This document shows, piece after piece, positions 1 to 64,000 of a stretch of 64,000 nucleotides of DNA. The position numbers were made by a program, and so were the translations under genes. This DNA is from Deltaproteobacteria bacterium (GTDB taxonomy: Bacteria; Myxococcota_A; UBA796; JAFGLY01). The stretch lies in assembly GCA_016927815.1 (NCBI GenBank), contig JAFGLY010000166.1:1-64000 (forward strand), given 5' to 3'. The notes under the pieces are model-generated. The model searched no databases. It had not been told where the DNA came from and saw only the letters and a program-made list of their open reading frames with translations. How positions within the stretch are numbered: the stretch's first letter is position 1; the number at the start of each line of letters is the position of its first letter.

Positions 1-870
1 GGCGCGGACGTCTGGGCGAAGCGCGCGCTCTTCCGGGTGGACGGCCCCGAGGGGGAGGACCTGGTCGCCGGCTGTCCGCCCGACGCCTTCAACGTCGAGG
101 GCCAGCGGTGGGACAACCCCGTGTACGACTGGGAGGCATCCGCGGCCACGGGGCACCGGTGGTGGCGGGAGCGCCTTGGGCGTGCGCTTCGGTGCACCGA
201 CGAGATTCGGATGGATCACTTCCGGGGCTTCGTCGAGTTCTACGCCTTCCCCTCGCACCTCACGCCCAGGGAGGGTCGGTGGTACCCGGGCCCGGGCGCC
301 GGGGTTTTCGAGGCGTTCGCCGAGGACCTCGCGACAGCCTCCGGCAGGCGGATCCACACGGAATCTCTGCCCGTCGTGCTCGAGGATCTCGGTGTCATCG
401 GGCCGGACGTGGTCGCGCTGCGCGAGCGGCTCGGCCTGCCGGGCACCAAGGTCCTCCAGTTCGGGTTCGACGGCCAACCCGACAATCCCCACCACCCCGA
501 TGCCATCGAGGGGGATCGGTGGTGTGCCTGCACCGGTACCCACGACCTGCCTCCCGCGGCGGATTGGTACGAGCGTGCGTCGCGAGAGGTTCGCGAGAGG
601 TTCGATGCCTTTGCCCGCAGAGCCGCAGGCGAGACGCCGGCCGGGGCACTGGTCCGGGTCACCCTCGAGACCCCTGCGAGCCTGGCGGTGATCCCGCTCC
701 AGGACCTGATGGGCCTGGGAGGCCGGGCGCGGATCAACGTGCCGGGCACGCGGGAGGGCAACTGGAGGTGGCGGGCACCGCGACCGGATGCGGCCACCCT
801 CGCCTGGTGCCGTGGGCTCAACGCAGCCACCGGGCGCCTGTTGCTCGCGCCTCGGGGAGCGAACGCATAG
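1..870 (+). CDS. malQ: 4-alpha-glucanotransferase (amylomaltase), 3' part only
   Basis: GH77 amylomaltase transfers alpha-1,4-glucan segments between maltodextrins or glycogen in the cytoplasm. The 5' end lies outside the window; the frame is open from base 1 and gives 289 residues. Family landmarks are present: a PPDAF block, the DHFRGF motif with the nucleophile Asp (in-window residue 72), an EDLG block with the acid/base Glu (residue 128), and a GTHD motif with the third catalytic Asp. The usual THDNDT sequence reads THDLPP here, and the segment after DHFRGF resembles the plant/bacterial insertion less than usual, so substrate preference could differ. The next gene starts 25 bp downstream. 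pgi two genes on fits a sugar-phosphate/glycogen context, though co-transcription is only inferred. Confidence 0.9.
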   Translation, partial: GADVWAKRALFRVDGPEGEDLVAGCPPDAFNVEGQRWDNPVYDWEASAATGHRWWRERLGRALRCTDEIRMDHFRGFVEFYAFPSHLTPREGRWYPGPGAGVFEAFAEDLATASGRRIHTESLPVVLEDLGVIGPDVVALRERLGLPGTKVLQFGFDGQPDNPHHPDAIEGDRWCACTGTHDLPPAADWYERASREVRERFDAFARRAAGETPAGALVRVTLETPASLAVIPLQDLMGLGGRARINVPGTREGNWRWRAPRPDAATLAWCRGLNAATGRLLLAPRGANA

Positions 871-895
871 AGGAACCTTCTTGCCGGAGGTTCCG

Positions 896-1471
896 ATGCA
901 ATCCGCAACCCTTCTCATGGGGCTGTCCATGCTCCTGTCCTGCGACCGGATTCCGTGGCTCCCAGGACACGGGCGATCGCAAGGCCCCGACCGCCAGAGC
1001 GAGGTCGTCGACGTGGACTGCTCCACACGGGAGGGCCGCCCTCCCAGGGAGGACTGCGTGAGCAAACGGCTGGCCTGCAGCGACACCGTGAAGAGCACCA
1101 CGGCCGGCGGAACCTCGGTGTACAGCGACGATTTCTACCGCGGCAAGTACTGCCTGCCGTCCTTCGGAGGCTACGACGGCCCCGAGCGGGTCTACCTGCT
1201 GGATCTCCCCCCGCAGACCGAGGCCGAGATCTACCTCGACGGCCAGTGCGCCGACCTCGACCTCTTCGCGTTCCGGTGGGGCTTCGATGGGGCCTGCCCG
1301 GGGACCGCGCACCCCATCTCCGAGTGCGAGGCCGACGCCGGCAACAAGGGGACCGGACACGTCCACGTGGAGACGGTCACACGGGCGGCGACGTACTTCA
1401 TCGTCGTGGACGGGAAGGGGAGTGTCACCGCCCCCTTCGCTGTGACCGTCGAGTGCCGGCCCCGACCCTAG
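896..1471 (+). CDS. Predicted lipoprotein with PPC-like beta domain
   Basis: The gene encodes 191 residues, starting at an ATG behind a GGAGG Shine-Dalgarno. The N-terminus is short and hydrophobic and ends in a lipobox (LLSC, Cys16), so the mature protein should be lipid-anchored. It lacks the usual basic n-region. The mature part is cysteine-rich. It ends in a domain with the rhythm of bacterial pre-peptidase C-terminal (PPC-like) domains: a DLPPQTEAEIYL strand, a DLDLF segment, paired cysteines, and a final TYFIVVDG strand. No catalytic motif was seen. Function is unknown; a cell-surface role is inferred from the lipobox only. Confidence 0.75.
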   Translation: MQSATLLMGLSMLLSCDRIPWLPGHGRSQGPDRQSEVVDVDCSTREGRPPREDCVSKRLACSDTVKSTTAGGTSVYSDDFYRGKYCLPSFGGYDGPERVYLLDLPPQTEAEIYLDGQCADLDLFAFRWGFDGACPGTAHPISECEADAGNKGTGHVHVETVTRAATYFIVVDGKGSVTAPFAVTVECRPRP

Positions 1472-1491
1472 GCCATCAGAGGGGGAGCCTC

Positions 1492-3027
1492 ATGGATCCC
1501 TGGAGCCGGTTCTGCCGCTGGACCCTCCCCGTCCCTGGCACGGGCCTGACGCTCGACCTGTCCGCCATGGAGATGGCGGACCTGGAGCCCTGGAGGAGCG
1601 CCCTCAATCGCGCCCTCGGTGCCATGGCCGACATCGAGGCCGGAGCCATCGCCAACCCGGACGAGGGTCGACAGGTTGGACACTACTGGCTCAGAACCCC
1701 GGATCTCGCCGTGGATGCCCCCTCGAGAGAGGCGATCCGGGCGATGCGCCGGGAGGCCGCCTCGCTCGCGGATCGCCTGCGCCGGGCCTTCGACCCCACG
1801 CACGTGCTCCACCTGGGCATCGGAGGCAGTGCGCTCGGACCCCAACTCCTCGCGGATGCGCTCGAGCCGTCCCTTCCCGGGGGCCGGGTGCACAGGTGCA
1901 ACTACCGGGTGCTCGACAACACCGATCCGGACGGGTTCGAACGCCACCTCGCCGGCGTGGACCCCGACCGCTCGCTGGTGGTGGTGGTGAGCAAGTCGGG
2001 CACCACGGTGGAGACCCGGAATGCGCTCCTCCGGATTCGACGCTTCTATGCGGCAACCGGCACGCCGCTCCCCCCCCGGGCCGTCGCCGTCACCCAGGAG
2101 GGATCGGCGCTCGACGGCCAGGCGCGCCAGGAGGGATGGGCCGGGCGGCTGCCTCTCTGGGACTGGGTGGGCGGCCGGACCAGCGTGACCGGACCCGTGG
2201 GGCTCCTGCCGGCCTGGCTTCTCGGCATCGACGCCGATGCCTTTCTCGCCGGTGCCGCAGCCATGGACGCGGCCACCCGCGAGCCCGTGGACCGCAATCC
2301 GGCGGCCTGGCTCGCCTCGGCGTGGTTCGCCTCCCAGTTGGACCGACCCCGGTCCATGGTGGTGCTTCCCTACGCCGACCGACTCGCCCTGTTCCCCCGG
2401 TACCTCCAGCAGCTCGTGATGGAGTCCCTGGGCAAGCGGAACGATCGGAAGGGCCTGGAGATCCGGGCGGGCTTGACGGTCTACGGCAACAAGGGGTCCA
2501 CCGACCAGCACGCATTCGTGCAGCAGTTGAGGGACGGCCCCGACGATTTCTTCGTCACGTTCGTCCAGGTCTTCCGTCCCGGAGGTCCAGATCCGGCGCT
2601 CCACGGCGAGGAGACGGCAGGCGACGCGCTCGCGGCGTGTCTCGCGGGCACGCGTCGGGCCCTGTCGGCCGATCGGAAGCGCAGCCTCACGATCACGCTC
2701 GACACGCTCGACGCCGCGACCTTGGGGGCACTCGTCGCCCTCTACGAACGCACCGTGGGCATCTACGCCGAGTGCATCGATGTCAACGCCTACCACCAGC
2801 CGGGCGTGGAGGCGGGCAAGACCGCCATGGCGGCCATCCTGGCGGCCCAGGCCGACCTCCTGGCCGTGCTCACCCAGCCGGCCACCGCGCTCGACCTGGC
2901 GGAACGAGCGGGCGTGGACCCGGTGGAGGCGTGGCGCATCCTCGTGCGTCTCGCCACGGCCGGGAACCGGGGCGTCGTGCGCCACCCCGGCCGGGACTGC
3001 GCGGAGGATCGGTTCTCGAGGGGGTAG
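1492..3027 (+). CDS. pgi: Glucose-6-phosphate isomerase
   Basis: Interconverts glucose 6-phosphate and fructose 6-phosphate in glycolysis/gluconeogenesis, in the cytoplasm. The ATG at 1492 follows a GGGGGAG ribosome site and gives 511 residues. SIS-domain phosphate-binding motifs are clear: GIGGSALGP, VVSKSGTTVET, and the two PGI signatures WDWVGGRTSVTG and GNKGSTDQHAFVQQ. A C-terminal extension of about 50 residues looks like a small helical domain (LDLAERAGVDPVEAWRILVRL), as in the PGI type of cyanobacteria and many environmental bacteria. The TAG stop is followed directly by a degenerate heptamer repeat. malQ upstream suggests a carbohydrate neighbourhood. Confidence 0.95.
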   Translation: MDPWSRFCRWTLPVPGTGLTLDLSAMEMADLEPWRSALNRALGAMADIEAGAIANPDEGRQVGHYWLRTPDLAVDAPSREAIRAMRREAASLADRLRRAFDPTHVLHLGIGGSALGPQLLADALEPSLPGGRVHRCNYRVLDNTDPDGFERHLAGVDPDRSLVVVVSKSGTTVETRNALLRIRRFYAATGTPLPPRAVAVTQEGSALDGQARQEGWAGRLPLWDWVGGRTSVTGPVGLLPAWLLGIDADAFLAGAAAMDAATREPVDRNPAAWLASAWFASQLDRPRSMVVLPYADRLALFPRYLQQLVMESLGKRNDRKGLEIRAGLTVYGNKGSTDQHAFVQQLRDGPDDFFVTFVQVFRPGGPDPALHGEETAGDALAACLAGTRRALSADRKRSLTITLDTLDAATLGALVALYERTVGIYAECIDVNAYHQPGVEAGKTAMAAILAAQADLLAVLTQPATALDLAERAGVDPVEAWRILVRLATAGNRGVVRHPGRDCAEDRFSRG

Positions 3028-3054
3028 GAGGCTGCAGGCTGTGGGCTGTAGGGG
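3028..3054 (+). repeat. Degenerate GTAGGCT heptamer repeat directly after pgi stop
   Basis: Immediately after the pgi TAG stop, the sequence reads as four degenerate 7-bp units (GAGGCT, GCAGGCT, GTGGGCT, GTAGGGG). This is the same unit as the longer array after pal, in the opposite orientation, and the short copy after the dienoyl-CoA reductase at 40517. Function unknown. Confidence 0.6.
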
Positions 3055-3055
3055 C

Positions 3056-3219
3056 GAGCACAAAGGAGCCGCACCTTCCGCAGGGTACGCAGGATGCCGG
3101 CGAGGACCTTCCCCGTCTCGATGCACCCGGCCCCAGGCGAAGGCGACGTCGAGGAAGTGCAGGTCTTCGGCTTCGGAGCTAAGGGCGCACCCTTCGACGA
3201 GCTCCCGTACCGGGAGAGC
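3056..3219 (-). pseudogene. Possible remnant of a four-helix-bundle (S23/Avd-like) protein gene
   Basis: This 164-bp spacer between two inverted heptamer arrays has no intact gene. On the minus strand one frame reads EAEDLHFLDVAFAWGRVH. The next frame continues as IETGKVLAGILRTLRK, which resembles the last helix of the small four-helix-bundle family (typically EVGRMLxxLxRSL). Together they look like the C-terminal third of such a gene broken by a frameshift, with everything upstream lost at the repeat. This is a by-eye resemblance over about 34 residues and could be chance. A profile search on the joined frames would decide it. Confidence 0.3.
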
Positions 3220-3221
3220 CC

Positions 3222-3292
3222 CGTCCCTACAGTCTACCGTCTCCCTACAGTCTACAGTCTACAGCCTACAGTCTACGGCCTACAGCCTACTA
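3222..3292 (-). repeat. Tandem GTAGRCT heptamer array at the pal stop codon
   Basis: Read on the minus strand, the array starts at the pal TAG stop and runs as about eight 7-bp units alternating GTAGGCT, GTAGGCC and GTAGACT. A GTAGGGA/GACG interruption lies near the far end. The unit length and the absence of unique spacers rule out a CRISPR. It is the cleanest of three copies in the window. Confidence 0.85.
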
Positions 3293-3820
3293 CTCCGTCG
3301 TGCCCTGCACGTTGGAGGAGGCCCAGGTGATTCGGAACTCGGCACGCCGGTTCTGGGCCCAGGCGATCTCCGTGTTGGACCGGTCCAGCGGGCGCTCCTC
3401 TCCGAACGAGACGGCGGTCAGGCGACCGGGGGCCACACCCTGGGCCACCAGGTACTTGTAGACGGCGTCCGCGCGACGTTGACCCAGGGCCAGGTTGTAC
3501 TCGGTGGTGCCCCGGTCGTCGGCGTGCCCCTGGATCTCGACCTTCACGTCGGCGTACGTCCCCATGATCCCGGCGTTGTCCCGGAGGGCGTCCCGGCCGG
3601 GATCGGTGAGGTCGGCCGAGTCGAAATCGAAGAACACACGCCCGAAGTTGGTGGCCATGTCCTGGACGTGCTGGGGGACCTCCGCCCGCACGGCCGTCAC
3701 CTCGCCTGCCTCCCCCGCGGGAAGCGGACTGGGCAACACATCCTCGGGAGGCTTCTTCTTGCACGCACCCAAGGAGAGAGTGAAGGCGAGCACGACGGTC
3801 ACGATCAGGCGGGGCTTCAT
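3290..3820 (-). CDS. pal: Peptidoglycan-associated lipoprotein (Pal/OmpA family)
   Basis: Outer-membrane lipoprotein that tethers the membrane to peptidoglycan as part of the Tol-Pal system. It has 176 residues. A basic/hydrophobic signal peptide ends in LGAC with the lipidated Cys20, followed by a Lys/Pro-rich linker. The OmpA-like domain covers roughly residues 55-170: VFFDFDSADL at its start, EIQGHADDRGTTEYN in the middle, and the peptidoglycan-binding helix with LALGQRRADAVYKYL. No tolB, tolA or other tol gene is adjacent, unlike the usual tol-pal operon, so it may be a stand-alone paralogue. The last codons run straight into a heptamer repeat array. Confidence 0.9.
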   Translation of the reverse strand: MKPRLIVTVVLAFTLSLGACKKKPPEDVLPSPLPAGEAGEVTAVRAEVPQHVQDMATNFGRVFFDFDSADLTDPGRDALRDNAGIMGTYADVKVEIQGHADDRGTTEYNLALGQRRADAVYKYLVAQGVAPGRLTAVSFGEERPLDRSNTEIAWAQNRRAEFRITWASSNVQGTTE

Positions 3821-3892
3821 GGGAACTCCATCGTCGGGTTAGGGTCCCGGCTGCCGGACCGGAGGGTCGGCAGTGGATCTGAGGGAAGGTAG

Positions 3893-4945
3893 ATGGTGGT
3901 AACCCTCGCTTCGAGCGCGTCAACACCGGAGGAGGCCCTCGCAGTCCACGGCCTCGGCCACCTGCCCAGCCGGCTCCTGGCCGGCTCGGGCCTGGTCAAC
4001 CGCACCTGGTCCGTGGGTGAGCCTCCCCGGTTCGCGCTCCAGAACGTGAACGCCCTCTTCCCACCCGGCACCCACGCCCGCGTGGCGGCCGTCACCGACC
4101 ACCTCGCCGCACGTGGCCTGTGTACGCCGCGACTGGTCCGCGCTCCGGGCGGAGCGCCGGTGCTTCCGGGCCCTGACGGAACCTCCTGGCGCCTGCTCAC
4201 CTGGGTGGAGGGCACGACCTTTGACCGGGTACCCGGTCCGGCCCACGCTCGGAGTGCCGCGACCCTGGTGGCGCGCTTCCATGCGGCCCTGTCCGACGTG
4301 CCCTGCGATCTCACCCCGCTTCGCCCCTGGGCCCACGACACCACGCTCCACATGCAGCACCTCCAAGAGGCCGTGGACGGATGCGGCGGCCACAGGCTGG
4401 CCGAGGACATACGGGCCACGGGAGCCGAGATCCTCGCCGCCTGGGACCGGATCCGGTTCCCCTGGCCGTCCTTGCCGATGCGGCCCTCCCACGGTGACCT
4501 CAAGATCTCCAACGTCCGCTTCGATCCCAAGGGACGGGAGGCGGTCTGCCTCATCGACCTGGACACGCTCGGACGCCTGCCGCTGCCTCTCGAACTGGGG
4601 GACGCGCTCCGTTCCTGGTGCAACACCGGGGGTGAGGACGCCCGGAGCGTCCTGTTCGACCGATCCATCTTCGAGGCTGCCATCGAGGGCTACCTGTCGG
4701 CCGCGCCGGTCGTGGAACCCGCCGAACGCCAACTCCTGCCCGCAGGGATCTCGAGGATCGCGCTGGAGCTCTCCGCTCGCTTCTGCGCGGATGCCCTCTA
4801 CGAAACCTACTTCGCATGGGACCCGGCCCGTGCCGAGGGGCCGGGGGAGCACCACCTCCTGCGGGCCCGGGGCCAGCTTGCACTGGCCCTCCAGATCGAG
4901 CGGAGGGCCGGTGTGCTGGAGGCCTGGATCCGGACCCTCGCGTGA
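3893..4945 (+). CDS. APH-family phosphotransferase (NahK-like sugar kinase?)
   Basis: The 350-residue kinase-fold protein starts at an ATG behind GAAGG. The catalytic loop reads HGDLKISN (residues 200-207, Asp202 as base), followed by the metal-binding IDLDT (Asp222/224), the hallmarks of the aminoglycoside phosphotransferase superfamily. N-terminal residues 30-55 have a GSGLVNRTW turn and a FALQNVN strand, as in N-acetylhexosamine 1-kinases and related desalting-type kinases. A sugar-1-kinase role is therefore plausible, but the substrate cannot be read from sequence. It is divergent from pal (72 bp between starts) and followed by a GC-rich inverted repeat. Confidence 0.75.
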   Translation: MVVTLASSASTPEEALAVHGLGHLPSRLLAGSGLVNRTWSVGEPPRFALQNVNALFPPGTHARVAAVTDHLAARGLCTPRLVRAPGGAPVLPGPDGTSWRLLTWVEGTTFDRVPGPAHARSAATLVARFHAALSDVPCDLTPLRPWAHDTTLHMQHLQEAVDGCGGHRLAEDIRATGAEILAAWDRIRFPWPSLPMRPSHGDLKISNVRFDPKGREAVCLIDLDTLGRLPLPLELGDALRSWCNTGGEDARSVLFDRSIFEAAIEGYLSAAPVVEPAERQLLPAGISRIALELSARFCADALYETYFAWDPARAEGPGEHHLLRARGQLALALQIERRAGVLEAWIRTLA

Positions 4946-4962
4946 GGAGCGGAGCGCACGAG

Positions 4963-4988
4963 GGCCCCGTGCGGGGGCATGCGGGGCC
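4963..4988 (+). terminator. GC-rich inverted repeat, possible terminator stem
   Basis: A 7-bp perfect stem (GGCCCCG / CGGGGCC) with a 12-nt loop lies 18 bp after the kinase stop. No T-run follows, so it would be a weak intrinsic terminator at best. It also lies just upstream of the tldD leader. Confidence 0.3.
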
Positions 4989-5077
4989 ACGGGTGCGGGT
5001 TTCCCCAGGACCCTGCCGGTGCTACACCCTTCGGGAGGTGGAATTCCCTTCTGCCTTCCGGAACGAGGAGCACGCCT

Positions 5078-6535
5078 TTGGAGCGCCTCATCCGCGACGT
5101 ACCCCTACCGTCCGACCGCTCGCCCTCCGGGTACTTCGAGCGCTTCGGAGTGGACGGAGCGATCCTCGCTTCCGTGCTCGACGCCGCCCTCTCTCGCGGT
5201 GCGGACGACGCAGACCTGTTCTTCGAGCACGCCGTCGCGACCCGCCTCTCTGTGTCGGACGGAGCCGTCAACCGGGCCAGCACCTCCGTGGACCTCGGTC
5301 TGGGGGTGCGCGTCGTGGTGGGGGACCAGGTGGGGTACGCCTTCACCGAGGTGCTGGAGCCAGAGACCATGCGCGAGGCCGCACGGATCGCCTCGGGCAT
5401 CGCCGTCTCCTCCAGCCCGAGGATCCGGGCGCCGTTCGCGGTGCGGGCGCCACTGGACCTCTACCCTGCGAACCGCCGCTGGGATGCCGAGGGCATGGAG
5501 GCACGGGTGCCGCTCGTGCGCGGTTGGGAGGAGGAGGCCTTCGCGCGGGATCCACGCGTGGTCAAGGTCCAGATCTCCCTGCTGGACACCGAGCGCGTCC
5601 TCCTCGTGGTGCGGCCGGACGGGCGCGTGGTCCAGGATCACCAGCCCATGACGGTCGCTTCCATCTCCTGTACCGCCGAAGAGGGAGGAAGGAGAGAAAC
5701 ATCCTCCTCAAACGTCGCATCCCGCTCGGGTCGGGAGTTCTGGGACGACCCGACCCCCGGCCGGGAGATGGTCGAAAAGGCGGTGGACCAGACCACCTTC
5801 CTGCTCTCCGCCGGGTCTCCTCCCGCTGGGGAGATGCCCGTGGTGCTCGGCGCCGGACCCAGCGGCATCCTGCTGCACGAGGCCATCGGTCACGGCATGG
5901 AGGCGGACTTCGTGCGCAAGGGCACGAGCCTGTACGGCAGCCGGGTCGGCACCCGGATCGCAAGCGAGCACGTCACCATCGTCGACGACGGCACGCTGCC
6001 CCACAGCAGGGGGTCCATCGGCGTGGACGACGAGGGCAACCTCCCCCAGCGCACGGTGCTCGTCGAGAACGGCGTGCTCAAAGGATTTCTCCACGACGAG
6101 ATCTCGGCCCGGCACTTCGGCGTGGCCCCCACCGGGTCCGGCCGGCGGGAGGGGTTCCGCCACCCCCCCCTGCCACGCATGCGCGTCACCTTCATGGAGG
6201 GCGGACCCGACGACCCCAGGGAGATCGTGGCCGGCGTCCGGCGCGGAATCTACTGTGCCACGTTCGGCAACGGGCAGGTCCAGATCGGGGCGGGCGACTT
6301 CGCCTTCTACATGCGGACCGGGTGGCTCATCGAGGACGGGCGCCTCACCCGACCCCTCAAGGACGCCAACCTGGTGGGCAACGGACCCATGGCCCTGGAG
6401 CGCATCACGCGCGTGGGAAACGACCTCCTGCTCGACAGCGGAGGGTGGACGTGCGGCAAGCAGGGCCAGGGCGTGCCGGTCAGCCACGGCATTCCCACGG
6501 TGCTGGTGTCTTCGCTGGTGGTGGGGGGCGCATGA
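5078..6535 (+). CDS. tldD: Metalloprotease TldD
   Basis: Catalytic subunit of the TldD/TldE heterodimer, a zinc protease that trims unfolded or modified peptides (CcdA degradation and microcin B17 maturation in E. coli). I chose a TTG start at 5078, behind GAGGAG, because it gives 485 residues, close to the usual length of about 480. The frame is open further upstream to 4979, but without a ribosome site. The zinc motif HExxxH is present as HEAIGH at residues 267-272. The C-terminal half carries the family's GSGRREGFRH and DGGW-like blocks. The stop overlaps the start of tldE by 4 bp (ATGA). Confidence 0.93.
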   Translation: MERLIRDVPLPSDRSPSGYFERFGVDGAILASVLDAALSRGADDADLFFEHAVATRLSVSDGAVNRASTSVDLGLGVRVVVGDQVGYAFTEVLEPETMREAARIASGIAVSSSPRIRAPFAVRAPLDLYPANRRWDAEGMEARVPLVRGWEEEAFARDPRVVKVQISLLDTERVLLVVRPDGRVVQDHQPMTVASISCTAEEGGRRETSSSNVASRSGREFWDDPTPGREMVEKAVDQTTFLLSAGSPPAGEMPVVLGAGPSGILLHEAIGHGMEADFVRKGTSLYGSRVGTRIASEHVTIVDDGTLPHSRGSIGVDDEGNLPQRTVLVENGVLKGFLHDEISARHFGVAPTGSGRREGFRHPPLPRMRVTFMEGGPDDPREIVAGVRRGIYCATFGNGQVQIGAGDFAFYMRTGWLIEDGRLTRPLKDANLVGNGPMALERITRVGNDLLLDSGGWTCGKQGQGVPVSHGIPTVLVSSLVVGGA

Positions 6536-7872
6536 ACGGATCCACCGCCCGCCTCCTGGCGCTGGCCCACAAGGGGGTGGCCCATGCCCACGAGGCCGGC
6601 GCCGACCAGGTGGCGGTCACGGTGATCGCATCCACGTTCGTGGACCTCGCCCAGCGGGACGGGCGCCTGGAGCAGGTGAGCGAGTCCCGGTCCCTTTCCC
6701 TTTCGGTCCGCCTCCTGGTCGCGGATCGCTCCTCCACGCACGCCACCTCGGACCTCCGACCGCAAGCGTTGTCCGCGTTCCTGAGGCGGGCGGTGGAGGT
6801 CACCCGCTGCCTGGAGCCCGATCCGGATCGGGCCCTGCCTCCCAAGGAGGCCTGCGGGGTCGCGGAGGGCGTGGACCTGGATCTCGTCGATCCGGCGCGC
6901 GTGACGCTTGCCTTCGAGACGCGACGGGACCGGGTGGCCCGCCTCGAGAAGGAGGTACGAATCGCCGAGGATCGTGTGCCGATGCGATCCTGCACGGCCT
7001 GGTGGAGCGACGGATCCAAGTCCTCGGCCACGGTCTTCTCCAACGGGTTCGAGGGCACGCGGGAGGCCTCCACCGTCGGCGCGGCCGTCTCGATCTCCGT
7101 GGAGGACAAAGAGGGGCGCCTGCCCGAGGCGTCGTCCTCCTACGGATGCACACACCTTCCGGAACTGCCCTCGGAGAGGCAGATCGCGCGGGAGGCGTGG
7201 GAACGGGTGACCGCCCGACTCGGCAGTCGCCCGGCTGCGAGCGGGCGGTACCCGCTCCTGGTCGATCGCCGGGTGGCCGGTCGCCTCCTCGAGGTCCTGA
7301 CCGGGCCGCTGTCTGGAACGGCTCTGCACTTCGGACGATCCTGCCTGTCGAGCCGGCTCGGCGAGCGTATCGGACCGGAAGGCCTCCACCTCTGGGACGA
7401 TCCCCTGGTCCCAAGGGGCCTGGGTTCCCAGACCTACGACGCCGACGGGTTCCCCGCGGTCCGGCGCGCCATCCTGGAGGACGGCGTCCTCCGGACCTTT
7501 TTCCTGGGCCAGTACCATGCCCGTCGACTCGGCATGGATCCGACCACGGCCGCACCCTCGAACGTGGTGCTTCCCCCCGGGCCCCGCTCGGTGGCCGAGA
7601 TCGCCGCGGACCTGCCTCGGGCCATCTACGTGGAGTCCTTCCTGGGCGGAAGCACCAACACCACCACTGGAGACTTCTCCTTCGGCATTCGGGGCGCGCT
7701 CCTCTCCCACGGGTGCGTCGTGCACCCGGTCGGCGAGATGAACGTGGCCGGGAACCTCCTGAACCTGCTGCCGCGGTTTCTGGAGGCGGCCGACGACCCC
7801 TGGACCTTCGGAGCCTGGCGCGTACCCACGCTCTGCTTCGACGACCTATCCTTCAGCGGCTCGAGCGCATGA
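6532..7872 (+). CDS. tldE: TldE/PmbA partner subunit
   Basis: 446 residues; ATG overlaps the tldD stop. TldE (PmbA) lacks the zinc motif and pairs with TldD to form the proteolytic chamber. There is no HExxxH here, as expected. Family features include the N-terminal ADQVAVTVIAS strand with the QVSESRSLSLSVR block, and the conserved C-terminal GSTNTTTGDFSFGIRG and NVAGNLLNLL segments. No candidate RiPP precursor or microcin gene lies nearby, so a general quality-control role is the default assumption. It is translationally coupled on both sides. Confidence 0.93.
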   Translation: MNGSTARLLALAHKGVAHAHEAGADQVAVTVIASTFVDLAQRDGRLEQVSESRSLSLSVRLLVADRSSTHATSDLRPQALSAFLRRAVEVTRCLEPDPDRALPPKEACGVAEGVDLDLVDPARVTLAFETRRDRVARLEKEVRIAEDRVPMRSCTAWWSDGSKSSATVFSNGFEGTREASTVGAAVSISVEDKEGRLPEASSSYGCTHLPELPSERQIAREAWERVTARLGSRPAASGRYPLLVDRRVAGRLLEVLTGPLSGTALHFGRSCLSSRLGERIGPEGLHLWDDPLVPRGLGSQTYDADGFPAVRRAILEDGVLRTFFLGQYHARRLGMDPTTAAPSNVVLPPGPRSVAEIAADLPRAIYVESFLGGSTNTTTGDFSFGIRGALLSHGCVVHPVGEMNVAGNLLNLLPRFLEAADDPWTFGAWRVPTLCFDDLSFSGSSA

Positions 7873-8663
7873 GCCCGTTCCTCGTCCCGCTCCTGGCCGT
7901 TCTCGCCGCCGGGGACACGCCGCCCGCCCCGCCTCCCGAACCCGCCCCGCCCTCCGAGACGGCGGACGGGTCGACGCCGGGCGAGGTCATCTACGTAGAC
8001 GAGCAGGCCGTGCGCCGGGCCCGGGAGGAGGTGGGCCTGGTGCTGCGCGATCTCGGCTACCGGAAGAAGCGCACGCGCGAGGGGCGCGACTACTACGCCA
8101 ACGAGGCGCCCTGGAAGCCGTGGGTCGTGGTGGACGACGACGGCTGGATGATCCTGAAGCGCGCCCCCGTGACGTTCTCCAAGCCGGAACTGGAGGGCAT
8201 CTGGCGCGGCCCGTTGGGCTACCTGGTCTGCGTGGTCCAACCCACCGCCTGCATCCACCTGGGCGGGCTCGTGGTGAGCGAGCGCAAGCTCCAGTGGCAG
8301 AAGCAGGCGGTGCTGGAGGCCGTGAAGCCGGCCCTGGACCGGTACGAGGCAGCCATCCTCGAGCGGAACCGGGGCCTCCGCTTCGGGGAGGACCTCCCGG
8401 TGGCGCTGGAGGATCTGTGGAACCACGGCATCCCCCTCGAGGGAACGCAGCTCCTCGAAACCTGGGAGGCGCGGCGCCGAGCCCTCCTCGAGTTCTGGTT
8501 GGATCGCAACGACAACGACTGGGGTGCGGAGGCTCGCTCGGTGACCGAGGCGTTCATGGCAAACGTCGTGCAGGACGGCCCCCATCCCTTCACCGCCGAG
8601 GAGATCGCCTCGACCAACGCCCGGCGCACCTGCGAGCAGGCGTTGGTCCTGCCCGATCCCTAA
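7869..8663 (+). CDS. Unknown protein coupled to tldD-tldE
   Basis: 264 residues; its ATG overlaps the tldE stop by 4 bp (ATGA), so it is very likely co-translated with tldDE. The N-terminus (about residues 1-15) is hydrophobic like an export signal, although it lacks basic residues. A Pro/Glu/Thr-rich linker follows. The body is a mixed alpha/beta domain rich in Trp and Arg (YYANEAPWKPWVVVDDDGW, then long charged helices). I recognise no family or catalytic motif. The tight coupling suggests a function connected with the protease pair or its substrate, but this is inference. Its 3' end overlaps the convergent lipoprotein gene by 4 bp. Confidence 0.7.
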   Translation: MSPFLVPLLAVLAAGDTPPAPPPEPAPPSETADGSTPGEVIYVDEQAVRRAREEVGLVLRDLGYRKKRTREGRDYYANEAPWKPWVVVDDDGWMILKRAPVTFSKPELEGIWRGPLGYLVCVVQPTACIHLGGLVVSERKLQWQKQAVLEAVKPALDRYEAAILERNRGLRFGEDLPVALEDLWNHGIPLEGTQLLETWEARRRALLEFWLDRNDNDWGAEARSVTEAFMANVVQDGPHPFTAEEIASTNARRTCEQALVLPDP

Positions 8664-9916
8664 CGACCTCGGCAGACGGTCCGGACCCGCTCGGCCCAGG
8701 CGGGATCCCGCTCCCGGGCCTTGGCGAAGAAGGCGTCGAAGCGGACGTACACCTCCGGGAGCGGCTCCACCACGCGCCAGACGTCGTGCTCCCATCGCCA
8801 CTGGAGCGTGCGGCGGATGGTCTCGCGGTGGGGCACCACCGGGTCCTCGGGCCCTCCGGCAATGCAGAGCGTCGGGAGGAGGATCTCGGCCTCCCCCGAG
8901 GTGCCCGCGTCGTCGGTCCGGACCTCGCCGAGGCTGTAGTCGTCCACCAGGTACACCCGCGAAGCGTCCGCCGGACGGGCGTTCGGATCCGAGTAGTCCA
9001 CCAGCACGGGGTTCAACCACAGCGCGTCCGGATCCGCGGCCGCACCGGTGAGCATGACCGTGAGGTAGGCGTTGGAGGCGCAACGCGCGTGGACCTCGCA
9101 CATGCCCTCGCCCTCGGGGCCGATGGGCGTGAAGGGAAGGTCGAGCCCCGGCCGGGGATCCGCGTCCCGGCCGGGCACCCAGCGTGCCACGAACGTGTCA
9201 TACTTCCAGGCCTCCTCGGACACGAGAGAGGGCTTCTGAGTGACCGGATCGGGCGCGAGGAACTCCCACTCGTAGTTCCGGGTGCCGTCGAAGTAGTGCC
9301 CGCGGATCTCGCGACCGTCCTCGAAGGTCTCGTGCCAGGTCCCGTGCAGGGTCCCGTAGATGTAGCGGACCTCGAGCCGCGACCCCGGCTTCCGGATCGT
9401 CCACATGCCGTGAGGCCGACCTCGTTCGAAGGCCCCACGGGCGACCTCGACGCCCTGGACGTCTCGGAAGGACCAGACCCCCGAGCGCAACCCGTGGTCG
9501 TAGGCCCCCTGGAAGGCCAGCACGTCTTCGCCGGACCGGTCCTCGGTGCGCCAGGTTGCCGTCCATTCCCCGTCCGGGCGGCCCAGATCGTCGAAGGCAC
9601 CCTGCACGAGGCCACCGTGTCCGGCCTCGCGTGGGGCTCGGATCTGGAGGGTCGGACCGCTCGGGGGCTCGCCCGGCGCCGCGCACCAGCGCGCGCGATC
9701 GTTCGCCCCCATGGCACCCCATGCGGGAAAGGGCCAGGCCTCGGCCAGGCCCTCCACCTCGTCCGGAGAGGCGGAGAGGGTCCACCAGGCGGCCGCGCCC
9801 TCGGGGGCCGATCCCCCGGTGGTCCGTGTGCCCTCCGGGCAGGAGAGCGCGAGGCGATCCCCGCAGCCCGCAACAAGAGACAGGGAGAGAAGGGACAGGA
9901 CGAGCGAATGGGACAT
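8660..9916 (-). CDS. Lipoprotein with MORN/YwqK-like repeats
   Basis: Starting at the ATG at 9916 gives 418 residues with a lipoprotein signal ending in VAGC (Cys18). The central region, about residues 100-235, contains at least four repeats of the MORN/YwqK type (GAFDDLGRPDGEW, GAYDHGLRSGVW, GAFERGRPHGMW, GTLHGTWHETF). These form beta-hairpin ladders in surface and antitoxin-like proteins. The C-terminal 200 residues show no recognisable domain but have several Cys and a VYLVDDYS segment. An open frame extends upstream to 10006 without a signal peptide, so I reject that start. The stop codon overlaps that of the convergent upstream gene. Confidence 0.75.
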   Translation of the reverse strand: MSHSLVLSLLSLSLVAGCGDRLALSCPEGTRTTGGSAPEGAAAWWTLSASPDEVEGLAEAWPFPAWGAMGANDRARWCAAPGEPPSGPTLQIRAPREAGHGGLVQGAFDDLGRPDGEWTATWRTEDRSGEDVLAFQGAYDHGLRSGVWSFRDVQGVEVARGAFERGRPHGMWTIRKPGSRLEVRYIYGTLHGTWHETFEDGREIRGHYFDGTRNYEWEFLAPDPVTQKPSLVSEEAWKYDTFVARWVPGRDADPRPGLDLPFTPIGPEGEGMCEVHARCASNAYLTVMLTGAAADPDALWLNPVLVDYSDPNARPADASRVYLVDDYSLGEVRTDDAGTSGEAEILLPTLCIAGGPEDPVVPHRETIRRTLQWRWEHDVWRVVEPLPEVYVRFDAFFAKARERDPAWAERVRTVCRGR

Positions 9917-10056
9917 GGAGGGTCTCGGGGCGGGGGATGGCTCCAACGTGCCTCCTGTCCGAGACCCCCGCAAGTCGCACCCGGCGTGCCGGAGGCGGTC
10001 CGTCACACCCGGGAGGCGATACGCATCCAGTTCGTTCCACCCTCGGAGCGCCCGTC

Positions 10057-10575
10057 ATGCGACTCGCTTCTGTCCTCCTCGCCGCCGTGCTGCCCGCCCA
10101 CGCCAGCCTGCCCGATCCCAAGGGGCTCGAGGTCGTGCCCTACGTCGACGTCCAGCGCTACATCGGCACCTGGTACGAGATCGCGGCCATCCCGCAGTCG
10201 TTCCAGCGCGGCTGCACGGCGTCCACGGCCACCTACACGCTCCAGGACGACGGCACCCTCAAGGTCCTCAACCAGTGCCGCAAGGGCGGCCTGGACGGCA
10301 AGGTCAAGGTCGCGAACGGCCGGGCCTGGATCGTGGATCCGTCCACGAACGCCAAGCTGAAGGTGTCCTTCTTCTGGCCGTTCTCCGGAGACTACTGGAT
10401 CATCGATCTGGCCCCGGACTACACCTGGGCGGTCGTGGGCCACCCGAGTCGGGACTACCTGTGGATCCTGGCCCGGCAGCCCCGGATGGACCCGACGCTC
10501 TACCAGACCCTCCTCGGTCGTCTGGGCGGGGTCGGGTACGACACGGGGCGCGTAGAGCGCACGCTGCAGCCCTGA
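10057..10575 (+). CDS. blc: Bacterial lipocalin (Blc-like)
   Basis: 172 residues with an N-terminal export signal (cleavage near AHA, residue 16; no lipobox, unlike E. coli Blc, so probably periplasmic). The lipocalin signature GTWYEIA near residue 40 and the downstream strands CTASTATY, DYWIIDLAPDYTWAVVG and the motif YLWILARQP match the outer-membrane lipocalin group. That group binds fatty acids or lysophospholipids and is linked to membrane repair. It is convergent with the CrtI-like gene (5 bp between stops). Confidence 0.9.
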   Translation: MRLASVLLAAVLPAHASLPDPKGLEVVPYVDVQRYIGTWYEIAAIPQSFQRGCTASTATYTLQDDGTLKVLNQCRKGGLDGKVKVANGRAWIVDPSTNAKLKVSFFWPFSGDYWIIDLAPDYTWAVVGHPSRDYLWILARQPRMDPTLYQTLLGRLGGVGYDTGRVERTLQP

Positions 10576-10580
10576 CGCCG

Positions 10581-12122
10581 TCAGGTGCCGCGCAGGAGAT
10601 CCTCGATCTCGGAGAAGGTCCTCGGACGCCGCGTGGGCACGCCGTGATCCCGACACACGAGATCGGCTGAGATGAGGCCCGACTGGTAGATAGTGGGCAG
10701 CCCGCTCCCCGGGTGGGTCCCGCCGCCCACCAGCCAGACGCGGTCCAGTTCCTCGAACCGGTTGCGGGGGCGGAAGTACAGCATCTGCCCCAGGTTGTGG
10801 GCGAGGTTGAACGTCGCTCCGCGGTACACGTGGTACGGGCCCTCCCAGTCCGCGGGCGTGACCATCCGCTCGCAGGTCACGTGCTCGCGCACCCCGGAGA
10901 ACGGGGACCGCGCCTCGATGGCGTCGAGCACGCGATCCCGGAACGCAGGCGCCTCCTTGGTCCAGTCGATGGTGCTGGAGTTGTTGGGCACGGGCACCAG
11001 CACGTAGAGGGCCGAATGGCCGTCGGGAGCACAGCTCGGGTCCACCCGGACCGAGTTGCGCACGTAGAAGGACATGTCCTCCGAGAGGACCTTCCGGACG
11101 GCGATGTCCTCCAGGTTCCGGTGGTAGTCGCGGGCAAAGGAGATGGTGTGGACCTGGGACTCCCAGGTCTTGTCCACGCCCAGGTAGAGCATGAAGGTGG
11201 AACACGAGAAGTCCCGCTTCTCCAGGTTCGGACGCGTGTACTTCTTCAGGACGCCCGGCTCGAAGAGCGTGGTCATGGCGTGTCCGAAGTCCGCGTTGAG
11301 GATCACCTCGTCGGCCTCCACGCGGGTTCCGTCCTCCAGGAGCACGCCCTTGGCCTGCCCATTCTCCACGATGACCCGCCGGACGGGAGTCTCGAGACGG
11401 ATCGTGCCGCCCTCCTCCTCGACCCCCTTGGCCATGGCGTGCGAGATGCGGTTCAGGCCCCCCTGCACGTGCCAGATGCCGTAGGCGTACTCGATGTAGG
11501 GAATGATCGCGAACGCGCCCGGGCAGGACCAGGGGGACATGCCCAGGTACTTGGACTGGAACGTGAACGAAAGCCGTAGATCCTCGGGCCTGTAGTAGCC
11601 GGCCAGCACGTCGTACAACGAGCTGCCCAAAGCGAGGTGGGGAAGGGCGGACACGAGGTGCTGGTTGAAGAGGCTGCCGAAGGTCGAGTAGTCCCGCTGG
11701 AGGCAGGCGTACATCTTCGAGAAGCGCCGGTGCTCCCGCTCCATGAACCGCTCGAAGCCGGATTCCTCGCCGGGGAAGGCGCGTGCGACCTCCGCCCGCA
11801 TGTCCTCCGTACGGGCCCGCGGGAACACGGAGCGATCGGCGAACCTGAGCTCATACATGGGATCCAGGCGGAGGAACTCCAGGGAGTCGCCCGAGTGGCG
11901 CCCCGTGGCCTCGAAAACCTCGTCCAGCAGGAACTTCATCATGAGGAAAGTGGGGCCGATGTCGAAACGGTAATCGCCCAGGCGAATTTCCCCGTTTCGC
12001 CCGCCGACCTCGGCCTCCCGCTCGAAGACCGTGACCCGAAAGCCCCGGTGCGCCAGGAGCATCGCGGCCGTGAGGCCGCCCGGTCCGGCCCCGACCACCA
12101 CCACGTGCGTTCGCTCGCTCAT
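10581..12122 (-). CDS. CrtI-family FAD-dependent desaturase
   Basis: 513 residues; ATG behind GAGGAGG. It has an N-terminal FAD dinucleotide fold (VVVVGAGPGGLTAAMLLAHRG) and a C-terminal carotenoid-desaturase signature (VWLVGGGTHPGSGLPTIYQSG). Members desaturate, isomerise or oxidise phytoene-type polyenes in the membrane. It ends an apparent operon with an aminotransferase and a membrane glycosyltransferase. No phytoene synthase (crtB), cyclase or crtE is in the window, so the true substrate is uncertain: phytoene desaturation is the family default, but related enzymes act on other isoprenoids. The family is certain; the exact reaction is not. Confidence 0.85.
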   Translation of the reverse strand: MSERTHVVVVGAGPGGLTAAMLLAHRGFRVTVFEREAEVGGRNGEIRLGDYRFDIGPTFLMMKFLLDEVFEATGRHSGDSLEFLRLDPMYELRFADRSVFPRARTEDMRAEVARAFPGEESGFERFMEREHRRFSKMYACLQRDYSTFGSLFNQHLVSALPHLALGSSLYDVLAGYYRPEDLRLSFTFQSKYLGMSPWSCPGAFAIIPYIEYAYGIWHVQGGLNRISHAMAKGVEEEGGTIRLETPVRRVIVENGQAKGVLLEDGTRVEADEVILNADFGHAMTTLFEPGVLKKYTRPNLEKRDFSCSTFMLYLGVDKTWESQVHTISFARDYHRNLEDIAVRKVLSEDMSFYVRNSVRVDPSCAPDGHSALYVLVPVPNNSSTIDWTKEAPAFRDRVLDAIEARSPFSGVREHVTCERMVTPADWEGPYHVYRGATFNLAHNLGQMLYFRPRNRFEELDRVWLVGGGTHPGSGLPTIYQSGLISADLVCRDHGVPTRRPRTFSEIEDLLRGT

Positions 12123-12157
12123 CCTGCACCTCCTCGAGGGGGATCGGGTTCTCGCTA

Positions 12158-14017
12158 TCACGCTCCGGGCGTGCGTCGTCTCGCGGGGGAATCGTGCGCC
12201 CTCTCCAGGACCAGAGCCGTTGCGACCGTGTCGCGCATCACCTGCATCGAGACGTCGGTTCCTCCGTCGAACACCCCTTCCCAGGCGAGCTCCTCCCCTA
12301 GGATCCGGAGGGCCCATCGCCACGGGCCCGGCTCGAGATCCAGACCGGTCACCCGGAGGGTCGAACCCGCACGAAGCCGCCTGACGAGCGTGTTCTCGGG
12401 GCTCAAGACCGCCGGCGTGTCGGTTTCCAGGAACAGGGCCGGTACGTGGATCCGGCCGTTCGCACGGCGCACTCCGATGCGGGGGCTGTCCAGCCGGGCC
12501 CACACCCGCGCGTCCACGGGCACCGGATCCGAGGCGTACAGCGTCACGAGCCTCCAGCCCTTCCGGAAGGCCGGGAGACTGGCGAGCTCCTTCTCGGACG
12601 GAAAGCAGGGGTCCATGCCCCCTCGGGGCCCGCAGAAGAGCACGAGGTCCGGCTCCCGGGAGAGGACGTAGGCTCCGTTCCCGGACTCGTGCCCGACGAA
12701 CCCCCGACCTCGATCCGCAGGCGGGTGGGTCGCGAGGAACCGATCGTTCAGACCCAGCATGTCGAGGGAAGGCAGGCGCGACCAGAACGGGACGCACCCG
12801 GCCGGGGACACAGCCACCAGGGGGCGCGCGTCGGAGAACGCGGCGCCGAGGAAACGGCCGACGGCCTGGCCCTCCTCCCAGACCCAGGATTCGTACCGGG
12901 CGACGAAGACCTCGGGGTGGGCGTGCTGCCGCCGTGCCTGGAGGCCCAACGTGGCGACCAGCGCCAGGGCCACGACTCCGCCGGCCCCGGTCCGCCACCG
13001 GCCGCTCGCCCGTTCCACGAGGCCCTGGACGCCGGAGCCGGCGAGGAACGCGAGGGCCAGCACGATGGGTACGAGCTGCCGGAAGGCGGGAAAGATGTCT
13101 CCTCCGACCCAGACGAGGTAGGCCGGCCAGAGGAGCAGGATCGGCATCACCAGCCGAAGGCGCATGCGCGGTCGCTCGCTCCGAGCGGGGACCAACGCGG
13201 CAAGGGCGGCCAGCGCGACGAGGGCCCAGTGGGCGACGAGCCCCTGGACCAGCCAGACGGCCCCGGCGTCCACGTGGGCGTCCGAGACGACGATTCGGAC
13301 GCGGGCCACGTTGGGCAGCCAGTCGCCGTAGTACCCGAGCCGAAAGGCCATCTGGCCGAGCACCGCGAGGGCCGGCCCCACGAGCAGCACTCCGGATCCG
13401 GCGATCGCACGGCGGTCCTGGCCCGAGGCCAGGAACCAACCGAACGCGAGTGCGAACGCGAGCAGGGGCGCATCGATGCGCGTGAGGCAGGCCATGCCGA
13501 GGAGCGCAGAGACCCGCACGAGATCGCAACGTCCCGCCTGGCCCGTGTCCACGCGGGGGGCCAGGATCGCGAGAGCGCCTGCGATTGCGGCCACCAGGAG
13601 GGGCTGCTCCAGCCCTCCGATCGTCCAGAGGGCCACCGATGCGCTCGAGCCGAGGGCGAGCCCGGCCGCGAGTGCCCCCAACGGGGCCCGCCCGAAGGGA
13701 AGCAGCAGCAGGACCAACGCCGCCCCGGTCGCGGCGACACCCAGCACGCGGGCAGCGGTCACGAGGTCGAGCCCCAGGGCGCCCAGGCCGGCGGTGGCGA
13801 GGATCCACAGCAGGTTGGAGTAGCCCTCGACCCGCTCGCCGTCGGTCCAGGTGAGGCCCTGGCCCGCGAGGAGCCGATCCGCGTAGCGGAGGGAGATCAG
13901 CGCATCGTCGCACAGGTAGGGCCAGGCCGACCGGACGTGGACGGCGAGCACGACGGCCGACGCCGTCAGCGCGAGCCACCAGCCTGTACGTGTCCGGCGG
14001 TCGGCCCGATCGGTCAC
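12158..14017 (-). CDS. Polytopic membrane glycosyltransferase (AftB/GT-C-like)
   Basis: 619 residues from a GTG at 14017 that overlaps the aminotransferase stop (GTGA). About ten membrane helices fill the first two thirds and a soluble domain follows. After the first helix comes CDDALISLRYADRLL (Asp37/38) followed by GERVEGYSNLLW. This arrangement is shared by polyprenyl-phosphate-dependent GT-C enzymes such as arabinofuranosyltransferase AftB and its many uncharacterised relatives. The Asp pair in the first periplasmic loop is the expected catalytic site. Donor and acceptor are unknown. Overlap with the aminotransferase and 35 bp to the CrtI-like gene suggest one transcript. Confidence 0.75.
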   Translation of the reverse strand: MTDRADRRTRTGWWLALTASAVVLAVHVRSAWPYLCDDALISLRYADRLLAGQGLTWTDGERVEGYSNLLWILATAGLGALGLDLVTAARVLGVAATGAALVLLLLPFGRAPLGALAAGLALGSSASVALWTIGGLEQPLLVAAIAGALAILAPRVDTGQAGRCDLVRVSALLGMACLTRIDAPLLAFALAFGWFLASGQDRRAIAGSGVLLVGPALAVLGQMAFRLGYYGDWLPNVARVRIVVSDAHVDAGAVWLVQGLVAHWALVALAALAALVPARSERPRMRLRLVMPILLLWPAYLVWVGGDIFPAFRQLVPIVLALAFLAGSGVQGLVERASGRWRTGAGGVVALALVATLGLQARRQHAHPEVFVARYESWVWEEGQAVGRFLGAAFSDARPLVAVSPAGCVPFWSRLPSLDMLGLNDRFLATHPPADRGRGFVGHESGNGAYVLSREPDLVLFCGPRGGMDPCFPSEKELASLPAFRKGWRLVTLYASDPVPVDARVWARLDSPRIGVRRANGRIHVPALFLETDTPAVLSPENTLVRRLRAGSTLRVTGLDLEPGPWRWALRILGEELAWEGVFDGGTDVSMQVMRDTVATALVLERAHDSPARRRTPGA

Positions 14018-15333
14018 GACCCTATCGATGTCAGGAGGGCCTGAAGCCGTTCCAGGCCCCGTTGGAGAGACGTGCGGCCCACTCCTCCGACGGACATGCG
14101 GAACCAGCCGGACTCCTCGTCGAGCCCGAACCCCTGGAACGGCACCACGGCCACCCCGGCCTTCTGGAGGAGGAGGCGTCGGACGTCCTCGTTGGTCGCG
14201 AGGCGGACCCCGTCCACCGTGCGGCCATGGAGCGCGAACCGCGTGGAGAGGTAGATGCCTCCCTCGGGGGGAATGAAGTCCACCGGCAGGCCTGCGGCCT
14301 TCCAGGCAGACATCGCCTCGACGAGCATGGCCAGGCGTTCCCGGATGCCGCGGTTGAGTACCGCGCGATCCTGGAGCAGGATGTCCGGCTGGCCGAAGTA
14401 CCATGCCGCGGCGCGTTGCTCGGCGCGGGGCGCGAACCCTCCGGTGTGCCCGACATAGAACTTGAGGGCCGGCTTCAAGTGGAGGGGTGCGACGGCCCAG
14501 CCCACGCGGAGGCCGGTCGCCGAGAGCGACTTGGAGATGGCGTCCACATAGACGGTCCACGGGGAGAGTTCGGGGACGAGCGCGAGCGGGTGCACGTGGG
14601 CCTGGCCCGGGCCGGTCAGGGTCCAGTACACCATGTCGTAGACGAGGATCACCGGCGGTCGCCCGTCCGACTGCCGGCGGCGGTTTTCGGCCAGCACCGC
14701 CTCGCAGACGGCCTGGAGCTCCTCGGCCCGGTACGCTGTGCCCGTAGGATTGAGGGGCGAGTTGAGAATGAGCAGCCGGGCCCGGGGGAGCACCTCGGCC
14801 ACCTGCGCTCCGGTGGGGAGGAACCGCGAGGCGGCCTGCGTGCGGATGGCCAGGTGCTCGCAGCCCATGAGGTAGACGTAGTACTGGGTGTTCCAGGAGG
14901 GGACGCCGTACGCGAACCCGTCGCCCGCGGTGAGGAAGCACGCGAACACCGCGAACATGACCGGCCGGGCCCCCCCGCCAATCACCACGGCCTCGGGCGC
15001 GAACTCGAGTCCGAGTTCCCGACGGTACAGGTCCACCACCGCCCGCCTGAGCTCAGGGATGCCGTCGCTGGGCGTGTAGTTCGTCTGGCCGCTTCTCAAC
15101 TCCTGCTCCAGGCGATCGAGGAAGGCCGCGGGCACGGGGAACTCGGCCGGGGCGAAGTCGCCGATGGTGAGGTTGCACACCTCCTGGCCCTCGGCCTGGA
15201 GGGCCCAGACCTCCGCGGCCACGTGGCGAATCATGGAATCCTCGAGGCCCAGGGCCAAGGGGGAGAGTGCGCGTTGCGTCTCGATGCGGGCGGCCTCACC
15301 CAGGGGGAGGAAATCGGCGGGTACGTGGGGCAT
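14014..15333 (-). CDS. PLP-dependent aminotransferase, class I/II
   Basis: 439 residues with ATG behind GAGGATCC. It is a fold-type I aminotransferase of the aspartate aminotransferase superfamily. The N-terminal block TNYTPSDGIPELRRAV binds substrate. LNSPLNPTG carries the conserved Asn, VYDMVYW the Asp that contacts the pyridine nitrogen, and DAISKSLSATGLRVGW the Schiff-base Lys. The C-terminal MSVGGVG provides the carboxylate Arg region. Substrate cannot be assigned. It heads a coupled operon with a membrane glycosyltransferase and a CrtI-like desaturase, an unusual partnership for a generic amino-acid transaminase. Confidence 0.88.
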   Translation of the reverse strand: MPHVPADFLPLGEAARIETQRALSPLALGLEDSMIRHVAAEVWALQAEGQEVCNLTIGDFAPAEFPVPAAFLDRLEQELRSGQTNYTPSDGIPELRRAVVDLYRRELGLEFAPEAVVIGGGARPVMFAVFACFLTAGDGFAYGVPSWNTQYYVYLMGCEHLAIRTQAASRFLPTGAQVAEVLPRARLLILNSPLNPTGTAYRAEELQAVCEAVLAENRRRQSDGRPPVILVYDMVYWTLTGPGQAHVHPLALVPELSPWTVYVDAISKSLSATGLRVGWAVAPLHLKPALKFYVGHTGGFAPRAEQRAAAWYFGQPDILLQDRAVLNRGIRERLAMLVEAMSAWKAAGLPVDFIPPEGGIYLSTRFALHGRTVDGVRLATNEDVRRLLLQKAGVAVVPFQGFGLDEESGWFRMSVGGVGRTSLQRGLERLQALLTSIGS

Positions 15334-15491
15334 GGTAGGATCCTCTTCGAGCGTCGCGAGGGAGGGGGTTTGGAAGCGGGCTCATAGCACGGCGCCCGGC
15401 CGCCCGACCTGCGCCTCGTCAGGCGGAGGCGGGCCGGGCACCCCGACCGCACACCCTTCCCGGGTTAGCAGCGAACCCGCAGGAGAACCGC

Positions 15492-16211
15492 GTGGAGCCG
15501 AGGATCCTCGGAGAGGCGGCCGGACTGGTCTTCGTCTGGAAACCCCCGGGCATGCCCGTCTACCCACTCGAGCACGACGTGCCCGGGTCCCCCAGCCTGC
15601 TGGGCGCGGTACGGGCCCTGCTGCCCGCATCGCAGGCGGAGTCCTGGCCCAAGGGGTTCGAGGGCGGCATCGCGCACCGGCTCGACAACGGGACCTCGGG
15701 CCTGGTGGTCGTGGCCGGCAATCTCGACGCGCTGGATCGGTTCCGGGGGGACCTCGCGGCACGGCGGGTGATCAAGACCTACCGGTTCGTCACGGATCGC
15801 ACGGTGCCCTGGCAGGAGCACGTCACGGACGTGCCTCTCGGTCACGACCGGCACCGGAGGGGACGCATGGTGCCCCGGCGAGGCGCCGCCACCCCGCACC
15901 GGGGACGCTGGTACGAGGCACGGACCTGGTTCCGACGTCTCGGACCCTTCACGTGGGAGGCCCGGATCCGCACAGGGGTCACCCACCAGGTACGCCTCCA
16001 TGCGGCCTGGGTGGGCCTCGCGCTGACGGGTGACCGCGCCTACGGGGGGCATCCGTTCCCCGAAGACCTGGCGGACCGGCTCGGGCATCCTCCCGTGCCG
16101 TTCCTGCTCCACCACATCGGGGACGTGGGCCCTGGCTGGACCAGCCCGGAGGCTCCGCTACCGGCCGTGTGGGACACCGTGGTCGGCAGGCTCGGAGGGG
16201 GTCAGGGATAG
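15492..16211 (+). CDS. RluA-family pseudouridine synthase
   Basis: 239 residues from a GTG start behind AGGAG. The catalytic motif HRLDNGTSGLVV contains the conserved Asp of RluA/RsuA-type RNA pseudouridine synthases. VIKTYRFV, the ARIRTGVTHQVRLH motif and LTGDRAYGG follow as in the RluA group. There is no N-terminal S4 domain, so it resembles the short RluA/TruC class. Which rRNA or tRNA uridine it modifies cannot be told. The 3' end overlaps the convergent greA/greB-like gene by 10 bp. Confidence 0.88.
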   Translation: MEPRILGEAAGLVFVWKPPGMPVYPLEHDVPGSPSLLGAVRALLPASQAESWPKGFEGGIAHRLDNGTSGLVVVAGNLDALDRFRGDLAARRVIKTYRFVTDRTVPWQEHVTDVPLGHDRHRRGRMVPRRGAATPHRGRWYEARTWFRRLGPFTWEARIRTGVTHQVRLHAAWVGLALTGDRAYGGHPFPEDLADRLGHPPVPFLLHHIGDVGPGWTSPEAPLPAVWDTVVGRLGGGQG

Positions 16212-16669
16212 CGGATGGACGCCACCTCCAGCACGCGGCGCCCTCCCGGGGCCTCCACGACGGCCTCCTCCCCCTCCGTACGTCCCAGCAGCGCTCGCCC
16301 GAGGGGGCTCTGGTAGGAGACCCGGCCCCTCCGGGGGTCGGACTCGTCCTCTCCGACGATCCGGTAGGTGTGCCGCGTACCGTCCTCGTCCTCCACCTCG
16401 ACAATCGAACCGAACCGCACCCGGTCCATCGGCACCTGGCTGGGGTCCACCACCTCCAAGGACTCGATTCGCTGCCGAAGGTAGCGGAGCCGGTGGTCGA
16501 TCTCCCTCAAGCGCTTCTTCCCGTAGATGTACTCGGCGTTCTCCGATCGATCCCCCAGAGAGGCGGCGTAGGCCACCTCGGCCGTGATCCGCGGGCGCTC
16601 GACCCGAAGGAGGGTGTCGTACTCGTCCGTCATGCGGCGGTAGCCCTCCGGTGTGATGTAGTCGGGCAT
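16202..16669 (-). CDS. greB: GreA/GreB-type transcription elongation factor
   Basis: 155 residues, the usual length. Gre factors enter the RNA polymerase secondary channel and stimulate cleavage of backtracked RNA. The N-terminal coiled coil holds the acidic tip: ASLGDRSENAEYIYGKKRLREID, where the D and E of GDRSENAE are the catalytic acidic residues. The RLRYLRQRIE segment favours GreB over GreA. The C-terminal FKBP-like domain has VGEDESDPRRGRVSYQSPLG. AAGGA precedes the ATG. An extended -10-like TGCTACGAT lies about 30 bp upstream on the minus strand. Confidence 0.9.
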   Translation of the reverse strand: MPDYITPEGYRRMTDEYDTLLRVERPRITAEVAYAASLGDRSENAEYIYGKKRLREIDHRLRYLRQRIESLEVVDPSQVPMDRVRFGSIVEVEDEDGTRHTYRIVGEDESDPRRGRVSYQSPLGRALLGRTEGEEAVVEAPGGRRVLEVASIRYP

Positions 16670-16775
16670 GGACGGTCCTTGATCCGGAATCGTAGCAGGG
16701 ACGAGACAAGGGCGATATCGTGTCGACAGAGAGGCGTCGGCCCGTTCCGTTCCCCGGACTCCTTGGAGGTACCTC

Positions 16776-17135
16776 ATGCTCTCCCTGCTGCTCCTCGCCA
16801 TTCCGGCCGTCCTGGCAGACTCCTGGTCGCTCACCCTGGCCGCCCCCGATGGCACACAGCTCGCATCGGTGCCCTGCGAGGTTTCGGAGAAGGACGTCTG
16901 CCACCAGATTTTCGCATGGGCCAACACGGCGTGGGAGTTCACGCTCGTCCCCTCCGAGGCGCCCGACACCCCGATCGACATCGTAATCAACCTCTGGCCC
17001 TCCCTGCCGGTCGCCCCCAACGCCCGGGTCAACAAGTTCCAGAAGTCGGTGGACCCCCGCGGCGGCACGTTCACGGTCGCCAAGCCCGAACCCGGCCTGG
17101 TGATCATCGTCGAGCCCTTGGTGCGCGAGCGATAG
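16776..17135 (+). CDS. Small secreted protein of unknown function
   Basis: 119 residues; ATG directly after a strong GGAGGT ribosome site. A short hydrophobic signal peptide ends near VLA (residues 11-13), giving a mature secreted or periplasmic protein of about 105 residues. It is predicted mostly beta (DSWSLTLAAPDGTQL, WEFTLVPSEAP, IDIVINLWPSLPV, GLVIIVEPL) and has two cysteines that could form a disulfide. No family recognised. The next gene starts 46 bp downstream on the same strand. Confidence 0.7.
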   Translation: MLSLLLLAIPAVLADSWSLTLAAPDGTQLASVPCEVSEKDVCHQIFAWANTAWEFTLVPSEAPDTPIDIVINLWPSLPVAPNARVNKFQKSVDPRGGTFTVAKPEPGLVIIVEPLVRER

Positions 17136-17181
17136 GCCTCCAGGCATCGTCCGGAGCCTTCGGGCAGGCTACCCGGGACGC

Positions 17182-18309
17182 ATGTCCCTCGATCTCGCGC
17201 TCTTCGCACTGGCCATCGCGCTCGCGGTCGCTGCGGTGGTCGTCACGCGTCCGCGTCCGCCCGCGTTCGACCCCGAGCACCTCTTCAAGACCGCCCAGGC
17301 CCTGCTCCTGAGAAGCGAGGTGGAGAAACGCGGCGGTCAGGCCGAGGACTGGGCCCGCCGGGTGTTGTCGAGCGTCCTGTTCCACCCGGCAGGACGGGAG
17401 GGATGGGCCAAGATCGAACGCCCCCAGACCTGGACCCAGCTCGTGCCGGCCCTGCCCGGAGAACGCACCCTCGTCGAGGACCTGGCACGCCTTCCGCCCG
17501 GGCTCCCCCGGTTCGAGCGCCTCTTCGGTGGTGACGCCTTCTCCCGCGATGCGCTCCTGGCCGATCCGGACCGTCTGGGTACGGCCTACGACCCGACTCG
17601 CTGGCTCGGCCCGACCTGCAACTGGGACGCGGTGGCGGCCTGGACGCCCGCGGTGATCGAGAGCCTGGGTGTCCGCCTCGGGCACCTCAGGTTCGTCTGG
17701 ATCCCCGGAGACGCCGATCACGCTGCGGCCGGGCGCTTGGCCGCGGCCATGGGCGCGGCGCTCGGCCAACCCGGGCAGGTCCAGGTGCTGCCGGCGTCGT
17801 TCGGACAGGATGCCGACACCCTCGGGCAGGCCTTGAGGTCCGCGCTGGACCATCCCGCCCGGCGCGTCGTCCCCCTGGCTCTCGGAGACACGGGGCCGAC
17901 GCTCCTGGAAACCCTCCACCGCGATCCGACGCTGCGCGACCGGACGGCTGCGGTGCTCCTGCACGGCTGTCCGCTCGGGGGTGTGCCAGGGGAGTCCCCC
18001 GAGGGCCTGTCTCCGGAGGAGCGTCGGAGATGGAACGACACTCACCTCTCCCAGGAGGGCTTCGACACCGAGCTTCGACGCAGCGTCCCCTGGATGGTGG
18101 TGCCCCGTCTCCTCCCGGACTCCCTGCCTCCCGGAGACGGCCGGATCCCCTGGGTGCACCAGCGCCTGGACGAACCTGCGGTTCCACCCTCGGGTCGGCG
18201 CCCGGTGGCGGTGCTGGACCTGGGCCCGATCCCCTCGGGAGATCGTGCGCCTCCTCCGGACGTTCTCGTCCGGGCCTTTCTCGTGGTGCTTGCCGCCGTG
18301 CTCGGGTGA
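17182..18309 (+). CDS. Membrane-anchored protein of unknown function
   Basis: 375 residues. Residues 1-22 form a single N-terminal membrane anchor, followed by a soluble domain. The sequence alternates hydrophobic strands (LRFVWIPGDA, VQVLPASFG, RRVVPLALGD, TAAVLLHGCPLGG) with helices, consistent with a Rossmann-like alpha/beta fold, but I find no nucleotide-binding or hydrolase motif. The last 15 residues are again hydrophobic. GC content and codon use match the neighbours. Function not assigned. Confidence 0.65.
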   Translation: MSLDLALFALAIALAVAAVVVTRPRPPAFDPEHLFKTAQALLLRSEVEKRGGQAEDWARRVLSSVLFHPAGREGWAKIERPQTWTQLVPALPGERTLVEDLARLPPGLPRFERLFGGDAFSRDALLADPDRLGTAYDPTRWLGPTCNWDAVAAWTPAVIESLGVRLGHLRFVWIPGDADHAAAGRLAAAMGAALGQPGQVQVLPASFGQDADTLGQALRSALDHPARRVVPLALGDTGPTLLETLHRDPTLRDRTAAVLLHGCPLGGVPGESPEGLSPEERRRWNDTHLSQEGFDTELRRSVPWMVVPRLLPDSLPPGDGRIPWVHQRLDEPAVPPSGRRPVAVLDLGPIPSGDRAPPPDVLVRAFLVVLAAVLG

Positions 18310-18330
18310 CCCGCGCCCCTCCGGTTCGCC

Positions 18331-19284
18331 CTACCGGTCGGGAACGCCGAGGGTACAGGCGGGTTCGCCCACGTCCATGACCCCACGGTCCGCCCAGGCC
18401 AGCACGAAGCACGGGGCGGGGGCACGCAGGATCTCCAGACTCTCGCCCGAGGGCGCTCGGAGTTCTCCGAGGACGGCCCTGGCCTCCACGACCCGACCCG
18501 CCTCCACGCGGGGTACGAGGATGCCCCTATGCCCTGCCGGAGGCCCCGACTCCCGGCGCCAGGGGCCTCCCGGTACCCGGCTGGCATGGTTGGGGGCCGG
18601 GCGATCCAGCAGGCCCGCATGCGTCAGGATCCCGAGGACCGCGCCCACAGCGGTGTCCACCGAGGTGGGCGACACGACCTGACGCGGACCGGTTTCCACC
18701 GTGAGGGCGAGCAGGTTCACCCGGTTGACGAGCGCGCCGGTGAGGGACTGGTCGAAGTGCCAGGCCCGATACCGGTCCTCCGGGTAGTCCCAGAGCACCG
18801 TGAGGCCCGTCGATTTCGCGAGGTTCGAGAGCGCGCGGGTCCGTGCGCGCTGGGGGCCCAGGGGCCGGTCGAGGAGGGTGTACGGGATGGACAGCGTGGA
18901 ATCGGCGTGGACGTCCACGACGAGATCCGGTTGAAAGGCGACGATCTCCTCCCACACGATCCGTGCCACCCGCTCGTTGAGGCCCCCGCGCGGATCTCCG
19001 GGAAACACCCGGTTCAAGTCCACGGGCTCGCCGGGGGCCACGCGGGTGCGGGCCAGCAGGGCGTCCGAGCAGAGGGCGGGGAAGATGCGGACCGAGCCGG
19101 TGACGAGCGCCTCTGCGAGCAAGGGAACGAGCGCGTGGGCCGTGGCCACGCCGACCGGCTCGTCGCCGTGGATGCCTGCGGTCACGCAGGCACGGGGACC
19201 GGGCCGACCGGTGTCCAGCGTGAGGAGAGGGATCCGGGCGGATGTGCCCGGGACGGCGAGGTGGGTCAGGGCGGGGCGGATCAT
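18331..19284 (-). CDS. Succinylglutamate desuccinylase/aspartoacylase family hydrolase
   Basis: 317 residues; the ATG overlaps the upstream methyltransferase stop (ATGA). The M14-like zinc amidohydrolase fold is indicated by GIHGDEP (first His and Glu zinc ligands), VDLNRVFPGD (substrate-binding Asn-Arg) and VDVHAD (third zinc ligand His). These enzymes release acyl groups from N-acyl amino acids. The natural substrate of this environmental subgroup is unknown. The C-terminal beta domain (about residues 235-317) is typical of the family. Confidence 0.85.
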   Translation of the reverse strand: MIRPALTHLAVPGTSARIPLLTLDTGRPGPRACVTAGIHGDEPVGVATAHALVPLLAEALVTGSVRIFPALCSDALLARTRVAPGEPVDLNRVFPGDPRGGLNERVARIVWEEIVAFQPDLVVDVHADSTLSIPYTLLDRPLGPQRARTRALSNLAKSTGLTVLWDYPEDRYRAWHFDQSLTGALVNRVNLLALTVETGPRQVVSPTSVDTAVGAVLGILTHAGLLDRPAPNHASRVPGGPWRRESGPPAGHRGILVPRVEAGRVVEARAVLGELRAPSGESLEILRAPAPCFVLAWADRGVMDVGEPACTLGVPDR

Positions 19285-20498
19285 GCCTGGTACACCATCG
19301 ACTTCAGGTAGCGCCCCTCGGGGAAGGTGACCGCGGAGGGGAAGTCTGGTGCCTGGGTGCCCTGGTGGACGCAGCGCAGATCGCGTCCGGTCTTGTGGGC
19401 GCCCCGGATCACCGCCTCCTGGAAGGCGCGGGGGGAGAGGGACCCCTGGTTGGAGGAGAGCGCGAGGAAACCCTCGGGCGCGAGCACCCTGAGGCAGGCC
19501 GCCGTGAGGTGGGCCAGGTCTCGTTCCACCGAGAAGGGGCCGGAAGGTCCCGTGGAGAAGGAGGGCGGATCCGCCACGATCAGGTCGAACGTGCGACCGG
19601 CGCGGCGATGGCGGTCGAGCGCCCGGAAGGTGTCGTCGGACTCGAGCACGGGTGCGGGCAGATCGTTGGCCCGGAAGTTGGCCGCGGCGCGGGCCAGGAC
19701 CGAATCGGCCAGATCCACCGAGCGCACCTCTTCGGCCCCGCCGCGGACGGCGAACACGGAGAAGGCACCGGTATAGGCGAACAGGTTGAGCACGCGTCGG
19801 CCGGACCAGAGCGGATCGAGCCAGGCCCGGTTGTCCCGCATGTCGGTGAAGAGGCCTGCGTCCGCACCGGCGCGGGGCCGGACGACGAATCGTACGCCCC
19901 GCTCGGTGACCTCGACGTCCGGACCGGTGTCCTCGCCCCAGAGGAGGGGTTGCCTGGCCGGGAACGTTCGTCCCCGGTCGCGACCGTCCGGCCTCCAGCC
20001 GAGCCAGAGGGCACGAGGAGCGAGGAGGTCCTGGAGCGAAGCGACGAGGCCGGGCAGGAGCGGAGCGAGCGCCGGAGCGTCGAGGCGCACCGTCGCCTCG
20101 GGACCCCACACGTCGATGCGAACGCCGGGCAGCCCATCATTCTCGGCGTTGCACAGGCGCCAGGCGTTCGTCGCCGGAGGCACGAGGGAGCCGGGCGAGC
20201 CGGGGCTCGCTCCTCGGCGCCGGAGCGCCGCCTCGAGGACGGACGCGAGGAACGGCGGATCCACCGGGCCGTCGTCCGTACGGAACCGCCGCACGGCGAT
20301 CCAGCCGTCGTCCCAGAGGCCCGTTCCCAGCCCGCGTCCGTCCGGGCCTTCGATCCGGACCGCGTCCCCCGGGGCCACCGACGGGGGTCGCGATTGGACC
20401 TCTACGGGGTAGACCCAGGGAAATCCGCGATGGAGCCACTCGGCCGACCGACCGTTGACCCGGACGACGGATGCCTGAGGTCGAAAGGTGCGCGCCAC
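19281..20498 (-). CDS. rlmI: PUA-domain SAM-dependent rRNA methyltransferase (RlmI-like)
   Basis: 405 residues. An N-terminal PUA domain (HRGFPWVYPVEV, then VAPGDAVRIEGPDGRGLGTG) is followed by a central EEHxxG-like strand region. A class I methyltransferase domain comes last, with VLNLFAYTGAFSVFA (SAM-binding loop) and DLIVADPPSFS (catalytic DPPxF motif). RlmI methylates C5 of a cytosine in 23S rRNA; this is the best-known member, but YccW-like paralogues vary. Translationally coupled to the aspartoacylase-like gene. Confidence 0.87.
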   Translation of the reverse strand: MARTFRPQASVVRVNGRSAEWLHRGFPWVYPVEVQSRPPSVAPGDAVRIEGPDGRGLGTGLWDDGWIAVRRFRTDDGPVDPPFLASVLEAALRRRGASPGSPGSLVPPATNAWRLCNAENDGLPGVRIDVWGPEATVRLDAPALAPLLPGLVASLQDLLAPRALWLGWRPDGRDRGRTFPARQPLLWGEDTGPDVEVTERGVRFVVRPRAGADAGLFTDMRDNRAWLDPLWSGRRVLNLFAYTGAFSVFAVRGGAEEVRSVDLADSVLARAAANFRANDLPAPVLESDDTFRALDRHRRAGRTFDLIVADPPSFSTGPSGPFSVERDLAHLTAACLRVLAPEGFLALSSNQGSLSPRAFQEAVIRGAHKTGRDLRCVHQGTQAPDFPSAVTFPEGRYLKSMVYQA

Positions 20499-20528
20499 CG
20501 GGCCTCCCAGGAAGCGCCTCGTCGCGGA

Positions 20529-22061
20529 TCAGGATCCCGGTGCCCTGAGGGCGACGATGGTGGTTCCCGCGACGATGTGATCGCCGAATGCGGCCTGCAC
20601 GCGCCCCTGCACCCGGTCGAGCGGACCGTCGGGGTGCCAGATCCAGGTGGGGCAGCGCTCGTGAAGGGCCTCGACCTCGCACGTGCCCTGGAGCACGTGG
20701 ACGGCGGCCTGGCGCCGTCCGACCAGCGCGCGGTCGATCGTGAACCCGCCCTCCCGTGCACGGGCCGCTCGGGGCCCACCACACCACCGGATGTTCTCCT
20801 GCCCCCGACGATCGGGCAGGGCCAGCCCGGGATGCCCGGGCTCACGGCCCAACTCGGCCCGCTGATCCTGGGCCACCGGCAGGCGGAGCGACGCCCGCGT
20901 GAGGATGAACCCCTCATAGGGGCCGTTCTGCACGGCATGGAACTCGTGGCGCGTCTCCCCGACCTGGAACACGAGGCCGTCCTGGAGCAGGACGTGCTCC
21001 CCTGCGGTGACCGGATGATCGTCCGCCACCACCCCGGGGGACAGCGCGAAGAGCACGATTGAACCCGGCGTCACCTCCAGACGGGCCACGGAGCGCTCGG
21101 AGTCGTTGACCCAGCGGCCGTCCTGGAGGAGGTCGTAGGTGTAGCCGGCCACCACGTCCGAGAGGGGAACGCGGGGAAGGGCCAGGCCGACGATGGCCAG
21201 GTCCAGTGCCGCTTCGAGGCCGGTCTCCAGGATGATCGTGTCGGATCCGGGGTCGCGCACCACGACGCGACGCAGATCGCCGATGGCCTCGTCCACTGCG
21301 CGGGGCGTCCCGATGACGAGGCCATGGCCGGCCTCGTGCTGCCAGGCGTAGCGATCGAGGGGAGCCAGGTGGTAGGCCACGAGCCAGATGGACGTGGGGT
21401 CGAGCACCGGAAGGCCGGCGAGCGCCTCCGCGAGGGCGTCGCTCCCGGGCGTGAAGCCCTTGAGGAGCACCACGGGATCGACCGGGACGCCGGGAAGCGC
21501 GGCGCCCTTCTCGACGACGAGGAGCCGCTCGTGACGCGCGGCCGCGATCACGGGTCCCGGCAGCCAGGCGCGGTGAGGGGGGACTGCCCGGAACAGGGGC
21601 ACCTCCCCGCTCATCCCCTTGAGCGTGTGGAGGCCCGCGTGATCCCAGGGGATCTCGGCCTGGTTCATGCAAAGGAGCGTGCTCTCGGAGAACCAGACCT
21701 CGTCGGCAGGGGTGCTGGCGTTCACCCGGCTGGCCAGGTTCACGGCATCTCCGAAGGCGTCTCCCTCGATCTCCTCCACATCGCCCGTGGCGACCCCGAT
21801 CTTGAGGGAGAGGCCCACGCCCTGGGCGCGCTCGAGCAGGTCCAGCCCGGCCCGTACGGCGTCGGTTGCGGCGTCGAACAGGGCCATGAAGGAATCGCCC
21901 AGGTTCTTGACGACCCGCCCCTGGTGGCGCCGGATCAGCGGAACGACGAGCGTTTCGTGTGTGTGCAGGAGATCCCGGAGCGCCTCGCGGTTCGCACGGG
22001 AGACCGAGGCGGTGTAGTCCGCCAGGTCCGTGAAGACGACGGTGCGGGTCGTGGTGGACAC
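20529..22061 (-). CDS. Class III adenylate cyclase with unknown C-terminal domains
   Basis: 510 residues. Residues 5-140 are a class III nucleotidyl cyclase domain with the complete catalytic set: metal-binding Asp12 (FTDLADYT) and Asp56 (NLGDSFMALF), adenine-recognising Lys52 and Asp105, and transition-state Asn108 and Arg112 (GDAVNLASRV). It should therefore be active and make cAMP. Residues 150-510 match nothing I recognise. They contain a DEAIGDLRRVVVRDP strand-helix unit and a beta-rich C-terminal half (EVTPGSIVLFALSP, GEHVLLQDGLVFQVGETRHE) that may be an FHA- or cupin-like sensor. No membrane segment, so probably cytosolic. Divergent from the type II secretion operon. Confidence 0.85.
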   Translation of the reverse strand: MSTTTRTVVFTDLADYTASVSRANREALRDLLHTHETLVVPLIRRHQGRVVKNLGDSFMALFDAATDAVRAGLDLLERAQGVGLSLKIGVATGDVEEIEGDAFGDAVNLASRVNASTPADEVWFSESTLLCMNQAEIPWDHAGLHTLKGMSGEVPLFRAVPPHRAWLPGPVIAAARHERLLVVEKGAALPGVPVDPVVLLKGFTPGSDALAEALAGLPVLDPTSIWLVAYHLAPLDRYAWQHEAGHGLVIGTPRAVDEAIGDLRRVVVRDPGSDTIILETGLEAALDLAIVGLALPRVPLSDVVAGYTYDLLQDGRWVNDSERSVARLEVTPGSIVLFALSPGVVADDHPVTAGEHVLLQDGLVFQVGETRHEFHAVQNGPYEGFILTRASLRLPVAQDQRAELGREPGHPGLALPDRRGQENIRWCGGPRAARAREGGFTIDRALVGRRQAAVHVLQGTCEVEALHERCPTWIWHPDGPLDRVQGRVQAAFGDHIVAGTTIVALRAPGS

Positions 22062-22181
22062 GGAGACGATCCGGATGTGGGGAAGGGCGCTCTACAGCGA
22101 TGCGAAGGGCGCCAACTTAGTGTGTGGGTCCGGGGCCGTAAAGGCCCGCCGGGGGTTCGACCTTCGGGCGTTCTTCCCGAA

Positions 22182-22235
22182 TGACAGGATGTCAGGGCCA
22201 TCGCAGCCCCCTTCGGCGCCCGTGACAAGGTGTCC
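22182..22235 (+). promoter_or_regulatory. Two TGACA-N3-TGTC palindromes upstream of the gsp promoter
   Basis: TGACAGGATGTCA (22182-22194, perfect arms) and TGACAAGGTGTCC (22223-22235, one mismatch) lie 41 bp apart centre to centre, about four helical turns. They sit roughly 70 and 110 bp upstream of the -24 element. The spacing and symmetry are those of enhancer sites for a sigma-54 activator. The activator itself is not in the window. The two sites could alternatively serve the divergent cyclase gene. Confidence 0.5.
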
Positions 22236-22297
22236 GAGGCGCGATGCCCGCGACGGTCGAGGTCCCCGTTCCCGACCGCATCCATGCGCTCACGAGG

Positions 22298-22316
22298 TTG
22301 GCATGCTACTTGCTTA
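22298..22316 (+). promoter_or_regulatory. Sigma-54 (-24/-12) promoter of the gsp operon
   Basis: TTGGCATG-CTAC-TTGCT matches the RpoN consensus (YTGGCACG-N4-TTGCW) at all but one position. The invariant GG (22300-22301) and GC (22312-22313) are separated by exactly 10 bp. The predicted transcription start near 22325 leaves about 22 nt of leader, which contains the AGGGGAG ribosome site of gspC. The element lies in the intergenic region, not in coding sequence. Confidence 0.8.
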
Positions 22317-22346
22317 GACCTCTCCGGAACCCAGGGGAGCCTCCAA

Positions 22347-23393
22347 GTGGAAGCAACGGAACCTCCCATGCGCAGGTGGATCCGCAATCCCAGGCGGTTT
22401 GCCGTCGTCGTCTCGCTCGTGACCGTGGGGGCCATCGCTGCGTCCTTCGGGGCCTCGAAGCTGGTGGAACACCTGCTCGCACTCCCGGAGGGTGCCTCCA
22501 TCACGGTCGCCCGGATCCTGGAGGCCGCCCCGGGCTCGGCCGAGGGCGGAACGTCTACGGCCGAGGCCCCGGTCCCCGACCTGAAGTCCGCTGCACTCTC
22601 CAAGCGGGTGTACGCGGATCCGATCCTCCGGCGCAACATCTTCGATTCCACGGCCGTGGGCCTGACCGCCCAGACGGACGCGGACGCCACGACCGGAGAG
22701 CGACGGACCGATCTCGGCGTCACCCTCGTTGCGACCATCGCAGCGTGGCCCGACGGCTGCCCGGTGATCTCGGACGACGCCCTGCAGACGGATGCGTGCC
22801 TGGAGGCCATCGAACGCGTGAGCAGCGAGTACGGAACGGCCCTCATCCTGTCCGGCGAGGGGTCGGACGGACACGCCCTGGGGTACGGCATCGGCGACCA
22901 GCTCGCCGAAGACGCGACCATCGTGAAGATCACCCGCAAGCGCGTCTACGTGCGGCGTGGCGACGGATCCCTCGAGTACCTCGACATGGACGGGGAACCC
23001 GGCCGTCTGGCCAAGGGAGGCGAGAAGTCGGACGGCGCCCAGGGAGCCGAGGGCATCACGAAGAACAGCGAGACCTCGTACTCGGTGGAGAGCAGCGTTC
23101 TCGAGGGGGCTTTGAGCAACCTCGACCAGCTCATGACCCAGGTCCGGGCCACGCCTCACATGGGATCCGACGGTCGGATCGACGGGTACCGCCTTTCCGC
23201 CATCCGGCGAGGCAGCCTCCTTCAGAAGCTGGGCATCAAGAACGGCGACGTCGTGCACGCGGTCAACGGCATGTCGCTCACAGACCCAGCCAACGCGCTG
23301 GGGGCCTTCCAGACCCTCCAGAACGAGCGGTCCTTCAAGTTCGAGATCACGCGCCGCAACCAGAAGCAGACCTTCGACTACGAGGTCCGTTGA
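22347..23393 (+). CDS. gspC: Type II secretion coupling protein GspC
   Basis: Inner-membrane protein linking the platform (GspL/M) to the secretin. I chose the GTG at 22347 because AGGGGAG lies 7 bp upstream and just behind the predicted transcription start; the ATG at 22368 has no good site. It has 348 residues. A short basic cytoplasmic tail and one membrane helix (about residues 18-45) come first. The HR domain follows (KRVYADPILRRNIFDST, then TLVATIAAWPDGCPV and YGIGDQL). The C-terminal PDZ domain (GYRLSAIRRGSLLQKLGIKNGDVVHAVNGM) occupies about residues 270-348. First gene of the operon. Confidence 0.88.
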   Translation: MEATEPPMRRWIRNPRRFAVVVSLVTVGAIAASFGASKLVEHLLALPEGASITVARILEAAPGSAEGGTSTAEAPVPDLKSAALSKRVYADPILRRNIFDSTAVGLTAQTDADATTGERRTDLGVTLVATIAAWPDGCPVISDDALQTDACLEAIERVSSEYGTALILSGEGSDGHALGYGIGDQLAEDATIVKITRKRVYVRRGDGSLEYLDMDGEPGRLAKGGEKSDGAQGAEGITKNSETSYSVESSVLEGALSNLDQLMTQVRATPHMGSDGRIDGYRLSAIRRGSLLQKLGIKNGDVVHAVNGMSLTDPANALGAFQTLQNERSFKFEITRRNQKQTFDYEVR

Positions 23394-23421
23394 GCGGGCC
23401 AACCCGCCGGAGCCACATCGC

Positions 23422-26109
23422 ATGAACGGCATCTGGACTCGAAAGGTGACCCTGGGACTCCTCGCGGGGTTCGTCGCGGGCACCTCGTACCCGGCCGCCT
23501 CGGTCGCGCAGCAGGACATGCCTCCCCGATCCAACGAAGAGGGGCCTCCCAGTGAAGAGGAGAAGGCGGAACTGGAGCAGCGCCTGCCCCGGTTGCGACC
23601 CTTGGGGCCTGGAACCCCGGGTGTGCCGATGCGCACGGGCGTGCCCGGACCCGGGGTCGTGCGGTTGTCCGACCCGCAGGGCGACAAGCCCGAGGCCCGC
23701 GCGGACATGGACGACGGTTCGGTCGAGTCCGGTGACCGCTCGGGGCCCGTTGGCCCGGGGCCCGTTGGCCCGGGGCCCGCTGCCCGAACCCCCGGCGACG
23801 AGGCCCAGGTCGTCTCCGGTACCGGCCTCGGGGAAGGCCGCCAGAAGCCGCCGGTGATGGACCCCAACGCCAAGGTCACCATCGACTTCGTGGACGCCGA
23901 GGTCATGGACGTGATCCGCTACATGGCCGAGATTACCGGAAGGAACTTCATCCTCGGAGACAAGCTCTCGGGGAAGATCACGATCATCAGCAACAAGCCC
24001 GTGACCGTGGCCGAGGCCTACGAGGCCTTCCTCTCGGCTCTCGAGGTCACCGGATACACCACCGTCACCATTGGGAAGGCCACCAAGGTGGTCAAGTCGG
24101 GAGAGGCCGCCAAGGTGCCTTTGAGGGTCTACGACGGCGAGGTCCCCTACACCGACAACTTCGTCACCCAGATCCTCCAACTCGACAACGTGCTGGTCAA
24201 GGACATCTCGTCGGTGGTCAAGGAGCTGTCGTCCTCGGCCGGGCGGGTGATCGCCTACTCCCCCACCAACACCCTCATCCTCACGGACTCGGCCACCAAC
24301 CTGAGGCGCATCCAGCACATCATCAACGTGCTGGACGTCGCAGCGCCCAAGTCCACGCTCCGGATCTTTCCCCTCCGGTACGCCACTGCGAGCGATCTCG
24401 CCGAGATCGTGAAGGAGATCTACGGGGTCGAGGACACGTCCGGTTCCTCCACGTCCGCGGGCACCGACGCAGCGAGCCGGGCCCGTCGCACCAGCCGCAC
24501 GCGCCGCGAACGGGAGCCGGCCGAGGACACCTCCGCCACGCAGGTGGGGGAGGGGACGTACATCTCCAAGATCCTTCCGGACGAGCGCACGAACTCGATC
24601 ATCGTCCAGGCCAACGAGGAGGCCATGGTCTCCATCGCCGACCTGATCGCGAAGCTGGACGTGGACGTGGATCCGGCCAGTCGGGCCCAGATCCACGTCG
24701 TCTACCTCGAACACGCCAAGGCCGAGGACGTCGCCCAGGTCCTGGCCAACCTCGCCGGCACCTCCCGGACCGGTACCCGGACCGGAACGACCGGAAGGAC
24801 CACTCAGACCCAGCGCCAGGGGCGGATGCCTCCGGGACAGGTCGGGCCCATGGACATGGCCGCGGACGCCGCCAAGGAGGGGGGAGCGGTGGCCGCCTTC
24901 GAGTCGGGCCTGAAGGTCGCCTCGGACGAGAACACCAACTCGCTGGTCATCATCTCCGGACCCGAGGAGTTCCGGATCGTCAAGCAGGTCATCGACAAGC
25001 TCGACATCCGGCGAAAGCAGGTCTTCGTGGAGGTGGTCCTCCTCGAGATGGCCAGCGACGACACCTTCGACTGGGGCATCGGCTACCATGCCGGATCGAC
25101 CAGCGAAGAGGGCTCCTACGGCGCGATCTCCACCCAGCTCAACGCCTACTCCCTCGGACTGTCCGCCTCGGATCTGCTCTCGGGGATGGCCATGGGCGTG
25201 TTCGGAAAGTCCATCGAGGTCGCGGTCACGGGGGACAGTGGCAGCACCACGACGATGTCCGTGCCCGCGTTCGGCGTCGCCCTGAACGCCCTGCAGTCGA
25301 ACTCCGCGGTGAACATCGTGGCCACGCCCAACGTGCTCACCATGGACAACGAGGAGGCGAAGTTCATCGTGGGTCGGAACATCCCGTTCCCCATCTCCAC
25401 GGGCCGCGACTCCAACAACAACCCGATCATCTCCTACCAGCGCGAGGACGTCGCCAACACCCTCAAGGTCACCCCGCAGATCAACGAGTCCAACTTCGTG
25501 ACGCTGGAGGTGTTCCAGGAGGTCCAGGAGATCGAGGAGGACTCCCAGGGGCTCGACATCAACTCCGCGGGCTTCATCACCTCCAAGCGATCGGCCGAGA
25601 CCACCGTCGTGGTCCAGGACAACCAGACCGTGGTCATCGGGGGTCTGATCTCCACCACCGAGACCGAGGTGGAGACGAAGATCCCCGTCCTGGGAGATCT
25701 GCCCCTGGTGGGCGCGATCTTTCGAGGCACGCGCAAGCAGAGCCGCAAGACCAACCTGCTCATCTTCCTCACGCCTCACGTGATCGGGGAACCCGAGGAT
25801 CTCGAGGAGGTCTACCGGGTGAAGGTGGCCCAGCGAAACGAGTTCATTCGCCGCTTCTACGGCAAGAGCCGCGAGCAGCAAGAGGAGGAGCTCGAGGACC
25901 TTCTCCAGGGCTCCATGAACCTCGTGGACGAACCCAGCCTCTACCGGACCAAGATTGCCAGCGAGACCCATGCGACCATCGGGGGGAGCGGCGACACGCC
26001 GGTCCCGGTGGGCGAGGCGTCCGTGGACTCGCCGGCCGAGGAGACGGACGAGGCCCCCGCCGCCGAGGGCGAAGCCACCCCCGACGCGCCTGCTGCCGAG
26101 GAGCCCTGA
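23422..26109 (+). CDS. gspD: Type II secretion secretin GspD
   Basis: Outer-membrane channel subunit, 895 residues including a signal peptide cleaved near VAQQ (residue 30). Residues 30-145 form a long disordered Pro/Gly/Glu-rich region, longer than in standard GspD. The N0 domain (VTIDFVDAEVMDVIRYMAEITGRNFI) and N1-N3 repeats follow, with an inserted Ser/Thr/Arg-rich loop in N2 and another in N3. The secretin core runs from about residue 530 (VFVEVVLLEMAS) to 790, with the typical VPAFG, SNSAVNIVATPNVLTMDN and VVIGGLI...VPVLGDLPLVGAIF blocks. The Glu/Ala-rich C-terminus may be a pilotin-binding S domain, but no gspS was seen. Confidence 0.95.
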   Translation: MNGIWTRKVTLGLLAGFVAGTSYPAASVAQQDMPPRSNEEGPPSEEEKAELEQRLPRLRPLGPGTPGVPMRTGVPGPGVVRLSDPQGDKPEARADMDDGSVESGDRSGPVGPGPVGPGPAARTPGDEAQVVSGTGLGEGRQKPPVMDPNAKVTIDFVDAEVMDVIRYMAEITGRNFILGDKLSGKITIISNKPVTVAEAYEAFLSALEVTGYTTVTIGKATKVVKSGEAAKVPLRVYDGEVPYTDNFVTQILQLDNVLVKDISSVVKELSSSAGRVIAYSPTNTLILTDSATNLRRIQHIINVLDVAAPKSTLRIFPLRYATASDLAEIVKEIYGVEDTSGSSTSAGTDAASRARRTSRTRREREPAEDTSATQVGEGTYISKILPDERTNSIIVQANEEAMVSIADLIAKLDVDVDPASRAQIHVVYLEHAKAEDVAQVLANLAGTSRTGTRTGTTGRTTQTQRQGRMPPGQVGPMDMAADAAKEGGAVAAFESGLKVASDENTNSLVIISGPEEFRIVKQVIDKLDIRRKQVFVEVVLLEMASDDTFDWGIGYHAGSTSEEGSYGAISTQLNAYSLGLSASDLLSGMAMGVFGKSIEVAVTGDSGSTTTMSVPAFGVALNALQSNSAVNIVATPNVLTMDNEEAKFIVGRNIPFPISTGRDSNNNPIISYQREDVANTLKVTPQINESNFVTLEVFQEVQEIEEDSQGLDINSAGFITSKRSAETTVVVQDNQTVVIGGLISTTETEVETKIPVLGDLPLVGAIFRGTRKQSRKTNLLIFLTPHVIGEPEDLEEVYRVKVAQRNEFIRRFYGKSREQQEEELEDLLQGSMNLVDEPSLYRTKIASETHATIGGSGDTPVPVGEASVDSPAEETDEAPAAEGEATPDAPAAEEP
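23742..23786 (+). repeat. 15-bp tandem repeat inside gspD
   Basis: Two exact copies of a 15-bp unit (ggggcccgttggccc) and a third degenerate copy encode GPVGP-type pentapeptides in the disordered N-terminal linker of GspD. The in-frame unit lets copy number vary without breaking the gene. Confidence 0.85.
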
Positions 26110-26110
26110 G

Positions 26111-27850
26111 ATGGCCATCCGGCGTCTCTCCATCGAGGAGGGCTTCCTCCAGCACGGGGTGGATCCGGCCATCCTCCGGGAGGTGCGCACCCAAGCGGAG
26201 CGCGAGGGCCAGAGCCTCACCGAGGCCCTGGCCGACTCGGAGAAGGTGGCCCCGGAGGCCCTGGCCCGGATCCTCTCGGACCTCTCGGGGATCCCCCTGC
26301 TGTCCGCCATCGATCCGGACCGGCTGGATCCGGACCTGGTGCGCGTCATCCCGCTCGCCCTCGCGCGGGAGAAGGGCGTCCTGCCCCTCTGGGCCGAGGA
26401 GGACGGCACGATGCTCGTGGCGATCGCCGACCTCTCGGCGGTGAACACGCTCGACGACTTGCGGGTGCTGATCGGTCGCCGCTGCCGCCCCATCCTGGTG
26501 CCGAGAAACGTGCTGCAGACGGCCACCAACACCGCCTGGGACCGGGCCAGCCGCACGGCGTCGGCGGTCATGGAGGAGATCCGGGAGGAGACCGAGGCGC
26601 AGGCCGACGACGACCTCACGCTCGACGCCGACCTCCTCGACGATCCCAACCAGGCCCCGATCATCCGGTTCGTGAACTCGCTGCTCACCCAGGCCATCAA
26701 GGATCGAGCCAGCGACATCCACATCGAGCCGTTCGAGAAGGAACTGGTGGTCCGGTTCCGGATCGACGGGGTGCTCTACGAGATCGTGAAGCCCCCGCCC
26801 AGGCTCCAGGCTTCGATCGTCAGCCGCGTCAAGATCATGGCCGGCCTCAACATCGCCGAGAAGCGGATCCCCCAGGATGGCCGCATCCGGACGCGGATGG
26901 CCGGCCGGGAGATCGACCTGCGCGTGAGCACGCTACCCGTCCGACACGGGGAGCGCGTGGTGATGCGCATCCTGGAGAAGGGCACGGTGTTCAACCTCGA
27001 ACAGGTCGGCATGGGGCCGGACACGCTGCAGTCCTTCCGCAAGATGATCCGGCTGCCCCACGGAATCCTGCTCGTCACCGGCCCCACCGGGTCCGGCAAG
27101 ACCACCACCCTGTACTCCGCGCTCTCCGAGATCAACGAACCGGACAAGAACATCCTCACGATCGAGGACCCCATCGAGTACGAACTGCGCGGCATCGGCC
27201 AGACCCAGGTCAATCCCAAGATCGACCTCACGTTCGCCAGCACGCTACGGGCCCACCTGCGCCAGGACCCCGACATCATCCTCGTGGGCGAGATCCGCGA
27301 TCGGGAGACCGCGGACAACGCCGTCCAGGCCTCGCTGACCGGCCACCTCGTGTTCTCCACCCTCCATACCAACGACGCCCCCACGGCGTTCTCCCGTCTC
27401 GTGGACATGGGCGTCGAGCCGTTCCTCGTCTCCTCGTCCCTGATCGCGGTCCTGGCCCAGCGTCTGGTCCGGCGTCTGTGCCGCGAGTGCCGCGAGGCCT
27501 ACCGCCCCTCGGAGGAGGATCTCCGACACCTGGGTTTGGGCCCGGCGAGCGTGGACGCCCTCGTCCGTTCCATGGAGGCCGGAGGCGCCCTCTACCGCGC
27601 CAGGGGCTGCCCCACCTGCCTGGGTACCGGGTACCAGGGTCGGTCCGGCATCTACGAGCTGCTCGTCGTGAACGACGACATCCGCACCATGGTGACCGCG
27701 CAGGCCAACGCGGGTCAGGTCCGACAGGTGGCTGTGGCGAACGGGATGGCCACCCTGCGAGACGACGGAATCCGAAAGGTCCTCGAGGGGGTCACCTCCC
27801 TCGACGAGGTGGTCCGGGTCACCCAGGAGGAGGTCCTGGCCCTCGAGTAG
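26111..27850 (+). CDS. gspE: Type II secretion ATPase GspE
   Basis: Cytoplasmic hexameric ATPase that powers pseudopilus assembly; 579 residues. The N-terminal T2SSE_N domain (residues 1-150) contacts GspL. The ATPase core has Walker A GPTGSGKT (324-331), the Asp box, Walker B DPDIILVGEIRD (386-397) and a His box. A four-cysteine zinc module, Cys457, Cys460, Cys500 and Cys503, has the arrangement found in GspE and PilB enzymes. The gene starts 1 bp after the gspD stop. All catalytic residues are intact. Confidence 0.96.
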   Translation: MAIRRLSIEEGFLQHGVDPAILREVRTQAEREGQSLTEALADSEKVAPEALARILSDLSGIPLLSAIDPDRLDPDLVRVIPLALAREKGVLPLWAEEDGTMLVAIADLSAVNTLDDLRVLIGRRCRPILVPRNVLQTATNTAWDRASRTASAVMEEIREETEAQADDDLTLDADLLDDPNQAPIIRFVNSLLTQAIKDRASDIHIEPFEKELVVRFRIDGVLYEIVKPPPRLQASIVSRVKIMAGLNIAEKRIPQDGRIRTRMAGREIDLRVSTLPVRHGERVVMRILEKGTVFNLEQVGMGPDTLQSFRKMIRLPHGILLVTGPTGSGKTTTLYSALSEINEPDKNILTIEDPIEYELRGIGQTQVNPKIDLTFASTLRAHLRQDPDIILVGEIRDRETADNAVQASLTGHLVFSTLHTNDAPTAFSRLVDMGVEPFLVSSSLIAVLAQRLVRRLCRECREAYRPSEEDLRHLGLGPASVDALVRSMEAGGALYRARGCPTCLGTGYQGRSGIYELLVVNDDIRTMVTAQANAGQVRQVAVANGMATLRDDGIRKVLEGVTSLDEVVRVTQEEVLALE

Positions 27851-27890
27851 CCCTCCGCCGCCCAGACGGCGGCACTGGAGACGACGCACC

Positions 27891-29141
27891 GTGCCGGTCT
27901 ACGAGTACAAGGGAGTCGATGCCCGGGGCCGCGAGGTCAGCGGCATCGTGGACGCGGAGAACCCGCGAACGGCACGGGTGCGCTTGAGGAAGCAGGGGGT
28001 GTTCCCGACCGAGGTGGAGGAACAGGAAGCCCACCCCGAACGCAGCGGGAAGCGCACCGGCAAGGGCCTCGCCATGAAGGTGGACCTCTCCCGGGTGGTG
28101 CAGAGGATCTCAGCCTCCGACGTGGCCAACGCGACGGCCCAGCTCGCCACCCTCGTCGGAGCGGCGATCCCCATGGTGGAGGCCCTGACGGCCCTGCTCG
28201 AACAGGTGGAGAAGCCTCCCCTGAAGGTGGTCCTGGCCGACGTGAAGGAGCGGGTCAACGAGGGATCGTCCCTGGCCGGAGCGCTGAGGGCCCATCCCAA
28301 GGTCTTCGACGATCTCTACGTGAACATGGTGGCCGCGGGCGAGCAGTCCGGCGCTTTGGACCTCGTGCTCAAGCGCCTCGCGGACCACACGGAGGCCATG
28401 CAGAACCTTAAGGGCAAGCTCATCTCGGCCCTCATCTACCCCGCCATCATGGCGCTCATCGGAACCGGGCTGCTCGCCGGCATCTTCATCGTGGTCGTGC
28501 CTCGGGTCCGCCGGCTCTTCGACTCGTTCGGGGAGACCCTGCCTTTGCTCACGCGTGCGTTCCTGGGCACGAGCGAGGTCGTAGCGGACGGGTGGTGGCT
28601 CTTCGTGGTCCTGGGGGCGGCTGCCGTCTTCCTCTTCCGGCGTTGGGTGAAGAAGCCCGAAGGAAGGATGCAGTACCACCGGATGCTCCTCCGGCTCCCC
28701 CTGTTCGGCAAGATCTTCCGAACGATCGCGGTGAGCCGCTTCTCGCGTACGCTGGCCACGCTGCTCCAGTCCGGCGTCCCCATCGTCACGTCCCTGGAGA
28801 TCGTACGGCGTGTGGTCGGCAACGACGTGCTCGCACACGCCATCGACGAGGCGGCCCGGAACATCACCGAGGGTCACTCCATCGCCGCGCCTCTGAGAGC
28901 CAGCAAGGAGTTCCCGGCCCTGGTCACCCACATGATCGCCATCGGGGAGCGCACGGGAGATCTCGAGCCCATGCTGGAGAAGGTCGCCGACTCGTACGAC
29001 CGCACCGTGGAGCGCTCGCTCCAGGCCTTCGCCTCGCTGCTCGAGCCCATGCTGATCGTGGTGATGGGCGGCGTGCTGGGCACGACGGCCATCGCTCTGT
29101 TGCTTCCCATGCTCCAGATGTCCAACCTCGCGGGCCGGTAG
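27891..29141 (+). CDS. gspF: Type II secretion inner-membrane platform protein GspF
   Basis: 416 residues from a GTG preceded by GGAG. GspF/PilC proteins form the membrane platform that the ATPase rotates. The N-terminal motif YEYKGVDARGREVSGIVDAEN, two homologous helical domains (about residues 75-200 and 280-400, each with a GERTG/GEQSG turn) and three membrane helices (about 172-195, 225-245, 380-405) are all present. Typical length. Forty bases separate it from gspE, a little more than elsewhere in the operon. Confidence 0.95.
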   Translation: MPVYEYKGVDARGREVSGIVDAENPRTARVRLRKQGVFPTEVEEQEAHPERSGKRTGKGLAMKVDLSRVVQRISASDVANATAQLATLVGAAIPMVEALTALLEQVEKPPLKVVLADVKERVNEGSSLAGALRAHPKVFDDLYVNMVAAGEQSGALDLVLKRLADHTEAMQNLKGKLISALIYPAIMALIGTGLLAGIFIVVVPRVRRLFDSFGETLPLLTRAFLGTSEVVADGWWLFVVLGAAAVFLFRRWVKKPEGRMQYHRMLLRLPLFGKIFRTIAVSRFSRTLATLLQSGVPIVTSLEIVRRVVGNDVLAHAIDEAARNITEGHSIAAPLRASKEFPALVTHMIAIGERTGDLEPMLEKVADSYDRTVERSLQAFASLLEPMLIVVMGGVLGTTAIALLLPMLQMSNLAGR

Positions 29142-29166
29142 GACCCGCCGCTAAAGGAGGCTTTTC

Positions 29167-29604
29167 ATGAACGCACACTCCTTCCACCGTGTCCTGGGCG
29201 ACCGCCGGGGCATGACGCTCGTCGAGATCATGGTGGTCATCACCATCATCGTCAGCCTCATGGCCGTGCTGTCCGTGACCGTGCTCTCCAGGCTCGCCGA
29301 TGCCCAGCGGGACCAGACCAAGATCCAGATCCGGCAGGTCGAGCAGGGCCTCCAGATGTACGCCATGCGCCACAAGGGGAGGTTCCCCGCGACCAGTGAC
29401 GGGCTGGCGGCCGCGGCCAAGTACATGCCCAAGTCCGGCGAGGTTCCCAAGGACGCCTGGGGCAACGAGTTCCAGTACTTCTCCCCGGGAACCCACGGGG
29501 ACCACGAGTACGAGATCATCTCGCTCGGCCGGGACGGGAAGGAGGGCGGCGAGGACGCGGACGCCGACATCCTCTCCTGGGCGCTGGACGAGGAGGAGGA
29601 GTAG
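29167..29604 (+). CDS. gspG: Major pseudopilin GspG
   Basis: 145 residues behind the strongest ribosome site of the operon (AAAGGAGG), fitting the high amount of major pseudopilin needed. A 15-residue leader ends in Gly15 and the mature protein begins MTLVEIMVVI, with Glu at +5 and a hydrophobic helix. The globular domain has the GspG calcium-loop region (AKYMPKSGEVPKDAWGNEFQYFSP) followed by a very acidic C-terminus. Cleavage would need a GspO/PilD peptidase, which is not in the window. Confidence 0.95.
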   Translation: MNAHSFHRVLGDRRGMTLVEIMVVITIIVSLMAVLSVTVLSRLADAQRDQTKIQIRQVEQGLQMYAMRHKGRFPATSDGLAAAAKYMPKSGEVPKDAWGNEFQYFSPGTHGDHEYEIISLGRDGKEGGEDADADILSWALDEEEE

Positions 29605-29609
29605 CTGTC

Positions 29610-30383
29610 GTGGCCTTGGCTCGCGCCTCTGGGATCTCTAGCCGTCCACCCGGAGGGTTCGGATGGATCCGTGCGGGCACCCGGGGCATGACCCTCATGG
29701 AGATCCTGGTCGCCATCGCCATCATCATCGGGATCATGTCCATCAGCGTTCCCACGCTCTACAACGTCCTGGCCCTGGAGCAGCACGCCGTGGCCCGAGA
29801 GCTGGCGGGCACCATCGCGTTCCTCAGGGACGAGGCCACCCTGCGCGGGGTGACGTTCCGGGTGGCCTTCGACCTCGACCGGGGGAGTTGGAAGGTCCAG
29901 GCAGGCGCTCCCGACGCCACGATCTTCGCGACGCCCGAGGAGCGCGAGGCCTGGGAGCGGGACCTCCAGGACCGCCTGGCGCGCTACACGCAGCGGGAGA
30001 TCGAGGAGGGGGCCGCGAACGAGATCCTGGACCAGACCGGACGCTTCGAGGACATGAGCGAGGTGAGCCTCGACACCGTGCAGGAGCTGCCGGGCGGCAC
30101 GCAGTTCGGGTGGATCTGGACGTCCCAGTGGGAGGAGCCGGTCAGGCCCTCTCCCGTGCCCCCGGAGGATCCGGCCGACGACCGGGTCGTGTACCTCCAC
30201 GTCTTCCCCGACGGACAGCTCGAGGCTGCGGTGGTGCGCATCGTGTCCGAGGGCGATCCGGATGACGGCTACACGCTGGTGGTCGAGCCGCTCACCGGAC
30301 GCATCCAGATGGAGGCCGAAGAGGTCGAGCCCGAAGCCCTGTTCGCCTGGCTGCCCCTCGAAGCCCCGGAGATGCCCTTGTGA
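29610..30383 (+). CDS. gspH: Minor pseudopilin GspH
   Basis: 257 residues from a GTG, 5 bp after gspG. Leader of 26 residues ends in Gly26; the mature N-terminus MTLMEILVAIAI has Glu at +5. The mature domain is larger than typical GspH (about 170 residues) because of an acidic/aromatic insertion around residues 115-185 (EEREAWERDLQDRLAR and following). It is assigned to GspH by position after gspG and by helix/strand pattern (LAGTIAFLRDEATLRGVTFRVAF). Its stop overlaps the next start (GTGA). Confidence 0.85.
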   Translation: MALARASGISSRPPGGFGWIRAGTRGMTLMEILVAIAIIIGIMSISVPTLYNVLALEQHAVARELAGTIAFLRDEATLRGVTFRVAFDLDRGSWKVQAGAPDATIFATPEEREAWERDLQDRLARYTQREIEEGAANEILDQTGRFEDMSEVSLDTVQELPGGTQFGWIWTSQWEEPVRPSPVPPEDPADDRVVYLHVFPDGQLEAAVVRIVSEGDPDDGYTLVVEPLTGRIQMEAEEVEPEALFAWLPLEAPEMPL

Positions 30384-31225
30384 CGGCCTCTCCTGCCCGA
30401 TCCCGCGGCTTCACCCTGCTCGAGGTGATGGTCGCACTGGCCATCCTGGTGGGTGCGCTCTACGTGCTGGTGGATTCCCAGGCCCAGGCCCTCATCACCT
30501 CCCGCGAATCGGGGCGCATCCTCGAGGCCTCGATGCTGGCGAGGGAGAAGATGGGCGAGGTTCTCGTCCTGGTGGAACTGGAGGGGTTCGGAGATACCGA
30601 CCTGGAGGAGGAGGGAGACTTCTCGGACTTCGGGTCCGCCTCGGACGACGGGTCCACTTCGGGCCTCGAGGACCTCGATCTGGGCGATCAGTACGCCGAC
30701 TACGCATGGGCCTGGACGCTGCGGAAGATCGACCTCTCCCTCGGAGGAGGGGGCGATCTGGGCGGCATGACCGACAGCCTCGCCAGCCAGGGGTACTGGG
30801 GGGAGCAGGCCACGGACGAGGAGAAGAGCGAGGTCTTGGGAGGTGGGTCCAGCAGCATGTCGGACAAGGGGCGGGATCTGTCCGACATCGGCTTCAGCCC
30901 GGACATGATCGGCGAGATGCTCGGGAACTACATCCGCGAGCTCCGCGTGGTCGTGTGGTGGGGCGACGCCGAGGACGGCAGTGAGCAGGTGGAGCTGGTG
31001 ACCCACGTGATCAACCCATCGGGGGTGGTGGTCACCGGGGCCGAGGGCGCCTCCACCTCCCAGGCCGGGTCCGAGGAGGGGGGGTCCGGCCGGAGTGCGG
31101 CCGGGAAGAGCGGAGCGCAGGGTGGGAAGAGCGGAGCGCAGGGAGGATCGACCTCCATGAAGCGTGGGGGCCGATCGGGTGGCTCCATGTCGTCCGGGTC
31201 GAGCCGCCAGGGGGGCAGACCGTGA
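30380..31225 (+). CDS. gspI: Minor pseudopilin GspI, enlarged
   Basis: 281 residues, more than double the usual length of about 125. The N-terminal leader ends at Gly10, then FTLLEVMVALAILVGAL with Glu at +5, and the early mature sequence (SQAQALITSRESGRILEASMLAREKM) is typical of GspI. An acidic Gly/Ser-rich insertion (about residues 70-175) interrupts the globular domain, and the last 60 residues are a Ser/Gly/Lys-rich tail with a repeated GKSGAQG unit. GTG start overlaps the gspH stop. The extensions look like low-complexity growth of a real gene, not a frameshift. Confidence 0.88.
   Translation: MTASPARSRGFTLLEVMVALAILVGALYVLVDSQAQALITSRESGRILEASMLAREKMGEVLVLVELEGFGDTDLEEEGDFSDFGSASDDGSTSGLEDLDLGDQYADYAWAWTLRKIDLSLGGGGDLGGMTDSLASQGYWGEQATDEEKSEVLGGGSSSMSDKGRDLSDIGFSPDMIGEMLGNYIRELRVVVWWGDAEDGSEQVELVTHVINPSGVVVTGAEGASTSQAGSEEGGSGRSAAGKSGAQGGKSGAQGGSTSMKRGGRSGGSMSSGSSRQGGRP
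31103..31144 (+). repeat. 21-bp tandem duplication in the gspI tail
   Basis: Two 21-bp copies (gggaagagcggagcgcagggt, differing only at the last base) encode GKSGAQG twice in the disordered C-terminal tail of GspI. Confidence 0.85.
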
Positions 31226-31965
31226 GACGTCGGGGCCCGCGCCGTTCGAGGAGCGCCTTCACGCTCCTCGAGGTCATGGTCGCGGTGGCCATCCTGGTGG
31301 TCATCGGCACGGTGGTCATGACCACCGTCCGCAACACCATCAAGTCCCGCGACATGCTGGCCGCGGGAGACGTCGCGAACCAGGCGGCGAGGGCGGTGCT
31401 GTCCCGCCTGACACGAGACCTGGGGCTGGCCTGGCTCACCCCCCAGACCGGCGCGGTGAACACCTTCCGAACGGTCTTCGTGGCCCGGAACGAGGATCCG
31501 GCCGATGCCCTCTGGTTCGCCACACTCGCTCACCGGAGGCTGTACGCCAACACCCACGAGTGCGACCAGTCCGAGATCACCCTCTGGGCCGAGGACGACC
31601 CCGAGTCGCCCGGACGGCTCGTCCTGCTCCATCGAGAGTCCCTGAGGATCGACGAGGAGCCGGACAAGGGAGGCACGATCCTGCCGTTGGCCCACGGGGT
31701 CCGCCAGTTCGACCTGCGCTTCCTGGACGGACGGACGGCCGAGTGGCGGGAGGAGTGGTCCTCCATCGGGACCGAGACCCCCGCGCGGCTGCCTCGCGCG
31801 GTGAAGATCGTGCTCGTGCTGGCCACGCCCGATCCCGAGGACGACGAGCTGCTCGAGGAGAGCACCTGGGTCACCACGGTGCTGCTCGACTACGCCCAGC
31901 CGATGACGCGCAGCCTCTTCAGCCGGGGCGGGCAGGGCACGTCGAATGCGGGAGTGAGCCCGTGA
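31222..31965 (+). CDS. gspJ: Minor pseudopilin GspJ
   Basis: 247 residues, GTG start overlapping the gspI stop. The mature helix FTLLEVMVAVAILVVIGTVV has Glu at +5, but the residue before the cleavage site is Ala12 instead of the usual Gly. Prepilin peptidases tolerate Ala at -1 in some substrates. The globular part matches GspJ (AARAVLSRLTRDLGLAWLT, then VRQFDLRFLDGRTAEWREEW). With GspI, GspK and GspH it forms the tip of the pseudopilus. Confidence 0.9.
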   Translation: MRRRGPRRSRSAFTLLEVMVAVAILVVIGTVVMTTVRNTIKSRDMLAAGDVANQAARAVLSRLTRDLGLAWLTPQTGAVNTFRTVFVARNEDPADALWFATLAHRRLYANTHECDQSEITLWAEDDPESPGRLVLLHRESLRIDEEPDKGGTILPLAHGVRQFDLRFLDGRTAEWREEWSSIGTETPARLPRAVKIVLVLATPDPEDDELLEESTWVTTVLLDYAQPMTRSLFSRGGQGTSNAGVSP

Positions 31966-33224
31966 CGTCCCTTCCGGCCCGTGCCTGGCGATTCCTGGTC
32001 CAGCCGAGGGGGAGGCCGGTCCACCCGTTCCACCGCCTGGCCCACCGTGCACGCGGGTCCCGGAGCGGCGTAGCGCTCGTCGTGGTCATCGCTTCCATCG
32101 TCGTGATGACCACGGTGGTCTCGGAGATGGCCTTCCAGGTCCGGGTCCGCTTCCTCCTGTCCGGCCACCAGCTCCAGCAGGCACAGGCCTACTGGCTCGC
32201 GTGCACCGGCGTCAACATCTACCGGCTCATCCTCACCGGCAACTACCAGCTCAAGCAGTCCTCGGTGATGCAGACCGTCGGCCAGGCCACCGGGGTCAAC
32301 ATGGGAGACGCGCTCTGGCAAGCGGTGCCGTTCCTCTCCTCGGGTCTGATGCGCATGGTGTTCGTGTCCGGAGGATCGGCGGACGAGCTGGACGAGCAGG
32401 ATGCCCAAGAGCTCCGGACCCGCGGCACCGTGAGCGAGGAGATCGCCGAGGCCTCTCGGGAGAAGAGCCGGTTCTCCGACGAGGGATTCCTCGACTTCGA
32501 GGGCGACTTCAGCGCCCAGATCGTGGACGAGGAGAGGAAGATCAACGTGAACGCGTTCGCCCGACGCGGCACGGCCACCGCCCTGCAGGAGAACGTCACC
32601 GCCCAGGCGCTGTACGGGCTCATGAGCGGCATCGAGAACGACCAGTGGTTCTACGATCGGAACATCGACCGCTGGGAGATCATCGCCAACCTGGCCGACT
32701 GGGTGGACGCCGACACGACCCGCTGCGGTCTCGAAGGCGGGTACGAGGACGACCTCTACAACCGCCTCGAGGATCCGTACCTCTCGAAGAATGCGTCCTT
32801 TGACACCAAGGACGAGATCCGCCTCGTGGCCGGCTGGGAGGGAGAGGTCTTCGACCGCTACGAAGACCGACTGACGGTCTGGGGATCGGGGAAGATCAAC
32901 GTCAACACCGCGGACCGGGAGGTGCTGGTGGGCCTGCTCCGGGCCTACGCCAGCACCTCGGACGACCTGGCCAACACCATGGTGGACCTGCTGGACCAGT
33001 ACGCCATGGTCACGTCGTTCCAGAGTACCAAGGACTTCACGTCCTACCTCGAGGCCCAGGGGATCCAGGTGTCGGACGAACTGAAGAACGTGATCACCAC
33101 CTCCAGTTCCGTGTTCACGGTGACGAGCATGGGTGTGGTCGGAACCACCACGGTGACCCTCACCGCGGTGCTCGACTACTCCTCCTCGCCGCTGGGCATC
33201 ACGAAGTACTGGCGCGTGGACTAG
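31962..33224 (+). CDS. gspK: Minor pseudopilin GspK
   Basis: 420 residues; GTG overlaps the gspJ stop. A long leader of 36 residues ends in Gly36, followed by VALVVVIASIVVMTTVV. The conserved Glu +5 of other pilins is absent, as is usual for GspK, which caps the pseudopilus tip. The two SAM-like/alpha domains are visible: IVDEERKINVNAF with the calcium-binding acidic turns, then DWVDADTTR, and a second helix-hairpin-helix region (GKINVNTADREVLVGLL). The leader is longer than normal, but no better start lies downstream. Confidence 0.92.
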   Translation: MTSLPARAWRFLVQPRGRPVHPFHRLAHRARGSRSGVALVVVIASIVVMTTVVSEMAFQVRVRFLLSGHQLQQAQAYWLACTGVNIYRLILTGNYQLKQSSVMQTVGQATGVNMGDALWQAVPFLSSGLMRMVFVSGGSADELDEQDAQELRTRGTVSEEIAEASREKSRFSDEGFLDFEGDFSAQIVDEERKINVNAFARRGTATALQENVTAQALYGLMSGIENDQWFYDRNIDRWEIIANLADWVDADTTRCGLEGGYEDDLYNRLEDPYLSKNASFDTKDEIRLVAGWEGEVFDRYEDRLTVWGSGKINVNTADREVLVGLLRAYASTSDDLANTMVDLLDQYAMVTSFQSTKDFTSYLEAQGIQVSDELKNVITTSSSVFTVTSMGVVGTTTVTLTAVLDYSSSPLGITKYWRVD

Positions 33225-33232
33225 GAGTCGCC

Positions 33233-34888
33233 ATGGCACGTGCACTCGGCATCGACCTCGGGGCCCACGCGGTCAAGGTCGCCGTGTTCGAGGGGATTCT
33301 CGGGCGATACTCGCTCGTCCGGGTCGTGGATCGGCCGGTTCCTCCTGCCCAGGAACTCCCCGATACCGAGGCCCGCCTCGCCGTGCTGGGAACGCTGTTG
33401 AACGAAGAGGGCATCGATGGCGCGGGCACGATCGCCGTGGCCTGGCCCGGCGAGCACCTGAGCATGCGGGTGGTGGACCTCCCCTTCTCCGACCGGGCCA
33501 AGATCGAGAAGACCCTTCCCTTCGAGATGGAGAACCACGTACCCTTCGACATGGAGGAGATGATCCTCGAGCACCGGCTCGTGGGACGCACGGAGTCGGG
33601 CGCCCGGGTGCTGACCTGCCTCGTGGAACGCGAGGCCGTGGCTCCACTCCTCCAGGGGATGAAGGCGCTGGGCCTGGAACCCCGACATCTCGTGCCGGAC
33701 AGCGACCTGCTGGCCGCACTGGCCGATCCGCGCGGCGTCCAGGCGGTGCTGGACCTGGGATGGAGCCGGAGCGTGGTCTCCCTGGTGGTGGACGGCCTCG
33801 CGTGCAGCGGACGCGCCGTAGAGGTCGGTGGGCGGGACCTGGTTCGACGCATCCAGCGCACCTGGCGCGTGGAAGAGAACTCCGACGACGCCTGGATGCT
33901 CGCGGCCCGCGTGGTGATCCCCGAGGAGGGGACGCCCCCGACCGTCGGAGAACCGGCCGTCCCGGTCGCCGTCCCACGGGATGCCGACGAGACGCGGCGC
34001 ATGCTCGACCGCATGACCTGGGAGTGGTTCACGTCCCTGGTTTCCGAGGTGCGCGCCTCTTTGCTGGCCTTCGAGGATCGGCTCGGCGTGGAGGTCGGAG
34101 AGATCCTCACGACCGGGGGTTCGTCGGAGATCCCGGGTCTTCGGGAGGCCCTGTCCGTTGCGCTCGGCGTCCCGGTTCGCGCGGTGGCGCTCCCTCCGGC
34201 CGTGGCAGCGCTCGACGCCCCCCAGCGCTACGGGCTCTGCGTGGCCGCGGGACTGAGGGCGGCCGACCTCCAGCGCGGTCGACCGCTCGAGCTCCGGAGG
34301 GGATCCTTCGCACGGGGCGGCCTGGTCGAGTTCCTGGGTACCCTGGCCACCTACGGCCTCGCCGCGGCAGGGTTCTTCCTCCTCGCGGGCGGCGTGCTCT
34401 GGGCCGTCCAGCACCAGCGGCTCGGAGGCCAGAAGCGCGTGGTGGAGCAGAACATCACGGATACTGTCGCACAGGCGTTCCCGGACATCGAGCCCTCCAG
34501 GCTCGAGGACCCCTCCATGGCGGTCGCGATCCTGCAGGAGCGGGCGCTCGCCACCGCCGAGCGGGTCGACGCGCTCCGGCAGGCGGTCCTGGGAGAGCCC
34601 CCGACCCTGGTGCTGCTCAAGGACCTCTCCCAGGCCATGCCGCCGCCCGAAGAGGCCCGCATCGACGTCAAGGAGTTGACCATCTCGGCCAATGCGTTGA
34701 GCATGAAGGCCGAGACCGACGGCTACGACTCGGCCGCGCGGATCGAAGCCAGCCTGCAGAGGTCGTCGCGGTTCGAGGGGGCCACCAAGGGGGATGAGAA
34801 GAAAACCGGGGATCACATCCTGTTCAGCGTGACCGTACCGCTTTCGTCCGAGGACGACGAGGGCTCACCCGATCCCAAGGAGGGCTGA
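33233..34888 (+). CDS. gspL: Type II secretion platform protein GspL (PilM-like)
   Basis: 551 residues. The cytoplasmic half is an actin-like ATPase fold of the PilM type (GIDLGAHAVKVAVFE as phosphate-1 loop, AVLDLGWSRSVVSLV as phosphate-2, TTGGSSEIPGL as adenosine motif). A membrane helix (about residues 365-388) and a periplasmic domain related to PilN follow. GspL recruits the GspE ATPase to the inner membrane and pairs with GspM. The PilM-like N-terminus shows the shared ancestry with type IV pili that is typical of deltaproteobacterial systems. Confidence 0.88.
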   Translation: MARALGIDLGAHAVKVAVFEGILGRYSLVRVVDRPVPPAQELPDTEARLAVLGTLLNEEGIDGAGTIAVAWPGEHLSMRVVDLPFSDRAKIEKTLPFEMENHVPFDMEEMILEHRLVGRTESGARVLTCLVEREAVAPLLQGMKALGLEPRHLVPDSDLLAALADPRGVQAVLDLGWSRSVVSLVVDGLACSGRAVEVGGRDLVRRIQRTWRVEENSDDAWMLAARVVIPEEGTPPTVGEPAVPVAVPRDADETRRMLDRMTWEWFTSLVSEVRASLLAFEDRLGVEVGEILTTGGSSEIPGLREALSVALGVPVRAVALPPAVAALDAPQRYGLCVAAGLRAADLQRGRPLELRRGSFARGGLVEFLGTLATYGLAAAGFFLLAGGVLWAVQHQRLGGQKRVVEQNITDTVAQAFPDIEPSRLEDPSMAVAILQERALATAERVDALRQAVLGEPPTLVLLKDLSQAMPPPEEARIDVKELTISANALSMKAETDGYDSAARIEASLQRSSRFEGATKGDEKKTGDHILFSVTVPLSSEDDEGSPDPKEG

Positions 34889-34889
34889 G

Positions 34890-35525
34890 ATGGCTCCCTG
34901 GAAGGAACGAATCCTCAGGGTCGTCGACCCCGTGACTCGTCGGGTGAGGCCGATCCGGGCGCGCGTGCAGTCCCTCCTCGAGGGGATGACCCCTCGGGAT
35001 CGGATGCTGTTGAACCTCCTCGTCATCGCGGGCGTGGTGGTCGCGTTCGTCCTGGGTGGGATTGGGCTGCGTACCCACATCAACGGGTTGAGGAGCGAGA
35101 TCGAGACTCGGAAGAACCAGCTGGCCATGGTCGAGGAGATGAAGCAGGCCTGGAACGAGGACCGGGACACCCTCGCGGTCCTGGAGGAGAAGGTGAGCGC
35201 GCACGCCGAGACGAGCTTCTCGGCCTTCCTCGAGAAGAGCGCGGACCGGGTGTCCCTCCGGGACAACCTCAAGCAGGTCAGGGAGCTGTCCAGTTCGACC
35301 ACCGACACCCTCGAAGAGCGCCAGTTCGCGGTCACGCTCTCGCGCGTCAGTCTCGAACAGCTCGTCGGGTTCCTCTACGAGGTGGAGACCGCGGGCTACC
35401 CGCTTCGTGTTCTCTCCGCGAAGATCAAGACCGTGGTGGTGTCCGGGCAGAAGCTCCTGGACGTCACGCTGGAGTTCTCGTCCTTCAAGATCATCGAGAA
35501 CGACATCACCGGAGACGAGACGTGA
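34890..35525 (+). CDS. gspM: Type II secretion protein GspM
   Basis: 211 residues, one base after the gspL stop. A basic cytoplasmic tail (residues 1-38), one membrane helix (about 40-60), a coiled-coil stretch and a small periplasmic ferredoxin-like domain match GspM/PilO architecture (FAVTLSRVSLEQLVGFLYEVE, then DVTLEFSSFKI). Identity rests on size, topology and position; sequence conservation in this family is low. Confidence 0.82.
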   Translation: MAPWKERILRVVDPVTRRVRPIRARVQSLLEGMTPRDRMLLNLLVIAGVVVAFVLGGIGLRTHINGLRSEIETRKNQLAMVEEMKQAWNEDRDTLAVLEEKVSAHAETSFSAFLEKSADRVSLRDNLKQVRELSSSTTDTLEERQFAVTLSRVSLEQLVGFLYEVETAGYPLRVLSAKIKTVVVSGQKLLDVTLEFSSFKIIENDITGDET

Positions 35526-36895
35526 TCCGCACCGTCCTGCACGTCCTGGCCGCAGCGGCGTGGTCCGTCGCGGTCTTCCTGGTCGGCCTTCACCTCTTCT
35601 TCCCCTCCGAGGCCGCCCTGGAGCGGATCCGCTGGGAGGTCGACCAGCGCTCCGGGGGCGAGTGGGCCCTGGAAGCCGCCGAAGCCTCGCCCTGGCGCCT
35701 GGTCGGGCTCTCCCTGTCGGACGTCCGGATCTTGTCCATCGAGAAGAAGCGCGCCTCCCGCAGGAGCCGGATCCGCACCGAGGAGGAGGAGGAACCCCCC
35801 GAGGCCACGGCGAAGCCGATCCTGTCGCTGGACCGCCTGGCCGCCCGGCTCCGGATCTCCTCTCTGCTGCGCCGAACGCCGGACATCGGTTTTGCCGCCG
35901 ATCTCTACGGAGGCGAGGTGTCCGGTCACGCGAGGGTCTCGCAGGACCGCACCGTGCTCGCATTCGAGGTGGACGACGTCGATCTGGCACGCGTCCCCAT
36001 CGGGGGAAAGACCTGGACGGTCGATGCGGAAGGCGAGGTGAAGATGGAGGTGGACCTCGACCTGGACCCCAAGGACACGCGAGCCTCCGAGGGCAGCCTG
36101 AAGCTTTGGGTGAACGACCTGGCGATCCGCTCCGGGAACGTCGCCGGCATGAACCTGCCCGAGAACACCACCTTCACGCGGGCGTCGCTCGCGGTCGATC
36201 TCAAGAACGGCAAGGGCAGCGTCACCGAGGGGGTCTTCGCCTCGTCGCTGGGCGAGGCCGAGGTCGATGGCGACCTGACCTTGAACCGGAAGCTCACCCG
36301 CTCCCGGCTGCGGCTCGAACTCACGCTGACCCTCCAGGACACGATCGACGACCTGCTCCAGATCCTGCCGGCGGCACGGAACGCCCGAGACGACGAGGGG
36401 ACCTACCACTTCGTGATCTCGGGGACGCTCCTGAATCCGTCCATCCGGGGCAACCACAACCGAAACGTCCGGCCCTCCCGACGCATCGAAGGCCGCATGC
36501 CCGGGTTCGAACCCGGGCCCCAGCCGGAGTTCGGCCCCGGGTTCGGGGACCAGAAGGCCCCCGACGACGACCGTCGCCGCGAGCGCGAGGAGCGGCTCAA
36601 GGAGCGGCGGGAGCGCCTGAAGCAACGTCGCGACGCGGAGCAGCGCGACCGCGGCATGCCCGAGGACGCCCTCGACGGGCCCAGGATGCGTCGGCCGGCC
36701 GACTGGGAGGACGAGGAGGACCTTCCCCCCATGGAGGAGCCCGACGATCGAATGCTGCCCGAGTACGAGGAGGACGAACGCTATCCGGAGGAGGAGCCGC
36801 CGTACCCCGAGGAGGGCATGGAGTTCCCCCAGTGGCCCGAAGCCCAGCCGCCTCCCATGGAGGAAATGGACGGAATGCCCCCGAACGGGGAGTAA
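35522..36895 (+). CDS. gspN: Type II secretion protein GspN with charged C-terminal tail
   Basis: 457 residues, GTG overlapping the gspM stop. One N-terminal membrane helix precedes a periplasmic AsmA/GspN-like beta domain (about residues 35-310). That domain has LSLDRLAARLRI, GFAADLYGGEVSGHARV, and later LEVDGDLTLNR-type strands. Residues 320-457 are a tail of Glu, Arg, Asp and Pro with no predicted fold: first basic (REREERLKERRERLK), then strongly acidic with YPEEEPPYPEEG. Such a tail is not part of standard GspN. It is the last of twelve gsp genes. Confidence 0.82.
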   Translation: MIRTVLHVLAAAAWSVAVFLVGLHLFFPSEAALERIRWEVDQRSGGEWALEAAEASPWRLVGLSLSDVRILSIEKKRASRRSRIRTEEEEEPPEATAKPILSLDRLAARLRISSLLRRTPDIGFAADLYGGEVSGHARVSQDRTVLAFEVDDVDLARVPIGGKTWTVDAEGEVKMEVDLDLDPKDTRASEGSLKLWVNDLAIRSGNVAGMNLPENTTFTRASLAVDLKNGKGSVTEGVFASSLGEAEVDGDLTLNRKLTRSRLRLELTLTLQDTIDDLLQILPAARNARDDEGTYHFVISGTLLNPSIRGNHNRNVRPSRRIEGRMPGFEPGPQPEFGPGFGDQKAPDDDRRREREERLKERRERLKQRRDAEQRDRGMPEDALDGPRMRRPADWEDEEDLPPMEEPDDRMLPEYEEDERYPEEEPPYPEEGMEFPQWPEAQPPPMEEMDGMPPNGE

Positions 36896-36910
36896 GCCGG
36901 GGGGTTCGTC

Positions 36911-37597
36911 GTGGCGATGTGGTTCACGCACCTCTACTACGCGCTGGGCACGCATCCCACGCCCGGACCGGACCGGGACCGCCTGGTGTGGGGAGCCCTG
37001 GCCCCGGACGTCGACAAGGTCTGGCCCGTGTCGCGTGCGATCACGCACGCCCATGGCCTTCCACGTCCCGTGCGCGCGGCGGACCTGCTCGCTGCGCTGG
37101 GTGTGACGCTCCCGTCCGCCCGGGGCGCGTCGGCGTTCCTGGCCGGTTGGGCGAGCCACGTGGCGGTGGACACAGCCTGGTACCGGCACTTGAGGCGGCT
37201 CGTGGCCGCCCGGCCCGACCTCGCGGCGAACTGGACCGACGCCACCACCCGGGCCTGGAACCTCGCTTTGGACCTCGAAGCCCGGGAACACGTGGACCCG
37301 AGGGTCGTGGACATCGAGCACGCCGATGGAGACGAGGTGGTACCCTGCCTGTCCGGCCCCGCGGGTCGGACCCTACGCACCGCGGTGGCGGTGTACCTCG
37401 CCTGGCAGGGTCGGATCGAGGACCCCGCGCCCCTGGGGCTGGCTCCGGTTTTGGAGCGCTTCCGATCGGCGCTCAGGCACGAGGGGATGCGCGTCGAGGC
37501 GCTCCTGTCGGTGCTGGATCGCACCGCTTTGGACGACGAGGTCCTCCAGGCGTCCCGTGCGGCGGCCCAGGACGTCTACGCCTGCCTCGGGCGTTGA
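36911..37597 (+). CDS. Zinc-dependent phospholipase C-like protein
   Basis: 228 residues from a GTG just after gspN. The sequence fits the all-helical fold of bacterial zinc-dependent phospholipase C and related proteins: FTHLYYALG at the N-terminus (first His), GALAPDVDK (Asp), ITHAHG and FLAGWASHVAVDTAWYRHL (metal-binding His/Asp pairs), all in the expected order. Catalysis is not proven, because many such proteins are not lipases. There is no signal peptide, so it is probably cytoplasmic and not a substrate of the secretion system encoded upstream. Confidence 0.65.
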   Translation: MAMWFTHLYYALGTHPTPGPDRDRLVWGALAPDVDKVWPVSRAITHAHGLPRPVRAADLLAALGVTLPSARGASAFLAGWASHVAVDTAWYRHLRRLVAARPDLAANWTDATTRAWNLALDLEAREHVDPRVVDIEHADGDEVVPCLSGPAGRTLRTAVAVYLAWQGRIEDPAPLGLAPVLERFRSALRHEGMRVEALLSVLDRTALDDEVLQASRAAAQDVYACLGR

Positions 37598-37649
37598 CTG
37601 GGCCGAAGGGCCCCGATACCTCCCCAGGGCTCCTCGACGCGGTGGTCCC

Positions 37650-38507
37650 ATGACCGATCCCATGCGTTCCGTGGACACCGTGCGAGATGCCGTGGTCCGT
37701 GTCTTCGGATCCGAGGCGCCCCGCTGGGGTGTGGTACTGGGCAGCGGGCTCGGAGGCTTTGCCGACCGGCTCGACCATCGGCGAGCCGTACCGTACCGCG
37801 AGCTCGGCATACCGGAACCGGCAGTCCCCGGTCACGCGGGCGAGCTCGTGGTGGGCAGCCTCGGCGGTAGCCGGGTGGCCTGCCTCTCGGGACGGGCGCA
37901 CCTGTACGAGGGCTGCCCGGCCGATCGCGCGGTGCTGGGGGTGCGCGCCCTGGTGAGATGGGGCGTCCGCGGGCTGGCGCTCACCGCCTCGGTGGGCAGT
38001 CTCCGCCGCGAACTCGAACCGGGCAGCCTGGTCCTGATCCGGGACCACCTGAGCTTCCTGGGCCAGAACCCTCTCCAGGGAGCGAACCTCGCGGCGTTCG
38101 GCCCCCGCTTCCCGGATCTCCAGTCGGCCTACACGCCCGCGCTGCGCGCCCAGGTCGGCGCCTGGGCGGCAGAGCTGGGAATCGCCCTGCCCGAGGGCGT
38201 GTACGCCGCCATGCCCGGGCCTGCCTTCGAAACACCCGCGGAGGTCCGCATGCTGGCCACCCTGGGTGCAGATGTCGTGGGCATGAGCCTGGTGCCCGAG
38301 GTGATCGCGGCTGCCCACGCCGGGGTGCCGATCGTGGCCTTCGGACTGGTCGCCAACCTCGCCGCGGGCCTGGCGACCGACGCACTGGAGCACGAGTCCC
38401 TCACGGCGGCCGTCGCCTCCTCGTCGGCCGACCTGTCCCGGCTGCTCGGCAGGCTGATCGCCGCGCCCACGTCCTGGAGCATCGTCCCCCGTAGCGGTCC
38501 CCTCTGA
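37650..38507 (+). CDS. Purine nucleoside phosphorylase
   Basis: 285 residues. Splits purine (deoxy)nucleosides with phosphate to free base and (deoxy)ribose 1-phosphate. The trimeric PNP type is shown by GSGLGGFAD (phosphate loop), GHAGELVVG, GRAHLYEG and AMPGPAFETPAEVRML. It is also shown by DVVGMSLVPE, followed by VANLAAGL with the base-contacting Asn. The usual NAAGG stretch is TASVGSL here, a noticeable change near the active site that may alter specificity. The reductase gene follows 12 bp later. Confidence 0.88.
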   Translation: MTDPMRSVDTVRDAVVRVFGSEAPRWGVVLGSGLGGFADRLDHRRAVPYRELGIPEPAVPGHAGELVVGSLGGSRVACLSGRAHLYEGCPADRAVLGVRALVRWGVRGLALTASVGSLRRELEPGSLVLIRDHLSFLGQNPLQGANLAAFGPRFPDLQSAYTPALRAQVGAWAAELGIALPEGVYAAMPGPAFETPAEVRMLATLGADVVGMSLVPEVIAAAHAGVPIVAFGLVANLAAGLATDALEHESLTAAVASSSADLSRLLGRLIAAPTSWSIVPRSGPL

Positions 38508-38519
38508 TGGAGCGTGCCC

Positions 38520-40520
38520 ATGACGGACCTGTTCGAGCCCCTCCGGATCGGTCCGATGGAGGTGAGCAACCGGATCTGCATGCCTGCGATGCACCTCGCG
38601 CTCGCCCGGGACTACGAGGTCAGCACGCCGCTGTGCGACTTCTACGCCGCTCGAGCGGCCGGTGGAGTGGGGATGATCGTGGCCGGATACGCCACCGTGG
38701 ACGAAGACAGCGGAAACCCGGGCAACATCGGGGCCCATGACGATCGCTTCGTCCCCGGCCTCGCCAGGCTGGCCGGCGTGCTGCGCGCCGGGGGTGCCCG
38801 AGCCGCGCTCCAGCTCAACCACGCGGGACGCTACAACTCCTCCTTCCTGCTCGCCGGCCGGACGCCGGTGGCACCGTCCGCGGTGGCCAGCCGGCTGACT
38901 CGGGAGACACCCCGAGCTCTCACCCACGAGGAGATCGAGACCCTCGTCCGACGGTTCGGGGAGGCCGCGAGACGGGCCCGAGAGGCCGGGTTCGACGCCG
39001 TGGAGGTCCTCACCGGCACCGGGTACCTCGTGAGCCAGTTCCTCGGGCCGGGTACGAACCTGCGCAGCGATCGATGGGGCGGTTCTCTCGAGGCCCGTGC
39101 CCGGTTCGGCCTGGCCGTGATTCGGACCGTGCGCGAGGCGGCAGGTCCGGGTGTGGCCCTGCTCGCGCGCACCAACGGCGACGCGTTCACGCCGGAGGGT
39201 CCCTCTCGGGAGGATCTCCTGCGCTGGGCCGGTTTCCTCGTGGATGCCGGCGTCGACGCGATCTCGGTCAACGTGGGCTGGCACGAGGCCCGTGTGCCCC
39301 AGGTCGTCCCGGAAGTGCCGGCCGGGGCGTTCGCCTGGCTCGCTCGCTCGATCCGGGAAGCCACGGGCCTGCCCGTGATCGCCGGTCACCGCATCGACGA
39401 TCCCCAGGTGGCCCGCCGCCTGATCCGGGAGGGAGCCTGCGATGGCGTGGCCATGGGGCGCGCGCTCATCGCGGATCCCGATCTCCCCCGGAAGGCCCTC
39501 GAAGGACGGGAGGCGGAGATTCTCCACTGCACCGCCTGCGGCCAGGGATGCCTCGACAATGTCTTTCGGCTCCAGGGGGTCGAGTGCCTCGCCAATCCCA
39601 GGGCCGGGCACGAGGGGCAGAGGGTGCTCCGAGCGACGCACACCCCGCGGCGACTCCTGGTGGTGGGGGGAGGGCCAGCAGGCCTCGCCGCGGCCCGGGC
39701 CGCCGCCGAATGCGGGCATGACGTGACGCTTCACGAGCGGGGCGTACGCCTCGGCGGCCAGCTCCGCCTGGCCGGGGCCGTGCCCGGGCGCCGTACCTTC
39801 GACCGCCTCGCGGACGACCTGACGGTAGCGGCCGAACGGGCTGGTGTGCGCCTCGTCACGGGATCTCCGGTGGATCGGATCGTCCTGGAGACGGAGAGCC
39901 CTCAGTACGTCGTCCTTGCCACGGGTGCCCGTCCGGCCACCCTGGACCTGCCCGGGAAGGGGCCGCCCGTGGTCCAGGCCTGGGAGGTTCTCGAGGGCCG
40001 CGCGCAGGTGGGACGCCGGGCCGTGGTGGTGGGAGGGAATGCCGTGGGCATCGAGACCGCCCTCTACCTCGCCGCGGAAGGATCCCTCCCGGCCGAGGTG
40101 TTGAAGTTCCTCCTGCTCCACGGCGCGGGCGATCCGGAGGACCTGGTACGCCTCGCCGCCCGAGGGACGCGGGCGGTCACGGTGGTGGAACGAGCAGGGC
40201 GCATGGGCAAGGACTTCGGGCCCACGACCCGTTGGACCCTGATGCAGGATGTCGAGCGCGCACAGGTCCGCCTGCGGACCACGATGCGCGCGGTCGCGCT
40301 CCATCCGCGTGGACTCGAGGTCGAGGGGCCCGCGGGTTCGGAGGTCGTTCCGGCCGACACGGTGGTGCTGGCTGTCGGCGCCGTGTCCGTCGCGGATCTC
40401 GCGGCGGATCTCGAGGCTCTGGGCATCCCGTTCACGACCGTGGGCGACGCCGCGCGTGTCTCCAATGCCTTCGCGGCCATCCACGCCGGGTGGAAGGCCG
40501 GGGCCGAGGATGGATTGTAG
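38520..40520 (+). CDS. fadH: 2,4-dienoyl-CoA reductase (FadH-type)
   Basis: 666 residues, ATG chosen for its GGAG site; a GTG two codons upstream is less likely. An N-terminal FMN TIM barrel, a 4Fe-4S cluster (Cys337, Cys340, Cys344, Cys356) and a C-terminal FAD/NADPH domain (VVGGGPAGLAAARAAA near residue 373, VVVGGNAVGIETALYLA) give the full FadH layout. The acid-base residues Tyr169 (GYLVSQFL) and His255 (GWHEARVP) of the E. coli enzyme are conserved. It should reduce dienoyl-CoA during oxidation of unsaturated fatty acids. Its TAG stop is embedded in a heptamer repeat. Confidence 0.88.
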   Translation: MTDLFEPLRIGPMEVSNRICMPAMHLALARDYEVSTPLCDFYAARAAGGVGMIVAGYATVDEDSGNPGNIGAHDDRFVPGLARLAGVLRAGGARAALQLNHAGRYNSSFLLAGRTPVAPSAVASRLTRETPRALTHEEIETLVRRFGEAARRAREAGFDAVEVLTGTGYLVSQFLGPGTNLRSDRWGGSLEARARFGLAVIRTVREAAGPGVALLARTNGDAFTPEGPSREDLLRWAGFLVDAGVDAISVNVGWHEARVPQVVPEVPAGAFAWLARSIREATGLPVIAGHRIDDPQVARRLIREGACDGVAMGRALIADPDLPRKALEGREAEILHCTACGQGCLDNVFRLQGVECLANPRAGHEGQRVLRATHTPRRLLVVGGGPAGLAAARAAAECGHDVTLHERGVRLGGQLRLAGAVPGRRTFDRLADDLTVAAERAGVRLVTGSPVDRIVLETESPQYVVLATGARPATLDLPGKGPPVVQAWEVLEGRAQVGRRAVVVGGNAVGIETALYLAAEGSLPAEVLKFLLLHGAGDPEDLVRLAARGTRAVTVVERAGRMGKDFGPTTRWTLMQDVERAQVRLRTTMRAVALHPRGLEVEGPAGSEVVPADTVVLAVGAVSVADLAADLEALGIPFTTVGDAARVSNAFAAIHAGWKAGAEDGL

Positions 40521-40530
40521 GCTGTAGGAG
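40517..40530 (+). repeat. Short heptamer repeat at the fadH stop
   Basis: Two 7-bp units (GTAGGCT, GTAGGAG), with the fadH stop codon forming part of the first. Same unit as at 3028 and 3222. Confidence 0.5.
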
Positions 40531-40600
40531 GACCGGGCGAGGTGCGTCTCCCCGGTTCATGGGCGGTGGTGGTGGGCGCGGCCCTCCCCCCGCACCTGGA

Positions 40601-40618
40601 GGGAGCGGGTCCGCTCCC
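40601..40618 (+). terminator. Perfect 7-bp hairpin upstream of rpmE
   Basis: GGGAGCG-GGTC-CGCTCCC forms a strong stem with a 4-nt loop, 80 bp after the fadH stop and just before the rpmE promoter. No T-run follows, so termination is only possible, not shown. The remainder of the 199-bp spacer holds nothing else I can name. Confidence 0.35.
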
Positions 40619-40632
40619 GCCTGCGAAGGCCC

Positions 40633-40662
40633 TTGACAGAGGGCTCAGAATTGGCAATACAT
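40633..40662 (+). promoter_or_regulatory. Sigma-70-type promoter of rpmE
   Basis: A perfect TTGACA (-35, 40633-40638) is followed after about 17 bp by an AT-rich AATACAT (40656-40662) as a weak -10. The leader to rpmE would be about 50 nt. The AT-richness stands out in this GC-rich window. Confidence 0.6.
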
Positions 40663-40719
40663 GGGGGTCCACGAATCGCGCGCCGGCCGGCACCCACCGA
40701 CGCGCCCCCGGGAGCCGCC

Positions 40720-40938
40720 ATGAAGAAGGGCATCCACCCCGAATACGTAGATTGCACCGTTACCTGCGTGTGTGGAAACACGTTCCAGACACGCTCGCTC
40801 AAGCCCGAGCTCAAGATCGAAATCTGCTCGGAGTGCCATCCCTTCTTCACAGGCAAGCAGAAGATCATCGATACCGCGGGCCGCGTGGAGCGGTTCATGC
40901 GCAAGTGGGGCATCCACTCCGAGGAGAAGGGCGCCTAG
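40720..40938 (+). CDS. rpmE: Ribosomal protein bL31
   Basis: 72 residues; ATG behind GGAG. The zinc-binding form is present, with Cys16, Cys18, Cys36 and Cys39, and the family motif [23 protein letters not shown]. bL31 bridges the two ribosomal subunits. It opens the rpmE-yqhQ-prfA-prmC string, an order common in Deltaproteobacteria and Firmicutes. Confidence 0.96.
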
Positions 40939-40960
40939 GGGCTCCCCGGGGGCCGGTTCC

Positions 40961-42031
40961 TTGCCTCGTCCCTACATCGGCGGACAGGCGGTCTTGGAGG
41001 GCGTGTTCCTCCGCGCCCCGCGCTCGTTGGCGGTGGCCGTCCGGATCCCGGATGGATCGATCCGCGTGCGTTCCGACCCCTGGATGCCGCTCTACCAGCG
41101 GTTGAAATTCGCCCGATGGCCCTTCATCCGGGGCATCTTCCTGCTCTGGGAATCCCTCCGCCTGGGGTGGTCCGCGCTCTCCTGGTCGGGCGAACAGGCC
41201 GTGCCCCCCGAAGCGAGCCCCAAGCCGTCGGGGACGGAGGCTCGCAAGGGGACGGCCGGCGAGAAGGCCGCCATGGGCGGTACGCTCGTGGTCTCCGTGC
41301 TCCTGGGACTGGCCCTCTTCGTCGCTCTGCCCCACCTCGCCACGGACTGGGGCAGTCGCATCTCGGGCGTGCCGCTCGATGTCGAAAGGCCCGCATTCCA
41401 CCTCGTGGACGGCGTGATCAAGCTTGCGGTGTTCCTCGCCTACATCGCCCTCATCCGGCGCAGCCGCGACATCCGGCGGGTGTTCGAGTACCACGGAGCG
41501 GAGCACAAGACGATCTACGCCTGGGAGGACGGGCTCCCCCTCACGGTGGACGCCGTGCGGACCCGATCCCGCTTCCACCCGCGCTGCGGCACCTCGTTCC
41601 TGATCATCGTCGTGGCCGTGTCCATCCTCGTCTTCGCAGCGGCGTTCCCCCTGCTCCCCCGGATCACGCTCGAGCCCCGATTCCTCCGGAACCTCGTCCA
41701 GGTCGCCGTGAAGCTGCCCCTCCTCCTGCCCGTGGCCTCGGTGTCGTACGAACTCCTCCGCCTGTCGAGTCGCTTCTTTCACCTCGCCCCGGCCCGGTGG
41801 CTCGCTGCGCCGGGTCTCGCGCTCCAGCGCCTCACCACCGATGAGCCCGACGACGAACAGATCGAGGTCGCGCTCGCAGCGTTGCACGCGGCGCTGGCCG
41901 TCGAGGCGTCCGCTCCCGGAGACGTTCTCGGAATCGAGGGCGAGGCCTTCCGGACCGGCGCCTCGGCCATCGCGCGTCCGTTCCACATCCTTCCCCGTGT
42001 CCCGGTACCCCCACCGTGTTCGAGCGCCTAG
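40961..42031 (+). CDS. yqhQ: DUF1385 family membrane protein (YqhQ)
   Basis: 356 residues from a TTG at 40961, which places the conserved [18 protein letters not shown] at the N-terminus as in relatives. The second family block is [13 protein letters not shown]...HPRCGTSFL. Four membrane helices lie between residues 105 and 270. A long charged C-terminal tail follows. The molecular function of YqhQ proteins is not established. Its 3' end overlaps prfA by 16 bp in another frame, typical of this conserved cluster. Confidence 0.9.
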
Positions 42032-43116
42032 AAGAAGTCCAGCCCCGCATCGAAGAGATCGAGAGCCTCCTCGCCACCCCCGAGGTCGTACGCGACCGCC
42101 GGCGAGCGAACACGCTCGGTCGTGAGCTGACCCGCCTCAAGCCGTTGGCCCAGGCCTATGCCGAGTGGAAGGAGGCCAGACGGAGCCTCCTGGAGGCCCG
42201 GACCCTCCAGGGGGATCCCGAGATGCACGATCTCGCCCAGGAGGAGATCGAAGCGCTCGAAGCCAGGATACCCACCGTCGAGGCACGGATTCGGCGCCTG
42301 CTCCTGCCCCCCGATCCCTACGAGGGGCGCAACGTCATTCTCGAGATTCGCGCCGGCACCGGAGGCGACGAGGCAGCCCTCTTCGCGGGCGTGCTCTTCC
42401 GGATGTACGGACACTACTGCGAGGCGAAGCGCTGGTCCATGGAGGTCTTCTCGCTCCACGAGGTGTTCGTGGGTGGAGGCGGCGGACGCACCTCGACCGG
42501 GTACAAGGAGATCCTCTGCCGGATCTCCGGGGAAACCGCCTACGCCTTCCTCCGTTTCGAGAGCGGTGTACACCGTGTCCAGCGCGTACCTCTCACCGAG
42601 GCGCAGGGGCGGATCCACACCTCGGCCGCCACCGTGGCGGTCCTGCCCGAGGCCGAGGAGGTGGAGGTCCACATCGACCCCGGCGATTTGAGGATCGACG
42701 TCATGCGCGCCGGAGGTCCGGGGGGTCAGTCCGTCAACACCACCGACTCCGCCGTCCGCATCACGCACATTCCCACGGGGCTCGTGGTGATCTGCCAGGA
42801 CGAGAAGTCCCAGCACAAGAACAAGGCACGGGCCCTCCAGGTGCTGGCCGCCCGCCTGCTGCAGATCGAGCGGGACCGCCAGCAGGCCGAGGAGGCTGCG
42901 AACCGCCGAGCCCAGGTCGGAACGGGAGACCGTTCCGAGCGGATCCGCACCTACAACTTCCCCCAGAACCGCGTGACGGATCACCGCGTCAACCTCACCC
43001 TCTACCGGCTCGACGGGGTTCTGGAGGGAGATCTCGACGAGATCGTCACCGCGCTCCAGGCCTGGCACCAGGCCGAGCGTCTCCAGGACCAGGACCTGGA
43101 CGGCGGCCTGTCCTGA
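42016..43116 (+). CDS. prfA: Peptide chain release factor 1
   Basis: 366 residues, GTG start. It reads UAA/UAG stop codons and triggers peptide release. The universal GGQ is at residues 236-238. The codon-recognition tripeptide, normally PAT or PVT in RF1, reads PLT (residues 192-194) inside an otherwise canonical [29 protein letters not shown] block. The SPF triplet of RF2 is absent, so this is RF1. An extra Gly-rich loop ([14 protein letters not shown]) replaces a shorter segment. It overlaps yqhQ and is followed by prmC, its modifying methyltransferase. Confidence 0.95.
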
Positions 43117-43124
43117 ACCCCGCC

Positions 43125-43973
43125 GTGCGCACGCTCGGCGACATCCTCCTCCTCTCCTCCCGGTTCCTCGGGCGCCGGGGGGTGACGCCCTCCCGGCTCG
43201 ATGCCGAGGTCCTCGTGGGACACGCCCTGGGCCTGCCACGGCTACAGGTCTACCTCCAACACGAGCGGCTGCTCGCCGAGCCCGAGCTGGCTGCCATCCG
43301 GGCGCTGCTCCGGCGCCGGGCGGCCCGCGAGCCCGTTGCCCACATCGTCGGGAACAAGGAATTCTACGGGATTTCGTTCCGCGTCCGACCTCGCCTGATG
43401 GTGCCCCGTCCCGACACGGAAACCCTGGTGGACCGCTCACTCGACGAGATCCCCATCGACCGTTCCGACCCGCTCTACGTGGCCGACGTGGGATGCGGGA
43501 CCGGCTGCGTGGGGCTCGTGCTGGCCCGGAAACGGTCGTGCGTCCGCCTGTACGCGGTGGACCTCTCCCCCGAGGCACTGGCGTGCACCCACGACAACGC
43601 ACGGGACCTCGGCGTCAAGGACCGGGTGGCCCTGATCCGAGGGGACGGCCTCGACGCCATCCCAGAGGATCGCCCCGTGGACCTCGTCGTGTCCAACCCG
43701 CCCTACATCCCCACCCGGACCATCGGCACCCTCGAACCCGAGGTCTCCCTCTGGGAGGACCGCCGTGCCCTCGACGGCGGGCCCGACGGACTCGACGTGA
43801 TCCGACGGGTCCTCGCGCGGTCGTCCGTGCGCGCCCGTAGCGGAGCCCTGGTCGAGATCGGACACGACCAGGGACCCAGCGCACTCGGGATCGCCCGGGA
43901 TGCCGGGTTCTCGGAGATTCGCCTGCACGCGGACATGGCTGGGAGGGATCGGGTGCTCCAGGCGCGACGATAG
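43125..43973 (+). CDS. prmC: Release factor glutamine methyltransferase PrmC (HemK)
   Basis: 282 residues. Methylates the glutamine of the GGQ motif in release factors. The GTG at 43125 aligns with the usual N-terminus (a helical TPSRLDAEVLVGHALG domain) and lies 8 bp after prfA. SAM-binding motif VGCGTG (122-127) and catalytic NPPY (191-194) are intact. Adjacent to its substrate gene, the classical arrangement. Confidence 0.94.
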   Translation: MRTLGDILLLSSRFLGRRGVTPSRLDAEVLVGHALGLPRLQVYLQHERLLAEPELAAIRALLRRRAAREPVAHIVGNKEFYGISFRVRPRLMVPRPDTETLVDRSLDEIPIDRSDPLYVADVGCGTGCVGLVLARKRSCVRLYAVDLSPEALACTHDNARDLGVKDRVALIRGDGLDAIPEDRPVDLVVSNPPYIPTRTIGTLEPEVSLWEDRRALDGGPDGLDVIRRVLARSSVRARSGALVEIGHDQGPSALGIARDAGFSEIRLHADMAGRDRVLQARR

Positions 43974-44008
43974 CCTCGCGGACCGTGCCGTCCGAGACCA
44001 GGGGACGC

Positions 44009-45526
44009 CTACACCGTGGCGATCTTGCCCACGTGTGCCTGGGGCACCCGCCTCAAGGCCGTGGACTTGACGATCTCGGAGAGCACCACGGCGCCGCCCA
44101 GCATCTCGCGGATCTCCCGCCAGTCCTCCGATCGCGCGATCTTGCGCAGGACGAGCTCGGGCCGGAGGTAGAACGACACGTAGGCCCGGGTCCGGTACCG
44201 CCGGAGCGCTTCGGCCGTGAAGGTCTCGGTCTCCAGTTGAGGGATGGGTCCGCCTCCGTCCAGCGTGTACTCCCGCCACGGGTCTCCCTGGACGTAGCCC
44301 CGCTCCCGGGCGATCCGGTACAGGTCGGTGGCGGGGAGGATGGTGGCCACGGAGAACGAGGCCCAGTCCAGCCCGAGACCGCACGCGAACCGGATGGTCT
44401 CCTCGATGTCGTGGGCCGTGGCATCGGGGTAGCCGATCATGAAGTACCCACGGGTTTCGATGCCGGTCTCGCGGGCCTCCCGGAAGGCCTGCTCGGCCTG
44501 GGCCCGCGTGATCTGCTTGTTCATGATCTTGAGCAGGCGGTCCGTGCCGGCCTCCACGCCCATGTGGATGGACCTCAAGCCCGCTCGCTTGAGCGCGCGG
44601 AGCACCTCTGCGTCCACGGTGTCCACGCGCGCGCGGATGTTGAACTTGACCTTCAGGCCCCGGCGCAGCACTTCGTCCGAGAAGGCCATCATGCGAGCCT
44701 TCCCGATGGTGAAGGTCTCGTCGAACATGATGATCTCGCGGACTCCGAACCGCCGCTCGAGCCAGGCCATCTCCTCGACCACGTGTTCCGGGGATCGGAA
44801 CCTCAACTTCTCCGAGTAGACCTGGGAGCAGTAGCCGCAGTGCCAGGGACAGCCACGGCTCGTGACCATGGTGGCCAACGGCTCGAGCACCGTGAGGCCG
44901 TGGTACCGTTCCATGGGCATCAGGTCGAAGGCCGTGAAGGGGTAGGCGTCCAGATCGCGCACCCAGGGACGGGGGGGGTTCCTCACGACCTCGCCGTCCG
45001 GCTTCCGGGCCAGCGTACCGGGGACGTCCCAGGGTTCTCCTCCGTGCGCCACGCGGTCGCAGATCGCGAGGAGCGTCTCCTCTCCGTCACCGACGACCGC
45101 GAGATCGAAGCAGTCCCAGGTGAGCGTCTCCTCGGGGTAGATGGACATGTGGGGTCCACCGACCACCACGATCGCCTTTGGAGCTGCCCTCCGGACCATC
45201 TGGGCGACCTGGATCACCGCCGGCCAGCCGAGCGTCTTGCAGGTGATCCCCACCACCTGGGGATCGAAGCTCCGGACGCGATCCTCGGCCTGGTCGACGA
45301 GCAGGTTCTCGGCGTGCAGGTCGAGGATGCCCACCGGGTAGCCCTCCCGCCTCAGGAGCGCAGCCAGCCCGCCGAGCGAGAGACTCGGGAAGAGGCCCAT
45401 CTTTTCCGCCGCTCTTCGGGACATGGGCTGCTGGTCCGCGGCCTCGTGGTACTTCACGAAGAGCACGCGAGGGGTACGCATCGGGCGGGCCGATCGGTGG
45501 ACGGGGCGGGGCCGGGTAGGCGCCAT
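44009..45526 (-). CDS. B12-binding-domain radical SAM protein
   Basis: 505 residues from an ATG at 45526 with AAGGAG 12 bp upstream; the ATG at 45481 is an alternative lacking a ribosome site. Residues 20-165 form a cobalamin-binding-like Rossmann domain (VVGITCKTLGWPAVIQV, VVVGGPHMSIYPEE), but without the DxHxxG base-off motif. The radical SAM domain has the cluster motif C226-xxx-C230-xx-C233 (GCPWHCGYC) and a long TIM barrel with GVEAGTDRLLKIMNK. Relatives modify lipids, nucleosides or peptides. The C-terminus may bind a tetrapyrrole or substrate. Reaction unknown. Confidence 0.85.
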   Translation of the reverse strand: MAPTRPRPVHRSARPMRTPRVLFVKYHEAADQQPMSRRAAEKMGLFPSLSLGGLAALLRREGYPVGILDLHAENLLVDQAEDRVRSFDPQVVGITCKTLGWPAVIQVAQMVRRAAPKAIVVVGGPHMSIYPEETLTWDCFDLAVVGDGEETLLAICDRVAHGGEPWDVPGTLARKPDGEVVRNPPRPWVRDLDAYPFTAFDLMPMERYHGLTVLEPLATMVTSRGCPWHCGYCSQVYSEKLRFRSPEHVVEEMAWLERRFGVREIIMFDETFTIGKARMMAFSDEVLRRGLKVKFNIRARVDTVDAEVLRALKRAGLRSIHMGVEAGTDRLLKIMNKQITRAQAEQAFREARETGIETRGYFMIGYPDATAHDIEETIRFACGLGLDWASFSVATILPATDLYRIARERGYVQGDPWREYTLDGGGPIPQLETETFTAEALRRYRTRAYVSFYLRPELVLRKIARSEDWREIREMLGGAVVLSEIVKSTALRRVPQAHVGKIATV

Positions 45527-45611
45527 CGGGAACGGGGGCTCCTTGCGCGCGACGGGCAAGTGTAGCACCATCGCCCAGAGGTCCGCCTGCTGGCACCGCA
45601 CCGGAGTCCGC

Positions 45612-47276
45612 ATGACCCTCCCCCGCCTGCGATGTCTGCTCGCCGCAGCCGGCCTCCTGTCGGCCTGCTCCCGAGGGGACCCAGTCGAGGGGGACCTTCG
45701 AGATGCCGTTTTCATAGGCATCCCGGACGACGTACCCTCGCTGCTGCCCGTGCGTTCCCGCGCTCCGTCGGATGCCTGGATCCTGGACACCGTGACGTGG
45801 CCGCTCCTGTGGGCGACAGTCGACGGCGAACTCTCCTGGGAGCCGGCGCTGGCCGAGTCCTGGTCGCTCGCCCCGGACGGTCGGACCGTGCACCTCGCGC
45901 TGCGCCCCGGAGTGACCTGGGAGGACGGGGCCCCCGTCACCAGTCGGGACGTGGCGTTCTCGTTCGACCTCGCCGCGGATCCGGCGGTCGGAAGCCGTCT
46001 GGCCGACGGCCTGCGCGCCATCGATCCGCTCGCCCGGCCGGCCGTGGTGAGCGATCTCGATGTGGCCTTCAGGTTCCTCTCCCCCCGGCCCCTCCAGGCC
46101 GCACTCGCCGTGCTGGCGAGCGTACCCGTGCTGCCCCACCACGTGCTCGGGCAGGCCAACCGGGCCGCGCTGGCGCACCACTACGCGAACGGGCGACCGC
46201 TCGTGTGCGGGCCGTGGAGGGTGTCGCGCTGGCGGCCGGGCGACCGGTTGGTCCTGGAGGCCAACCGACGGTTCACCGGTCCGAAGGAGGACGCGGCGCA
46301 CCTGACCCACGTGGTGTTCCGCGTTCTGCCCGAGTACGACGCGAGGCTCGACGCGCTCGAGAGCGGGGCGGTGGACGTGGTGCGCGACCTCCGCGTGGAG
46401 GACGCCGACCGCCTGGTGCGGACCCGACCCGAGATCGCCCTTCGACGCCGGGGATGGCGCACGCTGGCCTACGTGGGCTGGAACCTCGAGGTACCGCTGT
46501 TCGCGGACCCGGGGGTCCGACGGGCGCTCACCACGGCGGTGAACCGCGACGGCCTGGTGGACACGCTGCTGACGTCCCGGGCCACGGGCGATCGGTACGG
46601 TCGACCGGCGGTCGGGAGCGTGACGCCCGCGCTCGGTGGCGCACACGCGGACGAGATCGTGCCCATTCCGTACGATCCAGTGGCCGCCCGAACCGCGTTG
46701 GCCGAAGCGGGCTGGATCGATCGGAACGACGACGGCGTCCTCGATCGGGAGGGCCGCCCCTTCCGCTTCCACCTCCTCCTGCCGTCGGGCCTGCAGACGC
46801 GCGGGGAGGTGGCCGCCCGGGTTCGAGCGGACCTGCAGGAGGTGGGCGTGGACGCCGTGCTGGACTCCGTTTCGCCCACGATCTTCCAGGAACGTCTCCG
46901 CGACCGGGATTTCCAGGCAGTGCTTGGAGCCTGGTCCACCTCCCTGCCTCTCGACCTCTCGGCGCACTGGCACTCAAAAGCCGCCGGCACCCTCAACTTC
47001 GTTTCCTACGCAAATTCCGAGGTGGACGCCCTTCTCGACGCGGCATCGTCGGAGGCGGATCCAGAGCGGGAGCGAGCGGCCTGGAGACGACTCCAGGTCC
47101 TGATCTACCAGGACCAGCCCTGCACGTTCCTCTACTGGGCCGACGAGATCGTGGCCGTACATCGCCGGTTTCGCGATACGAGGGTGGACCTGGCCAGCCC
47201 CTGGGGACGCCTCGAGCGCTGGTGGGTTCCCCCCGAGGCAGTGCGGGATCCCTCCCAGGCCGAGGGGGATCCCTGA
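45612..47276 (+). CDS. Peptide/nickel-type ABC transporter substrate-binding lipoprotein
   Basis: 554 residues with a lipoprotein signal ending in LLSAC (Cys19). The body is an SBP_bac_5 (DppA/OppA-like) domain: WPLLWATVDGELSWEPALAESW, LAPDGRTVHLALRPGVTWEDGAPVTSRDVAFSFD, ADPGVRRALTTAVNRDGLVDTLL, and LLIYQDQPCTFLYWADE-type C-terminal motifs. It should capture peptides or similar solutes in the periplasm. No permease or ATPase subunits are next to it, so it is an orphan receptor or works with a remote transporter. Divergent from the radical SAM gene (85 bp). Confidence 0.88.
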   Translation: MTLPRLRCLLAAAGLLSACSRGDPVEGDLRDAVFIGIPDDVPSLLPVRSRAPSDAWILDTVTWPLLWATVDGELSWEPALAESWSLAPDGRTVHLALRPGVTWEDGAPVTSRDVAFSFDLAADPAVGSRLADGLRAIDPLARPAVVSDLDVAFRFLSPRPLQAALAVLASVPVLPHHVLGQANRAALAHHYANGRPLVCGPWRVSRWRPGDRLVLEANRRFTGPKEDAAHLTHVVFRVLPEYDARLDALESGAVDVVRDLRVEDADRLVRTRPEIALRRRGWRTLAYVGWNLEVPLFADPGVRRALTTAVNRDGLVDTLLTSRATGDRYGRPAVGSVTPALGGAHADEIVPIPYDPVAARTALAEAGWIDRNDDGVLDREGRPFRFHLLLPSGLQTRGEVAARVRADLQEVGVDAVLDSVSPTIFQERLRDRDFQAVLGAWSTSLPLDLSAHWHSKAAGTLNFVSYANSEVDALLDAASSEADPERERAAWRRLQVLIYQDQPCTFLYWADEIVAVHRRFRDTRVDLASPWGRLERWWVPPEAVRDPSQAEGDP

Positions 47277-47340
47277 CGCCGCGGGGGCCCCCCCCTCGCT
47301 TCGTGATAGAACGCTCGCCGCCCCAACCCGGGAGAGTCTC

Positions 47341-49158
47341 GTGACCGAGCCGTCCTATCGATCCGTGGTCGAGATGTTCCGCGAACGCGTACGCTCCACG
47401 CCCGACGGCCGGGCGATTCTGCACCGGACCGGTGAGGGATGGGGACACCTGACGTGGAGGGAGGTGGGGAGGCGCGTGCGGGCCCAGGCCTGCGGTCTCA
47501 AGGCCCTGGGCGTGGAGGAGGGCGATCGGGTCGTCATCCTGTCCGGAACCCGCCCGGAATGGGTGTTCGCGGACATGGCCATCCTCACCGCAGGGGCCGC
47601 CACCACCTCCATCTACCCCTCGAACACCCCCGCGGAGTGCGCCCACATCATCCAGGATTCCGGAGCGGTCCTGCTCTTCGCGGAGAACGAGGACCTGGCC
47701 CGCAAGGTTCTCCAGGTCCGCGCCGAGGTTCCCCACCTGCGCCGGATCGTCCTCTTCACGGGAAACTCGCCCGGCGAGGACACGGTGATGACGCTCGAGG
47801 ACCTGGAACGGGCCGGAGCCGAGTGGGACCGTACCCACCCCGGGGAGATCGACCGCATCGGCGACGCCGTGGGTCCGGACCACGTGGCGACGCTGGTCTA
47901 CACCTCGGGCACCACGGGGAAGCCCAAGGGGGTCGTCCTCACGCACGATGCCTGGGTGTACGAGGGTGAGGGCATGGAGCGAACCGAGATCCTGGAGCCC
48001 ACGGACGTCCAGTACCTGTTCCTGCCGCTGGCCCACGTCTTTGCGAAGGTCGTCGAGATCGCGTTCATCCGCATGGGCATTCCCACCGTGCTCGACGGCA
48101 ATCTCGACACCCTCATCGACAACCTGGCCTCGGTCCGGCCCACGTTCATGGCCGCGGTGCCCCGCATCTTCGAGAAGGTCTACAACAAGGCCGTGGCCAA
48201 CGCGAGGGAATCGGGACGCGTCACGTGGACCGTGTTCCAGTGGGCGGTCGGAGTGGGGCGCCAGGTGAGCGCGATCCGGCAGCGGGGAGAGGAGCCCACG
48301 GGACTCCTGGCTGCCCGATACCGCGTAGCGGATCGACTCGTGTTCTCGAAGCTCCGCGCCCGGTTCGGCGGTCGCATCCGGTTCTTCGTGTCGGGCGGAG
48401 CGCCCCTGTCGCGGGAGATCGCGGAGTTCTTCCACGCTGCCGGACTGGTGGTGCTCGAGGGCTACGGCCTCACCGAGACCAGCGCGGCTTCGTTCGTCAA
48501 CCGGCTCGTCCGCTTCAAGTTCGGCACCGTCGGACCGACGCTTCCCGGGACCCTCGTGCGGATCGACAGCGACGGAGAGATCCTCATCAAGGGCCGTGGC
48601 GTGATGCGTGGATACCACAACCTCCCCGAGGACACCGCCTCCATGTTCACCGAGGACGGGTACTTGAGGACCGGCGACGTCGGCTTCCTCGACGAGGACG
48701 GGTACCTCGTCATCACGGACCGCAAGAAGGACATCATCGTCACCGCGGGCGGAAAGAACGTGGCGCCCCAGAACATCGAGAACATGCTTCGGAACCGGTG
48801 CCCCTACGTTTCCAACGTGGTGGTGCACGGCGACCGGCGCAACTTCTGCACCGCGCTCGTGACGATCCAGGAGGAGAGCACCGCCCGCTGGGCCCGCGAG
48901 CAGCAGATTCCCTTCACCGACTACGCCTCGCTCGCCGCCCGTCCGGAGGTGAAAGCCCTCGTCCAGCAAGCGGTGGACGAGGTGAACGCCGAACTCGCCT
49001 CCTACGAGTCCATCAAGAAGTTCGCCATCCTGGACCACGACTTCACCCAGGAGAGCGGAGAGCTCACACCCAAGATGAGCGTCCGGCGGCGCGAGGTCGA
49101 ACGGCGGTACCGGAAGCTTCTCGATTCCTTCTACAGCGGATCCCTCGAACGTCTCTGA
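47341..49158 (+). CDS. Long-chain acyl-CoA synthetase
   Basis: 605 residues from a GTG behind GGGAGAG. AMP-forming ligase: A3 motif LVYTSGTTGKPKGVVLTH, A5 GYGLTETSAAS, A7/A8 LRTGDVGFLDEDGYLVITDRKKD and the A10 catalytic Lys in LTPKMSVRR. The length, the FVSGGAPLS block and the LPLAHVFAKVVE block match the FAA1/ACSL (FadD15-like) class of long-chain fatty acid activation. It may feed the dienoyl-CoA reductase pathway, although the two genes are 7 kb apart. Followed closely by the folE-like gene. Confidence 0.9.
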   Translation: MTEPSYRSVVEMFRERVRSTPDGRAILHRTGEGWGHLTWREVGRRVRAQACGLKALGVEEGDRVVILSGTRPEWVFADMAILTAGAATTSIYPSNTPAECAHIIQDSGAVLLFAENEDLARKVLQVRAEVPHLRRIVLFTGNSPGEDTVMTLEDLERAGAEWDRTHPGEIDRIGDAVGPDHVATLVYTSGTTGKPKGVVLTHDAWVYEGEGMERTEILEPTDVQYLFLPLAHVFAKVVEIAFIRMGIPTVLDGNLDTLIDNLASVRPTFMAAVPRIFEKVYNKAVANARESGRVTWTVFQWAVGVGRQVSAIRQRGEEPTGLLAARYRVADRLVFSKLRARFGGRIRFFVSGGAPLSREIAEFFHAAGLVVLEGYGLTETSAASFVNRLVRFKFGTVGPTLPGTLVRIDSDGEILIKGRGVMRGYHNLPEDTASMFTEDGYLRTGDVGFLDEDGYLVITDRKKDIIVTAGGKNVAPQNIENMLRNRCPYVSNVVVHGDRRNFCTALVTIQEESTARWAREQQIPFTDYASLAARPEVKALVQQAVDEVNAELASYESIKKFAILDHDFTQESGELTPKMSVRRREVERRYRKLLDSFYSGSLERL

Positions 49159-49169
49159 CCGGAGGACTC

Positions 49170-49712
49170 GTGGGGCCGAAGCACCCGCCCACAGCGACCT
49201 GGACGCCCGAAGCCCACATGGCCGAGGTCCTCGTGGCCCTCGGCTTCGACACGGACCCCGAGGCCGCCAGGAGCGCGGCCGGGTTCGTGGATTTCCTGTC
49301 CGGTCTCGCCCCCGGCCGAGCCGCGCCCGAACTCGAGATCCTGACGACCCAGTCCACGGATCCGGTCGTGTTGCGGGAGATCCCCTTCCAGAGCCTGTGC
49401 GCCCACCACCTCGTGCCCTTCCATGGCACGGCCACGATCGCGGTGCGGCCCGCGGGTCGGATCGCGGGGCTGGGTGGCATGGTCCGTCTCCTCCATCACC
49501 ACGCGCTGAGGACCCAGATCCAGGAGCGCCTGGGCGCCACGCTGGCCTCGGACCTCCGCCTCCGTCTCGGAGCCGCTTGCGTGGGCGTGCGGCTCGTGGC
49601 CCGGCACCTCTGCCTGGAGATGCGGGGGGCGCGTACGCGCGCCGAGGTGGAAACCGTGGCCTGGGCCGGAGAAGCCGACGAACTCCTGCAAAGGCTGCTC
49701 CTTCCAGGGTAG
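49170..49712 (+). CDS. folE: GTP cyclohydrolase I-like protein, divergent
   Basis: 180 residues from a GTG behind GGAGG, 11 bp after the acyl-CoA synthetase. GTP cyclohydrolase I opens the folate/tetrahydrobiopterin pathway. The zinc ligands are in place (Cys77 and His80 in SLCAHHLVPFHG, Cys148 in ARHLCLEMRG) and TQIQERL is conserved. However, CEHH is changed to CAHH, and the phosphate-binding GLSKxxR is GLGGMVR, losing the Ser and Lys. The N-terminal helix is also short. It is probably a FolE-fold protein but could have altered activity. Confidence 0.8.
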   Translation: MGPKHPPTATWTPEAHMAEVLVALGFDTDPEAARSAAGFVDFLSGLAPGRAAPELEILTTQSTDPVVLREIPFQSLCAHHLVPFHGTATIAVRPAGRIAGLGGMVRLLHHHALRTQIQERLGATLASDLRLRLGAACVGVRLVARHLCLEMRGARTRAEVETVAWAGEADELLQRLLLPG

Positions 49713-49732
49713 GATCCACATCGGAGCGCCCC

Positions 49733-50797
49733 TTGCGCCTGTTGCCCCTCCTCCTCGTGCCCGGCTGCTGGCTCGACTCCGACGTGTGGGATCCTCCCGA
49801 CGACACGGGTCTTTTCGAGATGGGGGACGCGGTCCGAATCCTCTTTCCTTCGGACGGGGACGTGGCCGAGAACCCCGTGACGTTCCGGTACCTCACCACC
49901 GAGGAGGCGGTCACCGTGGCCTTCTCCTGCGAGGGGTGGGGTCTCCAGGAAACCCCGATCCCCGTCGAGGCAGGCAGTCACGCCTTCACCTACGACTTCC
50001 TGGGCGCCAACCGCACCCGGACCGTGGTGCTCGAGGGGCACGACGCCGAGGGACGAATCGTGGCGCGCGACACGGTCGCGTTCATCCCCGACGAGGGTTG
50101 GCTTCCCCCCGAGACCGGCTTCAACCGGTACGTCGTGGAAGCCATCAACGACACCTCGTTGTACCCCAAGGACGGCACCTGGCCCTACTGCTGGTCGCAC
50201 GACGGCGACGACTGCGGCGCGGCATGGGGCATGATCTGGGGCGGTGCCTACCTCGGGATGGACCTGTTCCCCGGCGGAGGCGACTGCTTCTGCTCGGGTC
50301 ACACGCTGGAGATCTTCCTGGACGCCTACGAGCGCTGGCAGGGCCAGAACGACGCGCCCATCGACGATCCCTACGGCATGCTCACGGTGGACGACGTGGA
50401 CGTGGGCGTGTTCTACCAGTGGTGGCAGGGGTTCGGCGCCGGCGACTTTGCCAGCGCCGCGCAGGCCTTCGAGGTCACGGGCATCGGTGTGCTGTTGCAG
50501 CCGGACGAGTGGGACACCGCCGTCACGGGCGACTTCGTGAACCTGTCCCGCTCGACCGGGAGTGGCCACTCCGTGATCCTCGTGGACTGGGTGTGGCAGA
50601 GGGACCGGATCGTGGGCCTCCGCTACTACAGCTGCAACGGGAGCGGAGACTCCCACCCCGATCCCGACGATCCCGACATCCAGTACGAGGTGTCCGGCCC
50701 GTCGTTCCGAACGGAGTGGTTCGAGGGGTACGGAGGAACGGTGCTCCCGGCGTACCTCTTCGTCGGACATCCCTGGGATCCGGCGGATCTGCGGTAG
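49733..50797 (+). CDS. Lipoprotein with Ig-like and papain/NlpC-like domains
   Basis: 354 residues from a TTG behind CGGAG. Signal peptide with lipobox VPGC (Cys12), then an Asp/Pro-rich linker. Residues 34-118 form an immunoglobulin-like beta domain (NPVTFRYLTTEEAVTVAFSC). Residues 145-350 look like a cysteine-peptidase fold: a CSGHTLEIF segment (Cys187) where NlpC/P60 proteins have DCSGxV, GHSVILVDW (His279), and YYSCNGS (Asn302) as third residue. If correct, it is a cell-surface amidase or peptidase. The assignment is by eye and uncertain; additional cysteines may form disulfides. Confidence 0.6.
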   Translation: MRLLPLLLVPGCWLDSDVWDPPDDTGLFEMGDAVRILFPSDGDVAENPVTFRYLTTEEAVTVAFSCEGWGLQETPIPVEAGSHAFTYDFLGANRTRTVVLEGHDAEGRIVARDTVAFIPDEGWLPPETGFNRYVVEAINDTSLYPKDGTWPYCWSHDGDDCGAAWGMIWGGAYLGMDLFPGGGDCFCSGHTLEIFLDAYERWQGQNDAPIDDPYGMLTVDDVDVGVFYQWWQGFGAGDFASAAQAFEVTGIGVLLQPDEWDTAVTGDFVNLSRSTGSGHSVILVDWVWQRDRIVGLRYYSCNGSGDSHPDPDDPDIQYEVSGPSFRTEWFEGYGGTVLPAYLFVGHPWDPADLR

Positions 50798-50807
50798 GCC
50801 TGGGGGG

Positions 50808-51362
50808 TCAGTCCTCGGTGACGACTCCGGTGGCGATGTCCACGAAGACGTGCCCAGTCGGGTGCGAGAAGGCGTACCGAACGTCCGCGATCGGCCACAG
50901 CGGGGTGTTGACCGACACGGCGTTGAAGGGCTGGAGCAGGCCGGCCTCCTCGACGATCTCGAGCGCGTCCCCGAGGTTCATGGTGCGCGGGATGGGCTCG
51001 TCCAGGACCCCGTAATAGGGGTCGACGTGGTAGATCGGCTCGGCGAAGCCCTCCGCGACGGTCCACCCGATCTCGATGCTCGAGCAGTCCGCCCCGTCGT
51101 TGGCCAGCAGGGCGAGCATCCAGGTGTCGAAGTCCTCTGCGAGGGTCGACCCCGCCGTGCCGGCTGCACCGGTCCTGCCCGCCGCGTCCAGGAGCACGGC
51201 ATCGGGCCAGGTGACCCGCGCGATGTCCTCGGCCGCGGCCATGAGGGCCAGGGCGTCGCCAGCCTGGACCGCGTCCTCGGGGTCGGAGGTGTCCTGCGAG
51301 TGGGTGTCCTCGGGGTCGGAGGTGCATCCCCCGAGCAGGAAGAGGAGGAGGAAGCGTTGCAT
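50808..51362 (-). CDS. Lipoprotein of unknown function
   Basis: 184 residues; ATG behind GGAGG. Lipobox LGGC (Cys13) then a TSDPED-rich acidic linker typical of surface lipoproteins in these bacteria, containing a duplicated segment. The remaining 140 residues show no known motif; they include LLDAAGRTGAAG and two Trp-containing strands (SIEIGWTVAEGF, NAVSVNTPLWPIADVRYAF). Convergent with the previous lipoprotein gene (10 bp). Function unknown. Confidence 0.7.
   Translation of the reverse strand: MQRFLLLFLLGGCTSDPEDTHSQDTSDPEDAVQAGDALALMAAAEDIARVTWPDAVLLDAAGRTGAAGTAGSTLAEDFDTWMLALLANDGADCSSIEIGWTVAEGFAEPIYHVDPYYGVLDEPIPRTMNLGDALEIVEEAGLLQPFNAVSVNTPLWPIADVRYAFSHPTGHVFVDIATGVVTED
51273..51324 (-). 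repeat. Duplicated 19-bp segment in a lipoprotein linker
   Basis: The 19-bp sequence gtcctcggggtcggaggtg occurs at 51273-51291 and 51306-51324, exactly 33 bp apart and in frame, giving TSDPED twice in the disordered linker after the lipid Cys. Confidence 0.8.
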
Positions 51363-51464
51363 GGGACCTCCAGGGGAGGCGCCGTCCGTGTCCCTTCGTT
51401 CCTCACCCACAGGATGTCGCGACCCGAGGCGACCGTCAACGGGAACCTGCCCTGGCAGGAGCCT

Positions 51465-51983
51465 CTACGGTTCGTCCAAGGCCTTGCGGCGGGCGTACCG
51501 GAACACGCAGGCCACCTGGTCGGCGGTTTCGGGCCCACAGCCCCGCACGTCCCGGAAGACCCGGATGGCCTCGCCGGGCTTCAGCCCGGCCCGGACCAGC
51601 ACGCATGCAGCGAACAGGCCGGTGCGGCCGCACCCGGCGACGCAGTGGACGAAGGCAGGTTCGCCTGCGAGGAGGCCCCGATCCACCTGCTCCACCGCAG
51701 CGTCGAAGAAAGCCTCTTCCGAGGGGATGCCGCCGTCCTCCATCGGGACGTGCAGGAAGTCCCGGCCGAAGCGGGTGCGCGCTGCCGGGAGGTAGCCGGC
51801 GAGGTTCCACAGGTCTTCGAGATCCTCGGAGGGGACCAGGCAGACCAGCCGCCGCACGCCCTGGTCCACGAGACGGTCGAACTCGGAACCCAGGGCCTCG
51901 GGATGGCGCCAACCCGGCAGGTGCCCGGCGAGCAGCGGTACGGGCCGGCCCGGAATCCGCAGGAGAGACGGCGTTGGGTGCAC
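51465..51983 (-). CDS. Dual-specificity/tyrosine phosphatase-like protein
   Basis: 172 residues from a GTG that directly abuts the stop of the upstream small gene. The cysteine-dependent phosphatase signature HCxxGxxRTG is complete: HCVAGCGRTG with nucleophile Cys114 and Arg120. A preceding MEDGGIP (Asp83) stands where the general-acid loop is expected. No signal peptide: a cytosolic protein phosphatase is likely, possibly acting on phosphotyrosine or an inositol/nucleotide phosphate. Substrates unknown. Confidence 0.85.
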   Translation of the reverse strand: MHPTPSLLRIPGRPVPLLAGHLPGWRHPEALGSEFDRLVDQGVRRLVCLVPSEDLEDLWNLAGYLPAARTRFGRDFLHVPMEDGGIPSEEAFFDAAVEQVDRGLLAGEPAFVHCVAGCGRTGLFAACVLVRAGLKPGEAIRVFRDVRGCGPETADQVACVFRYARRKALDEP

Positions 51984-52187
51984 CTATCTCTTGGCCTGCG
52001 CGTTGGCCTGGAGGGCGGCGAGGATGTGGCAGATCCACCCCAGGAGCCCTCCGGATCCGAGCCACAGGCCGGGCGTCACGATGAGCCAGAAGATGCCCCA
52101 CACCCAGTGACCGGTGTAGAACTGACCCACCCCGGGTACGAGCAGGCTCAGCACGGCGGCGAGAGCGGGGTCCTTGGCGGAACGCAT
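51984..52187 (-). CDS. Small TM2-like membrane protein
   Basis: 67 residues, ATG behind AGGAGG. After a short basic tail come two membrane helices: LAAVLSLLVPGVGQFYTGHWVWG and FWLIVTPGLWLGSGGLLGWICHIL. This is the layout of TM2-domain and related tiny membrane proteins (with the PGxGQFYxG motif). It is followed immediately by the phosphatase gene, suggesting co-transcription. Function unknown. Confidence 0.8.
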   Translation of the reverse strand: MRSAKDPALAAVLSLLVPGVGQFYTGHWVWGIFWLIVTPGLWLGSGGLLGWICHILAALQANAQAKR

Positions 52188-52309
52188 GGCACCTCCTGTC
52201 CGGGCAAGGCGGACCGGTCCTACGACCGGAGCGTCCTGCGTATTGCCTTCCCGCGTCCGGCGCCGCCCAGCCCATGCCGGCATCCGGGGACGGCGATAGG
52301 CAGGGCGGG

Positions 52310-54043
52310 ATGTTCGTCCTGGGCCTCTCAGCCTTCTACCACGACAGCGCCGCCGCCCTCCTGCGCGACGGCGAGTGGGTGGGCGCCGCGAACGAGGAGC
52401 GGTTCACGAGGGTCAAGCACGATGCCGGCCTTCCGGTCCAGTCCATCCGGTACGTGCTCGCCGAGGCCGGAATCCGAGCCTCGGATCTCACGGCAGTGGC
52501 GTTCTACGACAAGCCGATGCGCAAGTTCGAGCGCCTGATGGCCTCCCAGGTCCACCACTTCCCCCGTGGGGCGCGCTCGCTCCTCCACGGCCTCCCCAAC
52601 TGGGTGACCACCAAGCTCAGGCTCCCAGCCCTGCTCAGGCGGGAGTTCGACTACCGGGGCCCCATCCTCTACGCGGACCACCACCTCTCGCACGCCGCGA
52701 GCGCCTTCTACTGTTCGGGTTGGGAGGAGGCCTCGATCCTCACCGTGGACGGGGTCGGCGAGTGGTCCACCGCCACGTGGGGCACCGGCAGGGGCCTCGA
52801 CATCGCACTCCAGGGCGAGATCCGGTTCCCCCACTCGCTCGGCCTCCTCTACTCGGCGTTCACCTGGTATCTCGGCTTCAAGGTCAACAGCGCCGAGTAC
52901 AAGGTCATGGGACTCGCGCCCTACGGTGAGCCTCGGTACGTGGATCGGATCCGGCAGATGATCCAGGTGGCGCCCGACGGGTCCTTTCGCCTCGACATGC
53001 GCTTCTTTGAGTGGGACCACGCGATGCGGATGTGCAGCCCGTCCTTCGAGGCCCTGCTGGGCCAGCCCCCGCGGTCGCCGGAGGGAGGCCGGCTCGAAGC
53101 CTTCCACAAGGACGTGGCACGCTCCCTCCAGGAGGTCGTGGACGACGTCATGGTTCGTCTCGCCACCGGGATCGTGCAGCGGACGGGGATTCCGCGTCTA
53201 TGCCTGGCGGGGGGCGTCGCCCTGAACTGCGTGTCCAACGGACACATCCTGCGCCGCGCGCCCGTGGAGGACCTCTACGTACAGCCCGCGGCCGGCGACG
53301 CGGGAGGCGCCATGGGATCGGCACTGTGGGCCTGGCACGCGCTCCTCCGGAAGCCTCGCCTCCCTCGGTTGCCCACGGTCTACCTGGGTCCGGGCTTTAC
53401 GGACGTCGAGATCCGGACGGCCCTCGACCACCACGGCGCGGTGTACCGTCGGTGCGAACGGCAGGAACTCCTCGACGCCGTGGCAGACCGCATCGATCGC
53501 AGGCGCGTGGTCGGCTGGTTCCAGGGACGCATGGAGTGGGGCCCGCGGGCGCTCGGTCACCGCTCCATCCTCGCGGATCCCCGCGACCCCGAGATGCGCG
53601 ACACGCTCAACTGGAAGATCAAGAAGCGCGAGGGATTCCGGCCTTTTGCCCCGACCGTGCAGGAGGAGCGGGTCGAGGAGGTTTTCGACCTGGACCGGCC
53701 TTCCCCCTACATGCTGCTGGTCGCCCAGGTGAAGCCCCACATGGCTCTACCGGCCATCACCCACGTGGACGGATCGGCCCGCATCCAGACGATCCGACGT
53801 GACGACGATCCTCTCTACTACGATCTCGTCGAGACGTTCCGCCTGCGGACCGGGTGCCCGGTGGTCGTGAACACCAGCATGAACGTGCGCGGGGAGCCCA
53901 TCGTGTGCACACCCGAGGAGGCCTTCCTGTGCTTCATGCGCACGGCCATGGACGACCTCGCGATCGGCCCTTTCCTCCTGGCACGGGAGGACCAGCCGCA
54001 CCTCCTTCTTCCCGAGCCCGAGGCTGTCTTCGGATTGGACTGA
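52310..54043 (+). CDS. Carbamoyltransferase, NodU/CmcH family
   Basis: 577 residues. Such enzymes move a carbamoyl group from carbamoyl phosphate via carbamoyl-AMP onto sugars, antibiotics or lipids. The N-terminal Kae1-like domain begins GLSAFYHDSAAALL and includes HHLSHAASAFYCSG and DGVGEWSTATWG. The mid-region carries LAGGVALNCVSNG and the C-terminal half QGRMEWGPRALGHRSILADPR, as in TobZ/NodU. Other open frames start 12 codons upstream without a ribosome site. No surrounding sugar or secondary-metabolite genes, so the acceptor (often a surface polysaccharide) is unknown. Confidence 0.9.
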   Translation: MFVLGLSAFYHDSAAALLRDGEWVGAANEERFTRVKHDAGLPVQSIRYVLAEAGIRASDLTAVAFYDKPMRKFERLMASQVHHFPRGARSLLHGLPNWVTTKLRLPALLRREFDYRGPILYADHHLSHAASAFYCSGWEEASILTVDGVGEWSTATWGTGRGLDIALQGEIRFPHSLGLLYSAFTWYLGFKVNSAEYKVMGLAPYGEPRYVDRIRQMIQVAPDGSFRLDMRFFEWDHAMRMCSPSFEALLGQPPRSPEGGRLEAFHKDVARSLQEVVDDVMVRLATGIVQRTGIPRLCLAGGVALNCVSNGHILRRAPVEDLYVQPAAGDAGGAMGSALWAWHALLRKPRLPRLPTVYLGPGFTDVEIRTALDHHGAVYRRCERQELLDAVADRIDRRRVVGWFQGRMEWGPRALGHRSILADPRDPEMRDTLNWKIKKREGFRPFAPTVQEERVEEVFDLDRPSPYMLLVAQVKPHMALPAITHVDGSARIQTIRRDDDPLYYDLVETFRLRTGCPVVVNTSMNVRGEPIVCTPEEAFLCFMRTAMDDLAIGPFLLAREDQPHLLLPEPEAVFGLD

Positions 54044-54132
54044 CGCGCGCCTCCTCCTCCCGGGCCCCGCACCCCCTCGGCGCGTCTCTCCGGATGCCCG
54101 GACGGGGAAGGGGGCCATGGGGTCCGGTCGGT

Positions 54133-55371
54133 TCAGCCCCTGGCTGCGCCCGTGGCGTGTTCGCCCCGGAGTTCGCCTGAGCCCTCGAGATCGGCCAGGG
54201 AGGTTTCCAGGGCGGCCAAGGGATCGGAAGGCAGGGCCGCCCGAGCCGAGGCGACGGCCCGGGCGGCCGCGGGATCGAGGAAGCGCCCGAGACGGGGCGT
54301 GACGGTCTGGAGGAGGTCGATCGAGGGAAACAGGCCGGCCCGGGCGATGCCCTCGTTCAGGACGATCTCGGTTCCGGCGGTGGGCCGGAAGGCGTCGGCG
54401 AGGGCATCGTCCAACCGGCTCTGAGGGTGCGTGGTCACCGCCGCCACGACCGTCACGGCTCCGGCTCCCTCGAGCCGGCGCGCGGTGGCCAGGAGGCGCC
54501 GGGGTCGAGTGAGCGCACTCGGAGACAGGTCCTGGCCGAGTTCGCCGTTCAACTCGCCGGAGGCTCGGGCCAGCGAGGTCAACGAGTCGACCAGCAGGAC
54601 GACCGAACGACCCGCCTCGGCCAACCGGCGCACGCGCTCGATGGTGATGTCGGCGGCCTGCACGTGGCGAGAGGCATCCTCGTCGAACGTGGTCGCCACG
54701 ACCTCAGAATCCGCGGCCTCGCGGATCTCGGATACCTCCTCGGGCCTGGCGCCGATCAAGAGGAACACCCGCACGATCTCGGGCTGGCCCAGGCGCATCC
54801 CGCGGGCCACCTCCAGGAGGAGGGAGGTGGCACCCGTTCGAGGAGGGGCCAGCACGAGGGCGCGATCTCCCAGTCCCACCGGGGCGAAGCGATCGAGCAT
54901 CCGGCCTCCGGGGCCCCCGCGTCCGAGGTGGAGCGGCCGGTCGGGAGGAAGCGCAGGGAGGTGCTCGAACACAATCGGCCGAGGGCGGACCTCCGGGTCG
55001 ATGCCGTTGACCCGCTCGACCTTGTAGAGGGCCAGGTACCGTTCGGTTTCCTTCGGGGAGCGGACGCGACCCTCCACCACGTCGCCGGTGCGGAGGTGGA
55101 AGCGCCGGATCTGGGAGGGAGAGACATAGATGTCGTCCGCACCCGGCAGGTAGGACGCCGCGGCGGTGCGGAGGAACCCGAAGCCGTCGGGAAGGGTCTC
55201 GAGAACGCCCTCGCCGCGGAACATGGCGCCGCGTTCGAGGCTGTGGGTCAGCACCTGGAACACGAGCTCCTGGCGGGACAGGCTCGTGGGGCGTTCGATC
55301 CCGAAGCGCTCGGCTGCCTGGACGAGATCCGCGGTGGACCGGGAGCGGAGGTCGAGGAGGACGCTGTCCAT
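54133..55371 (-). CDS. Rho-like protein lacking ATPase residues
   Basis: 412 residues, nearly the length of transcription terminator Rho. The N-terminal helical domain and the RNA-binding cold-shock fold are highly conserved (GVLETLPDGFGFLRTA, DDIYVSPSQIRRFHLRTGD). In the motor domain the P-loop PPKAGKT reads PPRTGAT (Ala181 for the catalytic Lys), DERPEEV reads GARPEEV (Gly207-Ala208 for the Asp-Glu pair that activates water), and DSITRLAR reads DSLTSLAR (Ser266). The Q-loop is degenerate and the end of the protein is unrelated. It should bind RNA but not hydrolyse ATP. The frame is intact, and codon use matches the neighbours. It may regulate or poison true Rho. Confidence 0.88.
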   Translation of the reverse strand: MDSVLLDLRSRSTADLVQAAERFGIERPTSLSRQELVFQVLTHSLERGAMFRGEGVLETLPDGFGFLRTAAASYLPGADDIYVSPSQIRRFHLRTGDVVEGRVRSPKETERYLALYKVERVNGIDPEVRPRPIVFEHLPALPPDRPLHLGRGGPGGRMLDRFAPVGLGDRALVLAPPRTGATSLLLEVARGMRLGQPEIVRVFLLIGARPEEVSEIREAADSEVVATTFDEDASRHVQAADITIERVRRLAEAGRSVVLLVDSLTSLARASGELNGELGQDLSPSALTRPRRLLATARRLEGAGAVTVVAAVTTHPQSRLDDALADAFRPTAGTEIVLNEGIARAGLFPSIDLLQTVTPRLGRFLDPAAARAVASARAALPSDPLAALETSLADLEGSGELRGEHATGAARG

Positions 55372-55618
55372 GGACGGTGGCGCGGGGGGGAGGCGCAGGG
55401 GGGACGAGGGGAGGAAGACGCGTATCATCCCACCGCGCAGGGCGCCCGTCGAGGGCGTTCCCCGGCTGGAGTGACCCCACCTTCGGTGCACCCGCGGAGA
55501 GGGCGGCGCGGCCGGGCCGCCAACGATGCCGCCCGACCCCTGCCCGTCGCACCTTCAGCCGTTCCGCGGCCTGTTCACGTTTCGAAAGGGGGCAACGCGG
55601 TGCGTTCCCCAAAACGGG

Positions 55619-56107
55619 TCACCTGCGGCGGCCGCCCTCCCCAGGACGGGGGGTGCCGTGCGAACCGGACAGCCACCTTCTCAGCGCTTCGAGTTCGGGG
55701 TTTCGGGGAAAGCGGACCCGCGCGATCTCCAGCACGGCGCGGGCCAGGTCCTCCTGGTCGCGGGAGGCGAGCTTGCGGACCTCCTGCGAGAGCGCGTAGG
55801 GGTCCGAAGCCAGGCCGCTGGCCAGGGCCCGGGGCGTCTGGTGGTTCTGACGGCGTGCGAGGCAGACGGCACGACGGGCGGCGCGTGCCCGTTCCCCGAG
55901 CACGGAGAGGGACGCGCTCACGTCCGCGGGGATGCGATCGGGCACGTCGGCGGTGAGGGCCTCGGCCACGTCGGCGAGGTGGGGATCCCCCAGGTCGAGG
56001 CACAAATCCAGCGCGAGTCCAGCGGCCTCCACGCGGGAGCGGTGGTCCCGGGGGTCGGCGGCAACCGCGGAGAGCAAGGTTCCGAGTGCGTTTCGGGAGG
56101 TGTCCAC
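55619..56107 (-). CDS. Helical protein of unknown function
   Basis: 162 residues from a GTG at 56107 behind AGGAGG. Almost entirely alpha-helical with a repeated Leu/Ala/Arg rhythm, perhaps a TPR/HEAT-like repeat array (VAAGLALDLCLDLGDPHLADVAEALTAD, then LARRQNHQTPRALASG). No catalytic motif. Upstream of the Rho-like gene on the same strand but separated from it by 247 bp; a functional link is not shown. The 247-bp spacer (55372-55618) has no gene I can support; a weak TGATAC -10-like element is near 55430. Confidence 0.6.
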   Translation of the reverse strand: MDTSRNALGTLLSAVAADPRDHRSRVEAAGLALDLCLDLGDPHLADVAEALTADVPDRIPADVSASLSVLGERARAARRAVCLARRQNHQTPRALASGLASDPYALSQEVRKLASRDQEDLARAVLEIARVRFPRNPELEALRRWLSGSHGTPRPGEGGRRR

Positions 56108-56200
56108 GACGAACCTCCTGCAGCGCCGGAATCTCGAGGGGCCTCGGGTTAGGGCTTCGTGCCGATTGACGAGCGCCCTGGGCGCCGCGCAGGGTTCGAC

Positions 56201-58345
56201 ATGGATCCTACGACATCCGACGCCTTTGGGAGGATGCAGGCCCGCGTGGCGGCGCTCTCCCCCCGCGACGCCCCGACCCGCATCTCCGGGCTCAAGCGCG
56301 AGATCGAGCGTCACAACTACCTTTATCACACGTTGGACGCTCCGGAGATCCGCGACGAGGACTTCGATCTCCTGTTCGCGGAGCTCGAGGCCCTGGAGGC
56401 GCGTTTCCCCGATCTGGCGTCCCCGGACAGCCCGACGCGGAAGGTGGGGGGCACGGTGCTCGAGGCGCTCGTGAGCGAGCCCCACGAGACCCCCATGCTC
56501 TCCCTCGACCTCCACTACGTGGACGCCTCGTGGGACGATCCAGACATCCACCCCCACTGGATCCACGTCTTCAACCGGACCCTGCACGAGAACCGGGAGG
56601 GATTTCTGGGGGACGAGATGCCCGAGGTGGTCCGGTTCGTCGCCGAGCCCAAGCTGGACGGTCTGGCCATCGAGTGCCTCTTCCGGGACGGCGCGTTCGT
56701 CAAGGCCCGCACCCGAGGCGACAAGGTCGTGGGGGAGGTCGTCACCCACACGGTCGGGACGGTGCGGAACCTGCCCCGGAGGCTGGCGGGTCCCGCGCCC
56801 GGACTCGTGGTCGTACGCGGTGAACTGGTCCTCCCCAAGGCCGATTTCGGACCCTGGAACGACCGACGGGTGCAGAGGGGCGAAGCGCCGTTCGACAACA
56901 CCCGCAACGCCGCGGCGGGCGTGGTCCGGCAGCTCGACGCCCGCGCCGCCCGGGATGCGCCGCTGCGGTTCTACGCCCACTCCCTGGGTGCCTGGGAAGG
57001 GGAGGGGGAGCCGGACAGCGAGTGGGCCGTGATCCAGGCCTTCGAGGCGTGGGGGTTCGCCACGACCGGGCACGAGCAACCCTGCGAGGGGGTCCGCGAG
57101 GTGATCGACTACGTCCGATCCTACCGCGCTGGAAGGGCAGGGTTCCCGTTCGACACCGACGGCGTGGTCGTGAAGATCGACGACCGCACGTTGCAGCGCC
57201 GGATGCCCGACAAGGAGGGTCGGAGCCCCCGGTGGGCGCGGGCGTTCAAGTTCCACCAGCGGCCCGAGACCACCGTGCTCCGGGCCGTGGAGTTCTCGGT
57301 GGGGCGCACCGGCGCGGTCACGCCGGTGGCCCATCTCGATCCCGTGCGGGTTCACGGGGTCACCGTCTCCCGGGCCACCCTCCACAACGCCGCGCAGATC
57401 GAGCGCCTCGACCTGCGCTTGGGAGACACGGTGGAGGTCGTCCGGGCAGGGGACGTGATCCCTCGGGTCGCCCGGGTGGTGCCGGACTCCCTCCACGCCA
57501 TGCGCCCGCCGATCGTCTTTCCCACCCGGTGCCCCTCCTGCGGCGCACCTCTGGTCCGGGACGTGGACGCATCCACCGGTGAAGCCGATGCCGTGGCTCG
57601 CTGCCCCGACACACTCTCCTGCCCGGCCCAGATCCGGACCACCCTGGAGCACTGGGGCAGCCGCGGCGCCCTGGCCATCGACGGCCTCGGTGAGCGGTTG
57701 GTGGACCAGCTCGTCTCCACGGGCATGGTGGTCCGGCCGTCGGATCTCTACCACCTGGACCGCGACGCCCTCGCGGCCCTGGACCGGATGGGGCCCAGGT
57801 CCGCGGACAACCTGCTCGCTGCCATCGAGGCCAGCAAGAACGCCCCCTTGGGTCGGGTACTCTACGCCCTCGGCATCCGGCACGTGGGCGAGGCCACCGC
57901 GCGTGACCTCGCACGCGCCATGGGCAGCCTCGACCGCTTGATGGCCGCCACTCTGGACGACCTGGCCCAGGTCAAGGCGCTGCGGGGCGATGCAGCCTCT
58001 TCGGTCGCCGACTTCTTCGCCCGGCACGACGTCCGCCAGGAGATCGAGCGCCTGAGGAAGGCCGGGGTTCGGTTCCCGGACGAGATCGTTTCGGTCCCCG
58101 ACCGGACCGAGGGCACCCTGGCGGGCCGGACGTTCGTGCTCACGGGCACACTGTCCGCGCCCCGCGAGGTCTTCGCCGCCCGGATCGAGGCGGCGGGTGG
58201 CCGCGTGGCCGACTCGGTCTCGAAGCGGACGAGCTACCTGGTCTCGGGGGACGCCTCCGGGTCCAAGCTCCAGAAGGCCCTGGACCTGGGCGTACCCGTG
58301 CTGGACGAGGCGGCGCTGCGCGCCCTGCTCGAGGGGATCGAGTAG
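56201..58345 (+). CDS. ligA: NAD-dependent DNA ligase
   Basis: 714 residues from an ATG at 56201; an upstream GTG at 56159 lacks a better site. Seals nicks in DNA replication and repair. Adenylation motif EPKLDG with active Lys151, OB domain, four-cysteine zinc finger (CPSCGAPL...CPDTLSCPAQ), helix-hairpin-helix repeats and a C-terminal BRCT domain (LAGRTFVLTGTLSAPR...LQKALDLGVPVLDE). Complete and typical. An insertion near residue 105-140, before the active site, is slightly longer than in E. coli. Divergent from the helical protein gene. Confidence 0.95.
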   Translation: MDPTTSDAFGRMQARVAALSPRDAPTRISGLKREIERHNYLYHTLDAPEIRDEDFDLLFAELEALEARFPDLASPDSPTRKVGGTVLEALVSEPHETPMLSLDLHYVDASWDDPDIHPHWIHVFNRTLHENREGFLGDEMPEVVRFVAEPKLDGLAIECLFRDGAFVKARTRGDKVVGEVVTHTVGTVRNLPRRLAGPAPGLVVVRGELVLPKADFGPWNDRRVQRGEAPFDNTRNAAAGVVRQLDARAARDAPLRFYAHSLGAWEGEGEPDSEWAVIQAFEAWGFATTGHEQPCEGVREVIDYVRSYRAGRAGFPFDTDGVVVKIDDRTLQRRMPDKEGRSPRWARAFKFHQRPETTVLRAVEFSVGRTGAVTPVAHLDPVRVHGVTVSRATLHNAAQIERLDLRLGDTVEVVRAGDVIPRVARVVPDSLHAMRPPIVFPTRCPSCGAPLVRDVDASTGEADAVARCPDTLSCPAQIRTTLEHWGSRGALAIDGLGERLVDQLVSTGMVVRPSDLYHLDRDALAALDRMGPRSADNLLAAIEASKNAPLGRVLYALGIRHVGEATARDLARAMGSLDRLMAATLDDLAQVKALRGDAASSVADFFARHDVRQEIERLRKAGVRFPDEIVSVPDRTEGTLAGRTFVLTGTLSAPREVFAARIEAAGGRVADSVSKRTSYLVSGDASGSKLQKALDLGVPVLDEAALRALLEGIE

Positions 58346-58378
58346 GCGGTCCCCCATGGAAACCCAGAGGACGCGGCG

Positions 58379-58585
58379 CTACCGGGTCGTGCCGAGGCTG
58401 CCGATCTTGCCGCTGTCCAGCATCTCCTTCACGTCGTCGGCGAGGGATCTCACCCCATCCTGGAAGCTGGGGATGAAGATGTAGGCAGCGGCCACGATGG
58501 CGATGACGATCACCGAGATGAGAAGCATGTACTCGACGGTGCTCTGGCCTCGATCCTCGCGGGCCAGGCGGGTGAGGACGCGCAT
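58379..58585 (-). CDS. Flp-type pilin
   Basis: 68 residues, ATG with GGAG 8 bp upstream. The short leader ends in Gly13 and the mature protein begins QSTVEYMLLISVIVIAIVAAAY, with the Flp hallmark Glu +5 and Tyr +6. Flp pilins assemble thin type IVb (Tad) pili that aid adhesion. No tad secretion genes (rcpA, tadA-G) or TadV peptidase occur in the window, so the machinery must lie elsewhere. A sigma-54-type promoter precedes it. Convergent with ligA. Confidence 0.92.
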   Translation of the reverse strand: MRVLTRLAREDRGQSTVEYMLLISVIVIAIVAAAYIFIPSFQDGVRSLADDVKEMLDSGKIGSLGTTR

Positions 58586-58639
58586 GGGAGGCTCCGGGGT
58601 GACGGGGATGGGGGGAGGGGAATCCGCATGGAATCCCAG

Positions 58640-58656
58640 GGCAAGGAGCATGCCAT
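58640..58656 (-). promoter_or_regulatory. Sigma-54 (-24/-12) promoter of the Flp pilin
   Basis: On the minus strand ATGGCATG-CTCC-TTGCC closely fits the RpoN consensus, with GG (58653-58654) and GC (58641-58642) exactly 10 bp apart. The sequence is very similar to the gsp promoter, including TGGCATGC. Transcription would start near 58630, giving about 45 nt of leader with the GGAG ribosome site. It lies in the 264-bp non-coding spacer upstream of the pilin gene. Confidence 0.75.
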
Positions 58657-58753
58657 CGGTCGAGGGAACGCGAGGGCGGCAGGGAGAAGGGCCTGTCTCC
58701 TTCTTTCGGGCCCGATCAAAACGGCCGGGGGGGGCCCCGGGAAATGCCCCGTG

Positions 58754-58800
58754 CCTGCCCCAGGCAGGTGCGGCGGTGCGGCAACGCTGTCGCGGTGACA
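58754..58800 (-). promoter_or_regulatory. Palindromes upstream of the flp promoter
   Basis: A perfect CCTGCC-CCA-GGCAGG inverted repeat (58754-58768) and TGTCG-CGG-TGACA (58788-58800, near-palindromic) lie 100-145 bp upstream of the -24 element, where activator-binding sites are expected. The arm order of the second differs from the gsp sites. The rest of the spacer 58586-58849 contains no gene I can support. Confidence 0.4.
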
Positions 58801-58849
58801 TGGATCGAAAGGTCCGTGGCCGTCGGAAGCGTCGAGGATCGCGGGAACC

Positions 58850-59392
58850 CTACACCGCCCTGGCCGGAACGGGCTTGCCCCGCACGAGGACCACGCGGGC
58901 GTCCTCGGGGCCCGTGACCTCCACGGGGGATCCGGCGTGCTCGACGCCGACCTTCCAACGGCGGGCTCCGTCCGGAACCGTGCCGTCCGTGCGGACGAAC
59001 CCGGGCAGAGTTCCGCGGCGCCACCGCTGGTAGTGCGGAGAGCAGAACCCCTTGGACCGATAGACACCGCCACAACCCGGAACCTGGCACACGGCTCCGT
59101 CGGCGGACTTCGCCGGGGTGGAGGAGACGGCCGGACGCGCATCCCGGGAACGGGCTTCCGCCAGGGCGTGCGCGGTTTCCTCGGCGTGGTGCTCCAGCGT
59201 CGCGATGCGTTGCTCGAGCGTCGCGGTCCGTTGCTCCAGTTCCTGGAACCGGCGGCGGAGCGCCTCCACCTCGCCCGAGGAGACGAGGTCCTGGTCGTGG
59301 AGCACGTCGACGACGACGGTACGGATGCGCTCCTCTACGAGGTTCCTCGCCGGGCCGGAAACCACCTGGGTGAGACGTTCGCGCAGGGTCAC
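58850..59392 (-). CDS. Coiled-coil protein with a C-x4-C-x9-C-x2-H zinc motif
   Basis: 180 residues. An N-terminal helix (residues 1-35), a heptad coiled coil (about 38-82: EVEALRRRFQELEQRTATLEQR) and an Ala/Ser-rich linker precede a single zinc-ribbon-like motif: C102-x4-C107-x9-C117-xx-H120, in the form CxVPGCGGVYRSKGFCSPHYQRWRRG. This motif is known from many phage and bacterial DNA-associated proteins (C..GC..... K G.C..HY.R.RRG) where its role is undefined. A trailing 50-residue beta segment follows. Its neighbours are the flp pilin and a TetR operon. Function unknown. Confidence 0.72.
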   Translation of the reverse strand: MTLRERLTQVVSGPARNLVEERIRTVVVDVLHDQDLVSSGEVEALRRRFQELEQRTATLEQRIATLEHHAEETAHALAEARSRDARPAVSSTPAKSADGAVCQVPGCGGVYRSKGFCSPHYQRWRRGTLPGFVRTDGTVPDGARRWKVGVEHAGSPVEVTGPEDARVVLVRGKPVPARAV

Positions 59393-59422
59393 TGAAACCT
59401 CCGTAAAAGGGAGAGAAGACGG

Positions 59423-59439
59423 GGTAGGAACACCCTACC
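59423..59439 (-). terminator. Possible hairpin at the end of the TetR-linked gene
   Basis: On the minus strand GGTAGG-GTGTT-CCTACC overlaps the stop codon of the membrane protein gene, followed by a pyrimidine-rich CTTCTCTCCCTTTT stretch. A weak intrinsic terminator, or merely a repeat. Confidence 0.3.
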
Positions 59440-59839
59440 ACGCCGCCCTTGCCACGGCACCGGTCAGCGCGAGGAACGAGAGCGCGGTGACCGCCCAGGC
59501 CGCGCACGGCGTCGGGTGGAGCTCGGACAGGGCGCGGCGCCGCAGGAGGAACTCGTCGTCCATCTCGCGCCGAAGGGCGGGCGGGACGTCCGGGTGCCAT
59601 CGCTGGTCTCTCAGGAGCGCCAGGGCGGTGTCGGAGTGGACGCCAAAGGCCACGAGGCCCAGGAGGGCCGCACCAGCGGCGAGTACCGGGGGACCCCACC
59701 GTCCGTCCGTCCACAGCGCGACGCCCACCAGCACCCCCACCTCGACGATGCCCAGTCCGAGGAGCACGGCACCGGCCCAGCGCGCGCGCGCGTGGGAGAC
59801 GGCGGTACGTACGGCCAGGGCTCCCTCAGGAGCGTTCAA
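59435..59839 (-). CDS. Small membrane protein linked to TetR
   Basis: 134 residues from a TTG at 59839 behind GGAGGTGG, overlapping the tetR 3' end by 14 bp, so very probably coupled to it. Three membrane helices: about residues 20-44, 50-72 and 110-132, with a charged Arg/Asp-rich loop (LRDQRWHPDVPPALRREMDDEF) between the last two. No family recognised. Likely the regulated target or partner of the TetR protein, by position only. Confidence 0.7.
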   Translation of the reverse strand: MNAPEGALAVRTAVSHARARWAGAVLLGLGIVEVGVLVGVALWTDGRWGPPVLAAGAALLGLVAFGVHSDTALALLRDQRWHPDVPPALRREMDDEFLLRRRALSELHPTPCAAWAVTALSFLALTGAVARAAW

Positions 59840-60437
59840 GGCCACCTCCGAGGAGGAGCCCGTGGAGGATGACGTCCACGCCATCCGTGGCGAGCCGTGG
59901 CACGTCGAGGCGGATGCCCGCGGCCGCCTGCCCCGAGAGACCGTCCACGAGGCCCTTGAGGAGGACCGCGACCGCCTGGGGATCCACCGGGCGGATGAGC
60001 CCCTCCGACACCCCCTGGGCGACGACCTGCGAGATGCCCTGGACGAAGCGGTCGTGGATGGCGCGCAGGTGCTGCCGGACGCCGTCGTCACGGATGGCCA
60101 TCTCGGTCATGAGCAGGAAGAAGCGGGGAGGATCCTGGATGGCGGTGAAGTACTCCAGGTAGTCACGTCCCAGGCGGAAGAGCTTCATGGTGGAGGGAAT
60201 CGCGGCGTTCTCGGCCTCGAGCAGGATCTGGAGGGTCCGCTCGTACTCCTCGTCCACCAGGGCGTCGAACAGGGCCCGTTTGCTGGGAAAGTAGAAGTAG
60301 AGGGCACCTTTGGAGAGATCTGCCCGTCGGGCGATGTCCTCCACCCGTGCAGCCAGGTAGCCACGCTCGATGAAGATGCCGCGGGCGGCCGACAAAATCT
60401 GGAGCCGTCGCTCCGCCTCGGGAACGTGACGCGTCAT
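59826..60437 (-). CDS. TetR-family transcriptional regulator
   Basis: 203 residues. N-terminal TetR helix-turn-helix (RRLQILSAARGIFIERGYLAARVEDIARRADLSKGALYFYFPSKRALF, residues 10-57). The C-terminal ligand domain (about 65-200) is all-helical, as in AcrR-type repressors. The ligand is unknown. It is followed by the coupled small membrane protein and preceded by a radical SAM gene. Confidence 0.92.
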   Translation of the reverse strand: MTRHVPEAERRLQILSAARGIFIERGYLAARVEDIARRADLSKGALYFYFPSKRALFDALVDEEYERTLQILLEAENAAIPSTMKLFRLGRDYLEYFTAIQDPPRFFLLMTEMAIRDDGVRQHLRAIHDRFVQGISQVVAQGVSEGLIRPVDPQAVAVLLKGLVDGLSGQAAAGIRLDVPRLATDGVDVILHGLLLGGGLERS

Positions 60438-60498
60438 GGCACGCGTGTAGCCCGCCCGGCGGCCCCCGGCCCGTCGGCCGGCGTCGCACGTGCCCGGG

Positions 60499-62076
60499 TC
60501 ACTTCATCTGGTTGGCGATCCGTTTCAGCTCCCGCACGTTCGGGATCTCGAACAAGCTGCCCCTCTCGGCGAAGGCCGAGAGCCGTTGGATCTGCCGGAG
60601 CACCTCGCCCCACTGGTAGGCCTTGCCCCAGACGGCGTCCAGCGTGCGACGATGGAACAGGCGGACGCATCGATCGGAGGCGAGGCGCCGCAGGATCGCC
60701 TTGGGGAATCGATTGAAGAAGGTGAGGAAGAACAGAAAGTTCAGGTAGGAGGGCTGAGGGGTGTGAAAGGGCTTGCGGTAGATCTGCGCGATCTCGTCGG
60801 TCACGATCCCGTCCTCGACCGCCCGTCGGAAGAGCTGGGTTCCGGGATAGGGAACGAGTGAGGAGGGAAGCAGGTTGTAGGGGACGGGCAAAGACCAGAG
60901 CAGGTGCAACGTCTCCAGCGCATCCTGGGTCGTCTCCCAGGGATTGTCGAGGATGACGTGGTAGTCCGGAACCTGGGTCTGTCGGGCATGCCGGGCGATG
61001 AGGCGGGCCGCCCGGGTGGTCTGGGCGTTGGTCATGTCCCGACGGTACATCTTCATGATCGCGGGAGACCCCGTCTGGATGCCCAACTCTGTGAACACCA
61101 GCCCGGCATCCACCGCCGTCGCGAGGGTCTCCTCGTCGATGTCGGCAGGCGAGCACTGGGCGCGAAACGGAAGCCCGATCTCCCGCTTCCAGGCGTCGGC
61201 GAACCTCGAGATCTCCCCCGTGGAGGTGGAGAAGAAGACGTCGTCCTGGAAGTGGACGATTCCGATCTCGGGGAAGGACCGCACCACGGAGCGGATCTCG
61301 GCGACGAGGTGCGGCACCGATCGCCGCCTCGAGAGGCGCTGTCCCCGGTAGAGCGCGTGCTGGAAGGACACGCCGCAGAACGCGCACCGGTGGGGGCAGC
61401 CCCGCGTGGCCATCGTCTTGTAGGCCAGCCGGAGGGCTCCCGATCGATCGACGTAGCGAGGTCCGACGTCCCGGAACCGGGCTCGGTCCAAGCGGACGAG
61501 GTGCGTCTGGCGGTCGTTCCAGGACCAGTCGTCGTGGAAGTCGAAATCGATGAAGGGAAGGGTGTCGAGGTCCTGGATGAGCGGGCGGAGGGGGTTGCCC
61601 ACCACCCGTCCGTCGGGCCTGCGGAACCAGAAGTTGCGGATGTGCCAGGGGTCCTTCCCGTCCTCCAGGCACGACACGAGCTCGAGGAGTGCGTCCTCGC
61701 CCTCGCCCACGCAGACCATGTCCACGAAGTCCAGGGCCTCGAGGGGCATCGCGGTGGGATGGAACCCCCCCCAGACGATGGGCTTCCCGGGGAACCGCCT
61801 CTGCACGGCCCGGGTGACCTGGACCGCGGAGTCGAACATGGAGGACAGGAAGGAAACCCCCACGAGATCGCAGTCGGCCACCTTCTCCAGCACGTCTTGC
61901 ACGAGCGACTCGGGGTGCTGCGCGACGTGGGCCCGATCGAACCGTGCGCCGTAGGTGTCGGCGGGCAGGAGGATCAGCCTCGTGTCGTGACCGTGTACGC
62001 GCAGGCTGGACGAGAGCGCCCGGATGCAGGGCGCGTAGTGGTCCATCGGCGTGGGGTTGACGAGAGCGACCTTCAT
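60499..62076 (-). CDS. B12-binding-domain radical SAM protein
   Basis: 525 residues. The N-terminal B12-binding-like domain (VALVNPTPMDHYAPCI, VGVSFLSSMFDSAV, IVWGGFHPTAMP) lacks the DxHxxG cobalamin-ligand motif. The radical SAM cluster is C227-xxx-C231-xx-C234 (GCPHRCAFC). The barrel includes HFQDDVFFSTSTGEI and ELGIQTGSPAIMKMYRR. The C-terminal 150 residues are Arg- and Phe-rich. Position directly after murJ and before a TetR pair makes a lipid or cell-wall substrate conceivable, but this is inference; members of this family also modify tetrapyrroles and nucleotides. Confidence 0.87.
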   Translation of the reverse strand: MKVALVNPTPMDHYAPCIRALSSSLRVHGHDTRLILLPADTYGARFDRAHVAQHPESLVQDVLEKVADCDLVGVSFLSSMFDSAVQVTRAVQRRFPGKPIVWGGFHPTAMPLEALDFVDMVCVGEGEDALLELVSCLEDGKDPWHIRNFWFRRPDGRVVGNPLRPLIQDLDTLPFIDFDFHDDWSWNDRQTHLVRLDRARFRDVGPRYVDRSGALRLAYKTMATRGCPHRCAFCGVSFQHALYRGQRLSRRRSVPHLVAEIRSVVRSFPEIGIVHFQDDVFFSTSTGEISRFADAWKREIGLPFRAQCSPADIDEETLATAVDAGLVFTELGIQTGSPAIMKMYRRDMTNAQTTRAARLIARHARQTQVPDYHVILDNPWETTQDALETLHLLWSLPVPYNLLPSSLVPYPGTQLFRRAVEDGIVTDEIAQIYRKPFHTPQPSYLNFLFFLTFFNRFPKAILRRLASDRCVRLFHRRTLDAVWGKAYQWGEVLRQIQRLSAFAERGSLFEIPNVRELKRIANQMK

Positions 62077-62126
62077 CGGGTTCGGTCCACCGGGGCGGGC
62101 AGGATACCCGCGGGGGAGGGCTCAGG

Positions 62127-63701
62127 CTACGGCGCGGGCGGAGGCCCGCCGGGTCCGTTCCGAACGTGGGCCGCCAGCCGGAACGCCGCGGGCACCCCCA
62201 GGAGGCGGGCCAGGGCAACGTACGTGAACCCTCCACCCGCGACGACGGCCAGCAGGCCGAGGCCGTGCGAGACCGGGCCCAGGAGGTGAAGCACCGTCGC
62301 CATGCCCCCCGCCGCCGCACCGATCCGCAGATGGTGCGCCCAGAGGACACGGGGGAGGGCTCCGATGCGGGACCGCAGTCCGGCGAGCAGGACGGCGACC
62401 TCGACCGTGACGAGGACTGCGTGAGACAAGGGCAGTCCCGCGATGCCCAGCCCGGCCGGGTAGACCAGCAGGAGCGCGACCGGGAGCTTGAGCGCCATCG
62501 TCGCGAGGGCGACGGTCATGGGAAAGACCGGTCTGCCCACCGCGTAGTAGGCCGGCAGGAGCACCCGCTGGATGCAGATCCCCCAGGTGGCGATGGCGTA
62601 CATGCGGAGGAGCGCGGAGGTGGCGATGGTGTCGTCCGCGGTGAACGCACCCCGCTCGTAGACGAGCGCCACCAGCGGGTCGGCGAGCATCCAGAGGCCC
62701 ACCGCGGCCGGCACGACGAGGAACGAATCGAGTGTGAGGGCCTCGCCGAGCACTCCGGACATCGCATCCCGCCGGCCGCGGGCTGCGAGCGTGGAAAGAC
62801 CCGCGAGCGTGGCGACTCCGACCGAGGCCGCCACGATGGAATTGGGCAACTGCACCAGGCGGAAGGCATAGTGGAGGTACGAAACCGGACCGTCGCCGAA
62901 GCGGCTCGCGATCTGGCTTTCCACGGCGAGGTGGACCTGTACGCTCACCACGCCGACGAACGCGGGCACCAGGAACGCGAGGCACCGTTTGAGGTGCGGG
63001 TGTCCGCGAAAGGTGGGTCGAAACCGGAACCCCTCCCGCCGGAGCGCCGGGATCTGAACCAGGATCTGGCCCAGTCCTCCTCCAAGTGCGCCCAGGGCCA
63101 CGGCCACGACGGCGGGCTCGCCGGTCCAGGCCTCGAAGGGACGGGCGAGCAGGCACGCCGCGATGACGGCGAGGTGGACCGAGGCCGGGGCCACCGCGGG
63201 CAAGAAGAATCGTCCCCGCACGTTGAGCATGCCCATGGAGAGGCTGGCGAGGCTCACCAGGGCGAGAAAGGGGGAGAGGACGCGCGTGAGACGGGCCGAG
63301 AGCGCGAACTTGTCCGGATTCTCGGCGAATCCCGAGGCAATGACCCACACCCAGCCGTCGGCGAGCACGAACGTGCCCACCGTGACGCATCCGAGCACCA
63401 CGAGGAGAACGCCCAGGAAAGCGCTCGCGAGGCGAAAGGCGGCCTCCCGTCCCTCCGCCTGCCAGGTGCCCGCGAACACCGGCACGTAGAGGTTGGCGAG
63501 CGAGCCCTCGGCCAGGAACTCGCGAAAGAACTGGGCAGCCCGGAATGCGGCGTTGTAGGCGTCCGTCGCCAGCCCGGCTCCCAGAACCGAGGCAAAGGTC
63601 ATCTCTCGCACGATGCCCGTCCCACTCACCACGGACGCCGCAGCAGCGGTGACGAGGGCATTCCGGCTCACGTGCGTGACGGGCGGTGGCGGGGAGGCCA
63701 T
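62127..63701 (-). CDS. murJ: Lipid II flippase MurJ (MviN)
   Basis: 524 residues; about fourteen membrane helices of the MOP superfamily. MurJ moves lipid II across the inner membrane for peptidoglycan synthesis. Typical regions: the N-terminal VVSGTGIVREMTFASVLGAGLATDAYNAAFR (Arg/Asp-containing cavity), AAQFFREFLAEGSLANLYVPVF, LVQLPNSIVAASVGVA and VYERGAFTADDT. Length and topology are normal. Followed by the radical SAM gene (50 bp). Confidence 0.93.
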   Translation of the reverse strand: MASPPPPVTHVSRNALVTAAAASVVSGTGIVREMTFASVLGAGLATDAYNAAFRAAQFFREFLAEGSLANLYVPVFAGTWQAEGREAAFRLASAFLGVLLVVLGCVTVGTFVLADGWVWVIASGFAENPDKFALSARLTRVLSPFLALVSLASLSMGMLNVRGRFFLPAVAPASVHLAVIAACLLARPFEAWTGEPAVVAVALGALGGGLGQILVQIPALRREGFRFRPTFRGHPHLKRCLAFLVPAFVGVVSVQVHLAVESQIASRFGDGPVSYLHYAFRLVQLPNSIVAASVGVATLAGLSTLAARGRRDAMSGVLGEALTLDSFLVVPAAVGLWMLADPLVALVYERGAFTADDTIATSALLRMYAIATWGICIQRVLLPAYYAVGRPVFPMTVALATMALKLPVALLLVYPAGLGIAGLPLSHAVLVTVEVAVLLAGLRSRIGALPRVLWAHHLRIGAAAGGMATVLHLLGPVSHGLGLLAVVAGGGFTYVALARLLGVPAAFRLAAHVRNGPGGPPPAP

Positions 63702-63839
63702 GCCGACACGCTATCGTCGGCCCGAAGGCGGTGCCCGGCGGAACGCTCCGACACTTGCCCTGACCGGGGAACCGAGGGATGTTGTCAGGCCCCCGACGAG
63801 GGAATGAACCCCTCATGCAGTGGATGAAGGATGAGGTCC

Positions 63840-64000
63840 GTGCCGGAACGAACGTGCGCTGCCCTTCTCGCCCTCGCGCTGCCGGTCACGGCCTTTGCGC
63901 TCCTTCGGATCGTGGGTCCGGACCTCGGGGACCGGGGAGGGGAACCTTGGGGCGCGGCTCTCGTAGATCTCGTCGCCGTGGGCATTCCAGCCGGTCTCGG
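63840..64000 (+). CDS. N-terminal fragment of a probable membrane protein, runs off the window
   Basis: From a GTG preceded by GATGAGG the frame is open to the end of the window (53 residues). The first 30 residues contain a hydrophobic helix (CAALLALALPVTAFALLRIVG) suitable as a signal or membrane anchor, followed by GEPWGAALVDLVAVGIPAGL. Divergent from murJ with 138 bp between. Too little to identify; the start is uncertain. Confidence 0.5.
   Translation, partial: MPERTCAALLALALPVTAFALLRIVGPDLGDRGGEPWGAALVDLVAVGIPAGL

Follow-up and report, generated by a model that had tools for sequence, protein, structure and literature searches.

The DNA analysed here is a stretch of 64,000 nucleotides (the window) that carries a divergent rho gene. 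This open reading frame (ORF) starts with ATG and, read directly, spans exactly positions 54133-55371 on the minus strand. The gene, the features of its product discussed below and the neighbouring ligA are located as follows.

54133..55371, minus strand: rho, encoding a putatively motor-dead Rho (412 aa), the genome's only Rho homologue (ORF, profile matches, alignment to E. coli Rho)
54991..55212, minus strand: Rho OB-fold RNA-binding domain, residues 54-127, with conserved primary-site residues (PF07497, 112-116 bits; residue table)
54826..54846, minus strand: degenerate P-loop PPRTGAT, residues 176-182, in which the Walker A lysine is replaced by Ala181 (alignment)
54748..54753, minus strand: Gly207-Ala208, replacing Asp210 and the catalytic Glu211 of E. 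coli Rho (alignment)
54574..54576, minus strand: Ser266, replacing Arg269, in DSLTSLAR (alignment to E. coli Rho)
54334..54336, minus strand: Gly346, replacing Arg353 (alignment to E. coli Rho)
54295..54297, minus strand: Pro359, replacing the arginine finger Arg366 (alignment to E. coli Rho)
56159..58345, plus strand: ligA, which ancestrally lies upstream of rho, given as context (LigA, 696 bits)

The encoded protein matches all three Rho domains, PF07498 (Rho_N), PF07497 (Rho_RNA_bind; E=1.2e-32) and PF00006 (RecA-type ATPase), and aligns to E. coli Rho with E=2e-85, a similarity far too strong to be due to chance. It scores above the cut-off of the Rho equivalog NF006886 (337.7 bits; cut-off 315) and below that of TIGR00767 (326 bits; cut-off 509). 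It also passes the cut-off of the NCBI Rho model PRK09376, so that it may easily carry a plain Rho annotation and escape notice. An AlphaFold model built from a 29-sequence alignment (pLDDT 88, pTM 0.86) has a predicted fold close to that of the solved Rho structures in the PDB (TM about 0.87-0.90). The window Rho belongs to a known family and is not a new kind of system.

The two halves of the protein have fared differently. DGFGFLR and YVSPSQIRRF, which an initial annotation of this DNA had described as near-canonical RNA-binding motifs, are both intact, and the residues that contact RNA at the primary site (FFRDYRRKEY) are identical to those of E. coli Rho. In the motor, the P-loop reads APPRTGATS where E. 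coli has APPKAGKTM, with Ala181 at the position of K184; LLIGARPEEV stands for the canonical LLIDERPEEV; and DSLTSLAR stands for DSITRLAR, the Walker B aspartate (Asp265) being retained. Both loops of the secondary RNA site are altered, the Q-loop being shortened to ELNGELGQDL and the R-loop reading HPQSRL rather than DTGSKM. Ala181, Gly207-Ala208, Ser266 and the eroded Q-loop all agree with the initial annotation, to which losses at R347, at R353 and at the arginine finger (R366) can be added.

The same annotation regarded the gene as a paralogue, acting perhaps as an anti-terminator or as a dominant-negative subunit mixed into the true Rho hexamer. A search of the whole window genome (4.0 Mb, 97.3% complete) yielded this single Rho and no second, canonical one; two further matches are weak (~20 bits), lie adjacent to each other on another contig and resemble F1-ATPase subunits. 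Across the class, an OB-domain search found one copy per genome wherever it found any. The gene order ligA-rho-rpmE-prfA-prmC is seen in canonical and degenerate relatives, and the complete set is present in the canonical genome G058 and in many degenerate ones. The window locus keeps the ligA side of this neighbourhood, and rpmE, prfA and prmC are not adjacent to rho in the window. The gene immediately downstream, convergent with rho, encodes a carbamoyltransferase with both Pfam halves (52274-54043, plus strand), and in the closest relative (G001; L047:5445-6707) a DUF1385 protein is inserted between rho and prfA. Because the window Rho is the sole homologue in its genome and relatives carry rho at the native locus, it is not a paralogue; by homology and gene order, it is the rho orthologue native to this organism. 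Mixing as a dominant-negative subunit is ruled out as well, since no true Rho was found in this genome, nor in 56 of the 58 Rho-bearing members of the order, and an anti-terminator directed against Rho would have no object. The third role proposed there, an RNA-binding scaffold, may still apply.

We found a Rho-like gene in 58 of the 63 genomes of the order that were searched. In 56 of these 58, representing 56 species over six families, the gene is degenerate (133 to 463 bits against a cut-off of 509); the active site is normal in the remaining two, which both belong to genus g6. In the sister families of the class (f7, f8 and f9; eight genomes), seven genomes carry Rho, in every case canonical (570-731 bits). 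Two f9 genomes (G069 and G070; L143 and L144) have Rho in two pieces, broken near position 330-340, and in G070 the pieces are ~620 bases apart in a changed frame, through an intein, an insertion or an assembly fault. Degenerate motors recur in dozens of independent assemblies, and the motif changes of the window Rho are therefore not an assembly accident.

For a residue-level view, 53 degenerate proteins (52 of them full length) were aligned and compared with 16 canonical ones. Two to six of the six core ATPase residues (K184, T185, E211, D265, R353 and R366) have been lost in all 52 full-length degenerate proteins, compared with none in any of the 16 canonical sequences. The Walker A lysine is absent in 27 of the 29 genera of the degenerate set, R353 is gone from all but one protein, K326 from nearly all and R366 from most. 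Arginine occupies the Lys184 position in 31 of 53 proteins. Other residues have been retained: Glu211 in 43, Asp265 in 51 of 52 and Arg212 in 52, and genus g8 keeps GKS or GKT together with E211, having lost R353, R366 and K326. Nucleotide binding may thus persist in the relatives that keep these residues. Lys184 and Glu211 are both missing from the window protein and from the relative closest to it.

Loss of the motor appears to have happened more than once. In a NusA-InfB-NusG tree, genus g6 falls inside the order, together with families f5 and f1, and its rho has an intact active site and lies at the native locus; the motor was either lost several times in the order or regained by g6. A Rho tree in which g6 joins the degenerate members of f5, its own family, as one clade could not be rejected (AU p 0.148), so the window's order may have had one origin of the degenerate form or several. 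A clearer case is a second order, which lies in the same phylum and outside the class. It has a canonical Rho in G251 (f49), motors with few losses in G242 and G249, and a range of states in family f30. There, genus g156 has lost E211 (E211A) and retained K184, genus g157 has lost K184 (K184A) and retained E211, genus g97 has retained GK(T/S) with Leu, Met or Val in place of E211, and genus g155 has lost nearly all motor residues; in genus g152, Rho is absent from all 16 genomes searched. DGFGFLR and YVSPSQIRRF are unaltered in all complete f30 OB domains examined. Given that g156 and g157 each keep the residue that the other has lost, at least two inactivations must have occurred in the second order, unless a residue was regained. 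Once the window's order is omitted from the tree, the second-order Rho clusters with the canonical members of that second order. As judged from these residues and trees, motor loss in the second order is independent and proceeded through different residues, and a motor-dead Rho has apparently evolved repeatedly. We also considered a single origin of all degenerate Rho, which the full tree would suggest by joining G107 and G139, from other classes, to the window's order on long branches; this is disfavoured, as without the window's order both cluster with canonical Rho from the order to which they belong.

Across the degenerate set, F62, F64, R66, D78, Y80 and E108 are invariant and R87, R88, K105 and Y110 nearly so, and OB-domain scores (84-122 bits) resemble those of canonical class members (99-124 bits). 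We used NusA, which scores alike everywhere (about 400-430 bits for complete matches), as a yardstick of divergence. Relative to NusA distance, and with three canonical pairs for comparison, the motor core (155-320) evolves at a rate of 2.69 in degenerate versus 0.24 in canonical proteins, the C-terminal part at 4.96 versus 0.40 and the OB domain at 1.48 versus 0.73; that is, the motor changes ~11-fold and the RNA-binding domain ~2-fold faster than in canonical relatives. Selection was then estimated by NG86 counting in 14 independent same-genus pairs of the order, kept within genera because GC-rich third positions saturate between families. The ratio ω was 0.094 (95% CI 0.075-0.118) for the OB domain, 0.135 (0.117-0.154) for the motor core and 0.273 (0.228-0.329) for the C-terminal part; canonical motor cores gave 0.023 (three pairs). 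High third-position GC makes dS too small, so these ω values are, if anything, overestimates. By these counts, the RNA-binding domain and the overall Rho fold are under purifying selection in the degenerate group. The initial annotation's idea of a stable, in-frame Rho with a degenerate ATPase and an intact RNA-binding domain is borne out by the open reading frame and by the selection acting on the group, and the purifying selection for which it proposed a test is seen in the order, where ω is well below 1 in same-genus pairs. In the window's own family, the sole available pair (two genomes of different genera) gave ω of ~0.64 for the motor and 0.25 for the OB domain. Part of the motor may be near-neutral in this family, and decay may be well advanced in the window protein.

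Taken together, these data are best explained by an orthologous rho whose motor has been inactivated and whose product persists as a non-translocating, RNA-binding ring, a reading to which we assign a probability of roughly 0.7. Its core, a selected, motor-dead Rho that binds RNA, seems to us quite probable, slightly more so than the reading as a whole.

Four other explanations were weighed. The first is an RNA chaperone or protector derived from the Rho OB domain and uncoupled from transcription, with the motor domain merely a scaffold. A conserved RNA-binding surface next to a lost motor and lost secondary-site loops would fit this role, as would the alteration, in genus g8 and G010, of the NusG residue that corresponds to E. 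coli I164, which we take to be important for contact with Rho. That residue is nevertheless kept in most of the order, and the gene is still placed near rpmE-prfA, although placement says little about function; we regard this explanation as unlikely, if the strongest of the four. Somewhat less likely still is a transitional relic, in which the cell has given up Rho-dependent termination and the motor is the first part to decay, leaving a protein that has a minor residual role and is heading for complete loss. The second order can be arranged as just such a series, from canonical (G251, f49) through few losses (G242, G249) and heavy decay (g155) to no Rho (the 16 g152 genomes); G026, a 97%-complete genome of the window's order, has neither Rho nor an OB domain in our searches; and the motor's rate of change far exceeds that in canonical relatives. 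Yet within genera ω is only 0.09 for the OB domain and 0.14 for the motor core, and the degenerate gene has been kept throughout those 56 species and six families with near-invariant RNA-contact residues.

A still-working ATPase with an altered active site, in which arginine substitutes for Lys184 and other residues compensate, is improbable. Some E. coli Rho P-loop lysine mutants retain partial activity, and the frequent arginine at this position, the retained Glu211, Asp265 and Arg212 and the GKS or GKT of g8 point the same way; against this, at least two of the six core residues are lost in every full-length member, the losses of R353, K326 and R366 are near-universal to common, and Lys184 and Glu211 are jointly absent from the window protein and its nearest relative. 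That a canonical rho was missed in fragmentary metagenome assemblies, or that sequencing errors created the degenerate one, is scarcely credible: the assemblies are drafts and NusG, expected to be universal, was missed in many, but the degenerate gene has an open, codon-conserved frame that recurs in dozens of assemblies, some of which are 97-99% complete, with one OB-domain copy per genome and the native rho position in relatives.

The window protein shares with canonical Rho (E. coli; TIGR00767, PRK09376) the orthologous gene, domain order, predicted fold and primary site, and in relatives the neighbourhood; it differs in lacking the Walker A lysine, the catalytic glutamate, R269, R353 and the arginine finger, in its eroded Q-loop and R-loop and in falling below the TIGR00767 cut-off. 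Mycobacterium tuberculosis Rho, which has a weak motor, was once proposed to act uncoupled from that motor; it is reported to show ATP-dependent motor activity (PMC4499133), for which the window protein lacks the needed residues. The short-form Rho paralogue (NF041509, paralog_Rho2) and a motor-only second Rho in family f16 are likewise non-standard forms with one half missing, but the f16 protein lacks the opposite half, having a motor with all key residues and no OB domain. This second f16 gene (L333-L336) encodes about 310-350 aa with a basic, RRRKRRRG-type N-terminus in place of the OB domain, and is perhaps the NCBI short-form Rho2. Another genome, G253 (f50), has two Rho-like genes (L331 and contig C79:7967-9067), and in L331 the Walker A lysine is Gln (RAGQT) and the primary-site motifs are changed to DGSGFLR and FVSQSQVKRF. 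Rho-less bacteria, such as cyanobacteria and others, resemble the present case in having no functional Rho motor; there the whole gene is missing (PMC13289151), whereas in the present order selection still maintains the RNA-binding half. Within the phylum (f14, f15, f19, f21, f28 and others), 51 of 190 genomes that are at least 90% complete had no Rho by the Rho and OB-domain models, among them f15 and f19 genomes with a listed completeness of 97-100%, and Rho has apparently been lost completely several times. Text searches of a set of papers that did not extend to the principal Rho diversity surveys turned up no account of a cell whose sole Rho is ATPase-dead.

How could the non-translocating ring act? 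E. coli Rho can join RNA polymerase (RNAP) as an open ring recruited by NusA and NusG, capture nascent RNA at its primary site and inactivate the polymerase (PMC11829017), and a 'stand-by' route has been observed in single molecules (PMC8964686). The window Rho is most likely a ring that binds RNA without translocating. It would not hydrolyse ATP and would capture pyrimidine RNA, specifically C/U-rich, ribosome-free nascent transcripts, through the primary site. Docked on RNAP via NusG and NusA in the stand-by manner, it may pause or stall elongation, or shield the RNA, without pulling on it. The RNAP-docked mode specifically is tentative, and although the loss of the motor and its recurrence rest on sequence evidence, the mechanism is one that we infer. 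Our view of the wider claim is equally reserved: Rho may have a selectable function that needs the RNA-binding ring and not ATP hydrolysis or translocation, several lineages may have been reduced to it independently, and a non-translocating, RNAP-docked ring may regulate or end transcription.

If the sole Rho is motor-dead, transcripts in these bacteria would have to be ended in some other way. Intrinsic terminators were considered as a replacement. In a scan for hairpins followed by U-tracts, based on home-made gene calls and small samples, they were no more frequent than in a Rho-bearing relative, with 0-4% of gene ends in the three degenerate genomes versus 2% in one canonical genome, and pooled fold z-scores and U-tracts from the same small sample gave no clear shift in the degenerate genomes. 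In the usual description, Rho is a motor that ends transcription by ATP-driven translocation, and a translocation-independent route is debated. That a single-copy Rho with an intact RNA-binding part and a wrecked motor is maintained under selection across an order suggests a useful role for Rho that does not depend on the motor. An order whose only Rho has no plausible motor, and in which the grip on RNA is still selected, would be a natural experiment on this debate.
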